Below are positions 1 through 64,000 of a stretch of DNA of 64,000 nucleotides, one piece after another. The position numbers and the translations under genes are program-made. Source of the DNA: Syntrophotalea acetylenivorans (lineage in GTDB: Bacteria > Desulfobacterota > Desulfuromonadia > Desulfuromonadales > Syntrophotaleaceae); assembly GCF_001887775.1 (NCBI RefSeq), contig NZ_CP015519.1:2170001-2234000 (forward strand). The letters are read 5' to 3'. Position 1 is the first letter of the stretch; each line of letters begins with the position of its first letter. The notes below the pieces were generated by a model, which saw only the letters and a list, made by a program, of their open reading frames with translations, did no database searches and was not told the origin of the DNA.

Positions 1-387
1 CCCAAGGCGGCGTCCGTTTTGCTGCGCATGGCGGCTCGCAGCATTCACTCCGCCCCGGTGGTGGTTGTGGTAGCCAATACCGGGGAGTTGATCAGCCACG
101 GCACGGAATTGTTTCAGATTGAAAGGGATCAGGCCCTCGATTTTTTCAAGACCATGGAGATTCAGAGTTCGGCGGCAGCCATCCAGAACCTGCTGGTGGC
201 GGCAACTTCTCTTGGCCTGGCCACGGTTTGGCTAGGCATCCTGTTTCTTATCAAGGACGATGTGCTGCGCCTGATGGGGGAGCAAGCCGGGGAGTTTATG
301 GCCGTTATTCCCGTCGGATATGCGGCCAAGCCCGGTAAGGCGCCTAAGAAGATCGATTTTGAAATGATGGTCGAATGGATGGATTGA
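1..387 (+). CDS. nitroreductase family protein, 3' part
   Basis: The reading frame is open from base 1, so the gene starts upstream of the window and only its last 128 codons are here. The visible part matches the C-terminal half of FMN-dependent nitroreductases: a run of hydrophobic beta-strand residues, then a helix with an SSAAAIQNLLVAATSLGL-type pattern that normally contacts FMN, and a closing IPVGYA strand. Enzymes of this family reduce nitro compounds, flavins or quinones with NAD(P)H as soluble dimers. The substrate cannot be inferred. The family assignment is fairly safe although the N-terminal FMN-binding arginines are not visible. Confidence 0.85.
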   Translation, partial: PKAASVLLRMAARSIHSAPVVVVVANTGELISHGTELFQIERDQALDFFKTMEIQSSAAAIQNLLVAATSLGLATVWLGILFLIKDDVLRLMGEQAGEFMAVIPVGYAAKPGKAPKKIDFEMMVEWMD

Positions 388-454
388 ATGAGTGCGGGAT
401 TCAGGAACGTTGCTAGGCCCGCTTAGGAGGACACGGAACCAATCCCCGGTCAAT

Positions 455-718
455 TTAATGATGAGGTTCCGGTCTCTTCCAGATGCATTGCCCATCCCGA
501 TAAACCTCCCGAACCCGATGGAAGGGTACACTGCGAACACCGCCGTCGAGGTCGTAAAGCTCGAACATGAAATGGTCCCCTTTAAGCAAATGGAGCGCCG
601 AAAAGGGCACCAGGATAATCCGGTCCTCGACCCGGTCGTAATAGCCGATCTTGAACTCGGCGGCGGAGAACTCCCGGTCCCATTGGATACGATGAAGCAG
701 GTCCTGAATCGGTTGCAT
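455..718 (-). CDS. DUF504 (UPF0248) family protein
   Basis: An 87-residue protein that fits the DUF504 family in length and motifs: a start like LLHRIQWD, a central IGYYDRVEDRI segment, and an end with RSVPFHRVREVYRDG. Related MJ1316 domains are thought to recognise RNA ends, but no function is proven for the bacterial members. I chose the ATG at 718 because a GGAAGGG ribosome-binding site lies about 8 bases upstream; a longer frame up to 766 has no such signal. It converges with the nitroreductase gene. Confidence 0.8.
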   Translation of the reverse strand: MQPIQDLLHRIQWDREFSAAEFKIGYYDRVEDRIILVPFSALHLLKGDHFMFELYDLDGGVRSVPFHRVREVYRDGQCIWKRPEPHH

Positions 719-799
719 CTTCGTCGCCCTTCCTTTTAGAATTTTCTGGTTAAGAACTTGACGCAAGTTGCTAACCTGTCAAGATCAGAAACCTTGACC

Positions 800-867
800 A
801 CGGAAGACACAGAATACACTGAAAAAACATCACCCATTCTGTGCTTTCCGTGTTTTCCGTGGACAGG
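800..867. repeat. palindromic intergenic repeat (ccacgg/ccgtgg type)
   Basis: The left arm reads accacggaagacacagaat and the right arm is its imperfect complement ending in ttccgtgttttccgtgg, around a short A-rich loop. Elements of this look recur in this window at 30868-30945 and 54866-54970. They form long hairpins in RNA and lie outside genes. No coding sequence is supported here. Confidence 0.6.
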
Positions 868-940
868 GTCTTTGAGTCTGGTTTGTTACGGCTTTTTCCT
901 GAAACAAAGCGCATAACCTGGTACCAATTTTACCACCCGG

Positions 941-1039
941 GAATCGAAAACCGCAGACAAAGGTGCTGCCTTGCCGCCGCGCTATAACATCGCGCCCTCG
1001 GAAACGGCCCCGATAAAGCCAGGACAAACCCTTGTCTGA
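941..1039 (+). pseudogene. possible remnant of a YedK/HMCES-type gene
   Basis: One frame reads LPPRYNIAPSE followed by TAPIKPGQT and a stop at 1037-1039. PRYNIAP is a hallmark of SOS response-associated peptidases (YedK/HMCES), where it lies near residue 40. No catalytic Cys2 (MCGRF) start is visible upstream and the rest of the gene is absent, so this would be a short relic between repeats. The match rests on about ten residues, so confidence is low. Confidence 0.3.
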
Positions 1040-1226
1040 CGCAAAGCCGCAAAAACGCCAAGAACTGCAAAACCTTTTTTCAGGGTTTACTTTGCGTCTT
1101 TGCGGCTTGAGCGACTGCAAGGAGCGGGCGTGAGATAGAGGTCTTTGTTTTAACAGGCTTAAAACCTGCCTCACGCTCGTTCGCTAACGCTCACTTAAGC
1201 CGCAAAGTCGCAAAGAAATTCAGGGC
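1036..1226. repeat. nested inverted repeats with gcaaagccgcaaa motif
   Basis: The motif gacgcaaagccgcaaaaacg at 1036-1056 is answered by tttgcgtctttgcggctt near 1091-1109, and a further arm, aagccgcaaagtcgcaaag, lies at 1197-1216. Together they make a nested palindrome with a second pair around 1128-1195 (gcgggcgtgagat / cacgctcgttcgc). It is non-coding. It fills the gap upstream of the shikimate kinase gene. Confidence 0.5.
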
Positions 1227-1253
1227 AGAACCGTGGCAATTTTTCTATAGGGG

Positions 1254-1282
1254 TTGGGACCCGGGAAGGGACAGGGTATAAT
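1254..1282 (+). promoter_or_regulatory. sigma70-type promoter for the shikimate kinase gene
   Basis: TTGGGA at 1254-1259 and a perfect TATAAT at 1277-1282 are separated by 17 bases. Transcription would begin about 7 bases after the -10 box, at or next to the first ATG at 1290, giving a leaderless or nearly leaderless message. There is no ribosome-binding site between the box and the ATG, which agrees with that. Confidence 0.5.
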
Positions 1283-1289
1283 CCTGCTT

Positions 1290-1802
1290 ATGACGATGGA
1301 AAAACGCTCCAACATAGCCCTGGTGGGCATGCCCGGATCGGGCAAGAGCACCGTCGGTTTGATTCTGGCGGAAGAGTTGTCACGGGATTTTGTGGACACA
1401 GACTCGCTCATTGAATCGTCGCAAGGTCGAAAACTGCAGCATATTGTCGATATGGACGGATACGCGGAACTCCGAAGGATCGAAGAGAACATTCTTCTTG
1501 ATCTGCATGTACAGAATCACATCATCGCCACGGGCGGCAGTGTCGTTTATAGCCAACGGGGGATGACTCACCTTCAGTCCATCAGCATCATCGTCTTTCT
1601 CAATGTAGAATTGAGTGACCTCAGGTCGCGGATTCATAACTATGACTCCCGCGGCATCGCAAAACGTCCAGAGCAGAGTTTTGAGGACCTCTTTCGTGAA
1701 CGATTCGAGCTCTACACCCGGTATGCCGACATCACCATCGACGGTGCGGGACTGTCCAAGGAAGAGGTCTGTAACAGAGTCCTCCAGGCAATAAAAAACT
1801 AG
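1290..1802 (+). CDS. aroK: shikimate kinase family protein
   Basis: A 170-residue P-loop kinase. Walker A GMPGSGKST is at residues 13-21 and the DTD motif that binds magnesium and shikimate is at 36-38. A TGGS segment replaces the usual GGG, and a lid region with KRPE is followed by RFELYTRYAD. Shikimate kinase phosphorylates shikimate with ATP in the pathway to chorismate. The length is typical, but the GGS and the altered lid are departures, so another small-molecule kinase is possible. The start at 1290 or 1296 is not fixed by a ribosome-binding site. The gene stands alone, apart from other aro genes. Confidence 0.75.
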   Translation: MTMEKRSNIALVGMPGSGKSTVGLILAEELSRDFVDTDSLIESSQGRKLQHIVDMDGYAELRRIEENILLDLHVQNHIIATGGSVVYSQRGMTHLQSISIIVFLNVELSDLRSRIHNYDSRGIAKRPEQSFEDLFRERFELYTRYADITIDGAGLSKEEVCNRVLQAIKN

Positions 1803-1855
1803 CACCTTCTGCCTTCGGGGGCGGCTCCCGGAGCATTTAATCGAAGGAAGCGTCA

Positions 1856-2335
1856 ATGGAATATTTTCTTTGGTCTTTGGCTGTGCTGCTGGTGTTGTCG
1901 GGCATAGTCGGACTGATAGTGCCCGCCCTGCCAGGCTCTCCCTTGCTGTTTGCCGGTTTGTTCTGTGCGGCCTGGGCGGAAGATTTTGTCTATGTGAGTT
2001 GGGGGACCCTGACCCTGCTGGGCTTCCTGACGATTCTGGCCTGGTTGGCCGATTTTGTTGCCGGAGCCTTTGGCGCCAAGCGATTCGGGGCTTCCAACCG
2101 GGCGATGGTCGGTGCCGCCATCGGCGCGCTGGTCGGTATGTTTTTCAGCCTGCCGGGCCTCTTACTGGGCCCTTTCATCGGCGCTATGGCCTTTGAACTC
2201 ACCGCCCGGGCCGACCTGCAGGCGGCTAGCCGGGCCGGTGTCGGTGCGTTTCTTGGTCTGGTTTTGGGCACTGCCGCCAAAATGGCCCTGGCCTTTGCCA
2301 TGATCGGGATTTTTTTGGCGGTCCGGCTGTTTTGA
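1856..2335 (+). CDS. DUF456 domain membrane protein
   Basis: A 159-residue, very hydrophobic protein with about four membrane segments (roughly 5-40, 48-75, 80-110, 125-158). Glycine-rich helices such as GAFGAKRFGASN and the motif PALPGSPLLF near residue 23 are typical of DUF456, an inner-membrane family of unknown function. A GAAGGAAG ribosome-binding site precedes the ATG. It follows the shikimate kinase gene by 53 bases on the same strand and may be co-transcribed. Confidence 0.8.
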   Translation: MEYFLWSLAVLLVLSGIVGLIVPALPGSPLLFAGLFCAAWAEDFVYVSWGTLTLLGFLTILAWLADFVAGAFGAKRFGASNRAMVGAAIGALVGMFFSLPGLLLGPFIGAMAFELTARADLQAASRAGVGAFLGLVLGTAAKMALAFAMIGIFLAVRLF

Positions 2336-2384
2336 AGCAGGACCCTATTTAACTCGGGGCGCCCTCGCCACCTTGTTGCCCGAT

Positions 2385-3301
2385 CTATTTTTCATCTAAA
2401 ATTTCCTGCCGCTTCTCTTCTGAAAACCCATCCACATATTGGATCATTCCTCGCAGTGTATTGCCAAGAAAGTACCGCTCGCGGGCGCGGATATCCGGTG
2501 GCAGTTGCGCGACATTCCAGTAAATCTCATCATTTTCCATGAGCCAGGCCGACAGCCTTTCTTCCCTCTGTAACGGCTCGGCCGAGGCGGTTTCGGTCAC
2601 TCCACGAACCCAGAGCAGAAGCTGGCGACGAGCGATTTGTAAATGCTCCAGGGCCGCATCAGTGAGGCCGTAGTGGCCGAAGACCATTCGGCGCGGCGTC
2701 AGGGCAATCATCCGGTCAAGGGAGCCGAGGGCCACCTCCAGAAGAAATCGCGGCGGGGTGGCCGGGCGCATATAGATTCCTTGCGGCACTTCGCAGCGAA
2801 CCCCTGCGGCCTCACCGGCAAAGAGCAGATCGTAAATCAAATAGCAGCAATGGTGCTGGGCATGTCCAGGGGTGAGAAAGGTCCGCACGCCGGTCTTGCC
2901 GATGTGCTCTTCAAAGGTGATCCGGTCCGCCGGGACAGGAAGAATTTCCCCATACCTTTCGGCGAGCTTTCCCAACACTTTTTTTGAACCCTGCCAGAGC
3001 TTTTCCGGCGACGCCAGATGCTGGACCCCCCGGGATGGCAGACCACCCTGGCTTCGGGAAATTCACGCAGCAGGGCTCCCGTTCCGCCGGCATGATCGAT
3101 ATGGATGTGGGTCAGCAGAACGTAGTCAAGCCGCTCGACTTTGTGCCGGCGAAGCTCGCTGACCAGATGGGGGATAGTGGAGAGCGGCCCGGGGTCGACC
3201 AGCAGGGTGAACTGCTCCTCCCGGTAGAGCCAGGCGCTGATGAATTGGCGAAAACCTTCGAGGCCCGGCTGGTCAAGGTCGATACAGACAAGGTTTTCCA
3301 T
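2385..3301 (-). pseudogene. MBL-fold metallo-hydrolase, frameshifted
   Basis: Two overlapping frames together encode one complete metallo-beta-lactamase-fold protein of about 305 residues. The first frame carries THIHIDHAGG (zinc ligands at about 65-70) and runs to CHPGG. The second continues as VQHLASPEKLW and then the TPGHAQHH zinc motif and a long C-terminal helical part. The break lies at a run of six C on the plus strand (3026-3031); one extra base restores the frame. The start at 3301 has an AAGGAAG site. Such enzymes resemble glyoxalase II or YqjP-type hydrolases. Either a true frameshift or an assembly error is possible. Confidence 0.75.
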
Positions 3302-3478
3302 GGCGCTTCCTTGAAGAATGGTTGGGAAGGCCATGATAAGTTAAATGGGGGAAGGGGAAAAGCGCTTTGTCCGTCAAGTGTCCCCGAAGCTTATATTCTG
3401 ATGCGATGTGTTAGTTGCTTACCCAGAAGAAAAAATCTTGATCTCCCGGGTAAGCAACCGTTTGCCAAGAAAGTGCTG

Positions 3479-4438
3479 TCAGAATGAGGCGCCTATGGAC
3501 AGGTAGGCGCTATATTGCTTGCTTTCTACTTCATGATCGATCGAGTGGTCCCACACTCCCCCGAAATATGCATCCGAACGCCCCTCAGACTCTATCTTCA
3601 TCGCTTCAAAATCGGTTTCCAGATACCAGTGCCGGTTGAAGTTATAGCGTGCGCTCAGGCGAAAAAACAGGGCATCACCGTCCCAGTTATGATCGGCAAT
3701 ATTGACCTTGTTCCGCAGAAGGTGTTGGTCTTCGTCCTGAAAATCAACAAAGGGAGCATAGGCCAGGCCGATTTCCATTTGAAACTTCTCCGCTACATCC
3801 ATCTCCATGCTCAGTTCAAGATAGGGGATATGATACTCCGCCTCGTAGTCCAGCACCAAACCTGAAACCCGATCATGGGGGGTCGTCGGGGAGGATGGAT
3901 ACCACTGGTCAAGGTCCGAAACTTCAAACTCGAATTTCTGGTATTTGTAACCTAGCCCCGCGAAATATAAAAACCGGATATCTGAGTTGGCTACACCATT
4001 TGCACTGTTCTGACCGTAATATCCTTGCCAAAACATATATGAGATTTTGCCCTCAAGCAGCAGTGCGTCCATGTCCGTATCGGATTCAGAGTAGATATCC
4101 AGACTGCCAGGGCTGAGCCAATCCGAGTCTTCCATCTTCCCGGTGTCATCGGTGAAGTTGGTGGCGGCACTGGCCATCAATTGCCAGCGTTCGGCAAAAT
4201 CGGCAGAAACCGTCCCTTTGACCATAATTGCATCGAGGGGGAATTCTAATTCACTGATCGGGAAATGAAATTCAGTAGCGCCGCCTGCATCGATCGCCGT
4301 GCCGCCGATCTGGTATTGGGTATCTCCGGTTAGATAACCGGTTCCGATGGACACGCTGACTCGTGCTTCTGCATCGGAAAACGGAATAAAGACCAAACAG
4401 CAGATTACCGCGATCAACTTGGCTGGGTTTGTGAACAT
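3479..4438 (-). CDS. outer-membrane beta-barrel protein
   Basis: A 319-residue protein with an N-terminal signal peptide (KLIAVICCLVF core, cleavage near DAEA). Alternating polar/hydrophobic strands rich in Tyr, Phe and acidic loops follow, and the last residue is Phe (SIGASF), the usual signal for BamA-mediated assembly. The acidic loops may bind cations. I recognise no named family. The ATG at 4438 has an AAGGAGG site 9 bases upstream. It stands alone, about 340 bases from the next gene. Confidence 0.75.
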   Translation of the reverse strand: MFTNPAKLIAVICCLVFIPFSDAEARVSVSIGTGYLTGDTQYQIGGTAIDAGGATEFHFPISELEFPLDAIMVKGTVSADFAERWQLMASAATNFTDDTGKMEDSDWLSPGSLDIYSESDTDMDALLLEGKISYMFWQGYYGQNSANGVANSDIRFLYFAGLGYKYQKFEFEVSDLDQWYPSSPTTPHDRVSGLVLDYEAEYHIPYLELSMEMDVAEKFQMEIGLAYAPFVDFQDEDQHLLRNKVNIADHNWDGDALFFRLSARYNFNRHWYLETDFEAMKIESEGRSDAYFGGVWDHSIDHEVESKQYSAYLSIGASF

Positions 4439-4779
4439 AGACTTCGGGCCTCCTTGAAAAAATAGTTTCATTTGAAAAGCGGGCAGAAAATTCCCGCCAT
4501 AAGCATTTGGGGGGGTTGAAAAGTGTTATAGGGTGGAAGGAATGTTTCTATTCAGAAGGTCAGACATTTTCCTCACCAAGCACTCTCTTCTCTGTGCGGG
4601 CATTTCAAACGGGAATTCTTCAGCCGTCAGCATTACCCAGCCTAAAGTTCTTGATTAACAAGAGGAGGCTGACTTTCAGCTTGGCATATTTTCAAAAGAG
4701 GAATCTAATGTCAATAGGTTTATTGATTTGGTAGTTCTTGGAAATAAGGGCTGCCATTCTTAAAATATATGTCCGAATG
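4439..4779. other. AT-rich intergenic stretch
   Basis: About 340 bases with no convincing gene. It holds the upstream region of the minus-strand barrel gene and the downstream region of the minus-strand HTH gene. An open frame on the plus strand at 4507-4734 has no ribosome-binding site and no recognisable product. I see no clear terminator or repeat. Confidence 0.5.
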
Positions 4780-5322
4780 TCACTTGCTAAGGCTCGGCAC
4801 CTGCTCTTTGTAGCGGGCAAGATACATCCCGGCGACCTCCTCGGGCCGAGGAAAGCCTAAAACCTTTGCGAACCCCAGAACGAATCCCCGTACGTAAACC
4901 GCCACTGGTAGACGATCAAACATCTCTTTCTCGATCTGCTCTAGTCTCATCTGGCTGACCTTGGTCCGGTTGGCAATATCCCGCAGGGTGAGTCCTGAAC
5001 TTTCCCGTATGTCTCGTAGGAATTTTCCAATCGATTCGTTGGGCGAGAGCTGCTTGAGGCATTCTTCCAGATTAGCGGCAAGAAAAGCCGACGGCTTTGC
5101 GCCAGGCCCGGAGATTCGATTAACGATCCTTCCGTAGGCGGTTTCCAACTTTTTAAGATTTTCCTTGCATTCAGAGTCGTCCAGCAGGCCATAGGTGGCC
5201 AAGGCGCCCTCGGCGTATATCGCTTTCTTGTTTCGCCAGGCGCGCTCCACTTCTCCCAGACTCGCGTCCGTTTCGATTCCCAACAGCTGGCAATCCTCCA
5301 CAGTTAGATCATTCGTCGGCAT
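4780..5322 (-). CDS. HTH protein with degenerate J-like N-domain (RodZ-type HTH)
   Basis: A 180-residue soluble protein. Residues about 5-60 resemble a DnaJ-type J domain (DCQLLGIETDASLGEVERAW then a second helix) but lack the HPD signature. Residues about 95-175 are a RodZ-like helix-turn-helix (IGKFLRDIRESSGLTLRDIA, then MRLEQIEKE and a YVRGFVLGFAKVLGF helix). There is no membrane segment, unlike RodZ. The ATG at 5322 has an AAGGAG site and overlaps the end of the ATPase gene by 14 bases, so the two are translationally coupled. A role as partner or regulator of the ATPase is inferred. Confidence 0.75.
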   Translation of the reverse strand: MPTNDLTVEDCQLLGIETDASLGEVERAWRNKKAIYAEGALATYGLLDDSECKENLKKLETAYGRIVNRISGPGAKPSAFLAANLEECLKQLSPNESIGKFLRDIRESSGLTLRDIANRTKVSQMRLEQIEKEMFDRLPVAVYVRGFVLGFAKVLGFPRPEEVAGMYLARYKEQVPSLSK

Positions 5323-6415
5323 CCTCAATCTCTCCTTTCTTCAACAGGGAGCGCGTAATCTCCCTTATCCTTTTGGAAAATTGGCTTTGCGGGAACGCCT
5401 CCAGCACCGGGCATTTCATCCTGACAGCATTGCGTACCAGGTTGTCACTGGGTATGGCGCCGAGAAATTCGGCCGAGATACCAAAATAATCCCGATAGGC
5501 GGAGGCTATCCCTTGCCCCAGCTCCAGATCTTTCTTCTGTTCCACCTGATTGACAATCAACTTCGGCCCATGGGTCGAAACCTGTTCAGCTATGACGGCG
5601 CCTGATTCGGGGTCCATCGTGATGATGTGCGACAGTAATTCCTTGGGGGAACTGATACCTCGCACCACCTTCTCCTCGATCGCCTGGCTGACTACTCGGG
5701 TGGCTCCTGCTCGCTTGATGGCCTGTTTCAGGCCCCGAAAATAGGCTGCTTTGAGAAAGTGATAGGTATTTTCCATAGAAGTTGGAGCAGGAACAGCCAC
5801 CACGATCCGCTGGTGAGCGGCAAGGTAAAAATCGAGAACATTGTAGCTGGAGCCTGCTCCTAGGTCGATCAGGACATGATCCAGCTCCAGCGTAGCGAGC
5901 TGCCGGATGACTTTCTCTTTCAGAGCAAATTTCGGATTGGCCATGTCGAGCTGAGCACGGCCGCTGCTGATCAGCCATAGGTTGGGAATCGGGGAGGGAA
6001 GAAGCAAGTCGCAAATGGAAGGGACCGCACGGGAAAAAAGGTCGGTCAGGGAGATGGAGGGAGAAGGCATGCCCAGAATGGTATGCTGGTTGGCAGCTCC
6101 CAGGTCGGCATCAAAAATCGCACACTTCTTTCCCTGCTGAGCCAGGGCAATGGCCAGGTTGGCCGTGACGACCGACTTTCCTACTCCCCCTTTGCCGCTG
6201 CCTATAGCCCAGATTCGAGGGCGACTGTTTGGTGAACTTTGTTCGCGCAAAGCTTCTTCCTTTCCGAGGACGCCTACTGTTCGGATTAGACGTTTCTTGC
6301 ATAAGCAATGCCGGTATCGGGCAATGAGCTGCAGGAGGAAGTGGTGCCCAGGCTCCGGTCGAACTCGGGAGGAGGTCTCCAGAGGCGGTAAAAAAGGCGG
6401 TTTTAATGAAGCCAT
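5309..6415 (-). CDS. MinD/ParA-like ATPase
   Basis: A 368-residue P-loop ATPase. The deviant Walker A KGGVGKS is at about 75-81, a DADLGAAN switch follows, and VLIDLGAGSS forms Walker B. This places it with MinD/FlhG/Mrp-type proteins that dimerise on ATP and act as spatial or assembly switches. The roughly 65-residue extension before the P-loop is unusual. An ATG at 6415 or a TTG at 6457 could be the start. A possible minus-strand promoter (TTGAAA-19-TATAAT, 6477-6507) would start transcription near 6470. No flagellar genes lie nearby, so its cargo is unknown. Confidence 0.8.
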   Translation of the reverse strand: MASLKPPFLPPLETSSRVRPEPGHHFLLQLIARYRHCLCKKRLIRTVGVLGKEEALREQSSPNSRPRIWAIGSGKGGVGKSVVTANLAIALAQQGKKCAIFDADLGAANQHTILGMPSPSISLTDLFSRAVPSICDLLLPSPIPNLWLISSGRAQLDMANPKFALKEKVIRQLATLELDHVLIDLGAGSSYNVLDFYLAAHQRIVVAVPAPTSMENTYHFLKAAYFRGLKQAIKRAGATRVVSQAIEEKVVRGISSPKELLSHIITMDPESGAVIAEQVSTHGPKLIVNQVEQKKDLELGQGIASAYRDYFGISAEFLGAIPSDNLVRNAVRMKCPVLEAFPQSQFSKRIREITRSLLKKGEIEDADE

Positions 6416-6457
6416 AATAGGTTCGTGCTGAACCCGACGGCTATACGGATTCTGCAA

Positions 6458-6836
6458 AATCTTTTATAAGACCAGGATTATAATTGCTTATTCTATAAAA
6501 ATTTCAAGGTGTTGAATACTCTGTCAGGCCGTAAATTGTCATCGAATCTGGGCAGAATGACAGAAATTGGTCAGCCAACAGCCTCCTAGAAATTTAAAAT
6601 CTCTTTTAAAACGCTGCAGGCATCTTTCCTGACAACAAGGGCGCTGCCGCTATTTTTTCGGACAGCTCCCCAAGATGATAAGGTTGGGATTTCGGTGTAA
6701 AGCCTGATACTCTGCACTCTTACGAAAAGGTATGCTCCTTGCAAATCTTTAATACAATAACGACTGCTGAGCCAGTCTTTTTTTTGAACGAAGACCGCAA
6801 AGACCTATACCCCTAACTCGCGTAAGGAATACCCAG
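6458..6836. other. AT-rich divergent promoter region
   Basis: About 380 bases between the minus-strand ATPase gene and the plus-strand carrier-protein gene. It has several TA-rich blocks that could serve promoters in both directions, best seen as ATTATA at 6477-6482 for the minus strand. No gene, repeat or RNA fold is clear. Confidence 0.4.
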
Positions 6837-7187
6837 ATGAAAACGGTTAGAGTCTTATTTACTATCGCCCTGTTGGCTTTAATGACTACCCATTCCTTTG
6901 CCAAGGACATCGATGAAACCACGGAGAACCATCAACGGATTACAAAAAGATTTGTCCAGATCCTGAATGAACAGTGGGGAATCGACAAAGAAAAGGTCTC
7001 GGGAGAAAGTTATTTCTTGAGGGATTTTGGCGCAGACTCCCTGGATGTCATAGAGCTGGTTATGGCCCTTGAAGAAGATTTTGATATTGAGATTTATGAT
7101 GCGGAGTGGGAAAAAATAACCACCGTCAACTCGGTGATAGAGTTAATCATCGACAAAGAAGACCGCCGCTATTATCGGCTGTACTAG
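6837..7187 (+). CDS. acyl carrier protein-like protein with signal peptide
   Basis: A 116-residue protein. Residues 1-22 form a Sec signal peptide (Lys2, Arg5, core VLFTIALLALM, likely cut after SFA). Residues about 30-108 are an acyl carrier domain: GADSLDVIELVMALEEDF, with Ser68 as the expected phosphopantetheine site, then IEIYDAEWEKITTV. Carrier domains normally act in the cytoplasm. The ATG at 6837 has an AAGGAA site 8 bases upstream, which supports the version with the signal peptide. It lacks fatty-acid or polyketide neighbours. A secreted or membrane-tethered carrier is inferred; an uncleaved anchor is also possible. Confidence 0.75.
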   Translation: MKTVRVLFTIALLALMTTHSFAKDIDETTENHQRITKRFVQILNEQWGIDKEKVSGESYFLRDFGADSLDVIELVMALEEDFDIEIYDAEWEKITTVNSVIELIIDKEDRRYYRLY

Positions 7188-7284
7188 ATTGTTTTCGCGA
7201 AGGATGCGCAAAGGGGTATATTTTGTCATCTGCTCGAAGAACAGCCGGGAAGTTGTCAACCTTAACTAATCGAAGGAGAATAAC

Positions 7285-7632
7285 ATGAGGATTCTTATTG
7301 GTATCCTGTTCACCATCTGCTTCAGTCAAATTGCCCTTGCTGATACTACCTATGTCTGTACCCAAGACGGTATGGAACGCAAAATCGAAGTAGCTTACCT
7401 GGGCACAGATAAGGTCCCCTGTGAAGTCCGCTATACCAAGAACGGTGACACCCAGATACTGTGGACGGCCCAGGCCGAGGAAGGCTACTGCGAAGCCAAA
7501 GCCGCTGAATTCGTCGAGAAACAGCGAGGCTGGGGCTGGGAATGTGTTGAAAGTGCAGCAGTCATGAGTGAACCACCGGAGATGGCCGAACCGACCCCCC
7601 CGCTGGTGCCTGAAGAGCAGGGCCTCGAATAA
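7285..7632 (+). CDS. small secreted four-cysteine protein
   Basis: A 115-residue protein with a clear signal peptide (core ILIGILFTICF, cut after ALA at residue 19). The mature part has four cysteines (25, 46, 69, 87), presumably two disulfides, and the segment EGYCEAKAAEFVEKQRGWG. It ends in a Pro/Glu-rich tail. I recall similar periplasmic proteins of unknown function in gammaproteobacteria. A GAAGGAG site precedes the ATG. It lies 97 bases after the carrier-protein gene and shares its terminator, so the two may form one unit of exported products. Confidence 0.7.
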   Translation: MRILIGILFTICFSQIALADTTYVCTQDGMERKIEVAYLGTDKVPCEVRYTKNGDTQILWTAQAEEGYCEAKAAEFVEKQRGWGWECVESAAVMSEPPEMAEPTPPLVPEEQGLE

Positions 7633-7667
7633 TCGTCTGGATGTTGCTGAACAACTTGAGAATCAAA

Positions 7668-7719
7668 AGAGGCGACGGACTCCGGCTCCTGCCGGGCGAT
7701 CCGTCGCCTCTTCTTTTTA
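7668..7719 (+). terminator. Rho-independent terminator after the secreted protein gene
   Basis: AGAGGCGACGGA (7668-7679) pairs with TCCGTCGCCTCT (7700-7711) around a GC-rich loop and is followed by TCTTTTT. Since the upstream side also has an A run, it may work for the converging minus-strand gene too. Confidence 0.85.
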
Positions 7720-7770
7720 ACCATGCCACATAACCTGGTCAGCGAATCCGCAACCAGGTGCCGAGGCTTT

Positions 7771-8112
7771 TTATTTCACGAGCCGCAAGGCATAGGGAAC
7801 CTTGAAGTCCTTGCCGCTGGAACAGGCGATCGCGCCCATGATACAGAAGATCAGATGACAAATCGCCAGGGCGAAGAGTACCAGGACACCGATCAAAATC
7901 ATGGTCAAGAGCAAGCCGGCGGCATAACCGATGAGCGCTGTAATCGACCAGTTCAACGCCTCTTTCGCCTGGCTTACAACATAGGGATCGTCTTTTTTAA
8001 CCAGGTAAAACACCAGACCGGGGATAAAACCGAAAAATATGGTACCGATCCAGATAAGCAGGGCCATATTTTTGGATTCCTGGTCAACCGTCACATCCAT
8101 TTTTTCTTCCAT
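7771..8112 (-). CDS. DUF4870 family membrane protein
   Basis: A 113-residue inner-membrane protein with three to four membrane segments (about 17-38, 57-80, 80-98). The DPYVVSQAKEALNW motif around residues 42-55 is characteristic of DUF4870 (Tic20-like small membrane proteins). The function is unknown. The ATG at 8112 has an AAGGAGAT site. It is a single gene converging on the secreted protein gene. Confidence 0.8.
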   Translation of the reverse strand: MEEKMDVTVDQESKNMALLIWIGTIFFGFIPGLVFYLVKKDDPYVVSQAKEALNWSITALIGYAAGLLLTMILIGVLVLFALAICHLIFCIMGAIACSSGKDFKVPYALRLVK

Positions 8113-8649
8113 GAACTATCTCCTTTTCAACCGGTTTACGCACGCCCCCTGGCTAGAGGGTTCCGTGCTAACACCCAAACGACCGACATCGACAGGCAAG
8201 GCCGGCCTAATAAAAATTTCCTGCAAAACAGACCTCCTTGCTAAATATATGCTAATCGACCAAGGAACTCAACTCGCAAAACTTCCCTTGACTGCCAAAA
8301 TACCGTCAAATCTTAACGTATTATTTCCATTTATTTGCGACCCACTGGCCATCTTCAGCGGCGAGCTTTCGGCACTTAACTCAAAAAAACACCTGCGGCA
8401 GCGAAAATTTCTATCGTCAGCCTCGCCCTAATATCCTAATATAATACGATTTTATGTGAATATCTCTAACTCCCCTGGCCGTTAACAGGTGCCTAAGTGC
8501 CAAACCATCATTGACTTGTATTAATTGGCACAAAACCTGTAATACAACCTGACAGTGTTTTTTGGCAACAGGCTGGAAGAGAGTGTTCCGAAATATTATA
8601 TATTTTCAGATGGTTACTAAGTTCATCAAGCGAAAGAAGAGGAGGCCCC
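8113..8649. other. intergenic region, low GC in its right half
   Basis: About 540 bases between divergent genes for the DUF4870 and Bax1-I proteins. The right part (about 8420-8620) is distinctly AT-rich and has a TTGACT at 8511-8516, but no -10 box at the right distance. Plus-strand open frames in the left part have no ribosome-binding site or recognisable product. I see no RNA gene. Confidence 0.4.
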
Positions 8650-9306
8650 ATGCAAACCAAGGTTTTTGAACGTACCGAACTTGTCGATACCGAAATCAGT
8701 ACCAGCGCCTACAATGCCATCATCGGCATGACCTTGTTGATCGGCTTTGCCATTAACTTTGCAATGGTGAAATATATCCCAGCGCAGACCATCGCCAGCA
8801 TTAATCCGTTGATGCTGTTTATCGGCTATATCGTCTGCTGTTTTACCGGTGTGGCGCTCTTTACCAAATCGGACAGCCCTCCCGTAAGTTTTTTGGGCTA
8901 TCTGTTGGTGGTAACCCCTTTTGGGCTGATTATCAATCTGGCGGTGAGCCGGGTTAGCCCTGCCGTGGTCATCAACGCAATCCAGGCGACGGCCTGCATC
9001 ACCTTTATCATGATGCTGCTCGGCACCATGTATCCGGCTTTTTTCAAAAGCATTGCGCGGGGTTTGTTTATCGCCCTGATCTGCACCATTGTGGTCGAGA
9101 TGGTGATGGTCTTTATCTTTAACGTTCACCATACGATTCTGGACTGGATCGTAGTGCTGATTTTCTCTGGATATATCGGCTACGATTGGGCCCGGGCGAA
9201 CAGCATTCCCAGGACCGTGGATAATGCCATCGATTCTGCGGCAGCCCTGTACATGGATATCATCATTTTGTTTCTAAGGCTGCTGCGCATCCTGGCCCGC
9301 AGATAA
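8650..9306 (+). CDS. Bax inhibitor-1/YccA family membrane protein
   Basis: A 218-residue protein with seven membrane segments, the size and layout of BI-1/YccA/YbhL proteins. The C-terminal part has SGYIGYDWARA and a DNAIDSAAALYMDIIILFLRLL helix, matching the conserved acidic residues that in family members form a pH-dependent calcium leak. In bacteria the family is linked to FtsH and membrane quality control. A GAGGAGG site lies 5 bases upstream. It is a single gene ending in a strong terminator. Confidence 0.9.
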   Translation: MQTKVFERTELVDTEISTSAYNAIIGMTLLIGFAINFAMVKYIPAQTIASINPLMLFIGYIVCCFTGVALFTKSDSPPVSFLGYLLVVTPFGLIINLAVSRVSPAVVINAIQATACITFIMMLLGTMYPAFFKSIARGLFIALICTIVVEMVMVFIFNVHHTILDWIVVLIFSGYIGYDWARANSIPRTVDNAIDSAAALYMDIIILFLRLLRILARR

Positions 9307-9354
9307 CGGATCAGCCACGCTTCTCCGCCCTTCGTCGTCCAGAACGGCCGATGT

Positions 9355-9402
9355 AAAAAAGCAAAAAGGCTCTCCCCATGGGGAAGAGCCTTTTTGCTTT
9401 TC
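9355..9402. terminator. bidirectional terminator
   Basis: GCAAAAAGGCTCT pairs with AGAGCCTTTTTGC around CCCCATGGGGA, flanked by A runs on the left and T runs on the right. It can end both the Bax1-I transcript (plus) and the radical SAM transcript (minus). Confidence 0.85.
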
Positions 9403-9417
9403 GGATGGGCGCAAAGA

Positions 9418-10758
9418 TTATTGCAAACACTGCAGCAAGCCCATGGCCCACTGACACGCCCCGCAGGGCTCTTCCTGGGTGTAACAATCCTGCTCGAAAT
9501 CATCTTCCTGCAACAGGTCGCAGGGAGCCACGGCACAGTTGCAGCAATAGGGATAGTCGAACTCATGCACATTTTCGCGGAAACCGCGAAAGGCCTGATC
9601 GTTCCAGATATCAAGCAGCGGCCGGTCGCTGACATTGCCGAATACCTTGGGCTTGACCAGCCGGTCCCAGTCGCTGATGAAACAGCGGAACTGATGCCAG
9701 AGAAAATAACAGGGGTGGACCGAACCATCCCAAGAGATAAAGGCCCCGCCGTCTTCGACAAAATCGCATTTCCGTTCGTAGCGGGGGACCGCAGCGGGCA
9801 GTTTCAACTCGACGCCCAGACTCTTGGCCAGTTCTTCCGCCTCGGCGAACAGGGCCTGCATCTGTCCGGCGTGGTCGGCGCTGCGCTTCATCAGACGCGG
9901 CATATCGAGAAAGACGTCCTTGCTCCGTGCCTCGGCCCGCAACTCATCAACTACCTCCATCATCCGAGCGATTTTGGGGTCGATCGTCGGCACAAAGCGG
10001 CCCAGTTCCCAGCGGGGATCGTAATCCTTCACATCCAGCCCCAGGCTGTTAACCTTGTCTCTCCAGCGGGTAAAGATCTCTACGGCGGCATCGGTGGAAT
10101 TGTCGTAAGCGACCTCATCAACATAGGCGCCGTCGTAAACCAGTGCCTGGGTGACGAGCATAAAATCGGCTCCCCTGGCAGCAACCCAGCGCAGGGTGTC
10201 CAGAAGCTGTTGCTTGTTTTCCTGCATCAGCACGAACTCGACCCCGACTTTCAGGCGGGTGTCGGGTTGACGCTTGCGGGCGGCAGCCAGATAGGCGAAG
10301 GCCTGCTCCATATCGCTGAGGTCTTCCCCTTCGCGCACTTTGCTGAAGGTATCGGGCTTGACCCCGTCTACCGACAAACAGAGGCGATCGAGGCCGGAGG
10401 CAACCAGATCCCGGGCCCAGCGCTCATCGAGCAGCAGGCCGTTGGACTGAAAACCGATCCAGGACTGTTCAGGCATAACGCGCCGGGCGCGGTGGATAAA
10501 GCCGAGCAGGTGGGGGTGCATCAGTGCTTCGCCGATTCCGTTGAGCAACAGGGCCTCCAGACGGGGAAAGACCGGCTCGAGGGCACTGAAGGTCGCATCG
10601 GTCATATCGGCATCGATAATGTTGCTGTCCGCGGCCTGCTTGACGCACATGGGGCAACGCAAATTGCAAAAGGTGGTGGTTTCAACAAACAACTTGCTCG
10701 GATAGTCTCTTAGCGGCGCCGGCAGAGCGGCGGGTTGCAAGGAGGGTTGCGAACTCAT
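9418..10758 (-). CDS. radical SAM/SPASM domain protein
   Basis: A 446-residue enzyme. The radical SAM cluster motif CNLRCPMC (Cys31, 35, 38) is followed by the LSVDG strand of the barrel. The C-terminal part has a cysteine-rich SPASM region (HPCYF, YCCNCAVAPC, then CYTQEEPCGACQ) that should bind extra iron-sulfur clusters. SPASM enzymes mostly modify peptides or mature metalloenzymes; this one resembles a Geobacter-type group annotated as putative metalloenzyme maturases. No target is certain. The zinc-ribbon-like gene at 11258 and a 16-codon frame at 11020 are nearby. The start ATG at 10758 has only a weak ribosome-binding site. Confidence 0.85.
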   Translation of the reverse strand: MSSQPSLQPAALPAPLRDYPSKLFVETTTFCNLRCPMCVKQAADSNIIDADMTDATFSALEPVFPRLEALLLNGIGEALMHPHLLGFIHRARRVMPEQSWIGFQSNGLLLDERWARDLVASGLDRLCLSVDGVKPDTFSKVREGEDLSDMEQAFAYLAAARKRQPDTRLKVGVEFVLMQENKQQLLDTLRWVAARGADFMLVTQALVYDGAYVDEVAYDNSTDAAVEIFTRWRDKVNSLGLDVKDYDPRWELGRFVPTIDPKIARMMEVVDELRAEARSKDVFLDMPRLMKRSADHAGQMQALFAEAEELAKSLGVELKLPAAVPRYERKCDFVEDGGAFISWDGSVHPCYFLWHQFRCFISDWDRLVKPKVFGNVSDRPLLDIWNDQAFRGFRENVHEFDYPYCCNCAVAPCDLLQEDDFEQDCYTQEEPCGACQWAMGLLQCLQ

Positions 10759-10942
10759 AAGTGCTCCGAATCTGTAGAGGGATTACTTTTTATAAGGAAA
10801 ACTCGGAGGCCTTTCAGGGGCCTCGTTGCGACAAACCGGGGCACCCTATCACAAAAATCCCGAACTGGACACCCTCAACAGGGGCGCTTAGCGTATACAT
10901 TGATAAAGGCAAACAACCGGCATGTGAGAGCCCTTCCATCCA

Positions 10943-10970
10943 TTGCGCTCAAGCTTCTGCCTGGTATAAT
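10943..10970 (+). promoter_or_regulatory. extended -10 promoter of the small peptide unit
   Basis: TTGCGC at 10943-10948 and TATAAT at 10965-10970 are spaced by 16 bases, and TG at 10962-10963 makes an extended -10. Transcription would begin near 10977, about 43 bases before the ATG of the 16-codon frame. It points away from both neighbouring minus-strand genes. Confidence 0.55.
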
Positions 10971-11019
10971 TTAAGAACCTCAAAAGCAAAAGAGGTTTCC
11001 ATAAAAGGAGGAGGACATT

Positions 11020-11070
11020 ATGCCAGTCTCTGATCCGCCGGGCCCGTTAGGGAAAATCCTATCTATCTAA
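11020..11070 (+). CDS. 16-residue small open reading frame
   Basis: ATG at 11020 is preceded by AAAGGAGGAGG, about the strongest ribosome-binding site in the window. The frame encodes MPVSDPPGPLGKILSI and stops at TAA. It lies in a self-contained unit: an extended -10 promoter upstream and two hairpins and a terminator downstream. It could be a tiny secreted or regulatory peptide, a leader peptide, or the translated part of a small RNA. It is on the strand opposite to the SPASM gene, so co-expression is not implied. I know of no family it belongs to. Confidence 0.45.
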   Translation: MPVSDPPGPLGKILSI

Positions 11071-11079
11071 AAGTTCACA

Positions 11080-11140
11080 CTACTTGGATTGCAGAAATCG
11101 GGTAATCCAAAAAAGGTTCCCACGACGGGAACACTCAAAG
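11080..11140 (+). ncRNA. two hairpins 3' of the small frame
   Basis: TTGGATT (11092-11098) can pair with AATCCAA (11104-11110 region), and GTTCCC pairs with GGGAAC around ACGAC near 11116-11132. With the terminator at 11155 they would make the 3' part of a roughly 210-base transcript starting near 10977. Reading it as a small RNA or dual-function RNA is an inference. Confidence 0.35.
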
Positions 11141-11154
11141 AGATATGCGAACGC

Positions 11155-11190
11155 AAAACGCCCCGAAGAACCTTCGGGGCGTTTTGATCT
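11155..11190. terminator. terminator between small unit and zinc-ribbon gene
   Basis: AAAACGCCCCGAAG pairs with CTTCGGGGCGTTTT around AAC. It has T runs in both directions, so it can end the plus-strand small transcript and the minus-strand gene that stops at 11258. Confidence 0.75.
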
Positions 11191-11257
11191 TTAAACTCTT
11201 ATGACAAAGCCTGGAAGCAACTTTTTCAGACTCCGATAGCCGGACGAACCGCGCACG

Positions 11258-11548
11258 TCACTGATCCAGCCTGAACCCGTCACCGGCATACTGAATGTTG
11301 GCGGCATCGTCGTTGCGGGGCGGCGATACGGCATAGACGCCATTGCAAACGGGGCAATTGCCTACGTGGGTTTCCAACACGAAAGGCGCACCGCACCCCT
11401 GGCAAAAGGTCTCAAGGCCCCCACCGGGAATCGGCCGCTGCCGCACGGCGCCGTCATGGGCCTGGGCTACAAATTCCACCAACTCCCGCCCTTCGGCAAA
11501 AGGTCCACTTGTTCCACCCTGTGCGCAACTTCCTCCACATCCTGCCAT
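11258..11548 (-). CDS. small cysteine-rich zinc-ribbon-like protein
   Basis: A 96-residue protein starting MAGCGGSC, with two further pairs, FCQGCG and NCPVCNGVY, that form a zinc-ribbon-like four-cysteine site around residues 49-70. The N-terminal CGGSC is a separate cysteine motif that could bind a metal. The ATG at 11548 has an AGGAG site. It is on the same strand as, and upstream of, the SPASM gene, but a terminator and 500 bases lie between, so it is not in an operon with it. A role as metal carrier or SPASM substrate is speculation. Confidence 0.65.
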   Translation of the reverse strand: MAGCGGSCAQGGTSGPFAEGRELVEFVAQAHDGAVRQRPIPGGGLETFCQGCGAPFVLETHVGNCPVCNGVYAVSPPRNDDAANIQYAGDGFRLDQ

Positions 11549-11922
11549 ATTGAAGTCTCCTGTAAATAAGTGGTTTTTTGTTTCGACCACTCTAACAATC
11601 TTCACCGGAGGCTTACCTGACATGGATCAAGAAAAGTATGTTTATGAGCCCATTCGGGAGTCTGCGTAATTAAGAGGCCCCGGCAAAGACCAACTCGATC
11701 CAACGATCTCAGGAGAAAAGCCCGTCACTCCAAATTTCTTCCAGGTCAGAGAGGGTTTTGACATTCACCGCCTAAACAAGAATCATTCAGAATAAAAGCG
11801 GAACAACGTAGCTATTTGACGTACGCCCTGGCCTCACATATGCTTTTATGGCTGCACTTGTCGTTGAGAACCGTTTCTGAATAGACCCGAGTTAACTTGA
11901 GAATTCAAAGGAGGAACCTGCC
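11549..11922. other. intergenic region with promoter for the DUF3014 gene
   Basis: About 370 bases without a gene. The only clear signal is the promoter pair at 11816-11844. No repeats, hairpins or small frames with good ribosome-binding sites are evident. Confidence 0.4.
11816..11844 (+). promoter_or_regulatory. sigma70-type promoter for the DUF3014 gene
   Basis: TTGACG at 11816-11821 and TATGCT at 11839-11844 are 17 bases apart. This gives a leader of about 70 bases before the ATG at 11923. Confidence 0.4.
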
Positions 11923-12735
11923 ATGAAGCCGGTACGCATCGCCATTGTTATTCTCATATTGCTGCTGGTTTCTCTGGCCGTTGTCTTTTTTTGGCCGGGG
12001 AAATCATCGGAACCTCCTTCCATTTCGGAGTTGGGAATCCCTCCGGCGGCCCCCCTGAAAACCGAACCGGAAATTCGTTATCCCCTTCCAGAAACACAAC
12101 CCGCCTTAACGGAGGCAGAAGAACCGATCATGCCGCCTTTGCCCGCTCTGGGAGACAGCGATGCCTTCACCAAGGATCTGCTGGCACAACTCTTTGGCGA
12201 ATCGGCGCGAAAACAACTGCTGGCACCCCAGCAATTTATCCGGCGCCTGGTGCTGATCATCGATGCCCTGCCCCGAAACGACTTGCCCAGACAGCACTTG
12301 CCGGTGCGTCCGCCGGGCGGCCGCTTTGAAACAGCGACAAAAGAGGGCGTGGAAGTTATCGCGCCGGCAAACTTTTCCCGCTATATTCCCTATGTTGAAC
12401 TGGCGGAAGCGGTGTCTGCCGACCAACTGTCCAAGGCTTACCTGCGGATCTATCCATTGATGGAAGAGGCCTTCCGTGAAATGGGCTACCCCAACGGTTA
12501 TTTTCACGACCGGATGATCGCGGTATTAGATCATTTGCTGGCGACCCCGGAAATCAAGGGGCCGATTCCTCTAGTGAAACATATCACCCAGTACCGGTAT
12601 GCCGATCCAAAGCTGGAATCCCTCTCGGAGGGGCAAAAAATCCTGCTTCGAATGGGTTCGGAAAATGCTGGCAGGGTCAAGTCCGTATTGCAAAAACTCC
12701 GTGAGCAACTGGTCGGACCACAGTCAGAGGACTGA
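11923..12735 (+). CDS. DUF3014 domain protein, membrane anchored
   Basis: A 270-residue protein with one N-terminal membrane segment (about 5-24), a Pro/Glu-rich linker to about residue 75, and a DUF3014 domain (LIIDALPRNDLPRQHLPVRPP, then FSRYIPYVELAEAV and a C-terminal helical part). The domain would face the periplasm. Its function is unknown. An AAGGAGG site precedes the ATG. It is a single gene with its own terminator. Confidence 0.8.
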   Translation: MKPVRIAIVILILLLVSLAVVFFWPGKSSEPPSISELGIPPAAPLKTEPEIRYPLPETQPALTEAEEPIMPPLPALGDSDAFTKDLLAQLFGESARKQLLAPQQFIRRLVLIIDALPRNDLPRQHLPVRPPGGRFETATKEGVEVIAPANFSRYIPYVELAEAVSADQLSKAYLRIYPLMEEAFREMGYPNGYFHDRMIAVLDHLLATPEIKGPIPLVKHITQYRYADPKLESLSEGQKILLRMGSENAGRVKSVLQKLREQLVGPQSED

Positions 12736-12762
12736 AACGAAGAAAAGTCAGGAAATGGGCTG

Positions 12763-12811
12763 AGGAAAAAAAAGGGGGACAGGCAATTACAGCGCCTGTC
12801 CCCCTTTTTTC
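12763..12811. terminator. bidirectional terminator after DUF3014 gene
   Basis: AAAAAGGGGGACAGGC pairs with GCCTGTCCCCCTTTTTT around AATTACAGC. A and T runs on both sides suit the converging YchJ gene too. Confidence 0.9.
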
Positions 12812-12831
12812 TATTGTGATCGGCAGAAGGT

Positions 12832-13314
12832 CTACCTTCCGCAACATTTCTTGTATTTCTTTTCGCTGCCACAGCTGCAGGGATCGTTACGCCCGATCTT
12901 AACGTTGCTGACTACCGGCGCTTTGACCATGGTGCCGTCGAAAAAAAGCCATTGCTTCTTTTCGCGTTTAAATTGGGCGCGTTCGTGGTGGCTGTGGACT
13001 CCGTCCTTGTCGCGAAAACGGGCGACAAACTCGACCACGCCTTCTTTATCCTCCGGGCCGCCATCGGTCGTTGCAATAATCTCCAGGCCTTTCCATTCGG
13101 ATTTCTCGGCCCATTCCCTGGTCGTCTTGTGATCGTAGCCTTCGCGATTATCGGGATGGGTACTTTCATAAAGAAAGTCGATCTCGACCTTTTCGTGGGC
13201 GGAGTAACGGGCCCGCATCAGTTGTTCGGCCGTTTCGGCCAATTGCTTTCCGGTAATGACCGGTTCGCAGCAGGTAGCGTAGTCATTGCCGCTACCGCAG
13301 GGACAGCTGTTCAT
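12832..13314 (-). CDS. YchJ family SEC-C motif protein
   Basis: A 160-residue protein with an N-terminal SEC-C motif (CPCGSG..YATCC, residues 4-16), a central NTF2-like YchJ domain ([15 protein letters not shown], then [11 protein letters not shown]), and a second C-terminal SEC-C motif ([15 protein letters not shown]). SEC-C motifs bind zinc, as at the end of SecA. The family's role is not established. The start has an AAGGAGA site. The length and domain order are normal for the family. Confidence 0.9.
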
Positions 13315-13580
13315 GGTGATTCTCCTTCAGGGATCGGATTCGAAAGTAAGCCGAAGTCTATTCAGCGCTGAACAGAGTGTCAAGGGCGTTTTGGGAAGGC
13401 GGGCGTGCAGTGTTTCACAAGTCTTGTAGGAACAATCGGAAATAGATTGCATAAACAGCGTGCTCAGAAACCCTCCAACGGGACGAAGTCTGAACAACGG
13501 GTCTCGCCACTGACAGCGTAACGCTTAAGATAAAACCCGCTAGATATCAAAAGGACCCGTCTTGGTCCGACTTGACAAGG

Positions 13581-14042
13581 TTAAAAAGCCACAGGCTCAG
13601 GATCCTTTTTCACCAGGAAAATCGAACAGGGCATCTTACGGACCAACTCCCTATTGGTTCGACCAAAAAGAAAATGCTCCAAGTGCCACTCTTCATGAGA
13701 CAAAAGGACGAGCAAATCAATGTTTTCCTCTTCGACAACCTTGACAATTTCCTTGGTAGGCTCACCTGTTACGATCATTTCCCGGATCGGGAGACCGGCC
13801 GTTTTTTCTTGAGCAATAATCCGGTCCAGGTCCTTTTTCGCTTCCTGCAGCAGTTTTTTGTAGTCCTCCTCCAGCGAAAAAATTGGCAGGCTCCACCCTT
13901 TGGTGCCAAAGGGGTTGTGCTCAACATGAAGGATGAAAAGTTCCGCGTTGTATTGGCGGGCCAGTGAAATCCCGTAATGAACGGTTTTCTGACAGGACTT
14001 GGTCGACCTGCTTACAACAAGGATTCGATCTATCTTGGCCAT
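13581..14042 (-). CDS. universal stress protein (UspA family)
   Basis: A 153-residue Usp-fold protein: DRILVVSRSTKSCQKTV at the N-terminus, VTGEPTKEIVKV in the middle and a final CSIFLVKK strand. The glycine-rich ATP loop normal in ATP-binding members (GxxG-x9-GS) is replaced by SHEEWHLEHFLFGRTN, which lacks the first glycines, so ATP binding is doubtful. Such proteins help survival under stress. The ATG at 14042 has a GGGGAGG site. The stop of the secreted hydrolase gene lies 39 bases upstream, so the two may be co-transcribed. Confidence 0.85.
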   Translation of the reverse strand: MAKIDRILVVSRSTKSCQKTVHYGISLARQYNAELFILHVEHNPFGTKGWSLPIFSLEEDYKKLLQEAKKDLDRIIAQEKTAGLPIREMIVTGEPTKEIVKVVEEENIDLLVLLSHEEWHLEHFLFGRTNRELVRKMPCSIFLVKKDPEPVAF

Positions 14043-14081
14043 AGTTTGCCTCCCCGCACGATACTAGAAATATCCTGAATT

Positions 14082-14888
14082 TCAGGGAACCGGTTTTGCT
14101 TTCAGCTCCGCTTGACGGCCTTGGAGCAGATGCATAGCACCCAGAGCATCGGGAACTGTCGGCAGACTGGCAACGACTTCCCGCCGGTTTCCCTGGAGAA
14201 ATTCCAGGGCCTGTTGCCACGCAACCTTTTCCACCGGGGTGCCGTGATGCCCCCCCGGGATCTCCCGATAGAAATAGGAACTCTGCAAGGCCCTTAGTTG
14301 TTTGACCAGTGCCCTGCACTGCCTGGTGATTTTGCGATCCTTTGCACCGCTAACGATCCACACCGGCATGGAGAGCGTGTTCGGATAGCTTTTTTTCCCG
14401 CGTTGGATAGCCGGGCAAAGCAACAAGAGACCGGCATAAGCTGAAGGGTTCCTGCCGGCTTCCCACAGCACGATATTGCCACCGCCTGAGGCTCCCGCCA
14501 GATAGATGCCCTCGGGAGCATACTTGTCTTTTAGATGTTTCAACAAACCTGCAAATTCGGCATCCCGGGGGCAGACATAAACCCATCCCCAGCGATTCAT
14601 AAGGTTTCTCAACCGTGCAAAGCTACCCCGTTCCCATAGAAGGTCCATGCCCTGCTCTTCTTTGCCTGCTGACCCATGCATATAGATGAGAATATTCGGA
14701 TGGTCCCTGCGTTCTTCCGGCTCCTGCACCCTGTAGATGCGCGTCCTGTTGCCGGGGTCGCTATAAGTCTCTGTGCGGTCTGCTGGAAAACCGTGCGGAT
14801 TTAATTCAATTTTTCCGAACACACCCGTGGAGCACCACAGCATCGATACGGCCATAAGCCAAAAAATCAAAAAACAATGCCTGAACAT
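14082..14888 (-). CDS. secreted alpha/beta hydrolase
   Basis: A 268-residue protein with a signal peptide (residues 1-25, core FLIFWLMAVSMLW) and an alpha/beta-hydrolase fold. It has the oxyanion MHGSAG near 70, nucleophile elbow GASGGG with Ser134, acid Asp184 (GAKDRK) and His214/215 (GGHHG). This is the pattern of feruloyl esterase/LpqC-like or PHB-depolymerase-like esterases. The substrate is not known. Export to the periplasm or outside is expected. Confidence 0.75.
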   Translation of the reverse strand: MFRHCFLIFWLMAVSMLWCSTGVFGKIELNPHGFPADRTETYSDPGNRTRIYRVQEPEERRDHPNILIYMHGSAGKEEQGMDLLWERGSFARLRNLMNRWGWVYVCPRDAEFAGLLKHLKDKYAPEGIYLAGASGGGNIVLWEAGRNPSAYAGLLLLCPAIQRGKKSYPNTLSMPVWIVSGAKDRKITRQCRALVKQLRALQSSYFYREIPGGHHGTPVEKVAWQQALEFLQGNRREVVASLPTVPDALGAMHLLQGRQAELKAKPVP

Positions 14889-15091
14889 GGATTACGCTCC
14901 CGCCTCTGATTTTCTTGCTAACTGCGCTTCAGCATCCTCATTTTTATTGTGGCCTTAATTCCCTTTTATCAGCGCAGACCTTCCTGTCAACCTGGCGTCA
15001 GGATATCGATTCTTCTATTCCAGGCTTGCGCCAAGTTAGCCGCAACGTTACTATCCAAGCGTCCATTTTTCCCAATTGATGAGGTATCAAG

Positions 15092-16306
15092 GTGGAAGTA
15101 GCCATCATTGGCGGTGGAGCGGCCGGTTTCTTTGCAGCAATTTCCGTAAAGGAAAACTATCCGGACGCCACCGTTGTCATTTTCGAAAAATCCAAAAACA
15201 TTCTGGCCAAGGTCAAAATTTCCGGTGGGGGCCGGTGCAACCTGACCAACGGTTGTGAAAGCATCAAGGAACTGGCCGTAGCCTATCCCCGGGGTGGTAA
15301 CGCTTTAAAGAGGGCCTTTCGAATCTTTAACAACCACGATGCGATGCGCTGGTTCGAGGAACGCAATGTACCCCTGGTCATTCAGGAGGATAATTGCGTC
15401 TTCCCCCTATCCCAGGATTCGCAAAGCATCATCGATTGCTTTTTGCAGCAAGCCAGCCGATTTAACATCCATATCGAGCTCGAAAGAGGCATAAAAGGCA
15501 TCGAAAAAGCTGGTGACAAGCTGAAATTGAGCTTTATCGGCGGGAAAGTGCTACCTCGAACCTTTAACAAGGTGATCGTCGCAACGGGAGGCTCTCCGCA
15601 ACGGGCCGGTCTGGAATGGCTGGAGAAATTGGGGCACAGAATCGCCGATCCAGTACCCTCCTTATTCACCTTCAAAATGCCGGATGAAACGATTACCGAG
15701 TTGATGGGCATCGTGGTGAAACCCACCCTGGTGAGCATCCAGGGAACCAAACTTAAATCCGAAGGCCCCTTACTGATTACCCACTGGGGCATGAGCGGTC
15801 CGGTCATCTTGAAGCTATCGGCACTTGGAGCGCGATTACTGAGTGAAAAGCACTACGACTTTAAGATTCAGGTAAACTGGACGAATGTGCGCAACCAGGA
15901 TCTGGTCGTTTCTGAATTGAAAAGGGTTGTGACGGAGCATCCAAAAAAGATCTTGTCCAACCTCCGCCCCTACAATCTACCTGAAAGACTCTGGGGTTAC
16001 CTGCTGGCAAAGAGCAATCTGCCGCCGAGTAAAAAGTGGGGAGAGCTAGGCAAGACCGGTTTAAACAGGCTGGTCGACTTGCTCACCAATGATACCTACT
16101 CGGTAAGGGGGCAGACCCAATTCCGGGAGGAGTTCGTCACCTGTGGCGGGGTCAGTCTGGAGAGCATCGACTTCAAAACAATGCAGAGCAAGGTGTGCAA
16201 AAATCTGTATTTTGCCGGAGAGGTGATGGACATCGACGGCATCACCGGAGGCTATAACTTTCAGGCCGCCTGGACCACTGCATTCATCGCGGCTAAATTA
16301 AACTAG
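15092..16306 (+). CDS. NAD(P)/FAD-dependent oxidoreductase, HI0933/YhiN family
   Basis: A 404-residue flavoprotein. The dinucleotide-binding GGGAAG is at residues 7-12, FEKSKNILAKVKISGGGRCNL forms the family signature around 30-52 (split here by function, not by gene), and GEVMDIDGITGGYN near the end contacts FAD. Its physiological substrate is not known. It begins with GTG at 15092 behind a GAGGT site. The YkgJ-like gene follows closely on the same strand. Confidence 0.9.
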   Translation: MEVAIIGGGAAGFFAAISVKENYPDATVVIFEKSKNILAKVKISGGGRCNLTNGCESIKELAVAYPRGGNALKRAFRIFNNHDAMRWFEERNVPLVIQEDNCVFPLSQDSQSIIDCFLQQASRFNIHIELERGIKGIEKAGDKLKLSFIGGKVLPRTFNKVIVATGGSPQRAGLEWLEKLGHRIADPVPSLFTFKMPDETITELMGIVVKPTLVSIQGTKLKSEGPLLITHWGMSGPVILKLSALGARLLSEKHYDFKIQVNWTNVRNQDLVVSELKRVVTEHPKKILSNLRPYNLPERLWGYLLAKSNLPPSKKWGELGKTGLNRLVDLLTNDTYSVRGQTQFREEFVTCGGVSLESIDFKTMQSKVCKNLYFAGEVMDIDGITGGYNFQAAWTTAFIAAKLN

Positions 16307-16330
16307 CCAACACCAACAACCTGCTTGAAA

Positions 16331-16756
16331 ATGCCATTTATGCACGCAGAAAACAAAGATTGCCTGAATTTACCCCTCTGCCGGGAATGTGGTGGGCGTT
16401 GCTGTCAGGCCAGTCCCGGGATTTGGGTCGACCCGGAGCGCTTTTTCGCCATCTTTTTCGCGGGGCAACGTTTGACGCTTGAGCAACTGCGCAGCCGATT
16501 GCCGGCATTGAATTTGGTTCTATGGGAAAAGTCCGGCGTGCCGATGCCCGCACCCCGGTTCTTGTCTTCAGGATGCGCCTTTCTCGGGACCGATGGCTGT
16601 CGTTTGTCGATTTCAGAACGCCCTTGTCAGTGTCTGGCATTGATTCCTGACCGGAAGACCCTGAATCAAGAAGAAGGCTGCCTTTGCCAGCTTCCAGAAG
16701 AGTTCAGCCGGCCTGAGGCCAGGAATCGCTGGCAAAAATATTGGCTGATGGGTTAA
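16331..16756 (+). CDS. YkgJ-like cysteine cluster protein
   Basis: About 141 residues with many cysteines: CRECGGRCC near the N-terminus, SSGCAFLGTDGCRLS and RPCQCLAL in the middle, and GCLCQL near the end. This is the CxxxxxCC pattern of the YkgJ family, thought to bind zinc or an iron-sulfur cluster. The start is uncertain: TTG at 16325, ATG at 16331 and ATG at 16340 are all in frame and none has a clear ribosome-binding site. It begins about 25 bases after the flavoprotein gene and is probably read from the same message. Confidence 0.7.
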   Translation: MPFMHAENKDCLNLPLCRECGGRCCQASPGIWVDPERFFAIFFAGQRLTLEQLRSRLPALNLVLWEKSGVPMPAPRFLSSGCAFLGTDGCRLSISERPCQCLALIPDRKTLNQEEGCLCQLPEEFSRPEARNRWQKYWLMG

Positions 16757-16844
16757 CCATGTTCTGCAGACACGATATACTTCGAAAAGAAGCGGGGCCC
16801 GCCTACAGACCCTTTTCTCTGTTCCTTAATCCATGGAGGCCTTG

Positions 16845-17000
16845 ATGTTTCGTGATTTTGTGAACAATTTCATTCTCACCCCCTGGCGCCTTGATGTGAT
16901 GCCGCACCTGGAAAACCTCAGGCACTCCGGTGTTTTTTGGAGCCTCATGGCTGTTCTTGTAGTGGGATTATTGATCTATCGGACCGTGCGCAAAAAATAG
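16845..17000 (+). CDS. 51-residue single-span membrane protein
   Basis: ATG at 16845 has a GGAGG site 5 bases upstream. The product starts MFRDFVNNF, has an amphipathic part to residue 30, then one membrane helix (about 31-45, FWSLMAVLVVGLLIY) and ends RTVRKK. The positive tail predicts the C-terminus in the cytoplasm. It lies between the YkgJ-like gene and a parvulin gene on the same strand. I do not recognise the family; it is a good candidate for a small regulatory or structural membrane protein. Confidence 0.6.
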   Translation: MFRDFVNNFILTPWRLDVMPHLENLRHSGVFWSLMAVLVVGLLIYRTVRKK

Positions 17001-17089
17001 CCGGTGATCGGATAGCAAGATTGGACAAGAGCCGACAGATCGGGTAATAGTAAGCCGTCTATTACTCAAGTCATCAAAGGAGAAACAAC

Positions 17090-17371
17090 ATGGCTAAAGC
17101 AAGCGCCCGGCACATTCTGGTGTCCACCGAGGAAGAATGTCTTACCCTGAAAACCCAGATCGAAGGGGGCGAAGACTTCGCTGCCGTCGCCAAGCAGCAC
17201 TCCAAGTGCCCCTCCGGAAAACAGGGTGGCGCGCTGGGCGAATTTCGTCCGGGACAGATGGTCCGCGAATTCGACGAAGTGGTTTTTTCCGGTGAAGTCG
17301 GCAAGGTTCTCGGCCCGGTCAAGACCCAGTTCGGTTACCACCTGATCGAGATTACTGACCGCACGGGCTGA
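17090..17371 (+). CDS. ppiC: single-domain parvulin peptidyl-prolyl isomerase
   Basis: A 93-residue protein consisting of one PpiC-type rotamase domain: ARHILVSTEEEC, then DFAAVAKQHSKCPSGKQGGALGEF and TQFGYHLIEI. It has no signal peptide, so it acts in the cytoplasm, assisting folding by prolyl isomerisation. The size equals E. coli PpiC. An AAGGAGA site precedes the ATG. Confidence 0.92.
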   Translation: MAKASARHILVSTEEECLTLKTQIEGGEDFAAVAKQHSKCPSGKQGGALGEFRPGQMVREFDEVVFSGEVGKVLGPVKTQFGYHLIEITDRTG

Positions 17372-17464
17372 GGTATTACTAGGTTCGCGATACTTTTTGT
17401 AAACGAGGATCCGCTCAGACCGAGGTCCTCATGACACAGTAATTCTCTTTGCAACAGATTGACA

Positions 17465-17501
17465 ATAAAAAGCGGGGCCGTGACCGGCCCCGCTTTTTAT
17501 T
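17465..17501. terminator. bidirectional terminator after ppiC
   Basis: ATAAAAAGCGGGGCC pairs with GGCCCCGCTTTTTAT around GTGACC; A and T runs fit both the parvulin gene and the converging PEP-CTERM gene. Confidence 0.9.
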
Positions 17502-17521
17502 TACGAAATATACAATAAACT

Positions 17522-18256
17522 CTAGCCTTTGCCACGCCGTCGGCGGTAGGCGCCTAATCCCACCAAGCCTGCACCCAACAGCAGCAGGGTAGAGGGTTCG
17601 GGGGCTGGGATAGCGCCGCTCTGGGCATCGTGGGAGAAAGGCGCAGCGACATCCACCACGCCTTTGCCGTTTTTTAAAAAATCTAGGTGATAAAGATCAA
17701 AGTGGATCTCATAACCCTCAGCCAAACCACTCACATCCACATCGAAGGCCCGATAATAAAAATCGGAACCTTCAACAAGTCCCCCGGGGTTATCCGCAAC
17801 ATTGTATGCTGCGCATTGAAGAGCAGGGTCAAAAGCAAACTCAAACTCGTAGTAGTAGGTATCAAAAATACCATGGGGACCCAAATCCTTAAAGGCTTCA
17901 GCCAACGGCGGAGTCCCATAGTCCATGTCGGCCGTCACGTCAATTTCGTAGATTGCACTTCCGTCAAAAAAAGAGAAGGACCCAAGGCCATCGCTGCCTT
18001 CAGCTAGCTTAGGGGTGACTGCCATCGAGATATAAAATTTATCCCCCAGGCTCACAGCAGACGGCTTATCATCACCAGCGAGGTTAAGCAGAGTATACAG
18101 GGTAAAGTTATCTCCGGTGGAAACAACGTTTTCAACGTCAGGAGCATCATCATAAACGCCGCCGGAAATATCCAACTGCAAGGTCGGAATAGCCAAGGCA
18201 GAGGCTGCCCAGAACAGGCAAGCAACTGTCATTAGGCTGATCAATATTCTTTTCAT
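17522..18256 (-). CDS. PEP-CTERM sorting domain protein
   Basis: A 244-residue exported protein. Residues 1-22 are a signal peptide (ends ASALA). The middle is a beta-rich domain that looks like the choice-of-anchor N family. The C-terminus has PAPEPSTLLLLGAGLVG then RRRR: the PEP motif, a membrane helix and a basic tail recognised by exosortase (EpsH). Such proteins go to the cell surface or the exopolysaccharide matrix. No exosortase gene is in the window, so the machinery must lie elsewhere. Confidence 0.9.
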   Translation of the reverse strand: MKRILISLMTVACLFWAASALAIPTLQLDISGGVYDDAPDVENVVSTGDNFTLYTLLNLAGDDKPSAVSLGDKFYISMAVTPKLAEGSDGLGSFSFFDGSAIYEIDVTADMDYGTPPLAEAFKDLGPHGIFDTYYYEFEFAFDPALQCAAYNVADNPGGLVEGSDFYYRAFDVDVSGLAEGYEIHFDLYHLDFLKNGKGVVDVAAPFSHDAQSGAIPAPEPSTLLLLGAGLVGLGAYRRRRGKG

Positions 18257-18530
18257 GTTTCCCTCACTAGCTCATCCGGGGATAAATTCATCTATCATCT
18301 ACATTATAGAAATCGATATCCCTTCATTAATTTGCAGAGATTGTACCAAGATATAAATGACTGGAATCATTAACATTATAACCCTTAACATCTTATCAAC
18401 CTGGCAATGTAAGCTTTTTCGACATAAAACACATCACAAACAAAGTCCGTCGGTTGCGACTAAGCGTAAAGGGTTTCTGAAGAGCACGGTCGGTAAGGTC
18501 CGGCGTCAACTGAAAACTCATGGTGCCAAC

Positions 18531-19046
18531 TCAGTGGCGCTTTTTCCCCTGATTTTTTGACGGCTTGGCAACCTTTTGAAACTCGGGTTCATAGCCGATG
18601 GTGAAACTGTCGGTAGCCGTATTGCGCAGACTCAGGAAATGAGCATTGTTTTTATCAAAGGGGCAGACGGGCTGGATGCAGGGTTCAAAACCGAAGCGTT
18701 TATAGAAACCGGGTTTACCCAACACGTACAGGGGCTGTTTTTTGATAGGTTCTTGCCTTAAGGCAAAACGCAGCAGTTCCGAGCCGACTCCTTGCCTCTG
18801 AAAGTCGGGAGCCACGGCCATGGGTGCCAGATGCAGGCCGCAAACCCCGCTGCCATGATAGGCATTTGTAAAAGCGATATAGGCGATGACTTTATTGGTG
18901 TGAATACAGACCCATTCTTGAACCGGCTTGCCGTTGGAATGAAGGGCTTCGATCAGGTCGGATTCGTAGTTGCTGCCTGGGAAGGCGCTGCGCAAAAGGG
19001 CGTAGACCTTGGGGCGGAATTCTTCGGTGACTTTGCGTATTTTCAT
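18531..19046 (-). CDS. GNAT family N-acetyltransferase
   Basis: A 171-residue GNAT-fold protein. The acetyl-CoA motif is seen in LHLAPMAVAPDFQRQGVGSELLRFAL (residues about 72-97; only its key part QRQGVGS is diagnostic), followed by YVLGKPGFYKRFGFEP, as in YhbS-like enzymes. The acceptor is unknown. The ATG at 19046 has a weak upstream site. It is a single gene next to a large repeat. Confidence 0.85.
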   Translation of the reverse strand: MKIRKVTEEFRPKVYALLRSAFPGSNYESDLIEALHSNGKPVQEWVCIHTNKVIAYIAFTNAYHGSGVCGLHLAPMAVAPDFQRQGVGSELLRFALRQEPIKKQPLYVLGKPGFYKRFGFEPCIQPVCPFDKNNAHFLSLRNTATDSFTIGYEPEFQKVAKPSKNQGKKRH

Positions 19047-19125
19047 GATCGGAGTTCCTGGAGAACTGTTGTTGGCATGAACTTGCGGAGTTGTCGTTTC
19101 AGGTTTCAGCAGACCTCGACAAACC

Positions 19126-19385
19126 TTAAAATCGGCGGGTCACGGCCCGCCAGCCGTCCTGCTTTTTGTCCAAGCCAACAAAAAGTAGGCAAAAAATGGC
19201 TGCCACTGCGTGGGGCATGCGATCACGCAGGAAAGGAGAAGGCTAACCCCCCTTGAGCTATCCTGCAGCGACAGCACTTTCTTTGTGCGGCCCCTTTTCC
19301 GACAGTTGGTTGCTAAAACGATCGGTCTGTTTCTCTAACCAACATTGATCGAAGGGGCTGCTGGGTTTAAAACCAACCCCACATC
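19126..19385 (+). repeat. long intergenic repeat R, intact copy 1
   Basis: Starts with hairpin GGCGGG-N6-CCCGCC (19134-19151). A second hairpin CCTGCTTTTTGT / ACAAAAAGTAGG follows, then the block ggctgccactgcgtggggc and a distal block containing cgaaggggctgctgggttt. The same order occurs at 43548-43788, and in the other direction at 34481-35612 and 58776-60092, where insertion sequences interrupt it. Short open frames inside it are not genes. Confidence 0.75.
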
Positions 19386-19653
19386 TGAGACGTAGCACAT
19401 GGCCGGTGGCTAGCCGAGACCGGTGAACTTGGACTTGTTGTGAACACACGCTAGTTTGTAGCAATAAACAACTAGTGGCCATCCGGGAACTTCGGGTGGC
19501 CACCGCGCCGTTTTCATATGGAAAACGAGCAATTTTTTCCAAGGTCAAGGAAATCAAACGCTTGCACGGAGGCGTAGATGTCTACGCCGCACACGCAAGC
19601 GTGCTGATTGACGCTGAGATTGGGGAAAAGGGCCGTTTTCGGATGAAAACCAA
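19386..19653. other. non-coding spacer with small palindromes
   Basis: Between repeat R copy 1 and the exonuclease/RNase H gene. It holds small palindromes such as GGCGTAGATGTCTACGCC and CACGCAAGCGTG around 19568-19605. No gene is supported. Confidence 0.4.
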
Positions 19654-21105
19654 CTAGCAAAGCTTCAACTGACCATCATTTTCGGATTCAAAATCAACGT
19701 CTTCCTCGACCAGGCTCGGTTCCAAACGGAGCGCTGCCAGCGAAACAGGAGCGACCGGCTCTGCGACTTCCTCTTCCGGCACTGCTCCCTGATCCCGATC
19801 TGCTCCCGCTGCCTGCACACCCTCTTCAGCAGCCCGCTTGGCCAGCTTGTCGCAACGTTCATTAAAGGGATGTCCGGCATGGCCTCGTACCCATTCCCAG
19901 TGAATCTTATGTTGCCGAGAAAGGGCCAAAAGCTGTTGCCAGAGGTCCTGGTTGGCCAGAGCGCCCGGTGTCTCGAGGCGACCATCGCGAACCCAGCCGT
20001 CAATCCAGTCGCTCATGCCCCGCACCAGGTACTGGGAATCGCTGTACAATCGAACCGTCTGCGGTTTATTCAGGGCTTCCAGACCTCGTATCGCGGCGAT
20101 CAACTCCATACGCTGCGACGTCGCCACGGGTTCAAAGCCGCTGAGCTCCTTTTCATGCTCGCCATAGCGCAGGACCACACCGTAGCCCCCCGGTCCCGAG
20201 TCCCGACCCGAGCCGTCGCTGTAGATTTCCACCACCCCCGGTGGCGGCGGAGTGAAGACAATCTCCAGAGCTTCGAATTCCAACTGCCGCAGCAGAGGGA
20301 TCAAGTCCGTCAGATTCGGCGACTGTCGCTCCAATTCGACCAGAGAGCTTTCAAGGGGCACGTCATCTCTGAGGGTTGCCAGGGTTTTGGACAACCGAGC
20401 CTGATCGGCGTGAGCTTGTAAATTTTCCCGACGTTTTCTGCCGTTCACGAGATTGGTCCACTTAAGGACATCTTCCAGGCTGCCGAAGCGCTGCACCAGC
20501 TCCGCGGCGGTTTTCTCGCCGATGCCGGGAACACCCGGGATATTGTCCGAGGTGTCTCCAGCCAGGCCCAAAACATCGGCGACCAGTTCGGGGGGGACCC
20601 CGAAACGTTCCAGAACCTCCTTCGGTCCGGATCGCGTATCCTTCATGGTGTCGAGCAGGAAAATTTTATCATCAACAATCTGCATCAAATCCTTGTCGCC
20701 GGTGACCACCGTGACCTCGATGCCTTCGGCGGCGTAGCGGCGGGCCAAAGTGGCAATAACATCGTCTGCCTCGAATCCGGGCGCTTCCAGGGATGGAATC
20801 TGCAAAGCCTGCAAAACCTGCCGGATCGCAGCAATCTGCGGCGGAAGGTCTTCGGGCATGGCCTCCCGATGTGCTTTATATTCGGGATAGATTTCCCGGC
20901 GGAAAGTTTCTTCTCTGGGCCTATCAAAGACCACAGCCAGGTAATCGGGGCGGTGTTCCTGCAACAGTCCCAGCAGCATGCGCGTAAAACCGTAAACGGC
21001 ATTGGTTGGCGTACCATCGGCGGTGGCAACATCGCGGATACCGTAGTAGGCACGATAGATATAACTGGAACCATCCAATAAATAGAGTTGGGGCGATTCG
21101 TTCAC
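19654..21105 (-). CDS. 5'-3' exonuclease / ribonuclease HI fusion
   Basis: A 483-residue two-domain nuclease. Residues 5-270 match the 5' nuclease of DNA polymerase I: Asp11, Asp61, EADD at 112-115, TGDKD at 135-139, DTSDN at 184-188 and the helix-hairpin-helix GVPGIGEKTA at 191-200. Residues 292-428 are RNase HI with Asp297, Glu334, Asp356 and Asp419 all present. The rest is an acidic tail without known domain. Together the domains could remove RNA primers and flaps. The GTG start at 21105 has a GGAG site; upstream codons carry no domain sequence. The protein has no polymerase domain. Confidence 0.85.
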   Translation of the reverse strand: MNESPQLYLLDGSSYIYRAYYGIRDVATADGTPTNAVYGFTRMLLGLLQEHRPDYLAVVFDRPREETFRREIYPEYKAHREAMPEDLPPQIAAIRQVLQALQIPSLEAPGFEADDVIATLARRYAAEGIEVTVVTGDKDLMQIVDDKIFLLDTMKDTRSGPKEVLERFGVPPELVADVLGLAGDTSDNIPGVPGIGEKTAAELVQRFGSLEDVLKWTNLVNGRKRRENLQAHADQARLSKTLATLRDDVPLESSLVELERQSPNLTDLIPLLRQLEFEALEIVFTPPPPGVVEIYSDGSGRDSGPGGYGVVLRYGEHEKELSGFEPVATSQRMELIAAIRGLEALNKPQTVRLYSDSQYLVRGMSDWIDGWVRDGRLETPGALANQDLWQQLLALSRQHKIHWEWVRGHAGHPFNERCDKLAKRAAEEGVQAAGADRDQGAVPEEEVAEPVAPVSLAALRLEPSLVEEDVDFESENDGQLKLC

Positions 21106-21382
21106 AAGTTCTCCGAAGATGGATCTTTTTCGAGGGATTATACGACTGATTGACCTGGAACAGCATCGCACATCCCGCACGTGGCGCAAAATCTTTTTCC
21201 CAAACAGCTCCGAGAAAATAGAACGGCTCTTTCGAAAACCGTATAGTTTGCCAAGTCTGCCATTGCTACCGCAGCGAATTTGAGGCACTATCATCAACAG
21301 TAGATTCCGCACAGGCTGACTAGCTGAATCCCCTTTCGGGCGGTCGCACATAACACTCTAATAACCGCAGGGCATATTCCCT

Positions 21383-21868
21383 ATGACAAACAACGACATC
21401 ATGCGTCGCATTCGCTATATCTTTGACTTTAACGATTCTAAAATGATGGATCTTTTTGCCGCCGCCGGACAACAGGTCACACGGGAACAGGTCAGCGCCT
21501 GGCTAAAGCGGGAAGAAGACCCAGGTTATGAAAAGTGCCGTGACCGCCAGCTAGCCATTTTTCTCAACGGTTTGATCATCGACAAGCGGGGCAAAAGGGA
21601 AGGGCCGCAGCCCGAACCCGAGAGGCGCCTTAACAACAACATTATTTTTATGAAGTTGAAAATCGCCTTAAACTTGAAAGCTGAAGAGGTGTTGGAAGTT
21701 CTGAGATTGGCTGAGTTTTGTATCAGCAAGCACGAATTGAGCGCATTTTTCCGCAGGCCGGGCCATAAGCAATATCGTGACTGCCAGGATCAGATTCTGC
21801 GTAATTTTCTCAAGGGTATGCAGCTTAAATATCGCGACAACCTTGATGTAAAGACTCCGCAGAAATGA
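21383..21868 (+). CDS. DUF1456 family protein (YehS)
   Basis: A 161-residue protein made of two repeats of the DUF1456 domain: one starts NNDIMRRIRYIFDFND and ends LNGLI, the other starts NNNIIFMKLKIALNL and ends LRNFLKGMQ. This is the length and duplication of E. coli YehS, of unknown function. The ribosome-binding site is weak. It opens a plus-strand run of small genes. Confidence 0.9.
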   Translation: MTNNDIMRRIRYIFDFNDSKMMDLFAAAGQQVTREQVSAWLKREEDPGYEKCRDRQLAIFLNGLIIDKRGKREGPQPEPERRLNNNIIFMKLKIALNLKAEEVLEVLRLAEFCISKHELSAFFRRPGHKQYRDCQDQILRNFLKGMQLKYRDNLDVKTPQK

Positions 21869-21897
21869 TTTGTTCTGCCAGCTAAGGAAGCTAAATC

Positions 21898-22443
21898 ATG
21901 GACTCAATAATGATTCATAAAGCCGTGTATTCACTGATCGCCATGGTGGCCATACATCTTCTGTTTCATCTGCTCAAGCGCTATGCAAAGCAAACCCAAT
22001 ATAAGTACAGCATTCGCAAATCCCGCTATTTCACCATCAAGCGCCTGCTCACCATAATCTCATGGCTGTTGAGCTTGGCAGTGTTGCTACTGATCTGGAA
22101 TGTTGATCTGAAGCATGTATGGGTTTCCGCCACGGGCGTTCTGGCGCTGATTGCCGTCGCTTTCGTAGCTGTCTGGAGCCTGGTGGGCAATATTCTGGCC
22201 GGGGTTATTATCTATTTTACCTCCCCTTTTAAAATCGAAGATTGTATCGAAATCATGCCGGACGAAATACGGGGCACGGTGCTAGCTATCAACACCTTCT
22301 ATACCGTGCTTATGACCGAAGACCATAACTACATCAATGTTCCCAATACCCTGTTGTTTCAGAAATATATTAAAGTGATAAAAACACCTTTGAACAAGAC
22401 ACAGGCGATACCAGAAGAAACAACAGACATACAGAAACACTAA
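21898..22443 (+). CDS. small MscS-type channel protein
   Basis: A 181-residue membrane protein. Three membrane segments (about 6-24, 48-66, 75-105) are followed by VGNILAGVIIYFTSPFKIEDCIE, the pore helix and start of the beta domain of MscS channels. After a short beta domain (about 120-165) it ends, so the large C-terminal alpha/beta cage of MscS (about 286 residues in E. coli) is missing. It may be a minimal channel or part of a hetero-oligomer. An AAGGAAG site precedes the ATG. Confidence 0.8.
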   Translation: MDSIMIHKAVYSLIAMVAIHLLFHLLKRYAKQTQYKYSIRKSRYFTIKRLLTIISWLLSLAVLLLIWNVDLKHVWVSATGVLALIAVAFVAVWSLVGNILAGVIIYFTSPFKIEDCIEIMPDEIRGTVLAINTFYTVLMTEDHNYINVPNTLLFQKYIKVIKTPLNKTQAIPEETTDIQKH

Positions 22444-22461
22444 CAGAAGCAAGAGGTTAAC

Positions 22462-22836
22462 ATGGCTGATTCCACATCAAACAAGAGCGCCGAGCAACGG
22501 GACCGCCTGGTCGCTGAGATGCGCCGGGAACAACAGGCCCGACAGGCAGGATACCGGGAACAGGCGTTAAAACTTTTTCCTCCGGTGTGCGGCCGTTGCA
22601 GCCGTGAGTTCGAGGGCAAAAACCTCCGCGAACTCACTGTGCACCACATCGACCACAACCACGATAATAATCCTCCCGACGGCAGCAACTGGGAACTGCT
22701 CTGCATCTATTGCCACGATCACGAGCATACCCGTGGGGTGCAGGAGGATCGCAGCACCGAAGGTCCCACCGCTCAAATCGACCGCCCCTCTCTGGGACAC
22801 TCCCCCTTCGCGGCACTGGCAGATAAGTTCAAATAA
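22462..22836 (+). CDS. yajD: YajD-type HNH nuclease family protein
   Basis: A 124-residue protein with an HNH fold: CGRCSREFEGKNLRELTVHHIDHNHDNN (its zinc cysteines and the HHIDHNH core are diagnostic) and LLCIYCHDHEH as the second zinc pair. E. coli YajD is similar in size. It should cut DNA, but no target or cellular role is known. It starts 18 bases after the MscS-type gene. Confidence 0.9.
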   Translation: MADSTSNKSAEQRDRLVAEMRREQQARQAGYREQALKLFPPVCGRCSREFEGKNLRELTVHHIDHNHDNNPPDGSNWELLCIYCHDHEHTRGVQEDRSTEGPTAQIDRPSLGHSPFAALADKFK

Positions 22837-22891
22837 CCAGGATCGTTTAGACGGTGGTGCCCGCCTCTAAAAACCAAAGCAGAACAGGACC

Positions 22892-23761
22892 ATGTCGCTA
22901 CCATCCTTCACGAATTTCATACCATCGAATCGACGGCTGATCCTGTGGCTGGCAGCCGGCCACTTGATGTGGAGCTGCGCGGTCTTTGGTCTCTGGTGGT
23001 GCGGGCAGCTGGTCGAACTGCCTGGTTCCTTGTGGTCCGGGGGATTTATCGCCCTGCAACTTTTTGCCGCAGCTCAGTTGCTCCTGCCTGTCCTGCTGCT
23101 GCAACCGGAAAAGCGGGACCGCTTTTTTTATCTTTTTTGGGCCGTCACCCTGCTTCTAAGTATCTGGCTGATCAACCAGCTGTCTCCGGTTGGCGGCTGG
23201 CAGTCACTACTAGCAGCTGTCAAATCGAGTCACCTGTTATTGGTAGCGACCCTCATCGGAGCGGCACTGGCCCGCTATGTCCAGCGTTTATGGGAGATTG
23301 TACCGGTGTGCATCGTGATGACACTGGCCGACCTTGGCAGCTGGCTCGGCGGACCGACCGCAGGCTTCAGCCGGGAGATCCAACACTATTACCTGGCCCC
23401 CGAAGGCCCCCCGCCACTCATCGACATGTTCCTGGTTAAACTGGTCATTCCCGGTCCTGCCGGGTTAGCTCCGGTTTTCGGCATCTCGGACTGGATTATG
23501 GTGGCTTTCTTTGCTATCGTCGCCCATCGGTACGCAATCAACGACAACCTGATCGGGTCACCCGGCGAGACGCTGGCGCGGCAGATAAGGATATGCCGCT
23601 ATCTGCCCGTCTCGGTGGTCGCTTTGTTCGTTGCCATCGTGCTGGCGCATGCCACCGGTCTCTTTATCCCGGCATTACCGCTGATGGCCCTGGTCATGTT
23701 CCTCTGGTACGCCGTCCGCCTTTTGCTGCGACAGCGCCCTGATAAAGCAGACGATTTTTGA
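22892..23761 (+). CDS. polytopic membrane protein, possibly presenilin-like
   Basis: A 289-residue protein with about eight to nine membrane segments. Three intramembrane features resemble aspartyl proteases of the presenilin/SPP type: Asp147 in a helix (VMTLAD), Asp200 in GISD (like GxGD), and PALP at 260-263 (like PAL). The order and spacing agree, but the GxGD is GISD and the YD motif is absent, so this is a hypothesis. I do not know a named family. An AGGA site precedes the ATG at 22892. Confidence 0.6.
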   Translation: MSLPSFTNFIPSNRRLILWLAAGHLMWSCAVFGLWWCGQLVELPGSLWSGGFIALQLFAAAQLLLPVLLLQPEKRDRFFYLFWAVTLLLSIWLINQLSPVGGWQSLLAAVKSSHLLLVATLIGAALARYVQRLWEIVPVCIVMTLADLGSWLGGPTAGFSREIQHYYLAPEGPPPLIDMFLVKLVIPGPAGLAPVFGISDWIMVAFFAIVAHRYAINDNLIGSPGETLARQIRICRYLPVSVVALFVAIVLAHATGLFIPALPLMALVMFLWYAVRLLLRQRPDKADDF

Positions 23762-23798
23762 AGAGACACATCGCCACAACGCTACTGGAGAATGAGAA

Positions 23799-24017
23799 AT
23801 GGAACTTGACCTGGATCTACTGGAAAAACTGATAAGTGATCGAACAGATGACATCGAAAAAATCGTATCCGGAACCGGATACCTTCCCAGAACCGTGATC
23901 GGTGTCGGCACCTTTCTGCTCGACCATGATGGCAACCTCGACCTGCTCACCGCTAAACAGCAGGTCACCTTCGAGAAGTTTCTCAAGCCGTTGCTGGAAA
24001 AACTCTCTGGTAAGTAG
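23799..24017 (+). CDS. small conserved hypothetical protein, 72 residues
   Basis: An acidic, soluble protein starting MELDLDLLEKLISDRTDD. A beta segment RTVIGVGTFLLDHDG and a C-terminal helix follow. A GGAG site precedes the ATG. It sits in the plus-strand run between the membrane protein gene and the Sui1 gene, 15 bases before the latter. I do not recognise the family. Confidence 0.6.
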   Translation: MELDLDLLEKLISDRTDDIEKIVSGTGYLPRTVIGVGTFLLDHDGNLDLLTAKQQVTFEKFLKPLLEKLSGK

Positions 24018-24032
24018 TTCAAGGAAGTCCCG

Positions 24033-24401
24033 ATGGCAAAAAAGTCGCCACGCAATGGCACTGGACTGGTGTATTCCTCCGAGTTTGGTCAAATGTGTCC
24101 CCACTGCAACCAGCCAAAAGGGAAATGTCTTTGCCAGAAAAAAACATCTCCTTCTAAAGGCGACGGTATCGTCCGCTTGATGCGAGAGACCAAAGGACGC
24201 AAAGGCAAAGGAGTCACCTTGATCACAGGCTTACCATTAGATGCTGAGGAACTTAAAAAGCTTGCAAAAAACCTTAAACAAAAGTGTGGAAGCGGGGGCA
24301 GTGTTAAAAAGGGCATCATAGAAATTCAGGGGGACCACCGGGATGGGCTGGAAAAAGAATTAACCGGGCTTGGCTATAAAGTTAAGAGAGCCGGCGGCTA
24401 A
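24033..24401 (+). CDS. Sui1/YciH family translation factor
   Basis: A 122-residue protein. The first 50 residues have a CPHCNQPKGKCLCQ cysteine cluster, and the rest is a SUI1 domain: GKGVTLITGLPLD, KKLAKNLKQKCGSGG and KKGIIEIQGDHRD. It is homologous to eIF1 and E. coli YciH, which checks start-codon fidelity. An AAGGAAG site precedes the ATG. The cysteine cluster may bind zinc. Confidence 0.92.
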   Translation: MAKKSPRNGTGLVYSSEFGQMCPHCNQPKGKCLCQKKTSPSKGDGIVRLMRETKGRKGKGVTLITGLPLDAEELKKLAKNLKQKCGSGGSVKKGIIEIQGDHRDGLEKELTGLGYKVKRAGG

Positions 24402-24475
24402 CAAGTTTCTGCTCACATTCGGCCCTGTCGGCAGCGCAAGAAGCAAGCAAAGGGACAGCCCCTTTTGAATAAATC

Positions 24476-25156
24476 ATGACTCAACAACATCGCATAGTCC
24501 GCCCCGGCCGGACCCAGGGGACAATTCTGGCCGAATCGGGCGAACGACTTACGCCTCCCGAGAATTGGGCCTTCCTGCCTGCCGGAGATGCGGCCATCAC
24601 CCGAAGCGTAAAAGCCAAGGGAACGACCTGGGTGGTACAGGTGCGCAAAGGCAAGAGAACGATTTCTCAGGGAATCTGGGCCGAAGAAGCGCATATTGTG
24701 GCATCCCGGGAGGAGGTCGCGGCCAAGAGGGCCACTCCTGAATATGCCAGGACCCGACAACGGGACCGGGCTCGGCGAGAGGCCAAACAACAGGTCTATG
24801 TAGCTGAGTTTTTTACGGAAATTATCCGGTTTCTCGATTTTCATCCAAGATATGAGTTTGAAGCCCAGCAGTTGAGCAAAAAAATTACCGCTCACGCAAC
24901 CCCCGTCGGCAGCGGCACGGTGGCTCGAACTGAACGAATCCCCTTGGACAAACGGGCTGAGGCCGCTGTGATCGCCTGGATGCGCCACCAGACCACGGCC
25001 TACGATTCCATGAGCATCCCACGAATCAAGGGCAAAAGAAGAGAGGTTCGTCGACAGCTTGCCGCCAAATCGGTCGAGGTTCTACAAGCCTATCGACAGG
25101 GGCTGGATACCGCTGAAAACTGCCCCCTGCAAAGGGCCTTGCTCAAACAACCATAG
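24476..25156 (+). CDS. DUF2293 domain protein
   Basis: A 226-residue basic protein. Its second half carries the DUF2293 pattern (FHPRYEFEAQQLSKKI, then a helix RAEAAVIAWMRHQTTAYDSM and RGKRREVRRQLAAKSVEVL-like basic helix), and the first part has GTTWVVQVRKGKRT. The function is unknown; basic charge suggests nucleic-acid binding. It has no good ribosome-binding site and is the last gene of the run, ending at a terminator. Confidence 0.75.
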   Translation: MTQQHRIVRPGRTQGTILAESGERLTPPENWAFLPAGDAAITRSVKAKGTTWVVQVRKGKRTISQGIWAEEAHIVASREEVAAKRATPEYARTRQRDRARREAKQQVYVAEFFTEIIRFLDFHPRYEFEAQQLSKKITAHATPVGSGTVARTERIPLDKRAEAAVIAWMRHQTTAYDSMSIPRIKGKRREVRRQLAAKSVEVLQAYRQGLDTAENCPLQRALLKQP

Positions 25157-25222
25157 ACGGGTGTCGGACCTGGCGGGTCGAAACGAAAGGGAGCACTACC
25201 CGGTCCTGGATAGTCCAGAAAA

Positions 25223-25259
25223 AACGGGTCTGCAGATTGCTGCAGACCCGTTACTTTTT
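25223..25259. terminator. terminator after DUF2293 gene
   Basis: AACGGGTCTGCAG pairs with CTGCAGACCCGTT around ATTG, followed by ACTTTTT. The A run on the left may also serve the converging MoaD/ThiS gene. Confidence 0.85.
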
Positions 25260-25287
25260 AGCAAAACCAGCTTGTTCATTCGCGCTA

Positions 25288-25592
25288 TTAATCGCGCAGA
25301 TGCTTGCCGGCAGAATGGATGCCGAGGGAGTAGCGGTGGGGTCCCGGTACGCCCGAGGAGATAATGGCGATCTTGTCGCCAGGCCGGATCAGAGCATCCA
25401 GAGACGTCGCCTTGTTATTGATGAACACCCCCTCGATCTTTTCCAAAGGCAGGTCCAGTTTCTCGGCCAGATCGAAACCGGTGCAGCCCTCGGGGGAATG
25501 TACATATCTTCATACGAGGCCAGCCCCCGATTACGGCGGATGGTATGCAGCGAACCGAACATGCGGACATGGGTATTGGGTGTATTACTCAT
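25288..25592 (-). pseudogene. MoaD/ThiS family sulfur carrier, frameshifted
   Basis: The first frame starts MSNTPNTHVRMFGSLHTIRR and runs to YEDMYIPP; the second continues EGCTGFDLAEKLDLPL then GVFINNKATSLDALIRPGDKIAII, the beta-grasp fold of ubiquitin-like sulfur carriers. One base missing in a run of five G (25494-25498) explains the break. The C-terminus is not the usual Gly-Gly but an extension GPHRYSLGIHSAGKH. Such carriers serve molybdopterin or tungstopterin or thiamine synthesis. The gene is probably intact in the organism if the frameshift is a read error. Confidence 0.65.
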
Positions 25593-25797
25593 CGGCAGTG
25601 ATCTCCCTTGCTCTTTTCAGCCGGGCCAGGCGCACCCGACCCGTTACGCAACAATGGTTTACCTTAAGCAAACAGGCACGCGCCCACTTGTATACAATAA
25701 AAAGCCCACACGTTCATGTCAAATGAATTAAATTGATCTCGGCTATCACTTCCGGCGATACCCCCTGCCCACCGACCGCTTTGGCGAGGACTTCCAT

Positions 25798-26148
25798 TCA
25801 GGGTTCTGCATATCCCGCCCCCCAATCGCACATGAGATCGAGGATCGGCTTGATGCTCCGCCCCCTAGCGGTCAGGGAATATTCCACCTTGGGCGGTACC
25901 TGGGGATAAACCTCGCGATGGACAAGACCGTCCCGTTCCAGTTCCCGCAGCTGCTGGGTAAGCATCTTACGACTGGTGTCGGCAAACTGGCGTTGCAGTT
26001 CAGAAAATCGCATGGTCTGCAGCGCCAAGTGGTAAAGGATGGCGGACTTCCATTTGCCGCCGATGACCGCCAGAGTCACGTCGATGCCGCATTTGTATTG
26101 TTTGTCGCGAAACACCAGCGTTTTTTTTACTTCGAGATTCGGCTTCAT
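25798..26148 (-). CDS. HxlR family transcriptional regulator
   Basis: A 116-residue winged-helix protein with the HxlR core: KCGIDVTLAVIGGKWKSAIL, then MRFSELQR, ISRKMLTQQLRELERDGLVHRE-type recognition helix, and VEYSLTARGRSI. Cys20 just before the helix is conserved in many redox-sensing members. The gene diverges from the old-yellow-enzyme gene with 150 bases between, so it likely controls that gene. It lacks an effector domain, as is normal. Confidence 0.92.
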   Translation of the reverse strand: MKPNLEVKKTLVFRDKQYKCGIDVTLAVIGGKWKSAILYHLALQTMRFSELQRQFADTSRKMLTQQLRELERDGLVHREVYPQVPPKVEYSLTARGRSIKPILDLMCDWGAGYAEP

Positions 26149-26298
26149 AATCTCTCTGCCCCCAATAGTTCCCTAAAGGTGCCTATGTATCCAAAAGGTT
26201 CATTATTGACTGCAGTAACCCTATGGTTGAAAGTAGCAAAAATGGATAACAAAAGCAACCTGAGACAGGTAGGAAGTTTTTCGCAAAGGAGAAAAATC
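26149..26298. promoter_or_regulatory. divergent control region between HxlR and OYE genes
   Basis: Two near-repeats, CTAAAGGT at about 26174-26181 and CAAAAGGT at about 26192-26199, lie between the two starts and could be HxlR operators. TTGACT at 26206-26211 lacks a -10 box at good spacing. An AAAGGAG site at 26285-26291 serves the plus gene. The operator idea is inference. Confidence 0.3.
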
Positions 26299-27396
26299 AT
26301 GCGAACCCTTTTCGACGCGACAACCATCAACTCCATGAACCTGAAAAACCGCCTGGTCCGCAGTGCCACCTGGGAAAACATGGCTGATGCGACCGGCCAT
26401 ATGACTGAGCCACTGTTCAAGGTTTACGAGGAGCTCGCCCGGGGCGGGACAGGAATGATCATCACCGGCTACGCCTTTCCCCTGCAGGCGGAACGCCCCA
26501 ACCCCGGCATGATGGGCATCTATGACGACAGCTTCATCGAGGACTACCGGCCCCTTACCGACATGGTGCATCAACATGACAGCCGGATTGTATTACAGAT
26601 TGCCTACGGTGGCTCGCAAACCAATTACCAACCGGAGGGAAGGGAGATCTGGGGCCCTTCGGCGGTGGCCGATTTGCTGTTCAAGGTGATGCCTCAGGAA
26701 ATGTCCCGAGACAACATCCGAACCCTGACCAAGGCTATCGGTGAGGCCGCCGCGCGAGCCAAGGCAGCCGGATTTGACGGGGTACAGTTTCATGGCGCCC
26801 ACGGCTACCTGTTCAGCCAATTTCTGTGCCCCTACTATAATCGCCGTACAGACGAGTACGGCGGGTCGATTGAAAACCGGGCGCGAATCATCCTGGAAGC
26901 GTATGACGAAGTACGCAGTCAGGTGGGCGCTGACTTCCCGGTACTGATCAAACTCAATGCCGAGGATAACATCGAAAACGGTGCGACTTTCGAAGACTGC
27001 CGCTATGTCTGCCATCAACTGGCCACACGGGGCATTGACGCCATCGAGCTTAGCTGCGGTACCATGGCTGCCGGCAGACTCGGCCCCTGTCGCACCCGGA
27101 TCGATGCACCGGAAAAGGAGGCTTACAACGCCGAACATGCGGCAAAACTCGCCGAAGAACTCGATATCCCCATCCTGCTGGTAGGCGGTTTACGTTCGCC
27201 CGAGGTGATGGAACAGCTGTTGGAAACGACAGCCATCGAGTACTTCTCCCTGGCACGACCCCTCCTGGCGGAACCGAATCTGGTACAACGCTGGCAAGCA
27301 GGCGATCGCCGCCCGGCTCGCTGCATCTCCTGCAACGGTTGCTTTCGCCCTAATCCCGCCGGCAATCTCTGCGTGCTTGATTCAGAGTCGGAGTGA
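26299..27396 (+). CDS. NADH:flavin oxidoreductase, old yellow enzyme family
   Basis: A 365-residue FMN enzyme. LKNRLVRSATWENMA opens the barrel, FDGVQFHGAHGYLFSQFLCP (only HGAHGYL is needed for the family) holds the catalytic-site histidines, and RTDEYGGSIENRARI follows. A C-terminal cluster of cysteines 342, 345, 348 and 358 resembles the 4Fe-4S motif of enoate and dienoyl-CoA reductases, but the extra flavin domain of those enzymes is absent. ATG at 26299 has an AAAGGAG site. It should reduce activated C=C bonds, electron source unclear. Confidence 0.88.
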   Translation: MRTLFDATTINSMNLKNRLVRSATWENMADATGHMTEPLFKVYEELARGGTGMIITGYAFPLQAERPNPGMMGIYDDSFIEDYRPLTDMVHQHDSRIVLQIAYGGSQTNYQPEGREIWGPSAVADLLFKVMPQEMSRDNIRTLTKAIGEAAARAKAAGFDGVQFHGAHGYLFSQFLCPYYNRRTDEYGGSIENRARIILEAYDEVRSQVGADFPVLIKLNAEDNIENGATFEDCRYVCHQLATRGIDAIELSCGTMAAGRLGPCRTRIDAPEKEAYNAEHAAKLAEELDIPILLVGGLRSPEVMEQLLETTAIEYFSLARPLLAEPNLVQRWQAGDRRPARCISCNGCFRPNPAGNLCVLDSESE

Positions 27397-27423
27397 AGTC
27401 CTGCATAGCCGACTCTTTGGTTG

Positions 27424-27454
27424 AAAAAGCTCCTCAGTTGTGAGGGGCTTTTTT
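27424..27454 (+). terminator. terminator after the OYE gene
   Basis: AAAAGCTCCTCA pairs with TGAGGGGCTTTT around GTTG and is followed by TT. One mismatch lies in the stem. Confidence 0.7.
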
Positions 27455-27649
27455 ACATTGGAGACACAAGCGGGAGTTCAAGTGCCTGGATATTGCGTTC
27501 CCTACGGCTTCTTCCAGTATCCATGGCAAAAGCAACCAGAGACTATCCCGCCAATGCTGCCTTGAAAGAAAGCATAGTACTTTCATTCCCAAATGATTTA
27601 AGCTAAGGGAACCATCACTAAAAATGATACCGAATCAGGGACAATCACT

Positions 27650-28528
27650 ATGGATCTGGGTTCTTTGCGTATCTTCCTCGCAGTAGTTGAAGAGGGCAGT
27701 GTCTCCCGCGCCGCCGAGCGCCTGCACTATGTGCAGTCCAACGTGACCACTCGCCTGCGCCGCCTGGAGGAAGATCTTGGCACCAACCTCTTTGTTCGCA
27801 CCGGTCGCGGCATGGTACCGACCAGCGCCGGCAAGAGACTGCAGGGCTATGCCCGGCAGATCCTGCGCACTGTCGAGGAAGCGCGCTTGGCGGTGAGCGG
27901 CTCCGCCCAGCCACAGGGACCGCTGGCTATCGGTGCCATCGACACGGTGGCTGCTGTGCACCTGCCACAAGTACTGGCTCGCTACCACAGCCAATACCCC
28001 AAGGTAGCCATCGGTTTGCAGACCGGTGCCAGCCAGGAATTGGTGCGACAGGTGCTTAACTACGATATTGAAGGCGCTTTTGTCGGCGGCCCCGTGGCGA
28101 ACAGTGAAATTGTGCAGACGGAGGTATGCGTTGAGGAGATGGTTCTGGTGACAGCACCGGACCAACCGACGCCCGCGATGGGAAGTTTTGACACCATCCT
28201 GGTGTTTCGCCCAGGCTGCTCCTGTCGCAACCGCCTGGAGCAATGGCTGCGGGAGGAAGGGCTGACCCCTATCAAACTCATGGAATTCGGCACCCTCGAC
28301 GCCATTCTCGGCTGCGTTGGTGCCGGCATGGGCATCAGCATGCTGCCACGCTCTTTCGTCGAACGAGGTCCCTTTGCCTCAATGGTTCGAATCCATCAGG
28401 TAGCGGAGCCATTTTCTCGCGTACCGACCATGTTCATCCGCCGCAAGGACATGGCAGCCTCCCCAGCCCTCAGCGCTCTCATCGGGCTATTTCAAACCGA
28501 ACGCAGCGTAGCAGGTGACTCGGCTTGA
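27650..28528 (+). CDS. LysR family transcriptional regulator
   Basis: A 292-residue LysR protein: N-terminal helix-turn-helix (LRIFLAVVEEGSVSRAAERLHYVQSNV, with key SVSRAAERL), a linker helix and a C-terminal periplasmic-binding-like domain with GAIDTVAAVHLP and GVGAGMGISMLPRSF (in the DNA as CVGAGMGISML). It probably senses a small molecule. The gene it controls is not obvious: it lies downstream of the OYE gene on the same strand and has no divergent neighbour. It ends near a minus-strand gene. Confidence 0.9.
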   Translation: MDLGSLRIFLAVVEEGSVSRAAERLHYVQSNVTTRLRRLEEDLGTNLFVRTGRGMVPTSAGKRLQGYARQILRTVEEARLAVSGSAQPQGPLAIGAIDTVAAVHLPQVLARYHSQYPKVAIGLQTGASQELVRQVLNYDIEGAFVGGPVANSEIVQTEVCVEEMVLVTAPDQPTPAMGSFDTILVFRPGCSCRNRLEQWLREEGLTPIKLMEFGTLDAILGCVGAGMGISMLPRSFVERGPFASMVRIHQVAEPFSRVPTMFIRRKDMAASPALSALIGLFQTERSVAGDSA

Positions 28529-28535
28529 ACCGTCC

Positions 28536-28772
28536 TCAGCCGGTTCGGTTGCCGCGGCGATCGAACAGAGTCAATTCCCAGAGATCGTCCTGCACATCGT
28601 AGCGAATAATGTACAAACCAGCGTCGTCTCCCCGCACCTTAAAATAACGGTGCTCCGGGTCCAGCCAGCGATCGGCAATCTCCACCACGGCAACCTGCCG
28701 ACGACCGAGAAACAGTCGCCTGGGCTGCTCTTGGCCCCGATAACCTTCGTAGCACTCGACGCGGATCTTCAT
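28536..28772 (-). CDS. small conserved cytoplasmic protein, 78 residues
   Basis: Starts MKIRVECYEGYRGQEQPRRL and continues with RWLDPEHRYFKVRGDDAGLYIIRYD and WELTLF. It is beta-rich and soluble, without motifs of known function. It follows the radical SAM gene by 21 bases on the same strand, so it may be the third gene of that unit. I recall similar unnamed proteins in Geobacter relatives. Confidence 0.65.
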   Translation of the reverse strand: MKIRVECYEGYRGQEQPRRLFLGRRQVAVVEIADRWLDPEHRYFKVRGDDAGLYIIRYDVQDDLWELTLFDRRGNRTG

Positions 28773-28793
28773 GGCTAAATACTCTCGGTGTTT

Positions 28794-29714
28794 TCAGCAG
28801 CGATCGAGACGTTGCAGACCCGCGGCTTCTGCCCACCTCACCGCACGCCTGTATTCGGCCCGGCTCGTTGATCGATCGAGAGGCGGATAGCGATCAGCCC
28901 GGTAACAGGGTCGGTACTGATCCATGAGATTGAGGTAGGTGTTGCGGGACAACTGTTCGGCGATAAAGGACAAGACGCGGTCGCTGCCGGCCAGGTTCTC
29001 CGGCAGCACCAGATGGCGGAGCAGCAGGCCGCGCTGGGCGATGCCTTGATCATCAAGAACCAGGTCTCCAACCTGGCGATGCATTTCCCGCACCGCCTTT
29101 CGATTGACCTCGGCATAATCGGCCACCCCCAATAGCGGTTGGGCAACCTTTGAATCGGCAAACTTCATGTCCGGCATGTAGATGTCGACCACCCCGTCAA
29201 GCAGAGCCAGGGCCTCGGGGCTGTCGTAGCCACCCGTGTTGTAGACCAGGGGCAGCCGCAAGCCCTTGCGGATTGCCAGGAAAAGAGCCGCCAGCAACGG
29301 TGCGAGCACATGACTCGGCGACACCAGGTTGATATTGTGACAACCCAAGCCCTGCAGCTCCAGCATCATCGCCGCGAGTTCGGTGGCGGTGACCTCACGG
29401 CCCCGGTCTTCCTGGCTGATATCCCAGTTCTGGCAAAACACGCAACGCAGATTACAGCGGCTGAAGAACAGGGTGCCGCTGCCCCGGCGGCCGACCAACA
29501 CCTGTTCTTCGCCGTGGTGAGGACCGTAACTGGCCACAGCGGCCCGCCGACCACTGCGGCAGCGAGCGCCGCGAGGCGACTGCAAGCGATTAACTCGACA
29601 GTAGTTAGGACACAGCTCGCATCGAACCAGATGTTCATGAGCCCGGCGAACTCGCTCGGCCAGTTCGCCGCTATGATAAAGAGACAGGTAAGCGGGAGTA
29701 AAAGGCTCGCTCAT
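28794..29714 (-). CDS. radical SAM protein, PflA-like (AmmeMemoRadiSam-related)
   Basis: A 306-residue enzyme. A cysteine pair CELCPNYCRVNR sits near residue 35, and the radical SAM motif CNLRCVFC (CxxxCxxC) near 90 is followed by NWDISQ, as in pyruvate formate-lyase-activating-like proteins. YMPDMKFAD lies in the barrel. Members of this group are annotated as radical SAM proteins of unknown target. The start ATG at 29714 lies 11 bases after the THUMP-like gene and has a weak ribosome-binding site, so co-translation is likely. Confidence 0.85.
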   Translation of the reverse strand: MSEPFTPAYLSLYHSGELAERVRRAHEHLVRCELCPNYCRVNRLQSPRGARCRSGRRAAVASYGPHHGEEQVLVGRRGSGTLFFSRCNLRCVFCQNWDISQEDRGREVTATELAAMMLELQGLGCHNINLVSPSHVLAPLLAALFLAIRKGLRLPLVYNTGGYDSPEALALLDGVVDIYMPDMKFADSKVAQPLLGVADYAEVNRKAVREMHRQVGDLVLDDQGIAQRGLLLRHLVLPENLAGSDRVLSFIAEQLSRNTYLNLMDQYRPCYRADRYPPLDRSTSRAEYRRAVRWAEAAGLQRLDRC

Positions 29715-29725
29715 AGCAGAATCGC

Positions 29726-30265
29726 TCAATCGACACGCACGAAATCGAAACGATCGTTCAAGGCGCGGGTAATAAGGCCGACACCGCAACGGTCTCCAAT
29801 CGTTTCGATGGCAATTACCGCATCGGGGTCGTCAAAATCGATGGTTGCCGAATGGCCAAGATCGATCAGTTCATCAAGGATATAGGCATCCAGTGCCTGT
29901 TCGATGTCCGGGGAGATGATCTGTCCTTTCAGGCCGCGCCGTTCCAGGCGAACATGAAAGCGGCACTCGGCCAGACGGGCGATCCAGGGACGCAGAGCCA
30001 TGCAGAGCTTAGCCAGAAAATCGTCGACCTCAAAGGTAAAAACCCGCTCCAGGGGCACCACCCGAGACACATCCTGGAAGGCGATACACTGCTCGCTGCG
30101 CTTTTGGCAAATAGCCTCACAGAATAGCTCCACATCGTCTACCTGCCCCAGAGCCACACCATGAAACCCGGTTTTGTGAAACTCACCGTAATGGGCGAGC
30201 TCCCCTAACAGGTGTCCATAACGCCCCTTATGAGCCATGGTGACCAGCACGTTGAATTTCCACAT
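29726..30265 (-). CDS. THUMP-like domain protein
   Basis: A 179-residue protein. The middle part (LKGQIISPDIEQALDAYILDEL, then ATIDFDDPDAVIAIETIGDRCGVGLITRAL, of which DFDDPDAVIAIE is the diagnostic stretch) matches THUMP domains that bind tRNA in modification enzymes. The N-terminal part (FHGVALGQVDDVELF) resembles the domain that precedes them. No catalytic domain is present, so it may act with a partner such as the radical SAM protein next to it. The inference of RNA binding is moderate. Confidence 0.65.
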   Translation of the reverse strand: MWKFNVLVTMAHKGRYGHLLGELAHYGEFHKTGFHGVALGQVDDVELFCEAICQKRSEQCIAFQDVSRVVPLERVFTFEVDDFLAKLCMALRPWIARLAECRFHVRLERRGLKGQIISPDIEQALDAYILDELIDLGHSATIDFDDPDAVIAIETIGDRCGVGLITRALNDRFDFVRVD

Positions 30266-30393
30266 AATGACCTCCCCAAAATGAGTTTAACGAAGAGGAA
30301 AGAAATCTCAACCGATCCCGGATTGGAATCGCTCTTGCCAAGAGGCACCTGTCTGTTATCTGGTTATTAAAGAAGTAAATTGGAGGAGGAGAG

Positions 30394-30819
30394 ATGGCCA
30401 GCGAGTATCGGCGTAAATGTCTGGCGAAGATTCACATCGCCAAAAAGGAACTGGGACTGAGTGAGGAGGATTACCGCAGCCTGATTGAGGCCACGGTACC
30501 CGGCAAGAACTCGGCAGCCGACCTCGACGACGGCCAGTTGCAACAGCTCCTCGACCGATTTTACACTCTGGGCTGGCGACCACGGCTGCCCCGGAACCGG
30601 GAGCGACCGCTGCCGGCCACAGTCTGGAAGGCCCGTAAACTGTGGTTACAACTCTACGAACTGGGAGCAGTGCAAAATCCGCAGTGGACTGCCCTGGCCC
30701 GCTTTGCCAAACGCATGACCGGGGTGGGCGACCTGCGCCGCCTGACCGGTAAACACGCTGCGATTGTGATCGAAGCGCTTAAACAGTGGTTGGAACGAGC
30801 CGGAGGAGAGACGGAATAA
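30394..30819 (+). CDS. Mu GemA/Gp16-like regulatory protein
   Basis: A 141-residue protein: YRRKCLAKIHIAKKELGLSEEDYRSLIEA at the start, LYELGAVQNPQW, then a C-terminal KRMTGVGDLRRLTGKHAAIVIEALKQWL. This is the DUF1018/GemA pattern of Mu-like phages. No other phage genes are near. It is flanked by repeats, so it is an orphan or domesticated phage gene. An AGGAGGAG site precedes the ATG at 30394. Confidence 0.8.
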   Translation: MASEYRRKCLAKIHIAKKELGLSEEDYRSLIEATVPGKNSAADLDDGQLQQLLDRFYTLGWRPRLPRNRERPLPATVWKARKLWLQLYELGAVQNPQWTALARFAKRMTGVGDLRRLTGKHAAIVIEALKQWLERAGGETE

Positions 30820-30867
30820 TCGATTGTGCTTGTTTCGAGGTAAAGATAAGGTCAGCAAAAAGCTCTC

Positions 30868-30945
30868 ACCACGAAGGACACGAAGGGAAAAAACCGGACC
30901 TTTAAAGGTTGAAGTTTCTTCGTGATCTTCGTGTCCTTCGTGGTA
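30868..30945. repeat. palindromic repeat, caccacgaagg type
   Basis: CTCACCACGAAGGACACGAAG pairs with CTTCGTGTCCTTCGTGG near 30930-30945 through a loop of about 35 bases. It follows GemA and precedes the convergent flavin reductase gene. It resembles the repeats at 800 and 54866. Confidence 0.65.
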
Positions 30946-30967
30946 AAAAACGCAGGTTTTTAACTCT

Positions 30968-31540
30968 TCAGCCGATTTCCTTACCAATGGAAAACGCCTG
31001 TCCCAGATACTCTCCCGCGCCATGATAGGTACGAATCACCGGGGTAAAGATCATCGGCCGCACCTTTTCGATATCGGGCACACCGCTTTCGGACAACACT
31101 GCCGGATCGGCCTTGACGTCGACGATCTCGCCGATGAACTGGGTGTGGCCGCCGACCTCCACCGTCTGCTGCAAGCGGCATTCGACGATCAGCGGGAACT
31201 CCTCCACATAGGGGGCGTCGATCAGATCGCTCTTGACTGCTGTGAGACCGGCGGCGGCGAATTTGTCGCCATCCCGACCTGAGGCCATGCCGCAAAAGTC
31301 CGCCTGCCGAGCAAAAGGCTCGGTGGCGACGTTCACGGTAAAGGCGCCCCGTTGGATAATACTGTCGTGAGTGTAGGTGGCAGGACGCAGGGAGATCGCC
31401 ACGCAGGGTGGCTTGGAACAGCAGATGCCGCCCCAGGCGATGGTGGCCAGATTCGGCTGGCCCGCCTGGTCGTAGGACCCGACCAGCCATACCGGCGACG
31501 GCTGGGCGAGGGTTTTGATGCCGAGAGATACTTTTTTCAT
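30968..31540 (-). CDS. flavin reductase family protein
   Basis: A 190-residue FMN-binding split-barrel protein: PSPVWLVGSYDQAGQPNLAT at the start, VNVATEPFARQADF in the middle and GEIVDVKADPAVL near residue 140. Members reduce flavins for partner monooxygenases or hold FMN themselves, for example in flavoredoxin. It lies 15 bases from the tautomerase gene on the same strand. Confidence 0.9.
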   Translation of the reverse strand: MKKVSLGIKTLAQPSPVWLVGSYDQAGQPNLATIAWGGICCSKPPCVAISLRPATYTHDSIIQRGAFTVNVATEPFARQADFCGMASGRDGDKFAAAGLTAVKSDLIDAPYVEEFPLIVECRLQQTVEVGGHTQFIGEIVDVKADPAVLSESGVPDIEKVRPMIFTPVIRTYHGAGEYLGQAFSIGKEIG

Positions 31541-31555
31541 CGCTTTGCTCCTTTA

Positions 31556-31768
31556 TTATGGTTTGTCGCCAGCTGCCTGTAACGCCATGGCCTGATCGAG
31601 AGGCAGGCCGCCGACGCCGATATTTTCCCGGGGCGTCTCATCGATAAAGACCACGAACTTGGCCGCCGGAATGCCCGTGGCTTCGGCGGCGGCAGCCGTG
31701 AGGCGAGAAATAAGCTGTTCTTTAACGTCTTTCCCCTGGGGGGAGATGGCGAGGGTAATGACCGGCAT
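31556..31768 (-). CDS. 4-oxalocrotonate tautomerase family protein
   Basis: A 70-residue small tautomerase. After Met removal Pro2 is the N-terminal catalytic base (MPVITLAIS); KEQLISRLTAAAAEATG and FVVFIDE complete the fold. The substrate is unknown; family members isomerise unsaturated keto acids. It reads before the flavin reductase gene and likely shares its message. Confidence 0.88.
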   Translation of the reverse strand: MPVITLAISPQGKDVKEQLISRLTAAAAEATGIPAAKFVVFIDETPRENIGVGGLPLDQAMALQAAGDKP

Positions 31769-31827
31769 AGCGAATCTCCTTAAACGATAAAGCCAACGAA
31801 AAATGACGCATTCCCAAAACTTGATGC

Positions 31828-31951
31828 ATGGCTAAGTAAAATTTTCGTCCTAGAAGGCTTGGTGTCTTTTCAGGGGCGAAAGCATACAACCCGTAGGTCG
31901 AGATCCTGAAAATACCGTAACGCGGCAGGGCGAACTTTGTGCGACGCCATC
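31828..31951. repeat. palindromic repeat B, copy 1, 3' of cmoB
   Basis: A long imperfect palindrome: left arm aaaattttcgtcctag, then cttttcagggg; right arm atcctgaaaa, then gcagggcgaactttgtg. It ends 3 bases before the cmoB stop codon region on the minus strand. Similar units lie at 40412-40538 and 56941-57046. Confidence 0.6.
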
Positions 31952-31954
31952 AAA

Positions 31955-32923
31955 TTAGCGCCGATCGGCCAGCAATACCGCCCGCAGCGGTGCCGGATGA
32001 CCTTCGGCGGTTTTACGCGGATCGTCCGGGTCGAGGAAGTCGGCTAAAGACTCACTTTTAATCCACTCGGTGCGCCGCTGCTCCTCGGAACTGGTCCAGG
32101 TCTGGTCGATACAGCGGATATTGTCGAATCCGGCCCGCTCAAGCCAGCCCTTCAAGCAGGCAATGGTGGGCAGAAAAAAAACGTTGTGCATCTTGGCGTA
32201 GCGCTTGGGCGGGCAGAAAGCCCATTCTCCCTCACCTTCGACAATCAGGGTCTCCAGCACCAGTTCGCCACCGCGAACCAGTAAACCGGCGAGTTGCTTG
32301 AGAGCATCGATGGGAGCCCGCTGATGGGACAACACGCCCATGTGAAAAATGCTGTCGAAACAGTCGGTCATGGCCGGCAGTTCTTCGAGCTTGAGAGGCC
32401 AACAGTCCACGCTCGGTTCACCGATCAGGCGCTGCAACAGCAGGTATTGGCAGTAAAAAGGGGCATAGGGCTCCAGACCGAGGGCCAGGCGTGGGCGGCT
32501 GGCGGCCATACGAAACAGGTAATAGCCGCAGCTGCTGCCAACGTCGAGAATTCGCCGGCCCGCCAAGGGAGCGATCTGATCCTTGATCCGGTTCCACTTC
32601 AGATTCGAGCGCCACTCGCTGTCGATCTCCACGCCGAAGATGTTGAAGGGGCCCTTGCGCCAGTGCCGAAACTCCATAAGAATCTCGCGTAATTCTTCTC
32701 TTTGCTGGGAACTAAGATCATCGCCAGCACCGATGCGAATCGCATCGGCATCCAGGTCAATTTCGCTTTCGGCTATCTGTGGCAGCCTTTCAAGCAGGGG
32801 CAGCAATCGCCGGGCATTGCCGTCGACCTGAGAAATAAAACGTTCCTTTTCCGCCAGCAGAGCCTCAATCTCCTGTTTCCAGGCACCCCAGCCGAGGGCA
32901 TCGAGTTCGTTCAGCAAAGCCAT
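31955..32923 (-). CDS. cmoB: tRNA U34 carboxymethyltransferase CmoB
   Basis: A 322-residue enzyme. FNIFGVEIDSEWRSNLKW near residue 93 and the methyltransferase motif ILDVGSSCGYYLF, then HMGVLSHQRAP, match CmoB, which transfers a carboxymethyl group from carboxy-SAM to 5-hydroxyuridine at tRNA position 34. TGATG overlap with cmoA shows translational coupling. The length is normal. Confidence 0.95.
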   Translation of the reverse strand: MALLNELDALGWGAWKQEIEALLAEKERFISQVDGNARRLLPLLERLPQIAESEIDLDADAIRIGAGDDLSSQQREELREILMEFRHWRKGPFNIFGVEIDSEWRSNLKWNRIKDQIAPLAGRRILDVGSSCGYYLFRMAASRPRLALGLEPYAPFYCQYLLLQRLIGEPSVDCWPLKLEELPAMTDCFDSIFHMGVLSHQRAPIDALKQLAGLLVRGGELVLETLIVEGEGEWAFCPPKRYAKMHNVFFLPTIACLKGWLERAGFDNIRCIDQTWTSSEEQRRTEWIKSESLADFLDPDDPRKTAEGHPAPLRAVLLADRR

Positions 32924-33654
32924 CAGACAAGCTCCTTGCAGGCCAGAAAAGAGGCGAAATTGAACCACTTGAACCACAGATCGAGTTGCCGAAAGCCGGC
33001 CTGGCGCAGGCGCGCCTCATGGGCCTCAATGGTCTCCGGGATAAGAACGTCTTCCAGGGCCTCTCGTTTCTGGCTGATCTCCAGCTCGGAATAACCCCGT
33101 TCCCGCTTGAATCGGTAGTAAAAGTCCTGCTGCAGGGCGTCCAGTGCCGGGTCGGGATGCACCACCTTTTCCGTCAATAACAGCACGCCGCCGGGACGCA
33201 AAGCCCGGTAGATTCTGTCAATCAATGCTTGCCGCTCCCCCTGCGGCAAAAACTGCAAGGTCAGGGTGATAACCACCACCGAAGCCTCCTGTAACGGCTG
33301 GCTACAGATATCGCCACAAATCAACTCGATGGCCCCCTTGGGCGACACCCCCGCCAGGCGCTGCGCATAGATATCCAGCATCGGCTGGGAATTATCCAGA
33401 GCCAGCATATGGAAATCACTACCGGCCATTTCTTCACACAACTGCATGCCGAAATTTCCGGTGGAACAACCGAGATCGTAGATAGTGCTGCCGGGACGGT
33501 AAAAGTGGCCTGCCAATTGTGCCAAGCGGCCGCTCAGTTCCCCATAACCGGGCACTGAGCGGGTGATCATATCGTCAAACACGGACGCTACCTGTTCGTT
33601 AAACTCAAAAGGGGCCGGCCCCCGTGAGCCGGTATAGATGTCATCTTTGGCCAT
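32923..33654 (-). CDS. cmoA: carboxy-SAM synthase CmoA
   Basis: A 243-residue SAM-dependent protein. FNEQVASVFDDMITRSVPGY is the CmoA signature and IYDLGCSTGNFG is the SAM site. CmoA makes carboxy-SAM from SAM and prephenate for CmoB. The gene comes first in the cmoA-cmoB operon. The window has a shikimate kinase gene, which feeds prephenate, but not linked to this operon. Confidence 0.95.
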   Translation of the reverse strand: MAKDDIYTGSRGPAPFEFNEQVASVFDDMITRSVPGYGELSGRLAQLAGHFYRPGSTIYDLGCSTGNFGMQLCEEMAGSDFHMLALDNSQPMLDIYAQRLAGVSPKGAIELICGDICSQPLQEASVVVITLTLQFLPQGERQALIDRIYRALRPGGVLLLTEKVVHPDPALDALQQDFYYRFKRERGYSELEISQKREALEDVLIPETIEAHEARLRQAGFRQLDLWFKWFNFASFLACKELV

Positions 33655-33926
33655 TCTCTTCGCCTTATTGCTGATAAATACACAGAGCTGTGGTAAACCG
33701 CTGGCGATTATAGCAGAAGTTGCCTCCTCTCACAGTTCTTTTGCTGTAAAAAACCCTTTATCCTTTCCTCCGATATGATAGAATTTTTTAAGTCTATCGG
33801 GCTTGACGGGCCTAACCGAAAAGCTTGACCGGTCAGGCGGTTTTACAGCTGGCTCATGGTAAGCTCGAAAGCCTTCTGGCCATACAATCTGTCCTTTCGA
33901 CCAATCAAGCACCCAAGGAGACCATT
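33655..33926. other. intergenic region upstream of charged protein gene
   Basis: About 270 bases. TTGACG and TTGACC at about 33803 and 33826 could be -35 elements, but no -10 box is convincing. The minus strand holds the start region of cmoA. Nothing else is seen. Confidence 0.3.
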
Positions 33927-34400
33927 ATGCAACGATCTGTTTTGTTCATTTTATTAAGCACCTTACTGACACTGCTGCTGGCCGGTCCTGTACTCGCCCG
34001 TGGCGGCAACGGCCAGGGCGGCGGGCAAGGCAAGGACAACCTCAACAGCAACCGCCAGTCAGACGAAGACGCCACCCGCGGTCTGGAGCGTGCGGCCGAA
34101 CGTCGCTCGGAGCAAGCTGCAGAACATGCCCAAAGCGAGAAGCACCAAGACATGGACCGCGACCATGATCGCGATCGCGAGCACATGAAAAAGCATGACC
34201 ACGAAGGACGCATGGACGATGACCATGGCAAGGCAAAGATGAAAGACAAAAGCAAAGAAAAGGGAGAGAAGGTCGCCAAAGAGAAAAAAATGAAGGCTAA
34301 GGATAAGGGCGACAAGGAGATGAAAAAACAGGGTGACGACCTGGAAAAAAAGACGAAAAAGAAAAAACGCTGGTATTGGCCTTTTGGTGAAGATGAATAA
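33927..34400 (+). CDS. secreted highly charged Lys/Glu/Asp-rich protein
   Basis: A 157-residue protein. A signal peptide with a long leucine core (LFILLSTLLTLLLAG, cut after VLA at about 24) precedes a Gly/Gln-rich stretch, a His/Asp-rich stretch and a repetitive Lys/Glu/Asp tail (KDKSKEKGEKVAKEKK and similar), ending RWYWPFGEDE. The mature part is probably disordered or coiled. It may be exported and bind metal or DNA, but this is not shown. ATG at 33927 has an AAGGAG site. Confidence 0.65.
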   Translation: MQRSVLFILLSTLLTLLLAGPVLARGGNGQGGGQGKDNLNSNRQSDEDATRGLERAAERRSEQAAEHAQSEKHQDMDRDHDRDREHMKKHDHEGRMDDDHGKAKMKDKSKEKGEKVAKEKKMKAKDKGDKEMKKQGDDLEKKTKKKKRWYWPFGEDE

Positions 34401-34424
34401 ATCAATATTGCGAAAAATTTTTAT

Positions 34425-34461
34425 AAAAGAGGGAGTGCCCATGGGCACTCCCTCTTTTTTT
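34425..34461 (+). terminator. terminator after the charged protein gene
   Basis: AAAAGAGGGAGTGCCC pairs with GGGCACTCCCTCTTTT around AT; a long T run follows. Confidence 0.9.
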
Positions 34462-34480
34462 CAGCTGCGTTGTTGAATGT

Positions 34481-34537
34481 AAACCCAGCAGCACCTTCGA
34501 CCAATGATAGCAAGAGACGCAGACCGAACGTTTCAGC
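34481..34537 (-). repeat. repeat R copy 2, distal fragment
   Basis: The sequence acccagcagcaccttcgacc and gaacgtttcagc matches the distal block of repeat R in reverse orientation. It is cut off at 34538, where the IS481 element begins after the duplicated target. Its continuation is at 35438-35612. Confidence 0.7.
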
Positions 34538-35437
34538 AATAACCTGTTAGAAATCCGAGCGTTGTTTACTGCTTTTCGCCATAGAAATGTTCGAGCAACT
34601 TTTCATATGGCGTCATATTGTCAATGCCCTTATGTGGCTTGACCGTGTTGTAGAAATTGATGAAGCGCAGCAGGCTGATTTGTCTATTTTTCCGGTTCTG
34701 AAATGTCTCCTGCTGGTGCCACATTTCCATGATGGTACGGATCACGCGCTCGGCTTTACCGTTGGTCTGAGGTCGATTGATTCGCGTGAACTTTTGACCA
34801 ATACCCAGTTCGGAGCAGGTTTTCACAAAAGCGTGTTCGTTGGTGCCTTTGAACTCTTTGCCGTTGTCTGAATACGTGCATTCGATGGTGTAAGGGCACT
34901 CATCAGCAATCTGACGCAGGAAAATCTCAGAACTGTATTGTGTCTTATCCGGGAAGATCCCAGCATAGAGTTCCCGGGAAAAGTCATCTATGGCGACAAA
35001 CAGATACTCTCTGGGCAGTGTCTGATCTTCGCCTTTGATCAACGGGAGACGCTTGCTGTCGAAATGAACCAGCTCTCCCGGATACGACTTGTTGTAGCGC
35101 CTAGCTTCACGTTTGCGCTTTTTTTCCAGTTCACGCTCGACCTTGGCCAGACGCTTTAGGCCATATTTAAGACTTCGAAAGCGATCGTTAACGCTGCGTC
35201 GCGGAACAAATTCCTGCTTCCTGGCCCTGGCAAGTGTTTTGTAGATCGTCGGTCGGGAAACTCGAAAAACTTCTGCCAAGCGACTCACTTTGTATTCGCC
35301 TGTCTGCCATAACTGCCAGATCTTCTGACGGTCATGGGGCGTTAACCGTATGCGTTTGTGCATGACCATGTTTACCAAATCCTCCCTGCGCTATTATCGG
35401 ATTTAGTAAACAACGCGTCAATTTCTTACAAATAACC
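34538..35437 (-). mobile_element. IS481-family element (886 bp) with AATAACC duplication
   Basis: The element spans 34545-35430. Its ends are TGTtAGAAATccgaGCGTTGTTTACT on the left and the matching TGTaAGAAATtgacGCGTTGTTTACT on the right (as inverted complement), 20 of 26 positions alike. The target AATAACC occurs at 34538-34544 and again at 35431-35437. Ends starting TGT are typical of IS481. It is inserted in repeat R copy 2, and the transposase frame is intact, so it may be active. Confidence 0.85.
34566..35369 (-). CDS. IS481-family transposase
   Basis: About 267 residues. An N-terminal helix-turn-helix (TPHDRQKIWQLW, YKVSRLAEVFRVSRPTIYK) and a DDE integrase core with HFDSKRLPL (first Asp), YSDNGKEFKG (second Asp) and GKAERVIRT (Glu) are complete. 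ATG at 35369 has a GGGAGG site; earlier start codons at 35378 have poor spacing. No frameshift is seen. Confidence 0.92.
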   Translation of the reverse strand: MVMHKRIRLTPHDRQKIWQLWQTGEYKVSRLAEVFRVSRPTIYKTLARARKQEFVPRRSVNDRFRSLKYGLKRLAKVERELEKKRKREARRYNKSYPGELVHFDSKRLPLIKGEDQTLPREYLFVAIDDFSRELYAGIFPDKTQYSSEIFLRQIADECPYTIECTYSDNGKEFKGTNEHAFVKTCSELGIGQKFTRINRPQTNGKAERVIRTIMEMWHQQETFQNRKNRQISLLRFINFYNTVKPHKGIDNMTPYEKLLEHFYGEKQ

Positions 35438-35612
35438 TTTGGAAGAAGGGCCGCCCAAAGAAATTGCTGCCACGGTAAGATATTCAAAAAAATTTTAGCC
35501 TTCTCCTGACCATCCGTAACGCATGCCCCACGCAGTGGTAAGGCACTTTTTGCTTCCTTTTTGTTGCCGCCTGGACAAAAAGAAGGGGGTCTGGCGGGAC
35601 GCGACCCGCCGG
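35438..35612 (-). repeat. repeat R copy 2, proximal fragment with hairpins
   Basis: After the IS481 element the repeat resumes with gaagggccgcccaaagaaat and ends in two hairpins: CTTCTTTTTGT-type stem near 35545-35580 and GGCGGG / CCCGCC at about 35593-35610. Removing IS481 and one AATAACC rebuilds a continuous repeat R. Confidence 0.7.
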
Positions 35613-35658
35613 TCTTATCTTTCAAAAGTTACCGCAATGCTCCAACCAGCAGACCACC

Positions 35659-37086
35659 TTACAGATAAGGCGAAAACAGCTTGGCAAAATTATCCCGCAA
35701 GCGACTCACCACCGGAAGACCATCCACTTGCTCCTGAGTGACTTCCCGAGCAACCCCACAGGCCGAATCAACATGCTCCGTCAAATCTGCCACCAGCCTG
35801 GCATCAAAAACCTCCAAATTAAACTCAAAGTTAAGCCGCAGGCTGCGAGGATCCAGATTAGCCGAGCCGACCAAAGCATACTGGTCATCGACCAGCAACA
35901 GCTTGCTGTGCACAAAAGGAGGTGGCTGGTAATAAATTCGGCAGCCGTGCTCCAGCAATTCACTGAAATAGGCCCGTGAGGCCCAGGCGACATAGGGTAG
36001 ATTATTTTTAGCCGGCAGCAGGATATCCACCTCAACACCGCGCAGGGCGGCAGCATTGAGGGCTGCGACCAGAGTACGGTCGGGAATAAAGTAGGGGGTC
36101 ATGATACGCAGGCGATGCCTGGCGCAGCCGATGGCACCAAGAATTATCCACCGTAGTTTTTCAAAATCCTCGTTGGGGCCGGCGCTGACACCCCGACAGA
36201 AGGCCGTACCGCCGGGCAAAGGCGGTGGAGTGCTAATCGGAGGCGGAACCTCGCCGGTGGCAAAATACCAGTCTTCCATGAAGGCTTCGAGCATCTGCCC
36301 CACCACCGGACCCTCGATACCGAAGTGCACATCGATAGCCTGTTTGCGGGTGGGCCTAGCAGCCAGGTGGCGATCGCTGATATTCATTCCGCCGGTAAAG
36401 CCTCGCCAGTTATCGATGATCAGCAGCTTGCGGTGATTGCGCAGGTTGAAATGCAGCCCGCGGCCGGAAAGGGCCGGGGGCAAAAAGCGGCCAATGGCTA
36501 CGGCGCTGCCCTTGAAGAGACGACGAGCCACCGGAAAGGAGTAACGCTCGCCAAGACCATCCACCAAAACCCGGACATCAAGTCCCCGATCTGCCGCCTG
36601 CTTGAGAGCTTCGACAAAAGCCTTCCCGGTATCGTCGGTATCAAAAATATAGCTGGCCAGATAGACCGAATCGCGGGCGCTGGCGATCGCCTCAAGCATA
36701 GCCGGGAACGTCTGCTCGCCGTTATGCAAAGCCACCACCCGGTTACCGGGCAGCAGTGGCCGGCGGGTTACGGCATCGGCCAGCGACACTAAAGCCGCAT
36801 ACCCCTCCCCGCCGAAGGCAATAGATCGCCCCTGGCGCAGGGACCAGGAACAGAAACCGGCTTCAGCAGCCCCGCTGAAAGGCAGCTTTGCCTGCCAATC
36901 GCGAGCCCGCGTACGAATGCGGTTTATGCCAACCAACCAGTAACCCAGAGGGCCTAATCCCGGGAGGACACAACAGAAGACCACCCAGCCGAAGGCCGCG
37001 CGGGGATCCCGCTTGTGCAGCAGCACATGACCGACAGCGAGTAAAGAGAGTGCCGCCAAAGCGGCGAGGAGCAGTGCTTCCAGCAA
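35659..37086 (-). CDS. cls: cardiolipin synthase, PLD family
   Basis: A 475-residue membrane enzyme. An N-terminal two-helix anchor (residues about 1-55, with GLGPLGYWLVG) is followed by two HKD motifs, HFNLRNHRKLLIID and FVHSKLLLVD, each with GGMN or GSANLD downstream. Such synthases form cardiolipin from two phosphatidylglycerol molecules. No partner genes are next to it. Its stop is near repeat R copy 2. Confidence 0.93.
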   Translation of the reverse strand: MLEALLLAALAALSLLAVGHVLLHKRDPRAAFGWVVFCCVLPGLGPLGYWLVGINRIRTRARDWQAKLPFSGAAEAGFCSWSLRQGRSIAFGGEGYAALVSLADAVTRRPLLPGNRVVALHNGEQTFPAMLEAIASARDSVYLASYIFDTDDTGKAFVEALKQAADRGLDVRVLVDGLGERYSFPVARRLFKGSAVAIGRFLPPALSGRGLHFNLRNHRKLLIIDNWRGFTGGMNISDRHLAARPTRKQAIDVHFGIEGPVVGQMLEAFMEDWYFATGEVPPPISTPPPLPGGTAFCRGVSAGPNEDFEKLRWIILGAIGCARHRLRIMTPYFIPDRTLVAALNAAALRGVEVDILLPAKNNLPYVAWASRAYFSELLEHGCRIYYQPPPFVHSKLLLVDDQYALVGSANLDPRSLRLNFEFNLEVFDARLVADLTEHVDSACGVAREVTQEQVDGLPVVSRLRDNFAKLFSPYL

Positions 37087-37119
37087 CGGACCTCCTCACA
37101 AAAGATGAAACCGGAAAGA

Positions 37120-37464
37120 TCAGCGACGCAGGTTGGTAGCACAACGGGGACAAGTCAACATACTGGTGGAGGGGACCTTATGACCGCAGGTAGGGCAGTT
37201 GAACCAATAGCGGCAATACTTACACTGCTGTTCGGAAAGCCCCTGTTTTTTCTTGCACTTGGGGCATTTACGATACATCTTGCGATTTTCCATATAGTCG
37301 GCGAACAGCAGGCCACAGCTCGGACAGGCCTCGGCATCGCGGCGACGAATTTCCGCCCCGCAATTGGGTTGCGGGCAGACAAAGACCGTCTTGCAGGCAC
37401 TACACCAGTATTTACCTTTTTTTTCTTCTTTGCAGACGGGGCATTTATCCATAATTCGACTCAT
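37120..37464 (-). CDS. multi zinc-ribbon protein
   Basis: A 114-residue protein with seven CxxC-like pairs (CPVC, CSAC, CPQPNC, CPSC, CPKC, CKYC, CPTC, CPRC), organised as several zinc ribbons in tandem. It is basic and has no other motif. It may bind nucleic acid or scaffold proteins; no function is inferable. It is on the same strand as cls, 33 bases upstream of it. Confidence 0.7.
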   Translation of the reverse strand: MSRIMDKCPVCKEEKKGKYWCSACKTVFVCPQPNCGAEIRRRDAEACPSCGLLFADYMENRKMYRKCPKCKKKQGLSEQQCKYCRYWFNCPTCGHKVPSTSMLTCPRCATNLRR

Positions 37465-37479
37465 TTTTCATAGGCTGCT

Positions 37480-37526
37480 ATAAAACACCGGTCGACTTCA
37501 ACCTCGTAAAGTTGAGGTCGACCGGC
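37480..37526 (-). terminator. terminator after rubrerythrin gene
   Basis: On the minus strand CCGGTCGACCTCAAC pairs with GTTGAAGTCGACCGG around TTTACGAG and is followed by TGTTTTAT. One mismatch is present. Confidence 0.75.
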
Positions 37527-37536
37527 AGGAAAACAA

Positions 37537-38046
37537 TTAAATTATCTTCTTGAACATCTTCGGACCGGCTTTACACACCGTACAGGGCACCTGCGGTTCG
37601 GCTTCGAGAGTGTTGCCGCAGATCAGGCAAACGTAGTAATCGACCGACGGGCTGCCGTCGAGGTTGTCCATCATTTTCTGGTAGAGATTGGCATGGACTT
37701 CCTCGACCTCATTGGCATAGCGAAAACTGCGCTCGGCGGCAGCAAAACCAGCGGAGGCCGCCGCTTCGATCATCGGCGGATACATCTCCTTGAACTCATG
37801 GGTCTCGCCGCTGACCGCTTCTTTGAGATTATCGAGGGTCTTACCGATGCCATCAAGGGCTCGAAGGTGAGCAAGGGCATGCACCGTTTCCGCTTCGGCG
37901 GCAGCCCGAAACAGCTTGGCCGCCTGAGGATACCCCTCTTTGTCAGCCTGCTCGGCAAAAGCCAGATATTTACGATTGGCTTGAGATTCACCGGCAAAAG
38001 CATCCAGCAAGTCTTTTTCCGTTTGGCTGTTGGTCAAATCGGCCAT
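37537..38046 (-). CDS. rubrerythrin
   Basis: A 169-residue protein. The four-helix diiron domain has EKDLLDAFAGESQANRKYL, AAEAETVHALAHL and EFKEMYPPMIEAA with the Glu/His ligands, and the C-terminal rubredoxin-like iron site has CLICGNT and CTVCKAG. Rubrerythrins reduce hydrogen peroxide in anaerobes. The ATG at 38046 has a GGGAGG site. It has a strong own promoter. Confidence 0.95.
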   Translation of the reverse strand: MADLTNSQTEKDLLDAFAGESQANRKYLAFAEQADKEGYPQAAKLFRAAAEAETVHALAHLRALDGIGKTLDNLKEAVSGETHEFKEMYPPMIEAAASAGFAAAERSFRYANEVEEVHANLYQKMMDNLDGSPSVDYYVCLICGNTLEAEPQVPCTVCKAGPKMFKKII

Positions 38047-38104
38047 GCTCACTACCTCCCTATTGTGTAATAAATTTGACTAGTTAGAGATTCTTTCAGC
38101 TTTT

Positions 38105-38132
38105 ATTTTAACCATTATGCTCCTAATGTCAA
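38105..38132 (-). promoter_or_regulatory. sigma70-type promoter of the rubrerythrin gene
   Basis: On the minus strand TTGACA (complement of 38127-38132) and TAAAAT (complement of 38105-38110) are 16 bases apart. Transcription would start near 38098, giving a leader of about 52 bases. No clear PerR box is visible. Confidence 0.65.
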
Positions 38133-38157
38133 CGGTTGCATTAAAGTCTGCCAGCGA

Positions 38158-38814
38158 TCATTGATCCTGGCAAGCCTTCTCGACACTTTCGGTCTTGCCG
38201 ATCAAGACCAGCAGATCACTGTCCTTGATCACATGGCTTGGCGACGGCAGAGTGCTGAATTCGCTGGTCAACACATCCTTGATTCCAATAATGGTAACGC
38301 CGAACTTGCGACGCAGATCGAGATCTATGAGTGTCTTGCCGATAAAATAAGCCGGCGGTGCCACCTCGGTGATAGAATAGTCCTCCGCCACTGGAATGAA
38401 CTCGAGGATATTGGAACTCGACAGACCGTGAGCGATCTTGATGGCCGTGTCCTTCTCGGGAAAGATGATGTCGGTAGCGCCAACCTTCTCCAGAATGCGG
38501 CCGTGATCCTCGTCCACCGCTTTAACCAGAATGCGGCGCACATTCATCTCCTTGAGGTGCAATACCACCAAGGTCGACAGATGCGACCGTTCGCCAGTGG
38601 AAATGATCACCCCATCCATTTCGCCAATCCCCTGGCTTTTGAGAAATTCTTTGCTGGTGGCGTCACCAATCACGGCGTAGGAGGCGTAATTCTTAATGCG
38701 CTGAACCTTGTCCCGGTCCAGATCGACGGCGACAACTTCGTGGCCATCCTCGTACAGCGTTTTTGCCACGTGAAAGCCAAAGTTTCCCAAGCCGACAACA
38801 CAAAACCGTTTCAT
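38158..38814 (-). CDS. ktrA: KtrA/TrkA-type potassium channel regulator
   Basis: A 218-residue RCK protein. The nucleotide-binding GLGNFG lies at residues 8-13; AVDLDRDKVQRI and VIGDATS follow. The C-terminal RCK_C part begins about 130 (ITEVAPPAYFIGKTLID). It gates KtrB with ATP, ADP or NADH. The ATG at 38814 has an AAGGAG site. It lies 113 bases downstream of ktrB on the same strand. Confidence 0.93.
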   Translation of the reverse strand: MKRFCVVGLGNFGFHVAKTLYEDGHEVVAVDLDRDKVQRIKNYASYAVIGDATSKEFLKSQGIGEMDGVIISTGERSHLSTLVVLHLKEMNVRRILVKAVDEDHGRILEKVGATDIIFPEKDTAIKIAHGLSSSNILEFIPVAEDYSITEVAPPAYFIGKTLIDLDLRRKFGVTIIGIKDVLTSEFSTLPSPSHVIKDSDLLVLIGKTESVEKACQDQ

Positions 38815-38927
38815 AAGGATTTCTCCTTCGCTAATAACAGGTCGATGGTACCAGCCAACGACCAATAGACAGATATCGATTTACTGATGTCCCTATTCAG
38901 GGGCACCAGAGATCGGAAGTCAAACCG

Positions 38928-40295
38928 TCAACCGATCATGATGTTTTCTTCCGCATACTGCACGGCATCTTCGCGGGAACGATAGAGCATGGCGAAGGCC
39001 ACTGTCAGCAAGCCAACCCGGCCGACGAACATCAGCAGAATAATCAGCATTTTACCCAGAGGCACCAGTTTGGCCGTGGCTCCCAGAGACAGTCCGACGG
39101 TGGCAAAAGCCGATACCGCCTCAAAGGTGTATTCGAGAAACACTCCGCGACTGGCACTGGCCGATAACCCATGCAGTTGCACCGCCAGCAGAGCAAAGAC
39201 CGCCACGGCCAGAAACAGCAGCGCGGTCATCACCAGGGTAAGGACCTTGGAGGCCGCCGCTTCGGGAAGAGTCCGGCGGTGAACATTGGTATGGGGGTTA
39301 CCCTTAAGGCGACTGTAGAGCACGATAACAAACAGGGCCAGGCTGGTGGTCTTGATGCCGCCGCCGCAGGAACCGGGCGAAGCGCCGACGAACATCAGAA
39401 ACATTATCATAAAGAGGGTCGGCACCTCTAACAGATTGAGGTCGATGCTGTTGAAGCCGGCAGTACGGGCGGTGACGGACTGGAACAGGGCGGTCCACAA
39501 ACTTTCACCGGCTCCCATGCTGGATAAAGAGGTCGGCCATTCAAGTAAACCGATGAGGATCGCGCCTCCTACGATAAGCAGACCACTGGTCAAAAAAACC
39601 AGTCGCGAGTGAAGAGACAGGCGTCGCCGGCCTTTGCGCTGCTTGGCCAGGTCGATCATCTCTTTCATGACCAGAAAACCGAGGCCGCCGAGCACAATCA
39701 GGCCGATGATGGTCAGGTTGACCAGGGGATTATTGCGATAACCCACCAGACTGTCGGAAAAAAGCGAAAAGCCGGCGTTGCAGAAGGCCGAAACAGAGTG
39801 GAACAGGGCATAATAGAGGCCCTTGATCAGCCCCATCTCAGGAACAAAGGCAAAAGCCAACAACACTGTGCCGGCGCCCTCGATAAGCAAGGTCAAAAAA
39901 AACACGCCGCGAATCAGGTCGCGCATGGAGTCGACCGGACTGTGCAACAGGGTCTCCTGAATCAGCCAACGATCTCGAATACCGACCCCCACACCAAGGT
40001 AGAAAAACAGGTAGACAGAGAAGGTGGTAATACCCAGGCCACCGATCTGAATCAGCAACAACACCACCAACTGGCCGAACAGGGTCAGCTTGGTTGCGGT
40101 GTCGACCACGATCAGGCCGGTGACGCACTGAGCCGAAGTTGCCGTAAACAGCGCGTCGAGAAAGGATAAGGGCTCGCCGTTGGCGGCAATGGGCAAAGAC
40201 AAGGCCATCGCTCCGAGCACAATTGCCAGCCCATAATAGAAGATCAGCGCCTGGCCCGGCGGCAGATTTTTTATTCCCTTTGGGAGTTTGCTCAT
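38928..40295 (-). CDS. ktrB: KtrB/TrkH-type potassium transporter
   Basis: A 455-residue membrane protein with about ten membrane segments and four pore-loop repeats: TATSAQCVTGLIVVD, HSVSAFCNAGFSLFS, TARTAGFNSIDL and a final SAFATVGLSLG. The conserved glycines of the selectivity filter are present (TG, NAG, TAG, TVG). With KtrA it takes up K+. ATG at 40295 is preceded by GGGGA; the longer frame upstream shows no signal. Confidence 0.93.
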   Translation of the reverse strand: MSKLPKGIKNLPPGQALIFYYGLAIVLGAMALSLPIAANGEPLSFLDALFTATSAQCVTGLIVVDTATKLTLFGQLVVLLLIQIGGLGITTFSVYLFFYLGVGVGIRDRWLIQETLLHSPVDSMRDLIRGVFFLTLLIEGAGTVLLAFAFVPEMGLIKGLYYALFHSVSAFCNAGFSLFSDSLVGYRNNPLVNLTIIGLIVLGGLGFLVMKEMIDLAKQRKGRRRLSLHSRLVFLTSGLLIVGGAILIGLLEWPTSLSSMGAGESLWTALFQSVTARTAGFNSIDLNLLEVPTLFMIMFLMFVGASPGSCGGGIKTTSLALFVIVLYSRLKGNPHTNVHRRTLPEAAASKVLTLVMTALLFLAVAVFALLAVQLHGLSASASRGVFLEYTFEAVSAFATVGLSLGATAKLVPLGKMLIILLMFVGRVGLLTVAFAMLYRSREDAVQYAEENIMIG

Positions 40296-40411
40296 GGATA
40301 GGTCCCCTTCGATCTGAGCCAAATGCTAGCGCCGGTGCCTGGACAAAGCAAGAGAAAACGCCTCTCGCTACCGCAAGCACGGGCCAGCCGTTCCTACAAA
40401 TTTATGAGCTG

Positions 40412-40538
40412 GAATGGTTAAGCAAAAATTGCGTCCTGCAAAGCGCAGTGGTTTTTCAGGGGGAAGACATGCTTGGGCTTGTCGAAGTCCTGAAAAAGGG
40501 CTGTAACGCCGCAGGGCGGACTTTTTACGCCACCATCA
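40412..40538. repeat. palindromic repeat B, copy 2, overlapping the uvrA stop
   Basis: Left arm tgcgtcctgca followed by gtttttcagggg; right arm gtcctgaaaaag followed by gcagggcggactttttacgcc. It ends in the bases ccatca, which contain the uvrA stop codon (40536-40538). Copies occur also at 31828 and 56941. Confidence 0.65.
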
Positions 40539-43349
40539 GAGATTGAGATAAGGACGCAGATAACGTCCGGTAAAAGAGGCTGTATTACGCGCAACCTCCT
40601 CCGGTGTTCCGGAGGCGACGATCTGACCGCCGCGGCTGCCCCCTTCGGGACCCAGGTCGATAAGATGATCGGCGGTCTTGATCACATCAAGGTTGTGCTC
40701 GATGATCACCACCGTATTACCGGTTTCGACCAGGCGCTGCAACACATCCAGCAGCTTTTGAATATCGGCGAAATGAAGACCGGTCGTCGGTTCATCCAGG
40801 ATGTAAATAGTGCGCCCGGTGGCCCGCTTGCCGAGCTCTTTAGCTAACTTGACCCGCTGGGCCTCACCGCCGGACAGGGTCGTGGCGCTCTGGCCGAGCT
40901 TGATATAACCAAGGCCGACGTCCCGTACCATCTCCAATTTATTGCGAATCCGCGGAATGTTCTCGAAAAACTTCAGCGCCTGATTGACGGTCATATCGAG
41001 AACCTCGGCGATATTCTGCCCCTTGTAACGCACCTCCAGGGTCTCCCGGTTGTAGCGCGCCCCCTTACAGACCTCGCACTGCACATAGACATCAGGCAGA
41101 AAGTGCATCTCGATCTTGAGAATGCCTTCACCCTGGCAGGCCTCACAGCGACCTCCTTTGACGTTGAAAGAAAAACGCCCCGCCTTATACCCCCGCAGCT
41201 TGGCTTCGGGTAATTGGGTGAACTGATCACGGATATCGGTAAACAGGCCGGTATAGGTCGCCGGATTGGAGCGAGGGGTGCGACCGATGGGGGACTGGTC
41301 GATATCGACCACCTTGTCGAGAAGTTCGACGCCAAGGATTTCATCGACCTTGCCGGCCTTCTCCCGGGAACGATACAGGCGCTGGGAAAGAGTTTTGAAC
41401 AGGGTATCGATAACCAGGGTCGATTTGCCCGAGCCGGAGACCCCGGTGACGCAGGTCATCACCCCGAGAGGGATGTTCGCATCGACCCCTTGCAGGTTGT
41501 TTTCCCGAGCCCCGCGAATCTGCAACATGCGCTCGCTGGTGCGCCGTTCTGCCGGCAGGGGAATAGTCAGGGAACCGGACAGGTAGCGGCCGGTGAGGGA
41601 TGCCGGATCGTCCAGAATCTCCCGGGGCGTACCCTGGGACACTACGTGACCACCGTGCACCCCGGCCCCCGGACCCATGTCGATGACCTGATCCGCTTCG
41701 AGAATGGTCTCTTCATCGTGCTCCACCACCAATACCGTGTTGCCGAGATCCCGCAACCGCTTGAGGGTTTCGAGCAGCCGCCGGTTATCCCGCTGATGGA
41801 GACCGATGGACGGCTCGTCGAGGATATACAGCACTCCCACCAGAGACGACCCGACCTGGGTCGCCAGCCGGATGCGCTGGCCCTCGCCGCCGGAGAGGGT
41901 GCCGGAAGAGCGATCAAGGCTCAGGTAATCGAGACCGACATAGCTCAGAAAGGAGAGTCGCTCACGAATTTCCTTGAGAATCCGGCGGCCTATCTCCAGC
42001 TCCTTATCGGCCAATTGCAACTCGGAAAAATACTGCTCCGCTTCGAGGATGGAGAAGGCGCAGATCTCCTGAATGTTTTTGCCACCGACCCGCACGAACA
42101 ACGACTCCTTGCGCAACCGGGCACCGTTGCAGGTCGGACAAGGCATGACGTTCATGAAGTGACCGAGATTCTCCCGCACCCGGTCCGAATCGGTCTCGTG
42201 GTAGCGCCGTTCAAGGTTGGGGATCACCCCCTCGAACACCTTGTCGTAAAAGTGCCGGCGCCCCCCCTGGTCAAAAAAGAAGCGCACCTCTTCCTTGCCC
42301 GAACCGTGCATCAAAATTTTGCGCAAACGCTCTGGCAATTCGCGAAAAGGGGTGTTGATATCGAATTTATAGTGGTCGGCCAGGGCCTCGAGCAGCTGAT
42401 GATAATAGAACCCTGTGCGGGTCTCCCAGGGAGCGATGGCCCCCTCGCGCAAGGACAGGTCGGGATTGGGAACCACCTCTTCGGCGTCGAAGTAAAGACG
42501 GGTGCCGAGACCGGCGCAATCGGGACAGGCGCCGTAGGGATTGTTGAAGGAAAACATCCGCGGCGTGATCTCCGGATAGGAGATGCCGCACTCGGCGCAG
42601 GAATGCTGTTCCGAATAGAGAGAACTTTCGCCGCCGGGTTCTTCGACCCGCACGACGCCATCGGCCAATCGCAGAGCGGTCTCCAGGGAATCGGCCAGGC
42701 GCCCCTCGATGCCTTCCTTGACCACCAGACGGTCGACGACCACCTCCAGAGTGTGCTTCTTGTTCTTGTCGAGGACGATCTTCTCGCCCAGTTCGTACAT
42801 CTCACCGTCGATGCGAATCCGCACGAAGCCTTCGGCCTGCAACTGACGTAGTTCCTTGCGGTATTCACCTTTGCGGCCGCGAACAATCGGCGCCAACAGC
42901 AACAGGCGGGTCTTTTCCGGCAACTTCATGATGCGGTCGACCATCTGCTGCACGGTCCAGGAGGCGATCTCTTCGCCGCAACTATGGCAATGAATACGAC
43001 CGACCCGGGCGAAGAGAAGCCGCAGATAGTCGTAGATTTCGGTGACCGTGCCGACCGTCGAACGGGGGTTTTTGGAGGTGGTCTTCTGCTCGATGGAAAT
43101 CGCCGGCGACAGCCCCTCGATGCTTTCCACATCGGGTTTGTCCATCTGCTCGAGAAACTGTCGGGCGTATGCGGAAAGGCTCTCCACATAACGGCGCTGG
43201 CCCTCGGCATAGAGGGTATCGAAGGCCAGGGTGCTCTTGCCCGAACCCGACACTCCGGTGATAACCACCAACTTGTCGCGGGGGATCTCCAGGTCGATAT
43301 GCTGCAGGTTGTGCTCGTTGGCACCCTTGATAACGATCTTGTCAGCCAT
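40536..43349 (-). CDS. uvrA: excinuclease ABC subunit A
   Basis: A 937-residue ATPase, full length. The N-terminal Walker [11 protein letters not shown], CxxC zinc fingers, the first ABC signature [12 protein letters not shown], the second Walker [14 protein letters not shown], the second signature [12 protein letters not shown] and LDEPTTGLH are all visible. UvrA with UvrB detects bulky DNA lesions. It has no frameshift. It lies on the minus strand alone; no other uvr gene is near. Confidence 0.98.
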
Positions 43350-43547
43350 GCTCGATTCGGTTCCGTATTTTTTGAAGGGATAGTAACTGGTAAGGTTCAG
43401 CTAGCGCCGTCATAAAGACGGCAACGGATTACTTTAGCATGGCGTTGGAGGGCATTGCAATTCAAGCGGAGAAGGGTGGGTTGCTCTGCCAAGTCGAGGA
43501 AGTTAAAACAGAAGCAGACCTATAAACCATACAAAGGTTCTACAATA

Positions 43548-43788
43548 CCGACGGGTCGCGTCCCGTCAGACGCCTTACTTTTGTCCAAGCCAACAAAAGT
43601 AAGCAAAAATGGCTGCCACTGCGTGGAGCATGCTGTCACGGATGTAAGGAGGAGGCTAAAACTTTTGGCCGTTCTACAGAAACAGCGCTTTCTTTGGGCG
43701 GCCCCTCTTTCGGAAGTTGATTGCTCAAACTCTCGGTCCGTTTCTCTTCCCATCATTGGTCGAAGGTGCTGCTGGGTTTTAAAACCAA
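43548..43788 (+). repeat. long intergenic repeat R, intact copy 3
   Basis: Begins with hairpin GACGGG-N6-CCCGTC (43550-43567) and CTTACTTTTGT / ACAAAAGTAAG, then ggctgccactgcgtggagca, a G-rich tract and a distal block with tcggtccgtttctcttccc and gcttgctgggtttt-like end. It fills the gap between uvrA and pdxA. Confidence 0.75.
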
Positions 43789-43845
43789 AACCGCATATGA
43801 ACGTTGCTACGTCACACGCTGCCATCTGCTGTCGGCCCGGCGCAG

Positions 43846-44856
43846 TTATGAAGCCATTTGGCAAGCCAGGGTTACCGCCGCCAGCAAGCTGGCGCTACTG
43901 GCCCTGCCGCTGCCGGCCAGGTCGTAGGCGGTACCGTGATCGACGGAGGTGCGGATGATGGGCAGGCCGAGGGTCACGTTGACCCCGTCGTCGAAATGGA
44001 GCAGCTTGAGAGGTATCAACCCCTGGTCGTGATACATGCAGATCACCGCGTCGTAAGCACCCTGCACGGCAAAGTGAAATAATGCGTCGGCGCTGTGGGG
44101 GCCGCTGGCATCGATGCCCTGCTGACGGGCTGACTCGATGGCCGGAGCAATAAGGCGCTGTTCCTCGTCACCGAACTGTCCTCCCTCACCAGCGTGGGGA
44201 TTAAGGGCCAGTACCGCCAGGCGGGGAGAATCGAGACTGAAAAAACGCCGCAGGGCGACAGCGCTGATCTGCACAGTCGACAGAATCTCTTCAGGGGTCA
44301 GGGCCATAGGGACGGCGCTATAGGGCAGATGGGTGGTCACCAGACACACCCGCAACCGGCTACCGGCCAGCATCATCACTACCTTTTCCACGCCACAGCG
44401 GGCAGCGAGCAGTTCGGTATGACCGGGAGCTTCACAGCCTGCAGCCCGCAGGGCCTGTTTATTGACCGGCGCCGTCACCATCCCTGCCGCCTCGCCCGAC
44501 AGGCAGTGATCGCAGGCCCATTCGATATAGCGGATCATAGCCTGACCACAGGCCAGGTCCGGTGCACCGTAAACCAAATCAGCAGCAGGCAGCTCAGACA
44601 GTTTTTTGAGCAGCAGGCTCCGTTCACCGCAGAGCAACCGATGACTGGCCAACGCCTGTGGGCCATCATCGGCCAGAGCCTCAACCGTCACTTCGGCTCC
44701 AAAGATGGCCGCCGCCCGCTGCAACACCGCACCATCACCGGCCACCAGCAGCGGCCGCTGGACGTCGGAAAAATTGTCCTCCAGCCAGGCCTTCATAATG
44801 ATTTCCGGTCCGACTCCCGTCGGATCGCCCATGGTGATGATGATCGGTTGTTTCAT
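43846..44856 (-). CDS. pdxA: 4-hydroxythreonine-4-phosphate dehydrogenase
   Basis: A 336-residue PdxA. ITMGDPTGVGPEIIMKA opens the protein, GMVTAPVNKQAL is in the middle, and HTELLAARCG and YHDQGLIPLKLL carry the catalytic and zinc-binding His residues. The enzyme oxidises 4-phosphohydroxy-threonine in pyridoxal phosphate synthesis. It is preceded by repeat R copy 3 and has an AGGAG-like site. Confidence 0.96.
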   Translation of the reverse strand: MKQPIIITMGDPTGVGPEIIMKAWLEDNFSDVQRPLLVAGDGAVLQRAAAIFGAEVTVEALADDGPQALASHRLLCGERSLLLKKLSELPAADLVYGAPDLACGQAMIRYIEWACDHCLSGEAAGMVTAPVNKQALRAAGCEAPGHTELLAARCGVEKVVMMLAGSRLRVCLVTTHLPYSAVPMALTPEEILSTVQISAVALRRFFSLDSPRLAVLALNPHAGEGGQFGDEEQRLIAPAIESARQQGIDASGPHSADALFHFAVQGAYDAVICMYHDQGLIPLKLLHFDDGVNVTLGLPIIRTSVDHGTAYDLAGSGRASSASLLAAVTLACQMAS

Positions 44857-45159
44857 TTATTCTCCTCGACTTACAAAATATGAGGTTCTAGTATACTTTT
44901 CTGCTGCTTCCGGCTCAATAATCAAGTCGAGCCATTTCGCCCGTCCAAGCGGGTTATTTTTTATGCTTTTGCGATCTTTCTTCCCCTGTGACACAGCCGG
45001 AGCGAAGTGGACGTTTTGCGAACAAGGCGGAAAACCTGTCTGAGCGTCAGCGAGTTTTTTCCGCGCGTAAAAAGAGTAGGGCGTCGCGCGGGGATGCAAT
45101 CCCGCGGTCTGATTCTTTGTACAGCTCCCTCGAAAAACCAAACCTCCAAAAACCTTAGA

Positions 45160-45235
45160 GTCGGCCGGTTCCGCCCGGCCAGGCGTCTTACTTTTCTTGA
45201 CGACCAAGAAAAGTAAGCAAAAGAAGGTCGCCCCA
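45160..45235 (+). repeat. repeat R-type hairpin pair (R5)
   Basis: GGCCGG-N6-CCGGCC (about 45163-45180) followed by CTTACTTTTCTTG / CAAGAAAAGTAAG around ACGAC. The two stems keep their pairing while their sequences differ from copies at 19134 and 43550. The distal blocks of R are missing. Confidence 0.55.
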
Positions 45236-45428
45236 CCGTTGGCCCCTGCGGGGTTCCCTCTCTACGGGAGTTTTAATCCGGGAAAGACGAGATTCGCTGC
45301 GCTCAGACGTCTTTCTTTTCCGGATTAAAATCCCTGCGTTCGGCGGCACTCACAGGGGTTTAAAACCTGAAAGGCGTAACAAGTGAGGTGTAACGAGTGA
45401 GCAGGGCCTTTCCCACTAGTTTTTAACA

Positions 45429-45459
45429 ATAAAAAACCCGCCGGCGAACCGGCGGGTTA
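45429..45459 (-). terminator. terminator after surA
   Basis: On the minus strand AACCCGCCGG pairs with CCGGCGGGTT around TTCG, followed by TTTTTT. Confidence 0.85.
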
Positions 45460-45482
45460 GTAGAAAAAGCGTAAAACGATGC

Positions 45483-46421
45483 TTAGAGCTTAATCTCGAT
45501 ATGAGCATCCTTCTTCAGATTGTCCACCCAGCCTTCAATAGCCACCTTCCGTTTCTGCTCGATAAGCAACTGGCTGATCTGTTCCTTGACCGATTCGAAA
45601 TCGGGAACCTTACCGGGGTTCATCTCATCCAAACGCAGGATATGCAGCCCCTGGGGAGTGTCGACCACCTCGCTATACTGCCCGGGCATCAGGCCGGCGA
45701 CAGCGGAGGCAAAGGGATCTGTCAGTTCACCTTTGCCGAACTGACCCATGGGGCCGCCTTCAGCCCCCTTGTCTCCCTCATAAGCCGCCAGCACCTGGTC
45801 GAAGTCTTCGCCGGCACGGAGGCGCAATAGAGCTTCCTGACTCAGCGCACGCAAGGCGCTGCGTTGATCGGCAGCCATATTGGCCGGTATCGCGAAACTG
45901 ATACGACTCAGGCGAAAGAAGGGATCCTCGCGATAATCCTCGATATGCTCCCGGTAATAGTTTCGCGTCTCCTGGTTGGTCACCTCGATTTTATCGCGGA
46001 TTTCCCGACCGACCAGTTTGAACTCGAGCAGCTGGCGACGCAATTTGGTGCGATAACTCTCCATGGTCAGACCTTGGGTCTGCAAGGCCAATTCCAGCTG
46101 GCTTCGGTCGATATTATTCTGGCGCTCAACGTCCTGAATGGCCCGCTCGACTTCTTCGTCGCCAACGCTCATCCCGAGCTGCTTGACCCGCTGCTCGACC
46201 AAGGTTTCCTGAACCATCTTGTCCAGAACCATAAGACGCTCTGCGGTAGCTATGCTCGCGGCAGCCTCGGCTCCGAGCTCTTCGGCAATCCGTTCATCCA
46301 GTTGCAAAGTGGTAATGATCTCGTCGTTGACAACGGCAGCAATACGGCTAACCACTTCGGCCTGGGCCGGCAAGGCATGCAAAAGCAAGCAGACGGCCAG
46401 CGACAGAATAAAACCTTTCAT
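45483..46421 (-). CDS. surA: SurA-like periplasmic peptidyl-prolyl isomerase
   Basis: A 312-residue protein with a signal peptide (residues 1-21, ends LPAQA), SurA N-terminal helices (RIAAVVNDEIITTLQL) and one parvulin domain (SFAIPANMA, then GGPMGQFGKGEL and TPQGLHILRLDE). It escorts outer-membrane proteins through the periplasm. It lies next to a second parvulin lipoprotein gene on the same strand, 37 bases downstream. Confidence 0.9.
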   Translation of the reverse strand: MKGFILSLAVCLLLHALPAQAEVVSRIAAVVNDEIITTLQLDERIAEELGAEAAASIATAERLMVLDKMVQETLVEQRVKQLGMSVGDEEVERAIQDVERQNNIDRSQLELALQTQGLTMESYRTKLRRQLLEFKLVGREIRDKIEVTNQETRNYYREHIEDYREDPFFRLSRISFAIPANMAADQRSALRALSQEALLRLRAGEDFDQVLAAYEGDKGAEGGPMGQFGKGELTDPFASAVAGLMPGQYSEVVDTPQGLHILRLDEMNPGKVPDFESVKEQISQLLIEQKRKVAIEGWVDNLKKDAHIEIKL

Positions 46422-46458
46422 AACGTCAGTTCCTCACTTACAGGTTGATGAATCGTTC

Positions 46459-47397
46459 TTACAACAGGGTCCAATCGACCTCGATAGTTGCTTGGCCTCG
46501 CAAACTCTGCAGCCAATTTCGATAGGCTTCCTCTTCCTTTTCGGCTCGTAAACGGGTCGCAATCTCATCCTGAACCTGTTCCAAAGTCAAATGTTGTGCA
46601 GAGCGTCGCTCTTCGACCAAAAACAGATGGTACCCGTATTCACTTTTGACCAGCTCGCTGATGCGACCGATAGGCAATTCAAAAACCACCGCATCAAAGG
46701 CGTCGGGCATCTGACCGCGACCGAAAAAACCGAGATCGCCACCTTGCTCGGCATCGGGTGAGATAGAAAAACGACGGGCCGCTTCAGCAAAATCGAGCCC
46801 TTGGCGTATCTGACCAAGAACCTGTTGACCTTCGGCTTCCTTGGCCAGGGTAATCTGTCGAGCCCGAACCTGCTGTGGCCGGTCGAATTCTTGCCGATGT
46901 TTTCGAAAGTAGTCCCCGACAGCCTTTGGGCTGATGACAATATCGCCATAGGCCAGGCGACTGATAGTCTCTTCGATACGCCGATTTTCCAGCAACTGCC
47001 GGCGCCAGATCGCCTCGGTCAGCTTCCGCTCTTGAAGCATTCCCTCGAAATCGTCCGGCGCATAATCCTTACGGTGTTCAGCGACTACCGCTTCCTGCTG
47101 GGCGGCGGTCAGATTAATACCGGCCCGATCGGCGGCTGACAGAATCAGCTCGCGATTGATTTTCTGGGCCAGAAAGGAACGCTTGAGTTCCATTCGGGTT
47201 TCCTCGGCCACGATGTCCCGGGCGGTCAGATGACGGGAGAAGTCTGCTTCGAACCGATCAAAGGAAATAATCCTCTCGTTCACCCGTACCAGTACGGAGG
47301 ATGCAGGCTCGTCCTGCTTTCGACAGGCGCTCAATAGAGCAAATATTAACCAGACCAAAAGGAAAAGACGCAGGGTAACGCCGCAACGAGTCTTCAA
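46459..47397 (-). CDS. parvulin-type lipoprotein, SurA/PrsA-like
   Basis: About 312 residues. A lipoprotein signal ends LLSAC, so the mature protein is lipidated at that Cys. A SurA-N-like helical part is followed by one parvulin domain (VRARQITLAKEAEGQ, then GGDLGFFGRGQMPDAF and EYGYHLFLVEE). It likely cooperates with SurA on outer-membrane protein folding. The start is uncertain: TTG at 47397 fits the signal peptide, GTG at 47439 is upstream. It follows mfd by 20-60 bases. Confidence 0.85.
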   Translation of the reverse strand: MKTRCGVTLRLFLLVWLIFALLSACRKQDEPASSVLVRVNERIISFDRFEADFSRHLTARDIVAEETRMELKRSFLAQKINRELILSAADRAGINLTAAQQEAVVAEHRKDYAPDDFEGMLQERKLTEAIWRRQLLENRRIEETISRLAYGDIVISPKAVGDYFRKHRQEFDRPQQVRARQITLAKEAEGQQVLGQIRQGLDFAEAARRFSISPDAEQGGDLGFFGRGQMPDAFDAVVFELPIGRISELVKSEYGYHLFLVEERRSAQHLTLEQVQDEIATRLRAEKEEEAYRNWLQSLRGQATIEVDWTLL

Positions 47398-47458
47398 GGG
47401 CTTCTCTTTTCGAATACACTCCGGGGGGGCTGTCAACACAAGCTATCATGTAGCACAG

Positions 47459-50400
47459 CTAAAGAAAGCCTTGCAATGCTTTTTTGGCGGTGGCCAACAG
47501 CGCTTCACCGGCCTGTCGACCGCAGCGCAAGGCCAGCCGATAATCGGGACTGAAGGTAAAGGGACTGCCTTCCGGGCGCACCAGGGCGAGAATCTGCTCC
47601 GGTGCCACCGGAGTATCGGCGCGAAAGGCGAAGACCAGCTGACGACCGTCGTATTCGGCCTGCTCGATGCGCAACCGTTTCATCAACACCCGCAACTTCA
47701 TCACTTCCAGCAACAATGTAGCTGGCTCCGGTAACGTGCCGTAGCGATCCCGTAATTCGTCAGCGGCCAGATAAAGAGCCTCCTCGTCATCAGCGGCGGC
47801 AAGTTTTTTATAGAACACCAGCCGCTGGTTAGGATCAGGCAAGTACTTCTCCGGCAGAAAGGCCGACAGGCCGAGGCGAATTTCCGGGTCAACCCGCTCC
47901 TCCCGCTGCTGGCCTTTCAGTTCGTTAATGGTCTCCTCCAGCAGTTCGCTATACATTTCAAAACCGATGGCGACGATTTGTCCCGACTGGCGACCACCGA
48001 GCAGATCGCCGGCCCCGCGCAGCTCCAGGTCGTGGCTGGCAATACGGAAACCGGCACCGAGTTCGGTGAGATCCTGCAACACCCGCAGCCGCTCCCGCGC
48101 CTCGCGGGTCAAAGTCCCCTCGCCGGGAATCAGCAAATAGGCATAGGCGCGCCGGTCAGACCGCCCGACCCGGCCTCGCAGTTGGTAAAGCTGGGACAGG
48201 CCGAAACAATCGGCGCGATTAATGATGATAGTATTGGCCCGGGAGATATCGATACCGTTTTCGATAATGGTGCTGCAGACCAGAACGTTGCTCTCGCCCT
48301 CGATGAAATCGAGCATAACCTTTTCCAAGGCCTTTTCCCCCATCTGGCCGTGGCCGACGGAGACCTTGGCCTCCGGCACCAGGGTTCGCAGGAAACCGGC
48401 CATGGCATCGATGGACTGGACCCGGTTGTGAACGAAGAACACCTGGCCGCCGCGGCGCAGCTCACGAAGAATGGCCTGGCGAATAAGGTCGTCCTCAAAG
48501 CGGGTCACATAGGTGCGGATCGCCTGGCGATCGACGGGGGGGTGTCGATCACCGACAGGTTGCGCAGACCGAGCAAACTCATATGCAGGGTGCGGGGTAT
48601 GGGGGTGGCGGTCAAAGTCAGCATGTCGACCTCGGCGCGGAGCTTCTTCAGGCGTTCCTTGTGGGAGACGCCGAAACGCTGCTCCTCGTCGACCACCACC
48701 AGCCCCAGGTCCTTGAAGCGCACGTCCCGCTGCAGTAGCCGGTGGGTGCCAATGAGAATATCGACCTGACCTGCGGCGGTACGCTTGAGCACCTCCTTCT
48801 GCTCGGCGGCACTGCGAAAGCGGGACACCATTTCCACCGTCACCGGACAGCCCTGCAGACGCTCCTGAAAATTGAGCCAGTGCTGACGAGCCAGGACCGT
48901 GGTCGGCACCAGAACCGCAACTTGCTTGTTGTCGAGCACCGCTTTGTAAGCGGCCCGAATGGCCACCTCGGTCTTTCCATAGCCCACATCGCCGCAAATC
49001 AACCGGTCTAGGGGCTGGTCCGACTGCATGTCGGCCAGAACTTCGTCAATGGCACCTTGTTGATCGGGGGTCGCCTCGTAGGGAAAAGCCGCCTCGAACT
49101 CCCGGAACAGATGATCCGGCGGCGAGTAGCGAAAGGCCTCGCTCATGGTGCGTTTCGCATAGAGTTGCAAAAGCTCGCGGGCCAGCTCTTCTACCGCCGC
49201 CCGCGCCCTCAGCTTGGCTTTTTCCCAGGCACCGCCGCCCATGCGGTCAAGGCGCGGCGTGTGACCTTCGCCGCCGACATATTTCTGCACTTTTTCGATG
49301 CGATCGACGGGCAGATAGAGCTTGTCCTGGCCAGCGTATTCGAGATGCAGAAAATCCCCCGCCACCGATCCGGTAGCGATATGGAGAAGACCCCGATAGA
49401 TCCCGATACCGTGGTCGGCATGGACCACGTAGTCCCCTTCCCGCAGCTCGGCCAGGGAAGAGAGCATAGCTTGGGCACGGGCTTCGCTCAAACCGCGGCG
49501 ATGGCTGCGGCGGCCGAAGATTTCTTCCTCACCGACCACCGCCAAATGTTCGTCGGGCAGGCGGAAGCCGCTGGAGAGGTCGCCAAGGGTCAGGGCCAAC
49601 TGGCCCGGTTGCAACTGGTGCAGACTCATCCCAGGGCTCAGGGGCAGTTCCAGGCCATGAGGCCGCAGTAGGTCCTGCAGACGCTCGGCCTGTCCCTGCT
49701 GATGGCAAACCAGTAATACTCGCCAACCCTCTTCCCGCCAGTCTTGCAGGCGCGCGGTTAATCGGGCCGCCAAAGAACCGGTGTCCACCCCCTCGCGCAA
49801 ATCGCCGTTGCCCTGGGCGACAAACCGATAGCGGGGCAGTTCCTCGGCCAGTTGAAACAGTTCCAGAGCACACAGATCGGTGCGCGACCGTCCGGCCAGA
49901 GCAATACTGACCTGCTCGGGAGCCAGAAACAGCGCTTCGGCCGGCACGAACAGTTCCCCACCGGCAGCAATGCGCCGCTCACCATCGGTTATCTCGGCGG
50001 CGTAACGATCGCCTTCTTCCTCCACCGCCGGCGGATCAAGTACCACCCAGTGGCCATCCACAGCATAATCGAAAAAGCTGTCCAGGGTGCCGTAGTTGAA
50101 GGGCATGAGAAAGGCATGCCCCGGTGCCAGCAGCCCTTCGCGAATCTCTTCCAACAGGGCTTCCCGCTGGGTGCGGGCGATATGGAGGGCATCGCAGCGT
50201 TCCTTAAGGGCACGGCAGAAGGTCTCGAGATGTTCGCCGGCCAGCACCATTTCCCGGGCCGGCAGCAACTGCAATGTTTTCAATTGCTCGCTGGTCGATC
50301 GCTGGCTCACCGTATCGAAGGGTCGCATGCGCTCGACTTGATCACCAAAGAATTCGATGCGCACCGCCGTCTTCAGGGTCGGCGGATAAACATCAAGAAT

Positions 50401-50934
50401 ATCCCCCCGCACCGAAAAGGTGCCGTGATCTTCCACCAGGGGCACAGAGTGATAACCGAGTTCCACCAGCCGCTGCAACAGAGCGTCCCGGGGCACCTCG
50501 CTGCCCACCGTCAATTCCTCACACAGACCGGCCAGAACCTGGCGCGGCATAACCCGCTGCATAAGGCTGCGTACCGTCAATACCACCGCCCTTAGCCGGC
50601 CGGCGTGCAGGGCCGCCAGGGTTGCGACACGGGTCGCTTCGATATCGGGATGGGGGGTCAGGGCTTCGTAAGGCCCGACCTCCCAGTGGGGAAAGAGGGC
50701 TATCTGATCGGAATGGGGATAATAAAAAGCCAGGTCGGCGGCAAAGCGCTCGGCCTGTTGCTGATCAGCGGCAAGAATAAACAACGATTCGCGGCGACTG
50801 GCCAGACGCCGACTGAGCAGATAGGCAGACGCCGAACCGACCAGGCCGCATACTTCACTGTGTCCGACAGGGGCAGCATCGGCAAATGAATGAACAGTGG
50901 CGTGAGCAATTTCGCTGGAAGGCGTCGGGTTCAT
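47459..50934 (-). pseudogene. mfd: transcription-repair coupling factor Mfd, frameshifted
   Basis: Two frames together encode a protein of about 1158 residues. The N-terminal frame (50934-48505) has the UvrB-like modules, the RNA polymerase-interacting KVQKYVG region and helicase Walker A (CGDVGYGKTE), and DEEQRFGV. The C-terminal frame continues at VDRQAIRTYVTRF with helicase domain 2 and QLRGRVGRSDR. The break is a run of seven G (48536-48542) where eight would keep the frame. Mfd rescues stalled RNA polymerase and recruits UvrA. If the base is really missing, the cell lacks Mfd's second motor half. Confidence 0.85.
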
Positions 50935-51057
50935 ATATAAACTAGCGCGGGGGCGTGCTCAAGCACGCCCCCGCTGAAAAAAGATACAACAACAAGTTGA
51001 CTAACAGTCTGTCTTCAACAGCCTGTGGAGCCCAGGGCTGGACTTTTCAACCATTTA

Positions 51058-51972
51058 TCAGTCCCGGGGTACCGCCAACATACGGTCTAGAGTCAGTTTG
51101 GCCTTGCGGCTGGTCTCGGCTTCAACAGTAATCTGCGGACTCATGGTCTGCAGACATTTGAGAACGTCTTCCAGAGTCGTATATTTCATGGTCTGGCAGA
51201 AGAGCAGGGAGTTGGGCATGATGAACTCTTTATCCGGGTTCTCCTTGCGCAACCGGAACAGTACACCGACTTCGGTGCCGATGATAAATTTCTTCACCGG
51301 GCTCTTTTTAACAAAGTCGATAATACCACTGGTCGAAGCAATATGATCGGCCATTTTCAAAATTTGCGGGCGGCACTCGGGATGGGCCAGGAACAAGGCC
51401 TCGGGGTGCTGCTCTTTGGCCGCCAGCACGTCCTCCTCGGGAAGCTGGTCATGGAAGGGGCAATAGCCTTCCCAGAAGTGGCACTTCTTTTCGGTGTTGG
51501 CGGCGATGTAACGACCGAGATTGCGGTCCGGCACCAGGATCACTTCGTCGGCATCAAGCGAATTGACGACCGCCACAGCATTGGCGCTGGTACAGCAGAT
51601 ATCGCTCTCGGCCTTGACCGCGGCGCTGGAATTGACGTAGGTGACCACAGGCCGGCCCGGCAGACGCTCCTTCATCTCCCGCAACTTATCGGCGGTGACC
51701 ATGTCGGCCATCGGGCAGCCGGCTTCGGTGCGGGGCAGCAGCACGGTCTTCTCGGGGGCCAAAATGGCGGCACTCTCAGCCATGAAATGGACTCCGCACA
51801 GAACGATCACCTTACGCTCGGTATTAGCGGCTTCGATGGCCATAGCGAGGGAGTCCCCGGCAATATCGGCAATCTCCTGAATCTCGTCACGTTGGTAAAA
51901 ATGCGCCATGATCAGGGCATCGCGCTCGTCCGCCAAGCGACGGATTTCATCCTTGAGTTGTTGCTGATTCAT
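51058..51972 (-). CDS. nadA: quinolinate synthase
   Basis: A 304-residue NadA. The iron-sulfur cysteines lie in [19 protein letters not shown] (key C in the CTSANA segment), HPECRP and LFCQTM (their CxxC-type neighbourhoods), and [17 protein letters not shown] is at the start. It condenses iminoaspartate and DHAP to quinolinate for NAD synthesis, and needs a 4Fe-4S cluster. ATG at 51972 has an AAGGAAAT site. The partner nadB is not near. Confidence 0.95.
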
Positions 51973-52241
51973 TACCTTAATTTCCTTGAAGCTTTCGCAA
52001 AAAGTCATGGGATAGCCAAACAAAAAATCGGCCTACAGGACACCACAGGCTGAACTTTTTGCAACGCTATCGTCCTTGGCAAAGGGCTACAGGGCGGAAC
52101 AACGGCTCGAATAATAGTGCAAAAGCCCTTATATGTCAAACCTTTATCAGGCTTTCCCAACGCTTGACAGAATGGGCCGTTGCCGTTATTGTCCAAATGA
52201 ATCCGAACGATCCTTCGCATCTATCGGTTAAGGAAACTAGA

Positions 52242-52481
52242 ATGTTCAATCTCGGCATGACCGAAATCCTTATCATTCTTGGCGTAGCGCTGCTGGTGCT
52301 CGGCCCTAAAAGGCTGCCTGAACTGGCTCAAGCCCTGGGCAAAGGCCTGGCCGAATTCAAGCGCGCCACCAGCGATCTGCACGTGACCCTCGATGAGCCG
52401 GGCGAACCGGGAGAGATCGACGAATCCGTCGAAGATTCGCAGACCGAAAAGACCTCGAAAGACCCCGATGACCATGGATGA
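52242..52481 (+). CDS. tatA: Tat translocase subunit TatA/TatB
   Basis: A 79-residue protein: one membrane helix ([13 protein letters not shown]), the hinge [16 protein letters not shown], then an amphipathic helix and an acidic Glu/Asp tail. The GPKRLP hinge and MFNLGMTE start have TatB character; TatA features are also present, so a bifunctional subunit is possible. An AAGGAA site precedes the ATG at 52242. It overlaps the start of tatC by 8-14 bases, so the two are coupled. Confidence 0.85.
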
Positions 52482-53205
52482 GCTCCCCGTCACTGCCCAC
52501 CTGGAAGAACTACGCCAGCGACTGATTATCTGTGTCGGCAGCTGGATGGCGGCCTTCGCTCTCTGTTACGCGGTCTCTGAACGCCTTTTCCAACTCATCG
52601 CCGAACCGGTACAGGCAGCCTTGCCCGAAGGCAGTTCCCTGGTCTTTATCAACGCCACGGAACCCTTCTTCACTTACCTCAAGGTGGCCGCCCTCAGCGG
52701 TCTGCTACTGGCCCTGCCGGTCCTCCTCTGGCAACTGTGGTTGTTCGTCGCCCCCGGTATGTACGGCCACGAGAAGCGCTTCGCGCTGCCCTTCGTGTTG
52801 GCCAGTTGCATCTGTTTCGCCACCGGCACCTGGTTCGGCTTTCGCTACGTCTTTCCCCTGGTGTTTCGCTTTCTGGTCACCTTCGGCACTGACAGCGGCA
52901 TGGAAGCGATGCTTTCCATGGGTGCCTATCTGGCCCTATCGAGCAAGCTGCTCCTGGCCTTCGGCCTGGTTTTCGAACTGCCCATTATCATCTTCTTTTT
53001 GGCCCGCATGGGAATCGTCGACCACCACTGGTTGGGCCGTCATCGGAAATACGCTATTCTGCTCGCTTTCGTGGTCGGCGCCATACTGACGCCTCCCGAT
53101 ATTATTTCTCAACTCTCCCTGGCCGGTCCCTTTATGATTCTGTACGAGGTCGGCATTCTGGCGGCACGGCTCTTTGGAACCCCGGCACGGCCCAAGGATG
53201 ACTGA
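52468..53205 (+). CDS. tatC: Sec-independent protein translocase TatC
   Basis: A 245-residue protein with six membrane segments. The start HLEELRQRL, the [12 protein letters not shown] segment and [16 protein letters not shown] are TatC signatures. It recognises the twin-arginine signal. The ATG at 52468 (or 52474) overlaps tatA. A GGDEF gene follows 34 bases after its stop and may be in the same message. Confidence 0.95.
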
Positions 53206-53225
53206 GTCGTTGTTATCGCCCGCAA

Positions 53226-53234
53226 GGGGGGGGG
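53226..53234 (+). promoter_or_regulatory. G9 tract serving as ribosome-binding site
   Basis: Nine consecutive G, preceded by AA, lie 5 bases before the ATG at 53240. They are the only purine-rich sequence at the correct distance. Slipped-strand changes in the tract would alter spacing to the start codon. Confidence 0.4.
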
Positions 53235-53239
53235 CTCGC

Positions 53240-54718
53240 ATGCCGATAAAACCAGCGCAAAAAGTGGCCATGCTGTGCGTTATTCTGGCCAGCCTGACCT
53301 TAAGCGCCCTGCTTGCCGGTAGCTTCTATCGGCAAGAGCGGCGGGAGACCCTGGCCGGATTCGAGGCTGAAGTCGATGCCATCGGAAACCAGTTTTATCA
53401 GGAACTGACCTTCCAATTCGAAGCCCTCTATCTGCTCAAAGCCTTGTTTGACGGTTCGACCATCGTGTCCGATAAAGAATTCCAGCGGGTCGCCACGGAA
53501 ACCCTGGCTCGCCATTCGAACATCCTGGCCCTGGGCTGGGTACCGCAAATCGAGCACCCGACAGGCGAGCCGAGCTATCCCCTCGACTACCTTTCCCCTG
53601 AACAGCGCCGCAGCGGCCTGCTCGGCTTTGATCTGGCTGCGGTTCCAGCCATACGCCCGGCTCTCGAGGCTGGCCTGAGTCAGGGCAGGTTACAGGCAAT
53701 CCTTCAATTTCCCCTGTTTGCCAATGAACCTGAGCTTCGGGGAGTATTTGCCCTGCTTCCGGTCCTTGACGCCGCTGATTCAAAGGATTCCGCCCGCCCT
53801 TTGCGCGGCTTTATCGCCGGCTTTTTTAACGTTGACGACCTACTGGCAAGGTTGCTGGAAAAGCATGTCACCCCAGGCATCGACCTGACCCTTTTGGACC
53901 ATACTGCGGATTTGGAACATCGAATTCTTTATCACCATCGAGCGCCTGTTGGAACACCGGTCGCGGCAGCGGCTTACCTGGATGAACTACCGGTGATAGC
54001 CGGTCACCAATGGCGCATTCGCGCCCTACCGACGGATAGCTACTTGAATTATCACAGCAGCCGGGTTCCATACCTGATCATGCTATCCGGATTTATTTTC
54101 ACTTTTCTGATCGCTGCCTATCTGCGGATGGCCGCCATCCGTTCAGCGGAAATCGAAGAGTTGGTCAAGGCCCGGACTCGCAAACTGCACGAAACCAACG
54201 ATAAACTGGCCAGCCTGTCCATGACCGACGGCCTGACCGGCATCGCCAATCGTCGAAACTTCGACTGTCACCTGGACGTCGAATGGAAACGGGGCATTCG
54301 CGAACAACAACCGCTCACTCTGATGCTGATCGACATCGACTGTTTCAAAGCCTATAACGATCATTACGGCCACCTGCAGGGAGACCATTGCCTGCGCCGG
54401 GTAGCACGGACACTTCATGATCAGACCTCCCGGCCGCGGGATCTGGTAGCCCGCTACGGGGGCGAGGAATTTGCCCTGATTCTGCCCCATACGGACTGCG
54501 CCGCCAGATCTCTGGGCGAACAGTGTCGAGCCGCCGTAGAGTCCCTGGCTCTACCCCACATAGCGTCAGGCATCTCCAACAAAATCACCGTCAGTGTCGG
54601 CATCGCCAGCATGGTCCCACAACGGGGCAGTCAACCTGACGATCTTATTGCCAAGGCCGATCAGGCCCTCTACCATGCCAAAGAAACCGGGCGCAACCGG
54701 GTAGTGCTGGCGGATTAG
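53240..54718 (+). CDS. CHASE-domain diguanylate cyclase
   Basis: A 492-residue membrane protein. A membrane segment (about 8-28), a periplasmic CHASE sensor domain (about 55-260, FQFEALYLLKALFDG and ILALGWVPQIE), a second membrane segment (about 280-300), a helix, and a GGDEF domain with ARYGGEEFALI and an inhibitory I-site (RPRD, five residues before GGEEF). It should make cyclic di-GMP. The GGEEF is an active variant. It follows tatC and its start rests on a G9 tract. Confidence 0.93.
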   Translation: MPIKPAQKVAMLCVILASLTLSALLAGSFYRQERRETLAGFEAEVDAIGNQFYQELTFQFEALYLLKALFDGSTIVSDKEFQRVATETLARHSNILALGWVPQIEHPTGEPSYPLDYLSPEQRRSGLLGFDLAAVPAIRPALEAGLSQGRLQAILQFPLFANEPELRGVFALLPVLDAADSKDSARPLRGFIAGFFNVDDLLARLLEKHVTPGIDLTLLDHTADLEHRILYHHRAPVGTPVAAAAYLDELPVIAGHQWRIRALPTDSYLNYHSSRVPYLIMLSGFIFTFLIAAYLRMAAIRSAEIEELVKARTRKLHETNDKLASLSMTDGLTGIANRRNFDCHLDVEWKRGIREQQPLTLMLIDIDCFKAYNDHYGHLQGDHCLRRVARTLHDQTSRPRDLVARYGGEEFALILPHTDCAARSLGEQCRAAVESLALPHIASGISNKITVSVGIASMVPQRGSQPDDLIAKADQALYHAKETGRNRVVLAD

Positions 54719-55085
54719 ATTACTGAAAAGCTGTCCCCTGTTCTTTTCCGCATCGCCTAGAATGTTGGCTCTATCTGCGTTCATCAGCGTCCCGAAAAGA
54801 TTTTGAACCTCGATTTGGACGCAGATGAAACCTGATGCTGCGCATTCGCAGATCAAACAAGCCTAGGACCTTTACCACTCGTTCGCTGCGCTCACTAGAG
54901 AACACAGAGAAAATCCTCTGTTTTAATTGTGTTTCTCCGTGTCCTCCGTGAACTCTGTGGTGAAAGCCTTGGACCTTAATGGGACGTCAACTTGCCCCAA
55001 GTAAACAACTAGGTTCTTGTTTTAAAGCCAATCTCCGCAAGCTCCCTGTTTGATCTTTACCCTAATTATTGCTAGAGTTCCGACA
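54719..55085. other. intergenic repeats between GGDEF and ABC genes
   Basis: About 370 bases without a gene. It contains inverted pieces such as tctgcgttcatcagcgtcc and ggacgcagatgaaacct (54773-54835) and the palindrome at 54866-54970. Confidence 0.4.
54866..54970. repeat. palindromic repeat, accactc/ccacagag type
   Basis: acctttaccactcgttcg and agagaacacagagaaaat face ctccgtgaactctgtggtga through a loop. It is similar in look to repeats at 800-867 and 30868-30945. Confidence 0.55.
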
Positions 55086-56020
<935 letters not shown>

Positions 56021-56024
<4 letters not shown>

Positions 56025-56815
56025 TCGACCGCCTCCGCCAAAAGCAACGTTTTATACCCTGGCTGCCCTTCGCAACCCTGCTGCAAAAAGAGGTACGACG
56101 TTTTCTGCGGGTCTCCTTTCAGACCCTGCTCACCCCCATCGTCACCGCCTCCCTCTATTTGTTCGTGTTCGGCGCCACCCTCGGCCAGCGTATCTCGGTG
56201 CTGGAGGATTTCTCCTACGCCCAGTTCGTTATCCCCGGACTGGTCCTGATGGGGGTCATCAATAACAGCTTCGCAAACACCTCATCGTCTCTATTCATTT
56301 CTCGCTACCTGGGTAATATCGTCGACCTGCTGGTCACGCCCCTGACGCCACCACAATTCATCCTGGCCTACACCCTGGCGGCCATGCTTCGAGGCCTGCT
56401 GGTCGGTACCGTAGTGCTGATCATTTCTTGCTTCTTTGCCGAACTACCCTTCGTCTCCCCTTGGGCGGCGGCCGCCATGGCGGCCCTGGCCAGCTTTCTG
56501 TTCGCCCAGTTCGGCCTCATCGCCGCTATCTACGCCAAAAATTTCGATGGGCTGTCGATGTACAATAACTTTCTGATCCTGCCGCTGATCTATCTCGGCG
56601 GAGTCTTCTACCCGGTCTCTATCCTGCCGCCCTTCTGGGCGCGGCTATCTCACTTCAATCCCATGCTCTACCTCATCGACGGCTTTCGCCATGCGATTCT
56701 CGGAGTCGGCGACCTGTCTCTAAGTACAGCCTTTCTCGTTTCCGGACTGATGGCTGCAGCGCTCTTCACCTGGGCAGCCGTGTTGCTCGGCAGCGGCTAC
56801 AAGCTGCGTCTGTAG
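56021..56815 (+). CDS. ABC-2 type transporter permease
   Basis: A 264-residue membrane protein with six membrane segments and an ABC-2 domain (SFQTLLTPIVTASLYLFVFG, then ILPLIYLGGVFYPVSILPP). It pairs with the ATPase by a 4-base ATGA overlap. The substrate is unknown; the family exports drugs, lipids or polysaccharides. Confidence 0.93.
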
Positions 56816-56940
56816 AAATCCTTTTTATTTCCAAAAACAATGTTGACAGGCAAGTTTTTCAGGTACAATTAAAGACCGTCTCTAATGAAGGCTTAAGAAT
56901 CAACGATTGCATTGGACCCTCACGCAAAGAAAGTGCTCTC

Positions 56941-57046
56941 GTAAAAACTTCGTTCTGCAAGACATGGCTTTTTAAGGGATGAAACCATGCTCGAGCATGT
57001 CGCGACCCTGAAAAACGTTGTAGAACGGACTTTTGGGGACGCCAAC
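56941..57046. repeat. palindromic repeat B, copy 3
   Basis: gtaaaaacttcgttctgcaa, then gctttttaaggg, loop, ccctgaaaaacg and gtagaacggactttt. The arms are complementary for over 20 positions with mismatches. It lies directly upstream of a small gene whose ribosome-binding site follows the repeat end. Confidence 0.7.
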
Positions 57047-57059
57047 AAGGAAAGTATCC

Positions 57060-57260
57060 ATGGGATCTTTAGTAGTCTACAGCGAAGACAGCGCCGAGCA
57101 TCGTTATACCATCTGCCAGGACGAGGAAAGCGACAGCTACTTCCTGGTCATTGACGAACAGCCCTATAAGGAAGACGGACATCTGTTCGAGGGCTCCTTC
57201 GATGACGTGCACGACAAACTTAAGGATCTGCGCGCTGCCGAAGACTTGAAAACTATTTGA
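57060..57260 (+). CDS. 66-residue acidic protein, paralog of the one at 60149
   Basis: Starts MGSLVVYSEDSAEHRYTIC and contains SYFLVIDEQPYKEDGHLFEGSF. The second copy at 60149-60349 is also 66 residues with YYLVINEEPYCEDGEVFHGSF, so the two are paralogs. It is soluble and acidic. An AAGGAAAG site precedes the ATG. Function unknown. It lies between repeat B copy 3 and an alkaline phosphatase gene. Confidence 0.75.
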   Translation: MGSLVVYSEDSAEHRYTICQDEESDSYFLVIDEQPYKEDGHLFEGSFDDVHDKLKDLRAAEDLKTI

Positions 57261-57359
57261 AATGCTGTGGCGAGCGGCTTAGTCCCTGTACCAGGATGTC
57301 AAGTCGGCTGCGAGTACCCGCCGCAACCTCTCCCCTGCCTGTTCACCCAGGAGTTAAAC

Positions 57360-58718
57360 ATGTTCACCCCGCGACACTTCTTTGCCTGTTTGTTTCTGGC
57401 TGTATTTAGCGGTGTCCTGCCTATCGCCGCCGGGGCGGCGCAAAGATCGCCGACCAAAAACGTCATCATTATGATCAGCGACGGCATGGGCTATAACCAC
57501 AGCGAGGCGGCCAGCATCTACGCCAATGGGCGCGCAAACTGTCAGGTTTATGCCGATTTTCCGGTGCGCCTGGCCATGAGCACCTATGCCCTTGATGGCA
57601 GTTACGCTGGTGAAAAGGCATGGGCCTCCTTCGAATCGATAAACCAGGGCGCCACCGACTCGGCCGCGGCCGCCACCGCCATGGCCAGCGGCCACAAAAC
57701 TCATCGCGGCACCATCGGTATGGTTCCCGGCAAAGACGGCAGCCTGCGTCCGGTGGAAAACCTGGTCGAACGCGCTGAAAAGCTTGGCAAGGCCAGCGGC
57801 CTGGTGACCAGCGTTCCCTTCTCCCATGCCACGCCGGCGGCCTTCGCGGTACATGACCTGAACCGCAAAAACGGTTCCACCATAGCCAACATCATGTTAC
57901 GCGACAGCGCTGTAGACGTGATCATTGGCTGCGGCCATCCCTTCTTTGACGGAGACGGTCGCCGACTCCCTGCGGCCCGCACCTTTAAGTCCGTCGGTGA
58001 TAAAGACACCTGGGCTGAGCTGCAGGCAGGCTCCCTGGGCGGCGATGCCGACGGTGACGGCCGGGCCGACCCCTGGACCCTTGTTGAGGAACGCAGCGCT
58101 TTTCAGCAACTGGCCATGGGCGCCGCCCCCAAGCGACTGCTCGGTATTCCCCAGGCAGGCAAGACCCTGCAACAGGGGCGCAGTGGAGAGTTGCACGCGC
58201 GGCCCTACGCGGTGCCTTTGCTTAAAACCGTGCCGACGCTGACCGAATTGAGCCGCGCGGCCCTCAACGTTCTCGACAACGATCCTGACGGGTTTTTCCT
58301 GATGATTGAAGGAGGGGCGGTAGACTGGGCCAGCCACGACAACCAGTCGGGGCGCATGATCGAGGAACAGCTCGACTTCGACCGCACGGTGGCGGCAGTG
58401 GTTCGCTGGGTGGAAACTCAGAGCAGCTGGGAAGAGACCCTGCTGATCGTCACCGGAGATCACGAAACCGGCTGCCTCACCGGTTCCGGTTCCGATCCGG
58501 ATTGGCAGCCCCTTGTCAACCGAGGCCGAAATCAGCTACCGGGAATGGAATGGCACCACGACTACCACACCAACAGCCTGATTCCGCTGTTTGCCAAGGG
58601 CCAGGGAGCCGAAAGGTTGCTTCGCATGGTTCAGGGCCACGACCCGGTGCGCTGTGCCTACATTGACAATACCGCCGTGGCCAAAGCTGCCTTTGCGGCA
58701 TTTACAGCATTAGAATGA
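57360..58718 (+). CDS. phoA: secreted alkaline phosphatase
   Basis: A 452-residue protein with a signal peptide (core FFACLFLAVFSGVLP, ends AGA) and an alkaline phosphatase fold: MISDGMGYNH, TDSAAAATAMASG with the nucleophile Ser, MIEGGAVDWASHDN with metal ligands and TGDHETG. It frees phosphate in the periplasm. A GDADGDGRADP segment resembles a calcium loop. It begins at ATG 57360 with an AGGAG site. No PhoB box is clear. Confidence 0.93.
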   Translation: MFTPRHFFACLFLAVFSGVLPIAAGAAQRSPTKNVIIMISDGMGYNHSEAASIYANGRANCQVYADFPVRLAMSTYALDGSYAGEKAWASFESINQGATDSAAAATAMASGHKTHRGTIGMVPGKDGSLRPVENLVERAEKLGKASGLVTSVPFSHATPAAFAVHDLNRKNGSTIANIMLRDSAVDVIIGCGHPFFDGDGRRLPAARTFKSVGDKDTWAELQAGSLGGDADGDGRADPWTLVEERSAFQQLAMGAAPKRLLGIPQAGKTLQQGRSGELHARPYAVPLLKTVPTLTELSRAALNVLDNDPDGFFLMIEGGAVDWASHDNQSGRMIEEQLDFDRTVAAVVRWVETQSSWEETLLIVTGDHETGCLTGSGSDPDWQPLVNRGRNQLPGMEWHHDYHTNSLIPLFAKGQGAERLLRMVQGHDPVRCAYIDNTAVAKAAFAAFTALE

Positions 58719-58775
58719 TTTCTCATCCCAGCCAGAAAAGGGTCACTTAACAACCTTATATATACATTGACTGGT

Positions 58776-58885
58776 TTTAAACCAGCAGCCCCTTCGACCA
58801 CTGTTGGCAAAAGAAACGGACCGATAATTTCAGCAATCAACTTCCGAAAGAGGGGCCGCCCAAAGAAATTGCTGTTGTTGTAAGA
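58776..58885 (-). repeat. repeat R copy 4, distal fragment
   Basis: aaccagcagccccttcgacc and ggaccgataatttcagcaatcaac match the distal block of R in reverse orientation. It stops at AGA (58883-58885), the target of the IS30 element. Its rest follows at 59959-60092. Confidence 0.7.
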
Positions 58886-59961
58886 CCTGGGTTCAATTCG
58901 TAAGTGCAACTTTGCACGGTTGGTTTAAGTGAGCAAGCTGCGGTAGCATCTATGCCACCTAGACTAGCCGGTCAAAGGAGCACAGATGAAAAACTACACG
59001 CAGCTTGCCCAAGAGCAAAGATACCAGATTTACGCTCTCAAGAAAGCAGGGCATTCGCAATCTAAAATCGCCGAGGTGCTCGGAGTAAACAAGGCAACGA
59101 TCAGCCGTGAACTCAAGCGCAACTGCGGGCAACGGGGCTACCGCCCCAAGCAAGCCCATCAGCTGGCTCAAAAAAGACATCGGGAAAAGCCTCGCATTCG
59201 AATCACCGCTGAGACTTGGTCCCTGATCAAAAGTCGTCTTCGGCTCGACTGGAGCCCCGAGCAGATTTCTGGCTGGCTGCGCAGAACCGGTCGCCCCTCG
59301 GCGAGCCATGAACGAATCTACCAATACGTTCTGGCGGATAAGAGTACTGGAGGCGACCTGTACAAACATCTACGCTGTCAAAAACAACGCAAGAAGCGTT
59401 ATGGCGCTAGAGACCGTCGCGGCCAGCTACCTGATCGACAATGTATCAAGACCAGACCCGCCATTGTAGAGCATCGTTCTCGCCTGGGCGATTGGGAGCT
59501 TGATACGGTTATCGGCAAAGGGCATAAGCAGGCCATTGTTTCGTTAACGGACCGCAAAGCTCGCCTAGCCCTAATTGCAAAAGTTGAGAGAAAGACCGCT
59601 GACCAAGTGGCAACAACGATCATCCGATTACTCAGTCCCCATGACGATCGAGTTCATACGCTGACCTCGGACAACGGCAAAGAGTTTGCCCGACACAAGG
59701 ATATTGCCAAGGCCCTAACAGCCGATTTTTACTTTGCTCGACCCTACGCATCATGGGAGCGAGGGACCAACGAAAACATGAACGGCCTGATTCGCCAGTA
59801 TTTTCCCAAAGACCGTGACTTGAGAACGGTTACTGACGAAGAAATTCAGTTTGCGATGGAGCGGCTGAATAATCGACCAAGAAAGTGCCTTGGTTATCGA
59901 ACCCCGAACGAGGTATTCTTCAGCAAGGAATCCGTTGCACTTGTTAGTTGAATCCGCCAGA
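58883..59961 (+). mobile_element. IS30-family element (1073 bp) with AGA duplication
   Basis: The element spans 58886-59958. The ends CCTGGGTTCAATTCGTAAGTGCAAC and the complement of the right end GGCGGATTCAACTAACAAGTGCAAC align over 25 positions with about 15 identities. AGA occurs at 58883-58885 and 59959-59961. IS30 elements usually duplicate 2-3 bp. It lies in repeat R copy 4. Confidence 0.8.
58986..59951 (+). CDS. IS30-family transposase
   Basis: A 321-residue transposase. An N-terminal helix-turn-helix (YALKKAGHSQSKIAEVLGVNKATIS) and a DDE core: GDWELDTVIGKG (first Asp), TSDNGKEFARH (second Asp) and YASWERGTNENMNGLIR (Glu). All are complete. An AAGGAG site is 6 bases upstream. It may be active. 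Confidence 0.95.
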   Translation: MKNYTQLAQEQRYQIYALKKAGHSQSKIAEVLGVNKATISRELKRNCGQRGYRPKQAHQLAQKRHREKPRIRITAETWSLIKSRLRLDWSPEQISGWLRRTGRPSASHERIYQYVLADKSTGGDLYKHLRCQKQRKKRYGARDRRGQLPDRQCIKTRPAIVEHRSRLGDWELDTVIGKGHKQAIVSLTDRKARLALIAKVERKTADQVATTIIRLLSPHDDRVHTLTSDNGKEFARHKDIAKALTADFYFARPYASWERGTNENMNGLIRQYFPKDRDLRTVTDEEIQFAMERLNNRPRKCLGYRTPNEVFFSKESVALVS

Positions 59962-60092
59962 TAATTCAAGAAGGGTTAGTCTTCTTCTTAGCTACGCGAC
60001 AGCATGCTCCACGCAGTGGCAGCCCTTTTTTGCCTACTTTTTGTTGGCTTGGACAAAAAGCAGGGCGTCTGGCGGGCCGCGACCCGCCGATC
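59959..60092 (-). repeat. repeat R copy 4, proximal fragment with hairpins
   Basis: After AGA the repeat resumes with taattcaag, then gcatgctccacgcagtggc, the stem CTACTTTTTGT / ACAAAAAGCAG and GGCGGG / CCCGCC (60071-60089). Removing the IS30 element with one AGA restores a continuous copy. Confidence 0.7.
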
Positions 60093-60148
60093 TTGCGACT
60101 TTTCAAGGTCAAACACTTAAACACGTTATCAAGAGAAGGAGAGATCAC

Positions 60149-60349
60149 ATGACACCTGTAGCCATCTACACTGAAAGTTTCGGCGCTTACGCCTACAGCG
60201 TCTTCAAAGAAGACGAAGGCAAATACTACCTGGTTATCAACGAAGAACCCTATTGTGAAGACGGTGAAGTGTTTCACGGCAGCTTCAGTGAAGTCAGCGC
60301 CAAACTGGAAGAAGTAAAGCTCGCCCAGAGCGATAACCCAGAGGAGTAA
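60149..60349 (+). CDS. 66-residue acidic protein, paralog of the one at 57060
   Basis: Starts MTPVAIYTESFGAYAYSVF and has YYLVINEEPYCEDGEVFHGSFSEV. The same pattern occurs in the 57060 protein; both have 66 residues. An AAGGAG site precedes the ATG. It begins about 55 bases after repeat R copy 4. The function is not known. Confidence 0.75.
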   Translation: MTPVAIYTESFGAYAYSVFKEDEGKYYLVINEEPYCEDGEVFHGSFSEVSAKLEEVKLAQSDNPEE

Positions 60350-60425
60350 CCAACCTCTGGCGTCATAACCTGCGAGAGCAGCGAAACGGTTTACTTCTTC
60401 GCCTTACAGCCGTTACAATATCCCC

Positions 60426-61235
60426 ATGCAACGACCCTGCGCCACAGCCGAATTTATCTCTTACGAAGAGACCATTCCCTCCTTGCTGAAAAACATCGGC
60501 GCGCCCGAACTGCTCCGCCGCCAGCAGCGCATCCTGATCAAACCCAACCTGGTCAATGCCTCCCCGCCGCCGGTAACTTTGCCGGTGGCCGCTTGCGCCG
60601 CCCTGGTGCGAGCCTGCCGCCAATGGAGCGACGCGGAGATCATCATCGCCGAGGGAACCGGCGAAAAACATCTGACCACCGATGAGGTATTCGCCATCCA
60701 CGGCTACGACCGATTGGCAAAAGAAGAGGGAATCGAGCTGGTCGACCTCAATGAAGCGGGGTTGATTGAACTGCGCGATCCGCGCAACAAAGTCTTTCCT
60801 ACCTTTATGATGCCACGCCTGGTGATGGAGAGCTTTGTCCTCTCTGCCGCAGTCCTCAAGGCCCATTCCCTATCCACCGTCACCCTGAGCATGAAAAACA
60901 TGATCGGCGTGGCGCCACCGGCCTACTACCAGCGCGGCGGTCATTGGAAAAAGTCGGCCTTTCATAAACAGATGCAGAGTTCGATCTTCGAGCTGAACCG
61001 CTATCGGAAACCAGACCTGGCCTTCATCGACGCCAGCATTGGCCTTTCCGATTATCACCTCGGCGGGCCGACCTGCGATCCGCCGGTCAATAAACTGGTG
61101 GGCGGTTTCGACCCCGTAGCCGTTGATGCTGTCGGCTCCGAGCTGCTCGGCTTTCCCTGGCAACAGGTAGGGCATATCAAAATGGCGGATGGGGAGTTGG
61201 GCAGGGCTGACTCTTTTCCCCCAATCCACGAATAG
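60426..61235 (+). CDS. DUF362 domain protein
   Basis: A 269-residue protein. RILIKPNLVNASPP and IAEGTGEKHLTTDEVF form the N-terminal half; LKAHSLSTVTLSMKNMIGVAP and GGFDPVAVDAVGSELLGFP are the central DUF362 motifs. Family members are often fused to ferredoxin domains; here that part is missing. A role in iron-sulfur or selenium chemistry is not shown. Confidence 0.85.
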   Translation: MQRPCATAEFISYEETIPSLLKNIGAPELLRRQQRILIKPNLVNASPPPVTLPVAACAALVRACRQWSDAEIIIAEGTGEKHLTTDEVFAIHGYDRLAKEEGIELVDLNEAGLIELRDPRNKVFPTFMMPRLVMESFVLSAAVLKAHSLSTVTLSMKNMIGVAPPAYYQRGGHWKKSAFHKQMQSSIFELNRYRKPDLAFIDASIGLSDYHLGGPTCDPPVNKLVGGFDPVAVDAVGSELLGFPWQQVGHIKMADGELGRADSFPPIHE

Positions 61236-61241
61236 GACCGT

Positions 61242-61406
61242 TCAGAGATTCTTTTTGCATACCTCTTGCCCGTCCTGCATAGGCAGGCCCTGCTTCTCCA
61301 ACACATGCCTCCAGGTTTCAAATTCAAGTCGCCAAATAACGACGTGACGAAAATTCAATTTTTCGAAATCCTGAATCCCAAGCCCTGATTCAATCGCGAT
61401 ATTCAA
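61242..61406 (-). pseudogene. possible small or remnant coding sequence
   Basis: One frame gives about 54 residues including HVVIWRLEFETWRHVLEKQG and MQDGQEVCKKNL before a stop, with a coding-like composition. A TTG start at 61406 has no clear ribosome-binding site, and a stop lies a few codons earlier. It may be the end of a decayed gene. I do not recognise it. Confidence 0.25.
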
Positions 61407-61656
61407 ACCATCAAGTCATAAAAACAAATGCCAAAACAGCTGGTTTCATTCGGTAGACAAATCTAAAAGAAATTGAAAACAATATATTATGCGGTCTATT
61501 TCTCCCTCTTTGGTTAATTGGGACCAAATCTTGCTCTATCAGACTGGAAATCAACATCGGCCCGAACTTCTCTTAGTGACTCGATAATGGTCGGGCCCCT
61601 TACGTTTGCAGGTCGTCGCAATGCTATTTCAATATCTTAACGTGGAGAAAGTAAAC
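61407..61656. other. AT-rich intergenic region
   Basis: About 250 bases, low in GC, upstream of the repeat-protein gene. It likely holds its promoter but I see no clear -35/-10 pair. Confidence 0.3.
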
Positions 61657-62154
61657 ATGAAAAAATGGCTACTTACGCTTTTGTTCTGTCTCATTTCTAC
61701 CGGTGCATTTGCCGCATCTAACAGCTTTCAGGCGAGCATTACCCCCGATCTCGCCATCCATCCCAGAGGCACCCGCATCGGCGGCGTATCCCTGGGTATC
61801 TGGAGTGAAAATCCCCAAGACGCTCTAACACTCGGGATTGTCAACGGCTCCACGGGGACCAGTTCCGGTCTGTCCCTCGGCTTTTTGGCGAATTATGCGC
61901 AAAACTATAAAGGGTTGCAGTTGGCCTTCCTCGCCAACTACGCCTCGGGAACAGCCACCGGCGTGCAGGGAGCGGCGTTTAACTATGCGACCAAATTGCA
62001 CGGTTTGCAGCTCGGTTTTATCAACTTTGCCGACACCTGCGACAAAGGGGTCCAAATTGGTATTCTCAACATCATGAATCAAACCAAAGGCTGGTTCACC
62101 GATCTCCCCAATGAAGTTGCACCGGGTATGGTCTTTATCAACTGGCGCTACTGA
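61657..62154 (+). CDS. secreted GLQLG-type repeat protein (LA_2272/VC2662-like)
   Basis: A 165-residue exported protein. The signal peptide (core LLTLLFCLIS, ends AFA) is followed by repeats of about 20 residues with Leu/Gly in alternation: LTLGIVNGS, LSLGFLANYA, LQLAFLANYA, LQLGFINFAD, VQIGILNIMN. This is the look of the LA_2272-type surface repeat and VC2662 families, probably an outer-membrane or surface beta structure. ATG at 61657 has a GGAG site. It is a single gene. Confidence 0.7.
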   Translation: MKKWLLTLLFCLISTGAFAASNSFQASITPDLAIHPRGTRIGGVSLGIWSENPQDALTLGIVNGSTGTSSGLSLGFLANYAQNYKGLQLAFLANYASGTATGVQGAAFNYATKLHGLQLGFINFADTCDKGVQIGILNIMNQTKGWFTDLPNEVAPGMVFINWRY

Positions 62155-62168
62155 TTCCAAAAAACGCG

Positions 62169-62197
62169 AAAGCCCGCCGGATGATCCCGGCGGGCTT
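62169..62197 (+). terminator. possible terminator after the repeat protein gene
   Basis: AAGCCCGCCGG pairs with CCGGCGGGCTT around ATGATC. The T run after it is weak (CAC), so termination may be partial. Confidence 0.55.
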
Positions 62198-62434
62198 CAC
62201 TAGATGTCAAAACTCAATCCGCCAAACAGGGGATCGCTTTCTGACCCTTTCGGCGGATCAGCTGTTCTAGCCTCCCCCCTCCCTCTCCCGCACCACCTTC
62301 GATCAGCCCACTCGATAGATATAACTCAATAATTTCTTGAATGAATTCATAGAGATGTTTAATATGCGGAGGGTAAATTCATTCAAACCGCTGCTCCACT
62401 CTGCTGCATTCCATCGCTTGAAAGGAACCCCCCC

Positions 62435-63781
62435 ATGGAAAACCAGCTGGATCTCGTCAAAAAAACCTCTCAATACATCAAACGCTCCATCACCCTGAAA
62501 ATCATCTCCGTCGGCATCCTGATCCTGTTGCTGCTCATACCGGCCTCGATGGTCAAGGGCCTGATCCGGGAACGCCAGCAGCGGCGCGATACGGTGGTCC
62601 GGGAGATCAGCCAGAAATGGGGCGACAGCCAGACCATCACCGGGCCCTTTCTGACCGTGCCCTTCAAGACTTATTACAAGGACGACCGGGGCAAAACCCG
62701 CTTCAATCTCAAGTACCTGCATTTTCTTCCCGAAACACTCGACATCAGTGGCGACATGACTCCGGAGGTGCGTTATCGCAGCCTCTTTGAAGCAGTGCTG
62801 TACAACACCAGACTGACCTTTAACGGCAACTTCAAGCTGCCCCCTGCCAGTCAGCTGAACGTCGAACCAAAAAATATCCTCTGGAATAAGGCCTGTCTTT
62901 CCCTCGGTATCACCGACATGCGCGGCATCCGGGAGAAGATCGTCCTGGCCTTCAACGGGGTCGAATACAATGCCAACCCGGGACTCAAAACCACCGACCT
63001 GGCCGGAGCCGGGGTCAGCACCCTGGTCCAGCCCCTCTCGGCGCAAGCATCCAACGCTTTTTCCTTCGACCTGAACCTGAACGGCAGCGAGCAGATCGAC
63101 CTGATCCCCGTCGGCGAAACCACCACCGTCCGCATGACCTCGCCCTGGCCTTCGCCCAGTTTTAACGGCGCCTTTCTGCCGGTAACCCGTGAAGTGAGTA
63201 AAGAGGGTTTTACCGCCGACTGGAAGGTGCTGCACCTGAACCGGAACTTCCCTCAGTTTTGGCAAGGCTCCAAGTACAAGGTCACCCCGTCGGCCTTCGG
63301 CCTTGAGCTGATCATGACCGCCGATATCTATCAGAAGTCGACGCGGCTGGCCAAATACGCCGTCATGTTCCTGGTCTTCACCTTTTTTGCCTTCTTCTTC
63401 TCCGAAATCATCAACAAGCGACGCATCCACCCGATCCAGTACCTGCTGGTCGGCATGGCCATCCTGATTTTCTACACCCTGGTCCTGTCATTGTCCGAGT
63501 ACATCCCCTTCAACCTGGCCTACATCCTGTCGGCGGGCTCGGTGACCCTGCTTGTCTCAGGCTATGCCTGGGCCATCATCTCCAACAGCAAGTTCGCCCT
63601 GACCATCGCGGGGATTCTGAGCATCCTCTACTGCTACCTGTTTATCGTGCTGCAGCTCGAGGATTATGCGCTGATTCTAGGGAGTGTCGGGCTGTTGGTG
63701 ATTCTGGCGCTGGTGATGTATGTGACGCGGAAGATTGATTGGTATGAGGTTGAAGCTGTGGCGCGGGAAGATGGAAAATAG
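62435..63781 (+). CDS. creD: cell envelope integrity protein CreD
   Basis: A 448-residue inner-membrane protein. One N-terminal membrane helix (about 22-42), a large periplasmic domain with ITGPFLTVPF and NLKYLHFLPETLDISGDM, and five to six C-terminal helices (from about 305, KYAVMFLVFTFFAFFFSEI). This is the CreD/Cet pattern. In E. coli it is under CreBC and affects colicin tolerance and envelope stress. No creBC genes are visible nearby. Confidence 0.93.
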   Translation: MENQLDLVKKTSQYIKRSITLKIISVGILILLLLIPASMVKGLIRERQQRRDTVVREISQKWGDSQTITGPFLTVPFKTYYKDDRGKTRFNLKYLHFLPETLDISGDMTPEVRYRSLFEAVLYNTRLTFNGNFKLPPASQLNVEPKNILWNKACLSLGITDMRGIREKIVLAFNGVEYNANPGLKTTDLAGAGVSTLVQPLSAQASNAFSFDLNLNGSEQIDLIPVGETTTVRMTSPWPSPSFNGAFLPVTREVSKEGFTADWKVLHLNRNFPQFWQGSKYKVTPSAFGLELIMTADIYQKSTRLAKYAVMFLVFTFFAFFFSEIINKRRIHPIQYLLVGMAILIFYTLVLSLSEYIPFNLAYILSAGSVTLLVSGYAWAIISNSKFALTIAGILSILYCYLFIVLQLEDYALILGSVGLLVILALVMYVTRKIDWYEVEAVAREDGK

Positions 63782-64000
63782 CACTTGAATTCTAAGACCT
63801 TACCAGACTCGAAGCTTAGCGAATGAGCATGGTGTCCCCTGAACCCCTGTGAATTCAAATGGCTACAGACGAAAGCCGCCAGCTCTGCCATGCTCATGCT
63901 GCCAACTTCTTTCACAACGGCTTCCCTTTTTGCCTTGGACGCCGCCGTGACATGGTAAGGCGATTCCTTTCGGCCTCGGGATAAAAGCTCAGCGCTTTTT
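63782..64000. other. end of window, no intact gene
   Basis: About 220 bases. On the minus strand a frame with SMSMAELAAFVCSHLNSQGF near 63850-63912 resembles the N-terminus of nucleotidyltransferase-like proteins in which AELAAFVCSHL precedes the fold, but it soon loses the pattern. It is probably a decayed gene start or the edge of a repeat. Confidence 0.3.

Follow-up and report, generated by a model that had tools for sequence, protein, structure and literature searches.

The window, the whole 64,000-nucleotide stretch analysed here, corresponds to C1:2170001-2234000 of the single-contig 3.22 Mb genome of Syntrophotalea acetylenivorans (G000). Its forward strand carries at 6837-7187 a gene, delimited by profiles and homologs, for an acyl carrier protein (ACP) with a predicted export signal; the product comprises 116 amino acids plus a stop codon (coding 6837-7184). 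A Shine-Dalgarno-like AAGGA at 6824-6828 (forward strand) lies 8 nt before the ATG, which bears out the ribosome-binding site originally proposed for this start. The ATG at 6837 is probably the true start because the matches from three relatives (G001, G033, and G096) extend back to the first query residue. Residues 1-22 (6837-6902, forward strand) form a predicted Sec signal peptide with an inferred cleavage position after S-F-A, and the remainder (6903-7184, forward strand) forms the mature ACP-fold domain. Downstream on the same strand, a gene at 7285-7632 encodes a small protein with predicted export and four cysteines in its mature part, a loosely linked neighbor. A terminator-like hairpin (7694-7709, forward strand; from a hairpin search) follows both genes; four terminator-like sites were found in 6400-7800, against 1.5 expected in shuffled sequences.

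The assignment of the mature part to the ACP family, as first claimed, was upheld by each comparison. The window copy passes PF00550 (E 1.9e-9; 38.1 bits against a cut-off of 20.8) and TIGR00517 (83.7 bits against 70.45), and its closest solved relative in a sequence search of the PDB is an ACP (E 2.3e-19). It retains the GADSLD motif, in which the serine of the DSL site is precursor Ser68 (codon 7038-7040, forward strand), aligned with the phosphopantetheine site Ser36 in E. coli ACP numbering; Trp91 (codon 7107-7109, forward strand) aligns with position 59 in the same numbering. An AlphaFold2 model of the mature part, built from three sequences and with a mean pLDDT of only 69, is helical, in line with a four-helix bundle. 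The top Foldseek matches of this model were ACPs: the 50 listed were, judged by their titles, ACPs or complexes possibly holding one, with TM scores by query length of up to 0.78 among them. The whole domain, the helix II motif DSLxxxELVMALEExF, and the predicted fold are thus those of AcpP (TIGR00517, PF00550); in contrast, the family described below differs from AcpP in its predicted Sec signal peptide, in the loss of the serine from three of six members, and in the substitutions A59 to W/R, Y71 to L, and L15 to W/F.

Signal peptides were scored with a crude rule of our own, requiring a basic n-region, an uncharged hydrophobic core, and small residues at -3 and -1. By this rule, n, h, and c regions can be distinguished in the signal peptide of the window copy, MKTVRVLFTIALLALMTTHSFA^KD. 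The rule was passed by all six family members and by none of the 30 rows of ordinary ACPs (25 chosen by hand from loci of the class and five from the carriers, 28 of them distinct; the ordinary ACP of G108 was left out). Shuffled sequences passed in 9 of 20,000 trials when the N-terminal 29 residues were permuted and in 5 of 20,000 when the whole protein was, and 9 of the 306 window open reading frames of at least 60 residues passed as well. The rule itself placed the cut after S20 in several members; we place it after A22 on the basis of the conserved S-F-A/G. Across the five aligned members, S20 and F21 do not vary and position 22 holds either Ala or Gly, and the corresponding region of G108 reads A-F-G. 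The presence of a signal peptide across the whole clade and in none of the ordinary ACPs compared supports the predicted export of this family and agrees with the original prediction of a Sec signal peptide in the window copy.

The opposing possibility, that relatives start at a downstream codon and lack the hydrophobic segment, does not apply to four of five relatives; in three carriers (G001, G033, and G108) longer frames with earlier starts exist, and the aligning ATG was chosen. In the fifth relative, G012, the sole start upstream of the hydrophobic segment is a TTG; the n-region differs there, and no ribosome-binding site stands out. This TTG overlaps the end of a transposase-like gene, which we take to encode a REP-associated tyrosine transposase, and the G012 copy may be decaying.

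A protein search of 136 genomes of the order returned five carriers at E values up to 1e-21: the window genome, G001, G012, G033, and G096. Identity to the window copy was 70% for G001 (same genus), 68% over residues 10-112 for G012 (same family), and 62% and 44% for G033 and G096, respectively, each from another family. A five-member profile run against 277 genomes of the class recovered the same five at 161-195 bits, followed by G108 at 97.7 bits; ordinary ACPs scored 94.3 bits and below, only 3.4 bits under G108, which was assigned to the family by its tree position and signal peptide. The G108 protein, also from the order, has 303 residues counted from its second ATG (L078 2514-3425) and is a natural fusion in which a signal peptide and three Sel1 repeats precede a serine-less ACP-like domain at the C-terminus. 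Of the three other members scanned, G012 (29.0 bits) and G096 (37.8 bits) pass PF00550 and G108 (19.4) falls below the cut-off of 20.8. The signal peptide and carrier combination therefore recurs in five relatives within the 136 genomes of the order.

Wider searches added no members. In a sample of 395 genomes of the phylum, with at most 12 candidates scored per genome, only the window genome matched at E values up to 1e-26. Two narrow N-terminal peptide patterns, which could not have caught members like G096, were run against contigs of 84,980 species and hit two loci, labelled Desulfuromonadales bacterium C00003107 and Desulfuromonadales bacterium MAG-BB-08, both metagenome-assembled and already counted as G001 and G033; the copies of these two sit on contigs of 3.2 and 6.2 kb. 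No match to the exported ACP was found among the viral contigs searched. Plasmids gave 128 matching records, all below 60% identity to the query; among the 10 and 60 matches listed, most are annotated as acpP or acyl carrier protein and some are unannotated, and a few of their alignments reach query residues 5-11; this comparison covered the matched stretches, and exported ACPs may occur among these records. As far as searched, the family is rare and narrow, with six members.

In a phylogenetic tree, the six exported domains form one clade (100/100, stem 1.64) apart from the 30 ordinary ACP rows, so the window copy does not group with the AcpP proteins of its relatives. Branching inside the clade has poor resolution, and the bootstrap had yet to stabilize; a very long branch leads to one distant row (OTH_L004). 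The ordinary ACP gene of the window genome lies elsewhere (G000:C1:406496-406759), following what appears by eye to be the end of fabG. The same genome holds a second ACP copy at G000:C1:18557-18751 (L090, G000:C1:16500-19500), which follows a fabG-like gene and has a frame broken after about 17 codons; it is a decaying duplicate.

Alignment of the six members with the 30 ordinary rows showed that the attachment site is serine in the window copy, G001, and G033, tyrosine in G012, glutamate in G096, and aspartate in G108. The original prediction that the protein keeps a functional ACP site thus stands for the window copy and fails for three of the six clade members, which have lost the serine. 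Helix II is largely retained, with E41, L42, A45, L46, and F50 present in all six. The three serine-bearing members also keep D35, D38, E41, and M44 (G001 has Val at 37), and their serine and its neighbors may have been kept by inheritance or by selection. We set aside serine conservation in these three as evidence of modification because 45 of the 94 positions aligned across their mature parts do not vary at all. Several positions fixed in all 30 ordinary rows are changed in all six exported members, among them L15 (to W/F), V40 (to I/S/M/T), A59 (to W/R), and Y71 (to L). At position 59, the window Trp91, the exported six have Trp (five) or Arg (one) and every ordinary row has Ala; positions 59 and 71 form part of the lining of the acyl pocket.

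In all 15 pairs of members, compared across 59 codons, synonymous change exceeded nonsynonymous change. Uncorrected Fisher p values ranged from 1.8e-16 to 0.03, and the weakest pairs were G001/G033 (p = 0.03) and G001/G012 (p = 0.02). For the serine-less pair G096/G108, 19.5 of 40.3 synonymous sites had changed against 23.5 of 136.7 nonsynonymous sites over the same 59 codons (p = 1e-4); the serine-less protein is therefore maintained, at least in that branch. The serine-less evidence rests most on G096, as G108 scores under the Pfam cut-off and the G012 gene may be in decay. Since three of six members have no serine, whatever the family does in common should be possible without the cofactor.

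The suggestion that the ACP and the four-cysteine protein make up an exported pair fared poorly. In the window, the four-cysteine gene is downstream of the ACP gene by 97 nt; in G012 it is also downstream, at a distance of 5.5 kb, and in G001 it comes first, with 24 nt between the two genes. No match was detected in G033 or in the stretches around the ACP genes of G096 and G108. The protein occurs in 6 of 58 relatives, and three of these (G006, G007, and G041) have no exported ACP. Comparison of the window and G001 copies shows purifying selection on it, and it matched nothing in Pfam or NCBIfam at E 0.1. Its AlphaFold2 model, built from two sequences, has a pLDDT of 74 with core blocks at 84-93, and found no PDB fold match with E below 0.001. 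In G012, the transposase-like gene (L042 8449-9423) abuts the exported ACP gene, and a fragment of the same kind (L042 15100-15552) lies in frame upstream of the four-cysteine gene.

Other neighbors recur in part of the family. G096 and G108 share a conserved row comprising a DksA-like zinc finger (its NCBIfam match is far under the cut-off), a lipoprotein-like protein of 140-143 aa, an exported 160-aa protein, the ACP, and a soluble protein of 160-167 aa. In G033, the row runs zinc finger, exported protein, and an unrelated 178-aa frame, followed by the ACP on the other strand. Close homologs of the exported protein (61-100% identity) were found only in G033, G096, and G108 among the 136 genomes, in each case no more than 0.9 kb from the gene for the exported ACP; distant homologs (33-39%) occur in G110, G002, and G003, all without an exported ACP. 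For all three close homologs to fall among the six carriers, the chance would be 5e-5 with independent genomes, an assumption that does not hold here, and the comparison was chosen after the loci had been seen. These proteins of 160-190 aa (L077 9220-9702; L078 1951-2433; L041 3545-4117) contain a WGCGTNC motif, and no match was found for two copies in Pfam or for one in NCBIfam. No single partner gene is common to all six carriers, and the changing neighbors argue against a single dedicated partner. A defense or toxin-immunity context, considered because of the patchy distribution and the small soluble neighbors, found no evidence; PADLOC gave no match at E 0.01 for the four proteins submitted.

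Synonymous divergence was lower for the exported than for the ordinary ACP genes in 3 of 10 pairs (p values uncorrected) and not in the other seven. The G001/G033 pair showed 12.5 of 36.7 synonymous sites changed in the exported gene versus 29.0 of 39.3 in the ordinary gene (p = 0.0004), and lower divergence was also seen for G001/G012 (p = 0.0007) and G000/G033 (p = 0.009). Together with the gene content of the loci, this suggests that the exported ACP gene has been exchanged horizontally; the same pattern of low divergence would arise if the 6.2 kb G033 contig had been binned wrongly. Low GC content was dropped as a sign of transfer: the exported ACP gene has a GC content of 0.431 in a window of 0.545, which is not telling because the ordinary ACP gene of the same genome is also low (0.463).

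ACP is regarded as a cofactor of the cytoplasm (or of organelles). In mitochondrial and plastid ACPs, the domain stands behind a cleavable targeting presequence, and the protein is imported into an organelle having its own fatty acid synthesis. The pairing of targeting sequence and ACP is common to these proteins and the present family, whereas the latter is predicted to head out of the cytoplasm. In E. coli, fusions of ACP to YebF or MBP are reported to acquire phosphopantetheine in the cytosol before export by Sec, with only a fraction of the exported fusion modified unless AcpS is co-expressed (PMC3418276). Phosphopantetheinylation ahead of export is thus possible in principle; preYebF-ACP and preMBP-ACP are, as described there, artificial constructs (PMC3418276), whereas the window copy is a natural gene. 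Salmonella IacP resembles the exported ACP in being accessory, outside fatty acid synthesis, and linked to exported proteins, but differs in that it is described as cytoplasmic, modified on Ser38, and serving acylation of SipB (PMC5279801). Periplasmic proteome papers mention ACP (PMC3608174, PMC6679007). Among titles and the beginnings of abstracts in open-licence PMC literature, a body that excludes preprints and includes few subscription journals, we found no natural exported bacterial ACP.

We give about an even chance to the reading that an ACP has been redirected to the periplasm, where it serves as a binding module that can do without phosphopantetheine. From the domain, the signal peptide, the single clade, the loss of serine with purifying selection, and the changing neighbors, all apparent at the level of sequence, we infer export itself, a binding role, partners, and a modification state. 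An ACP of the fatty acid synthesis type would have acquired a Sec signal peptide, in the simplest case a single time, and the gene would move from lineage to lineage within its order. Once exported and cleaved, the product would be a small helical periplasmic protein binding other exported proteins, and the phosphopantetheine arm would not be essential to the function common to the family; the window copy, with Ser68 retained, may still be modified by cytosolic AcpS before export. Sel1 repeats bind proteins, and a binding module is consistent with the fusion of the G108 domain behind three such repeats of a predicted exported protein. A conserved, naturally exported family in which three of the six known members have no serine for attachment would be a case of the ACP fold put to new use, as a binding module outside the cytoplasm.

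It is rather unlikely that the family acts as an exported holo-ACP, modified by AcpS in the cytosol and exported by Sec, with its thiol or acyl group used by a periplasmic enzyme. This would suit the retention of the serine and most surrounding residues in the window copy, G001, and G033, the passage of modified ACP fusions through Sec in E. coli (PMC3418276), and the presence of an AcpS-family gene in each of the six carriers (one in the window genome, its product without a signal peptide by eye). However, the serine is missing from half of the clade, the changes at positions 59 and 71 may remodel the acyl pocket that these positions line, and no acyltransferase or thioesterase was recognized among the adjoining reading frames, where profiles covered six window proteins.

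We regard as unlikely a mobile accessory gene of no settled function, in which an ACP copy captured by an export signal drifts in a variable region. The restriction to 6 of the 136 genomes of the order and the transposase-like genes adjoining both the ACP and four-cysteine genes in G012 are in keeping with it, as are the flanking genes. In the window and G001, the ACP gene lies between metallo-beta-lactamase-like and radical SAM-like genes (motifs identified by eye), which are 6 kb apart in the window with six other genes between them and 1 kb apart in G001 with, besides the ACP, only the four-cysteine gene; G002 and G003, of the same genus, have an apparent glycosyltransferase gene between the same flanks and no ACP or four-cysteine match. 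Drift is countered by the synonymous excess in every pair, weak as it is for the two G001 pairs, and by the signal peptide kept in all six members, and the GC content gives no sign of foreign origin.

A further version, a natural periplasmic holo-ACP loaded in the cytoplasm and sent through Sec, with the serine-less sisters as derived binding-only forms, appears quite improbable; if true, it would supply the periplasm with a group that cannot be produced there, a phosphopantetheine thiol or acyl thioester. Least probable is an ordinary cytoplasmic or membrane-anchored ACP whose hydrophobic segment is an uncleaved anchor or unused: it draws on the crudeness of the signal peptide rule, but the members have a short hydrophobic core with S-F-A/G behind it (five members) or A-F-G (G108), a segment that none of the 30 ordinary rows shows, and in G108 the signal is still N-terminal with the Sel1 repeats between it and the ACP-like domain. 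For the family as a whole, the serine-bearing branch, if loaded, would offer a route for acyl or thiol groups across the inner membrane, and because the clade includes members with and without serine, the two roles can be compared directly.

Two observations concern the flanking genes. The metallo-beta-lactamase-like gene of the window (2385-3334, reverse strand) is split over two overlapping frames, and its counterparts in G001 and G002 are single 308-aa frames. The radical SAM-like protein (9418-10758, reverse strand) has one to four matches in each of the 12 genomes of the family searched.
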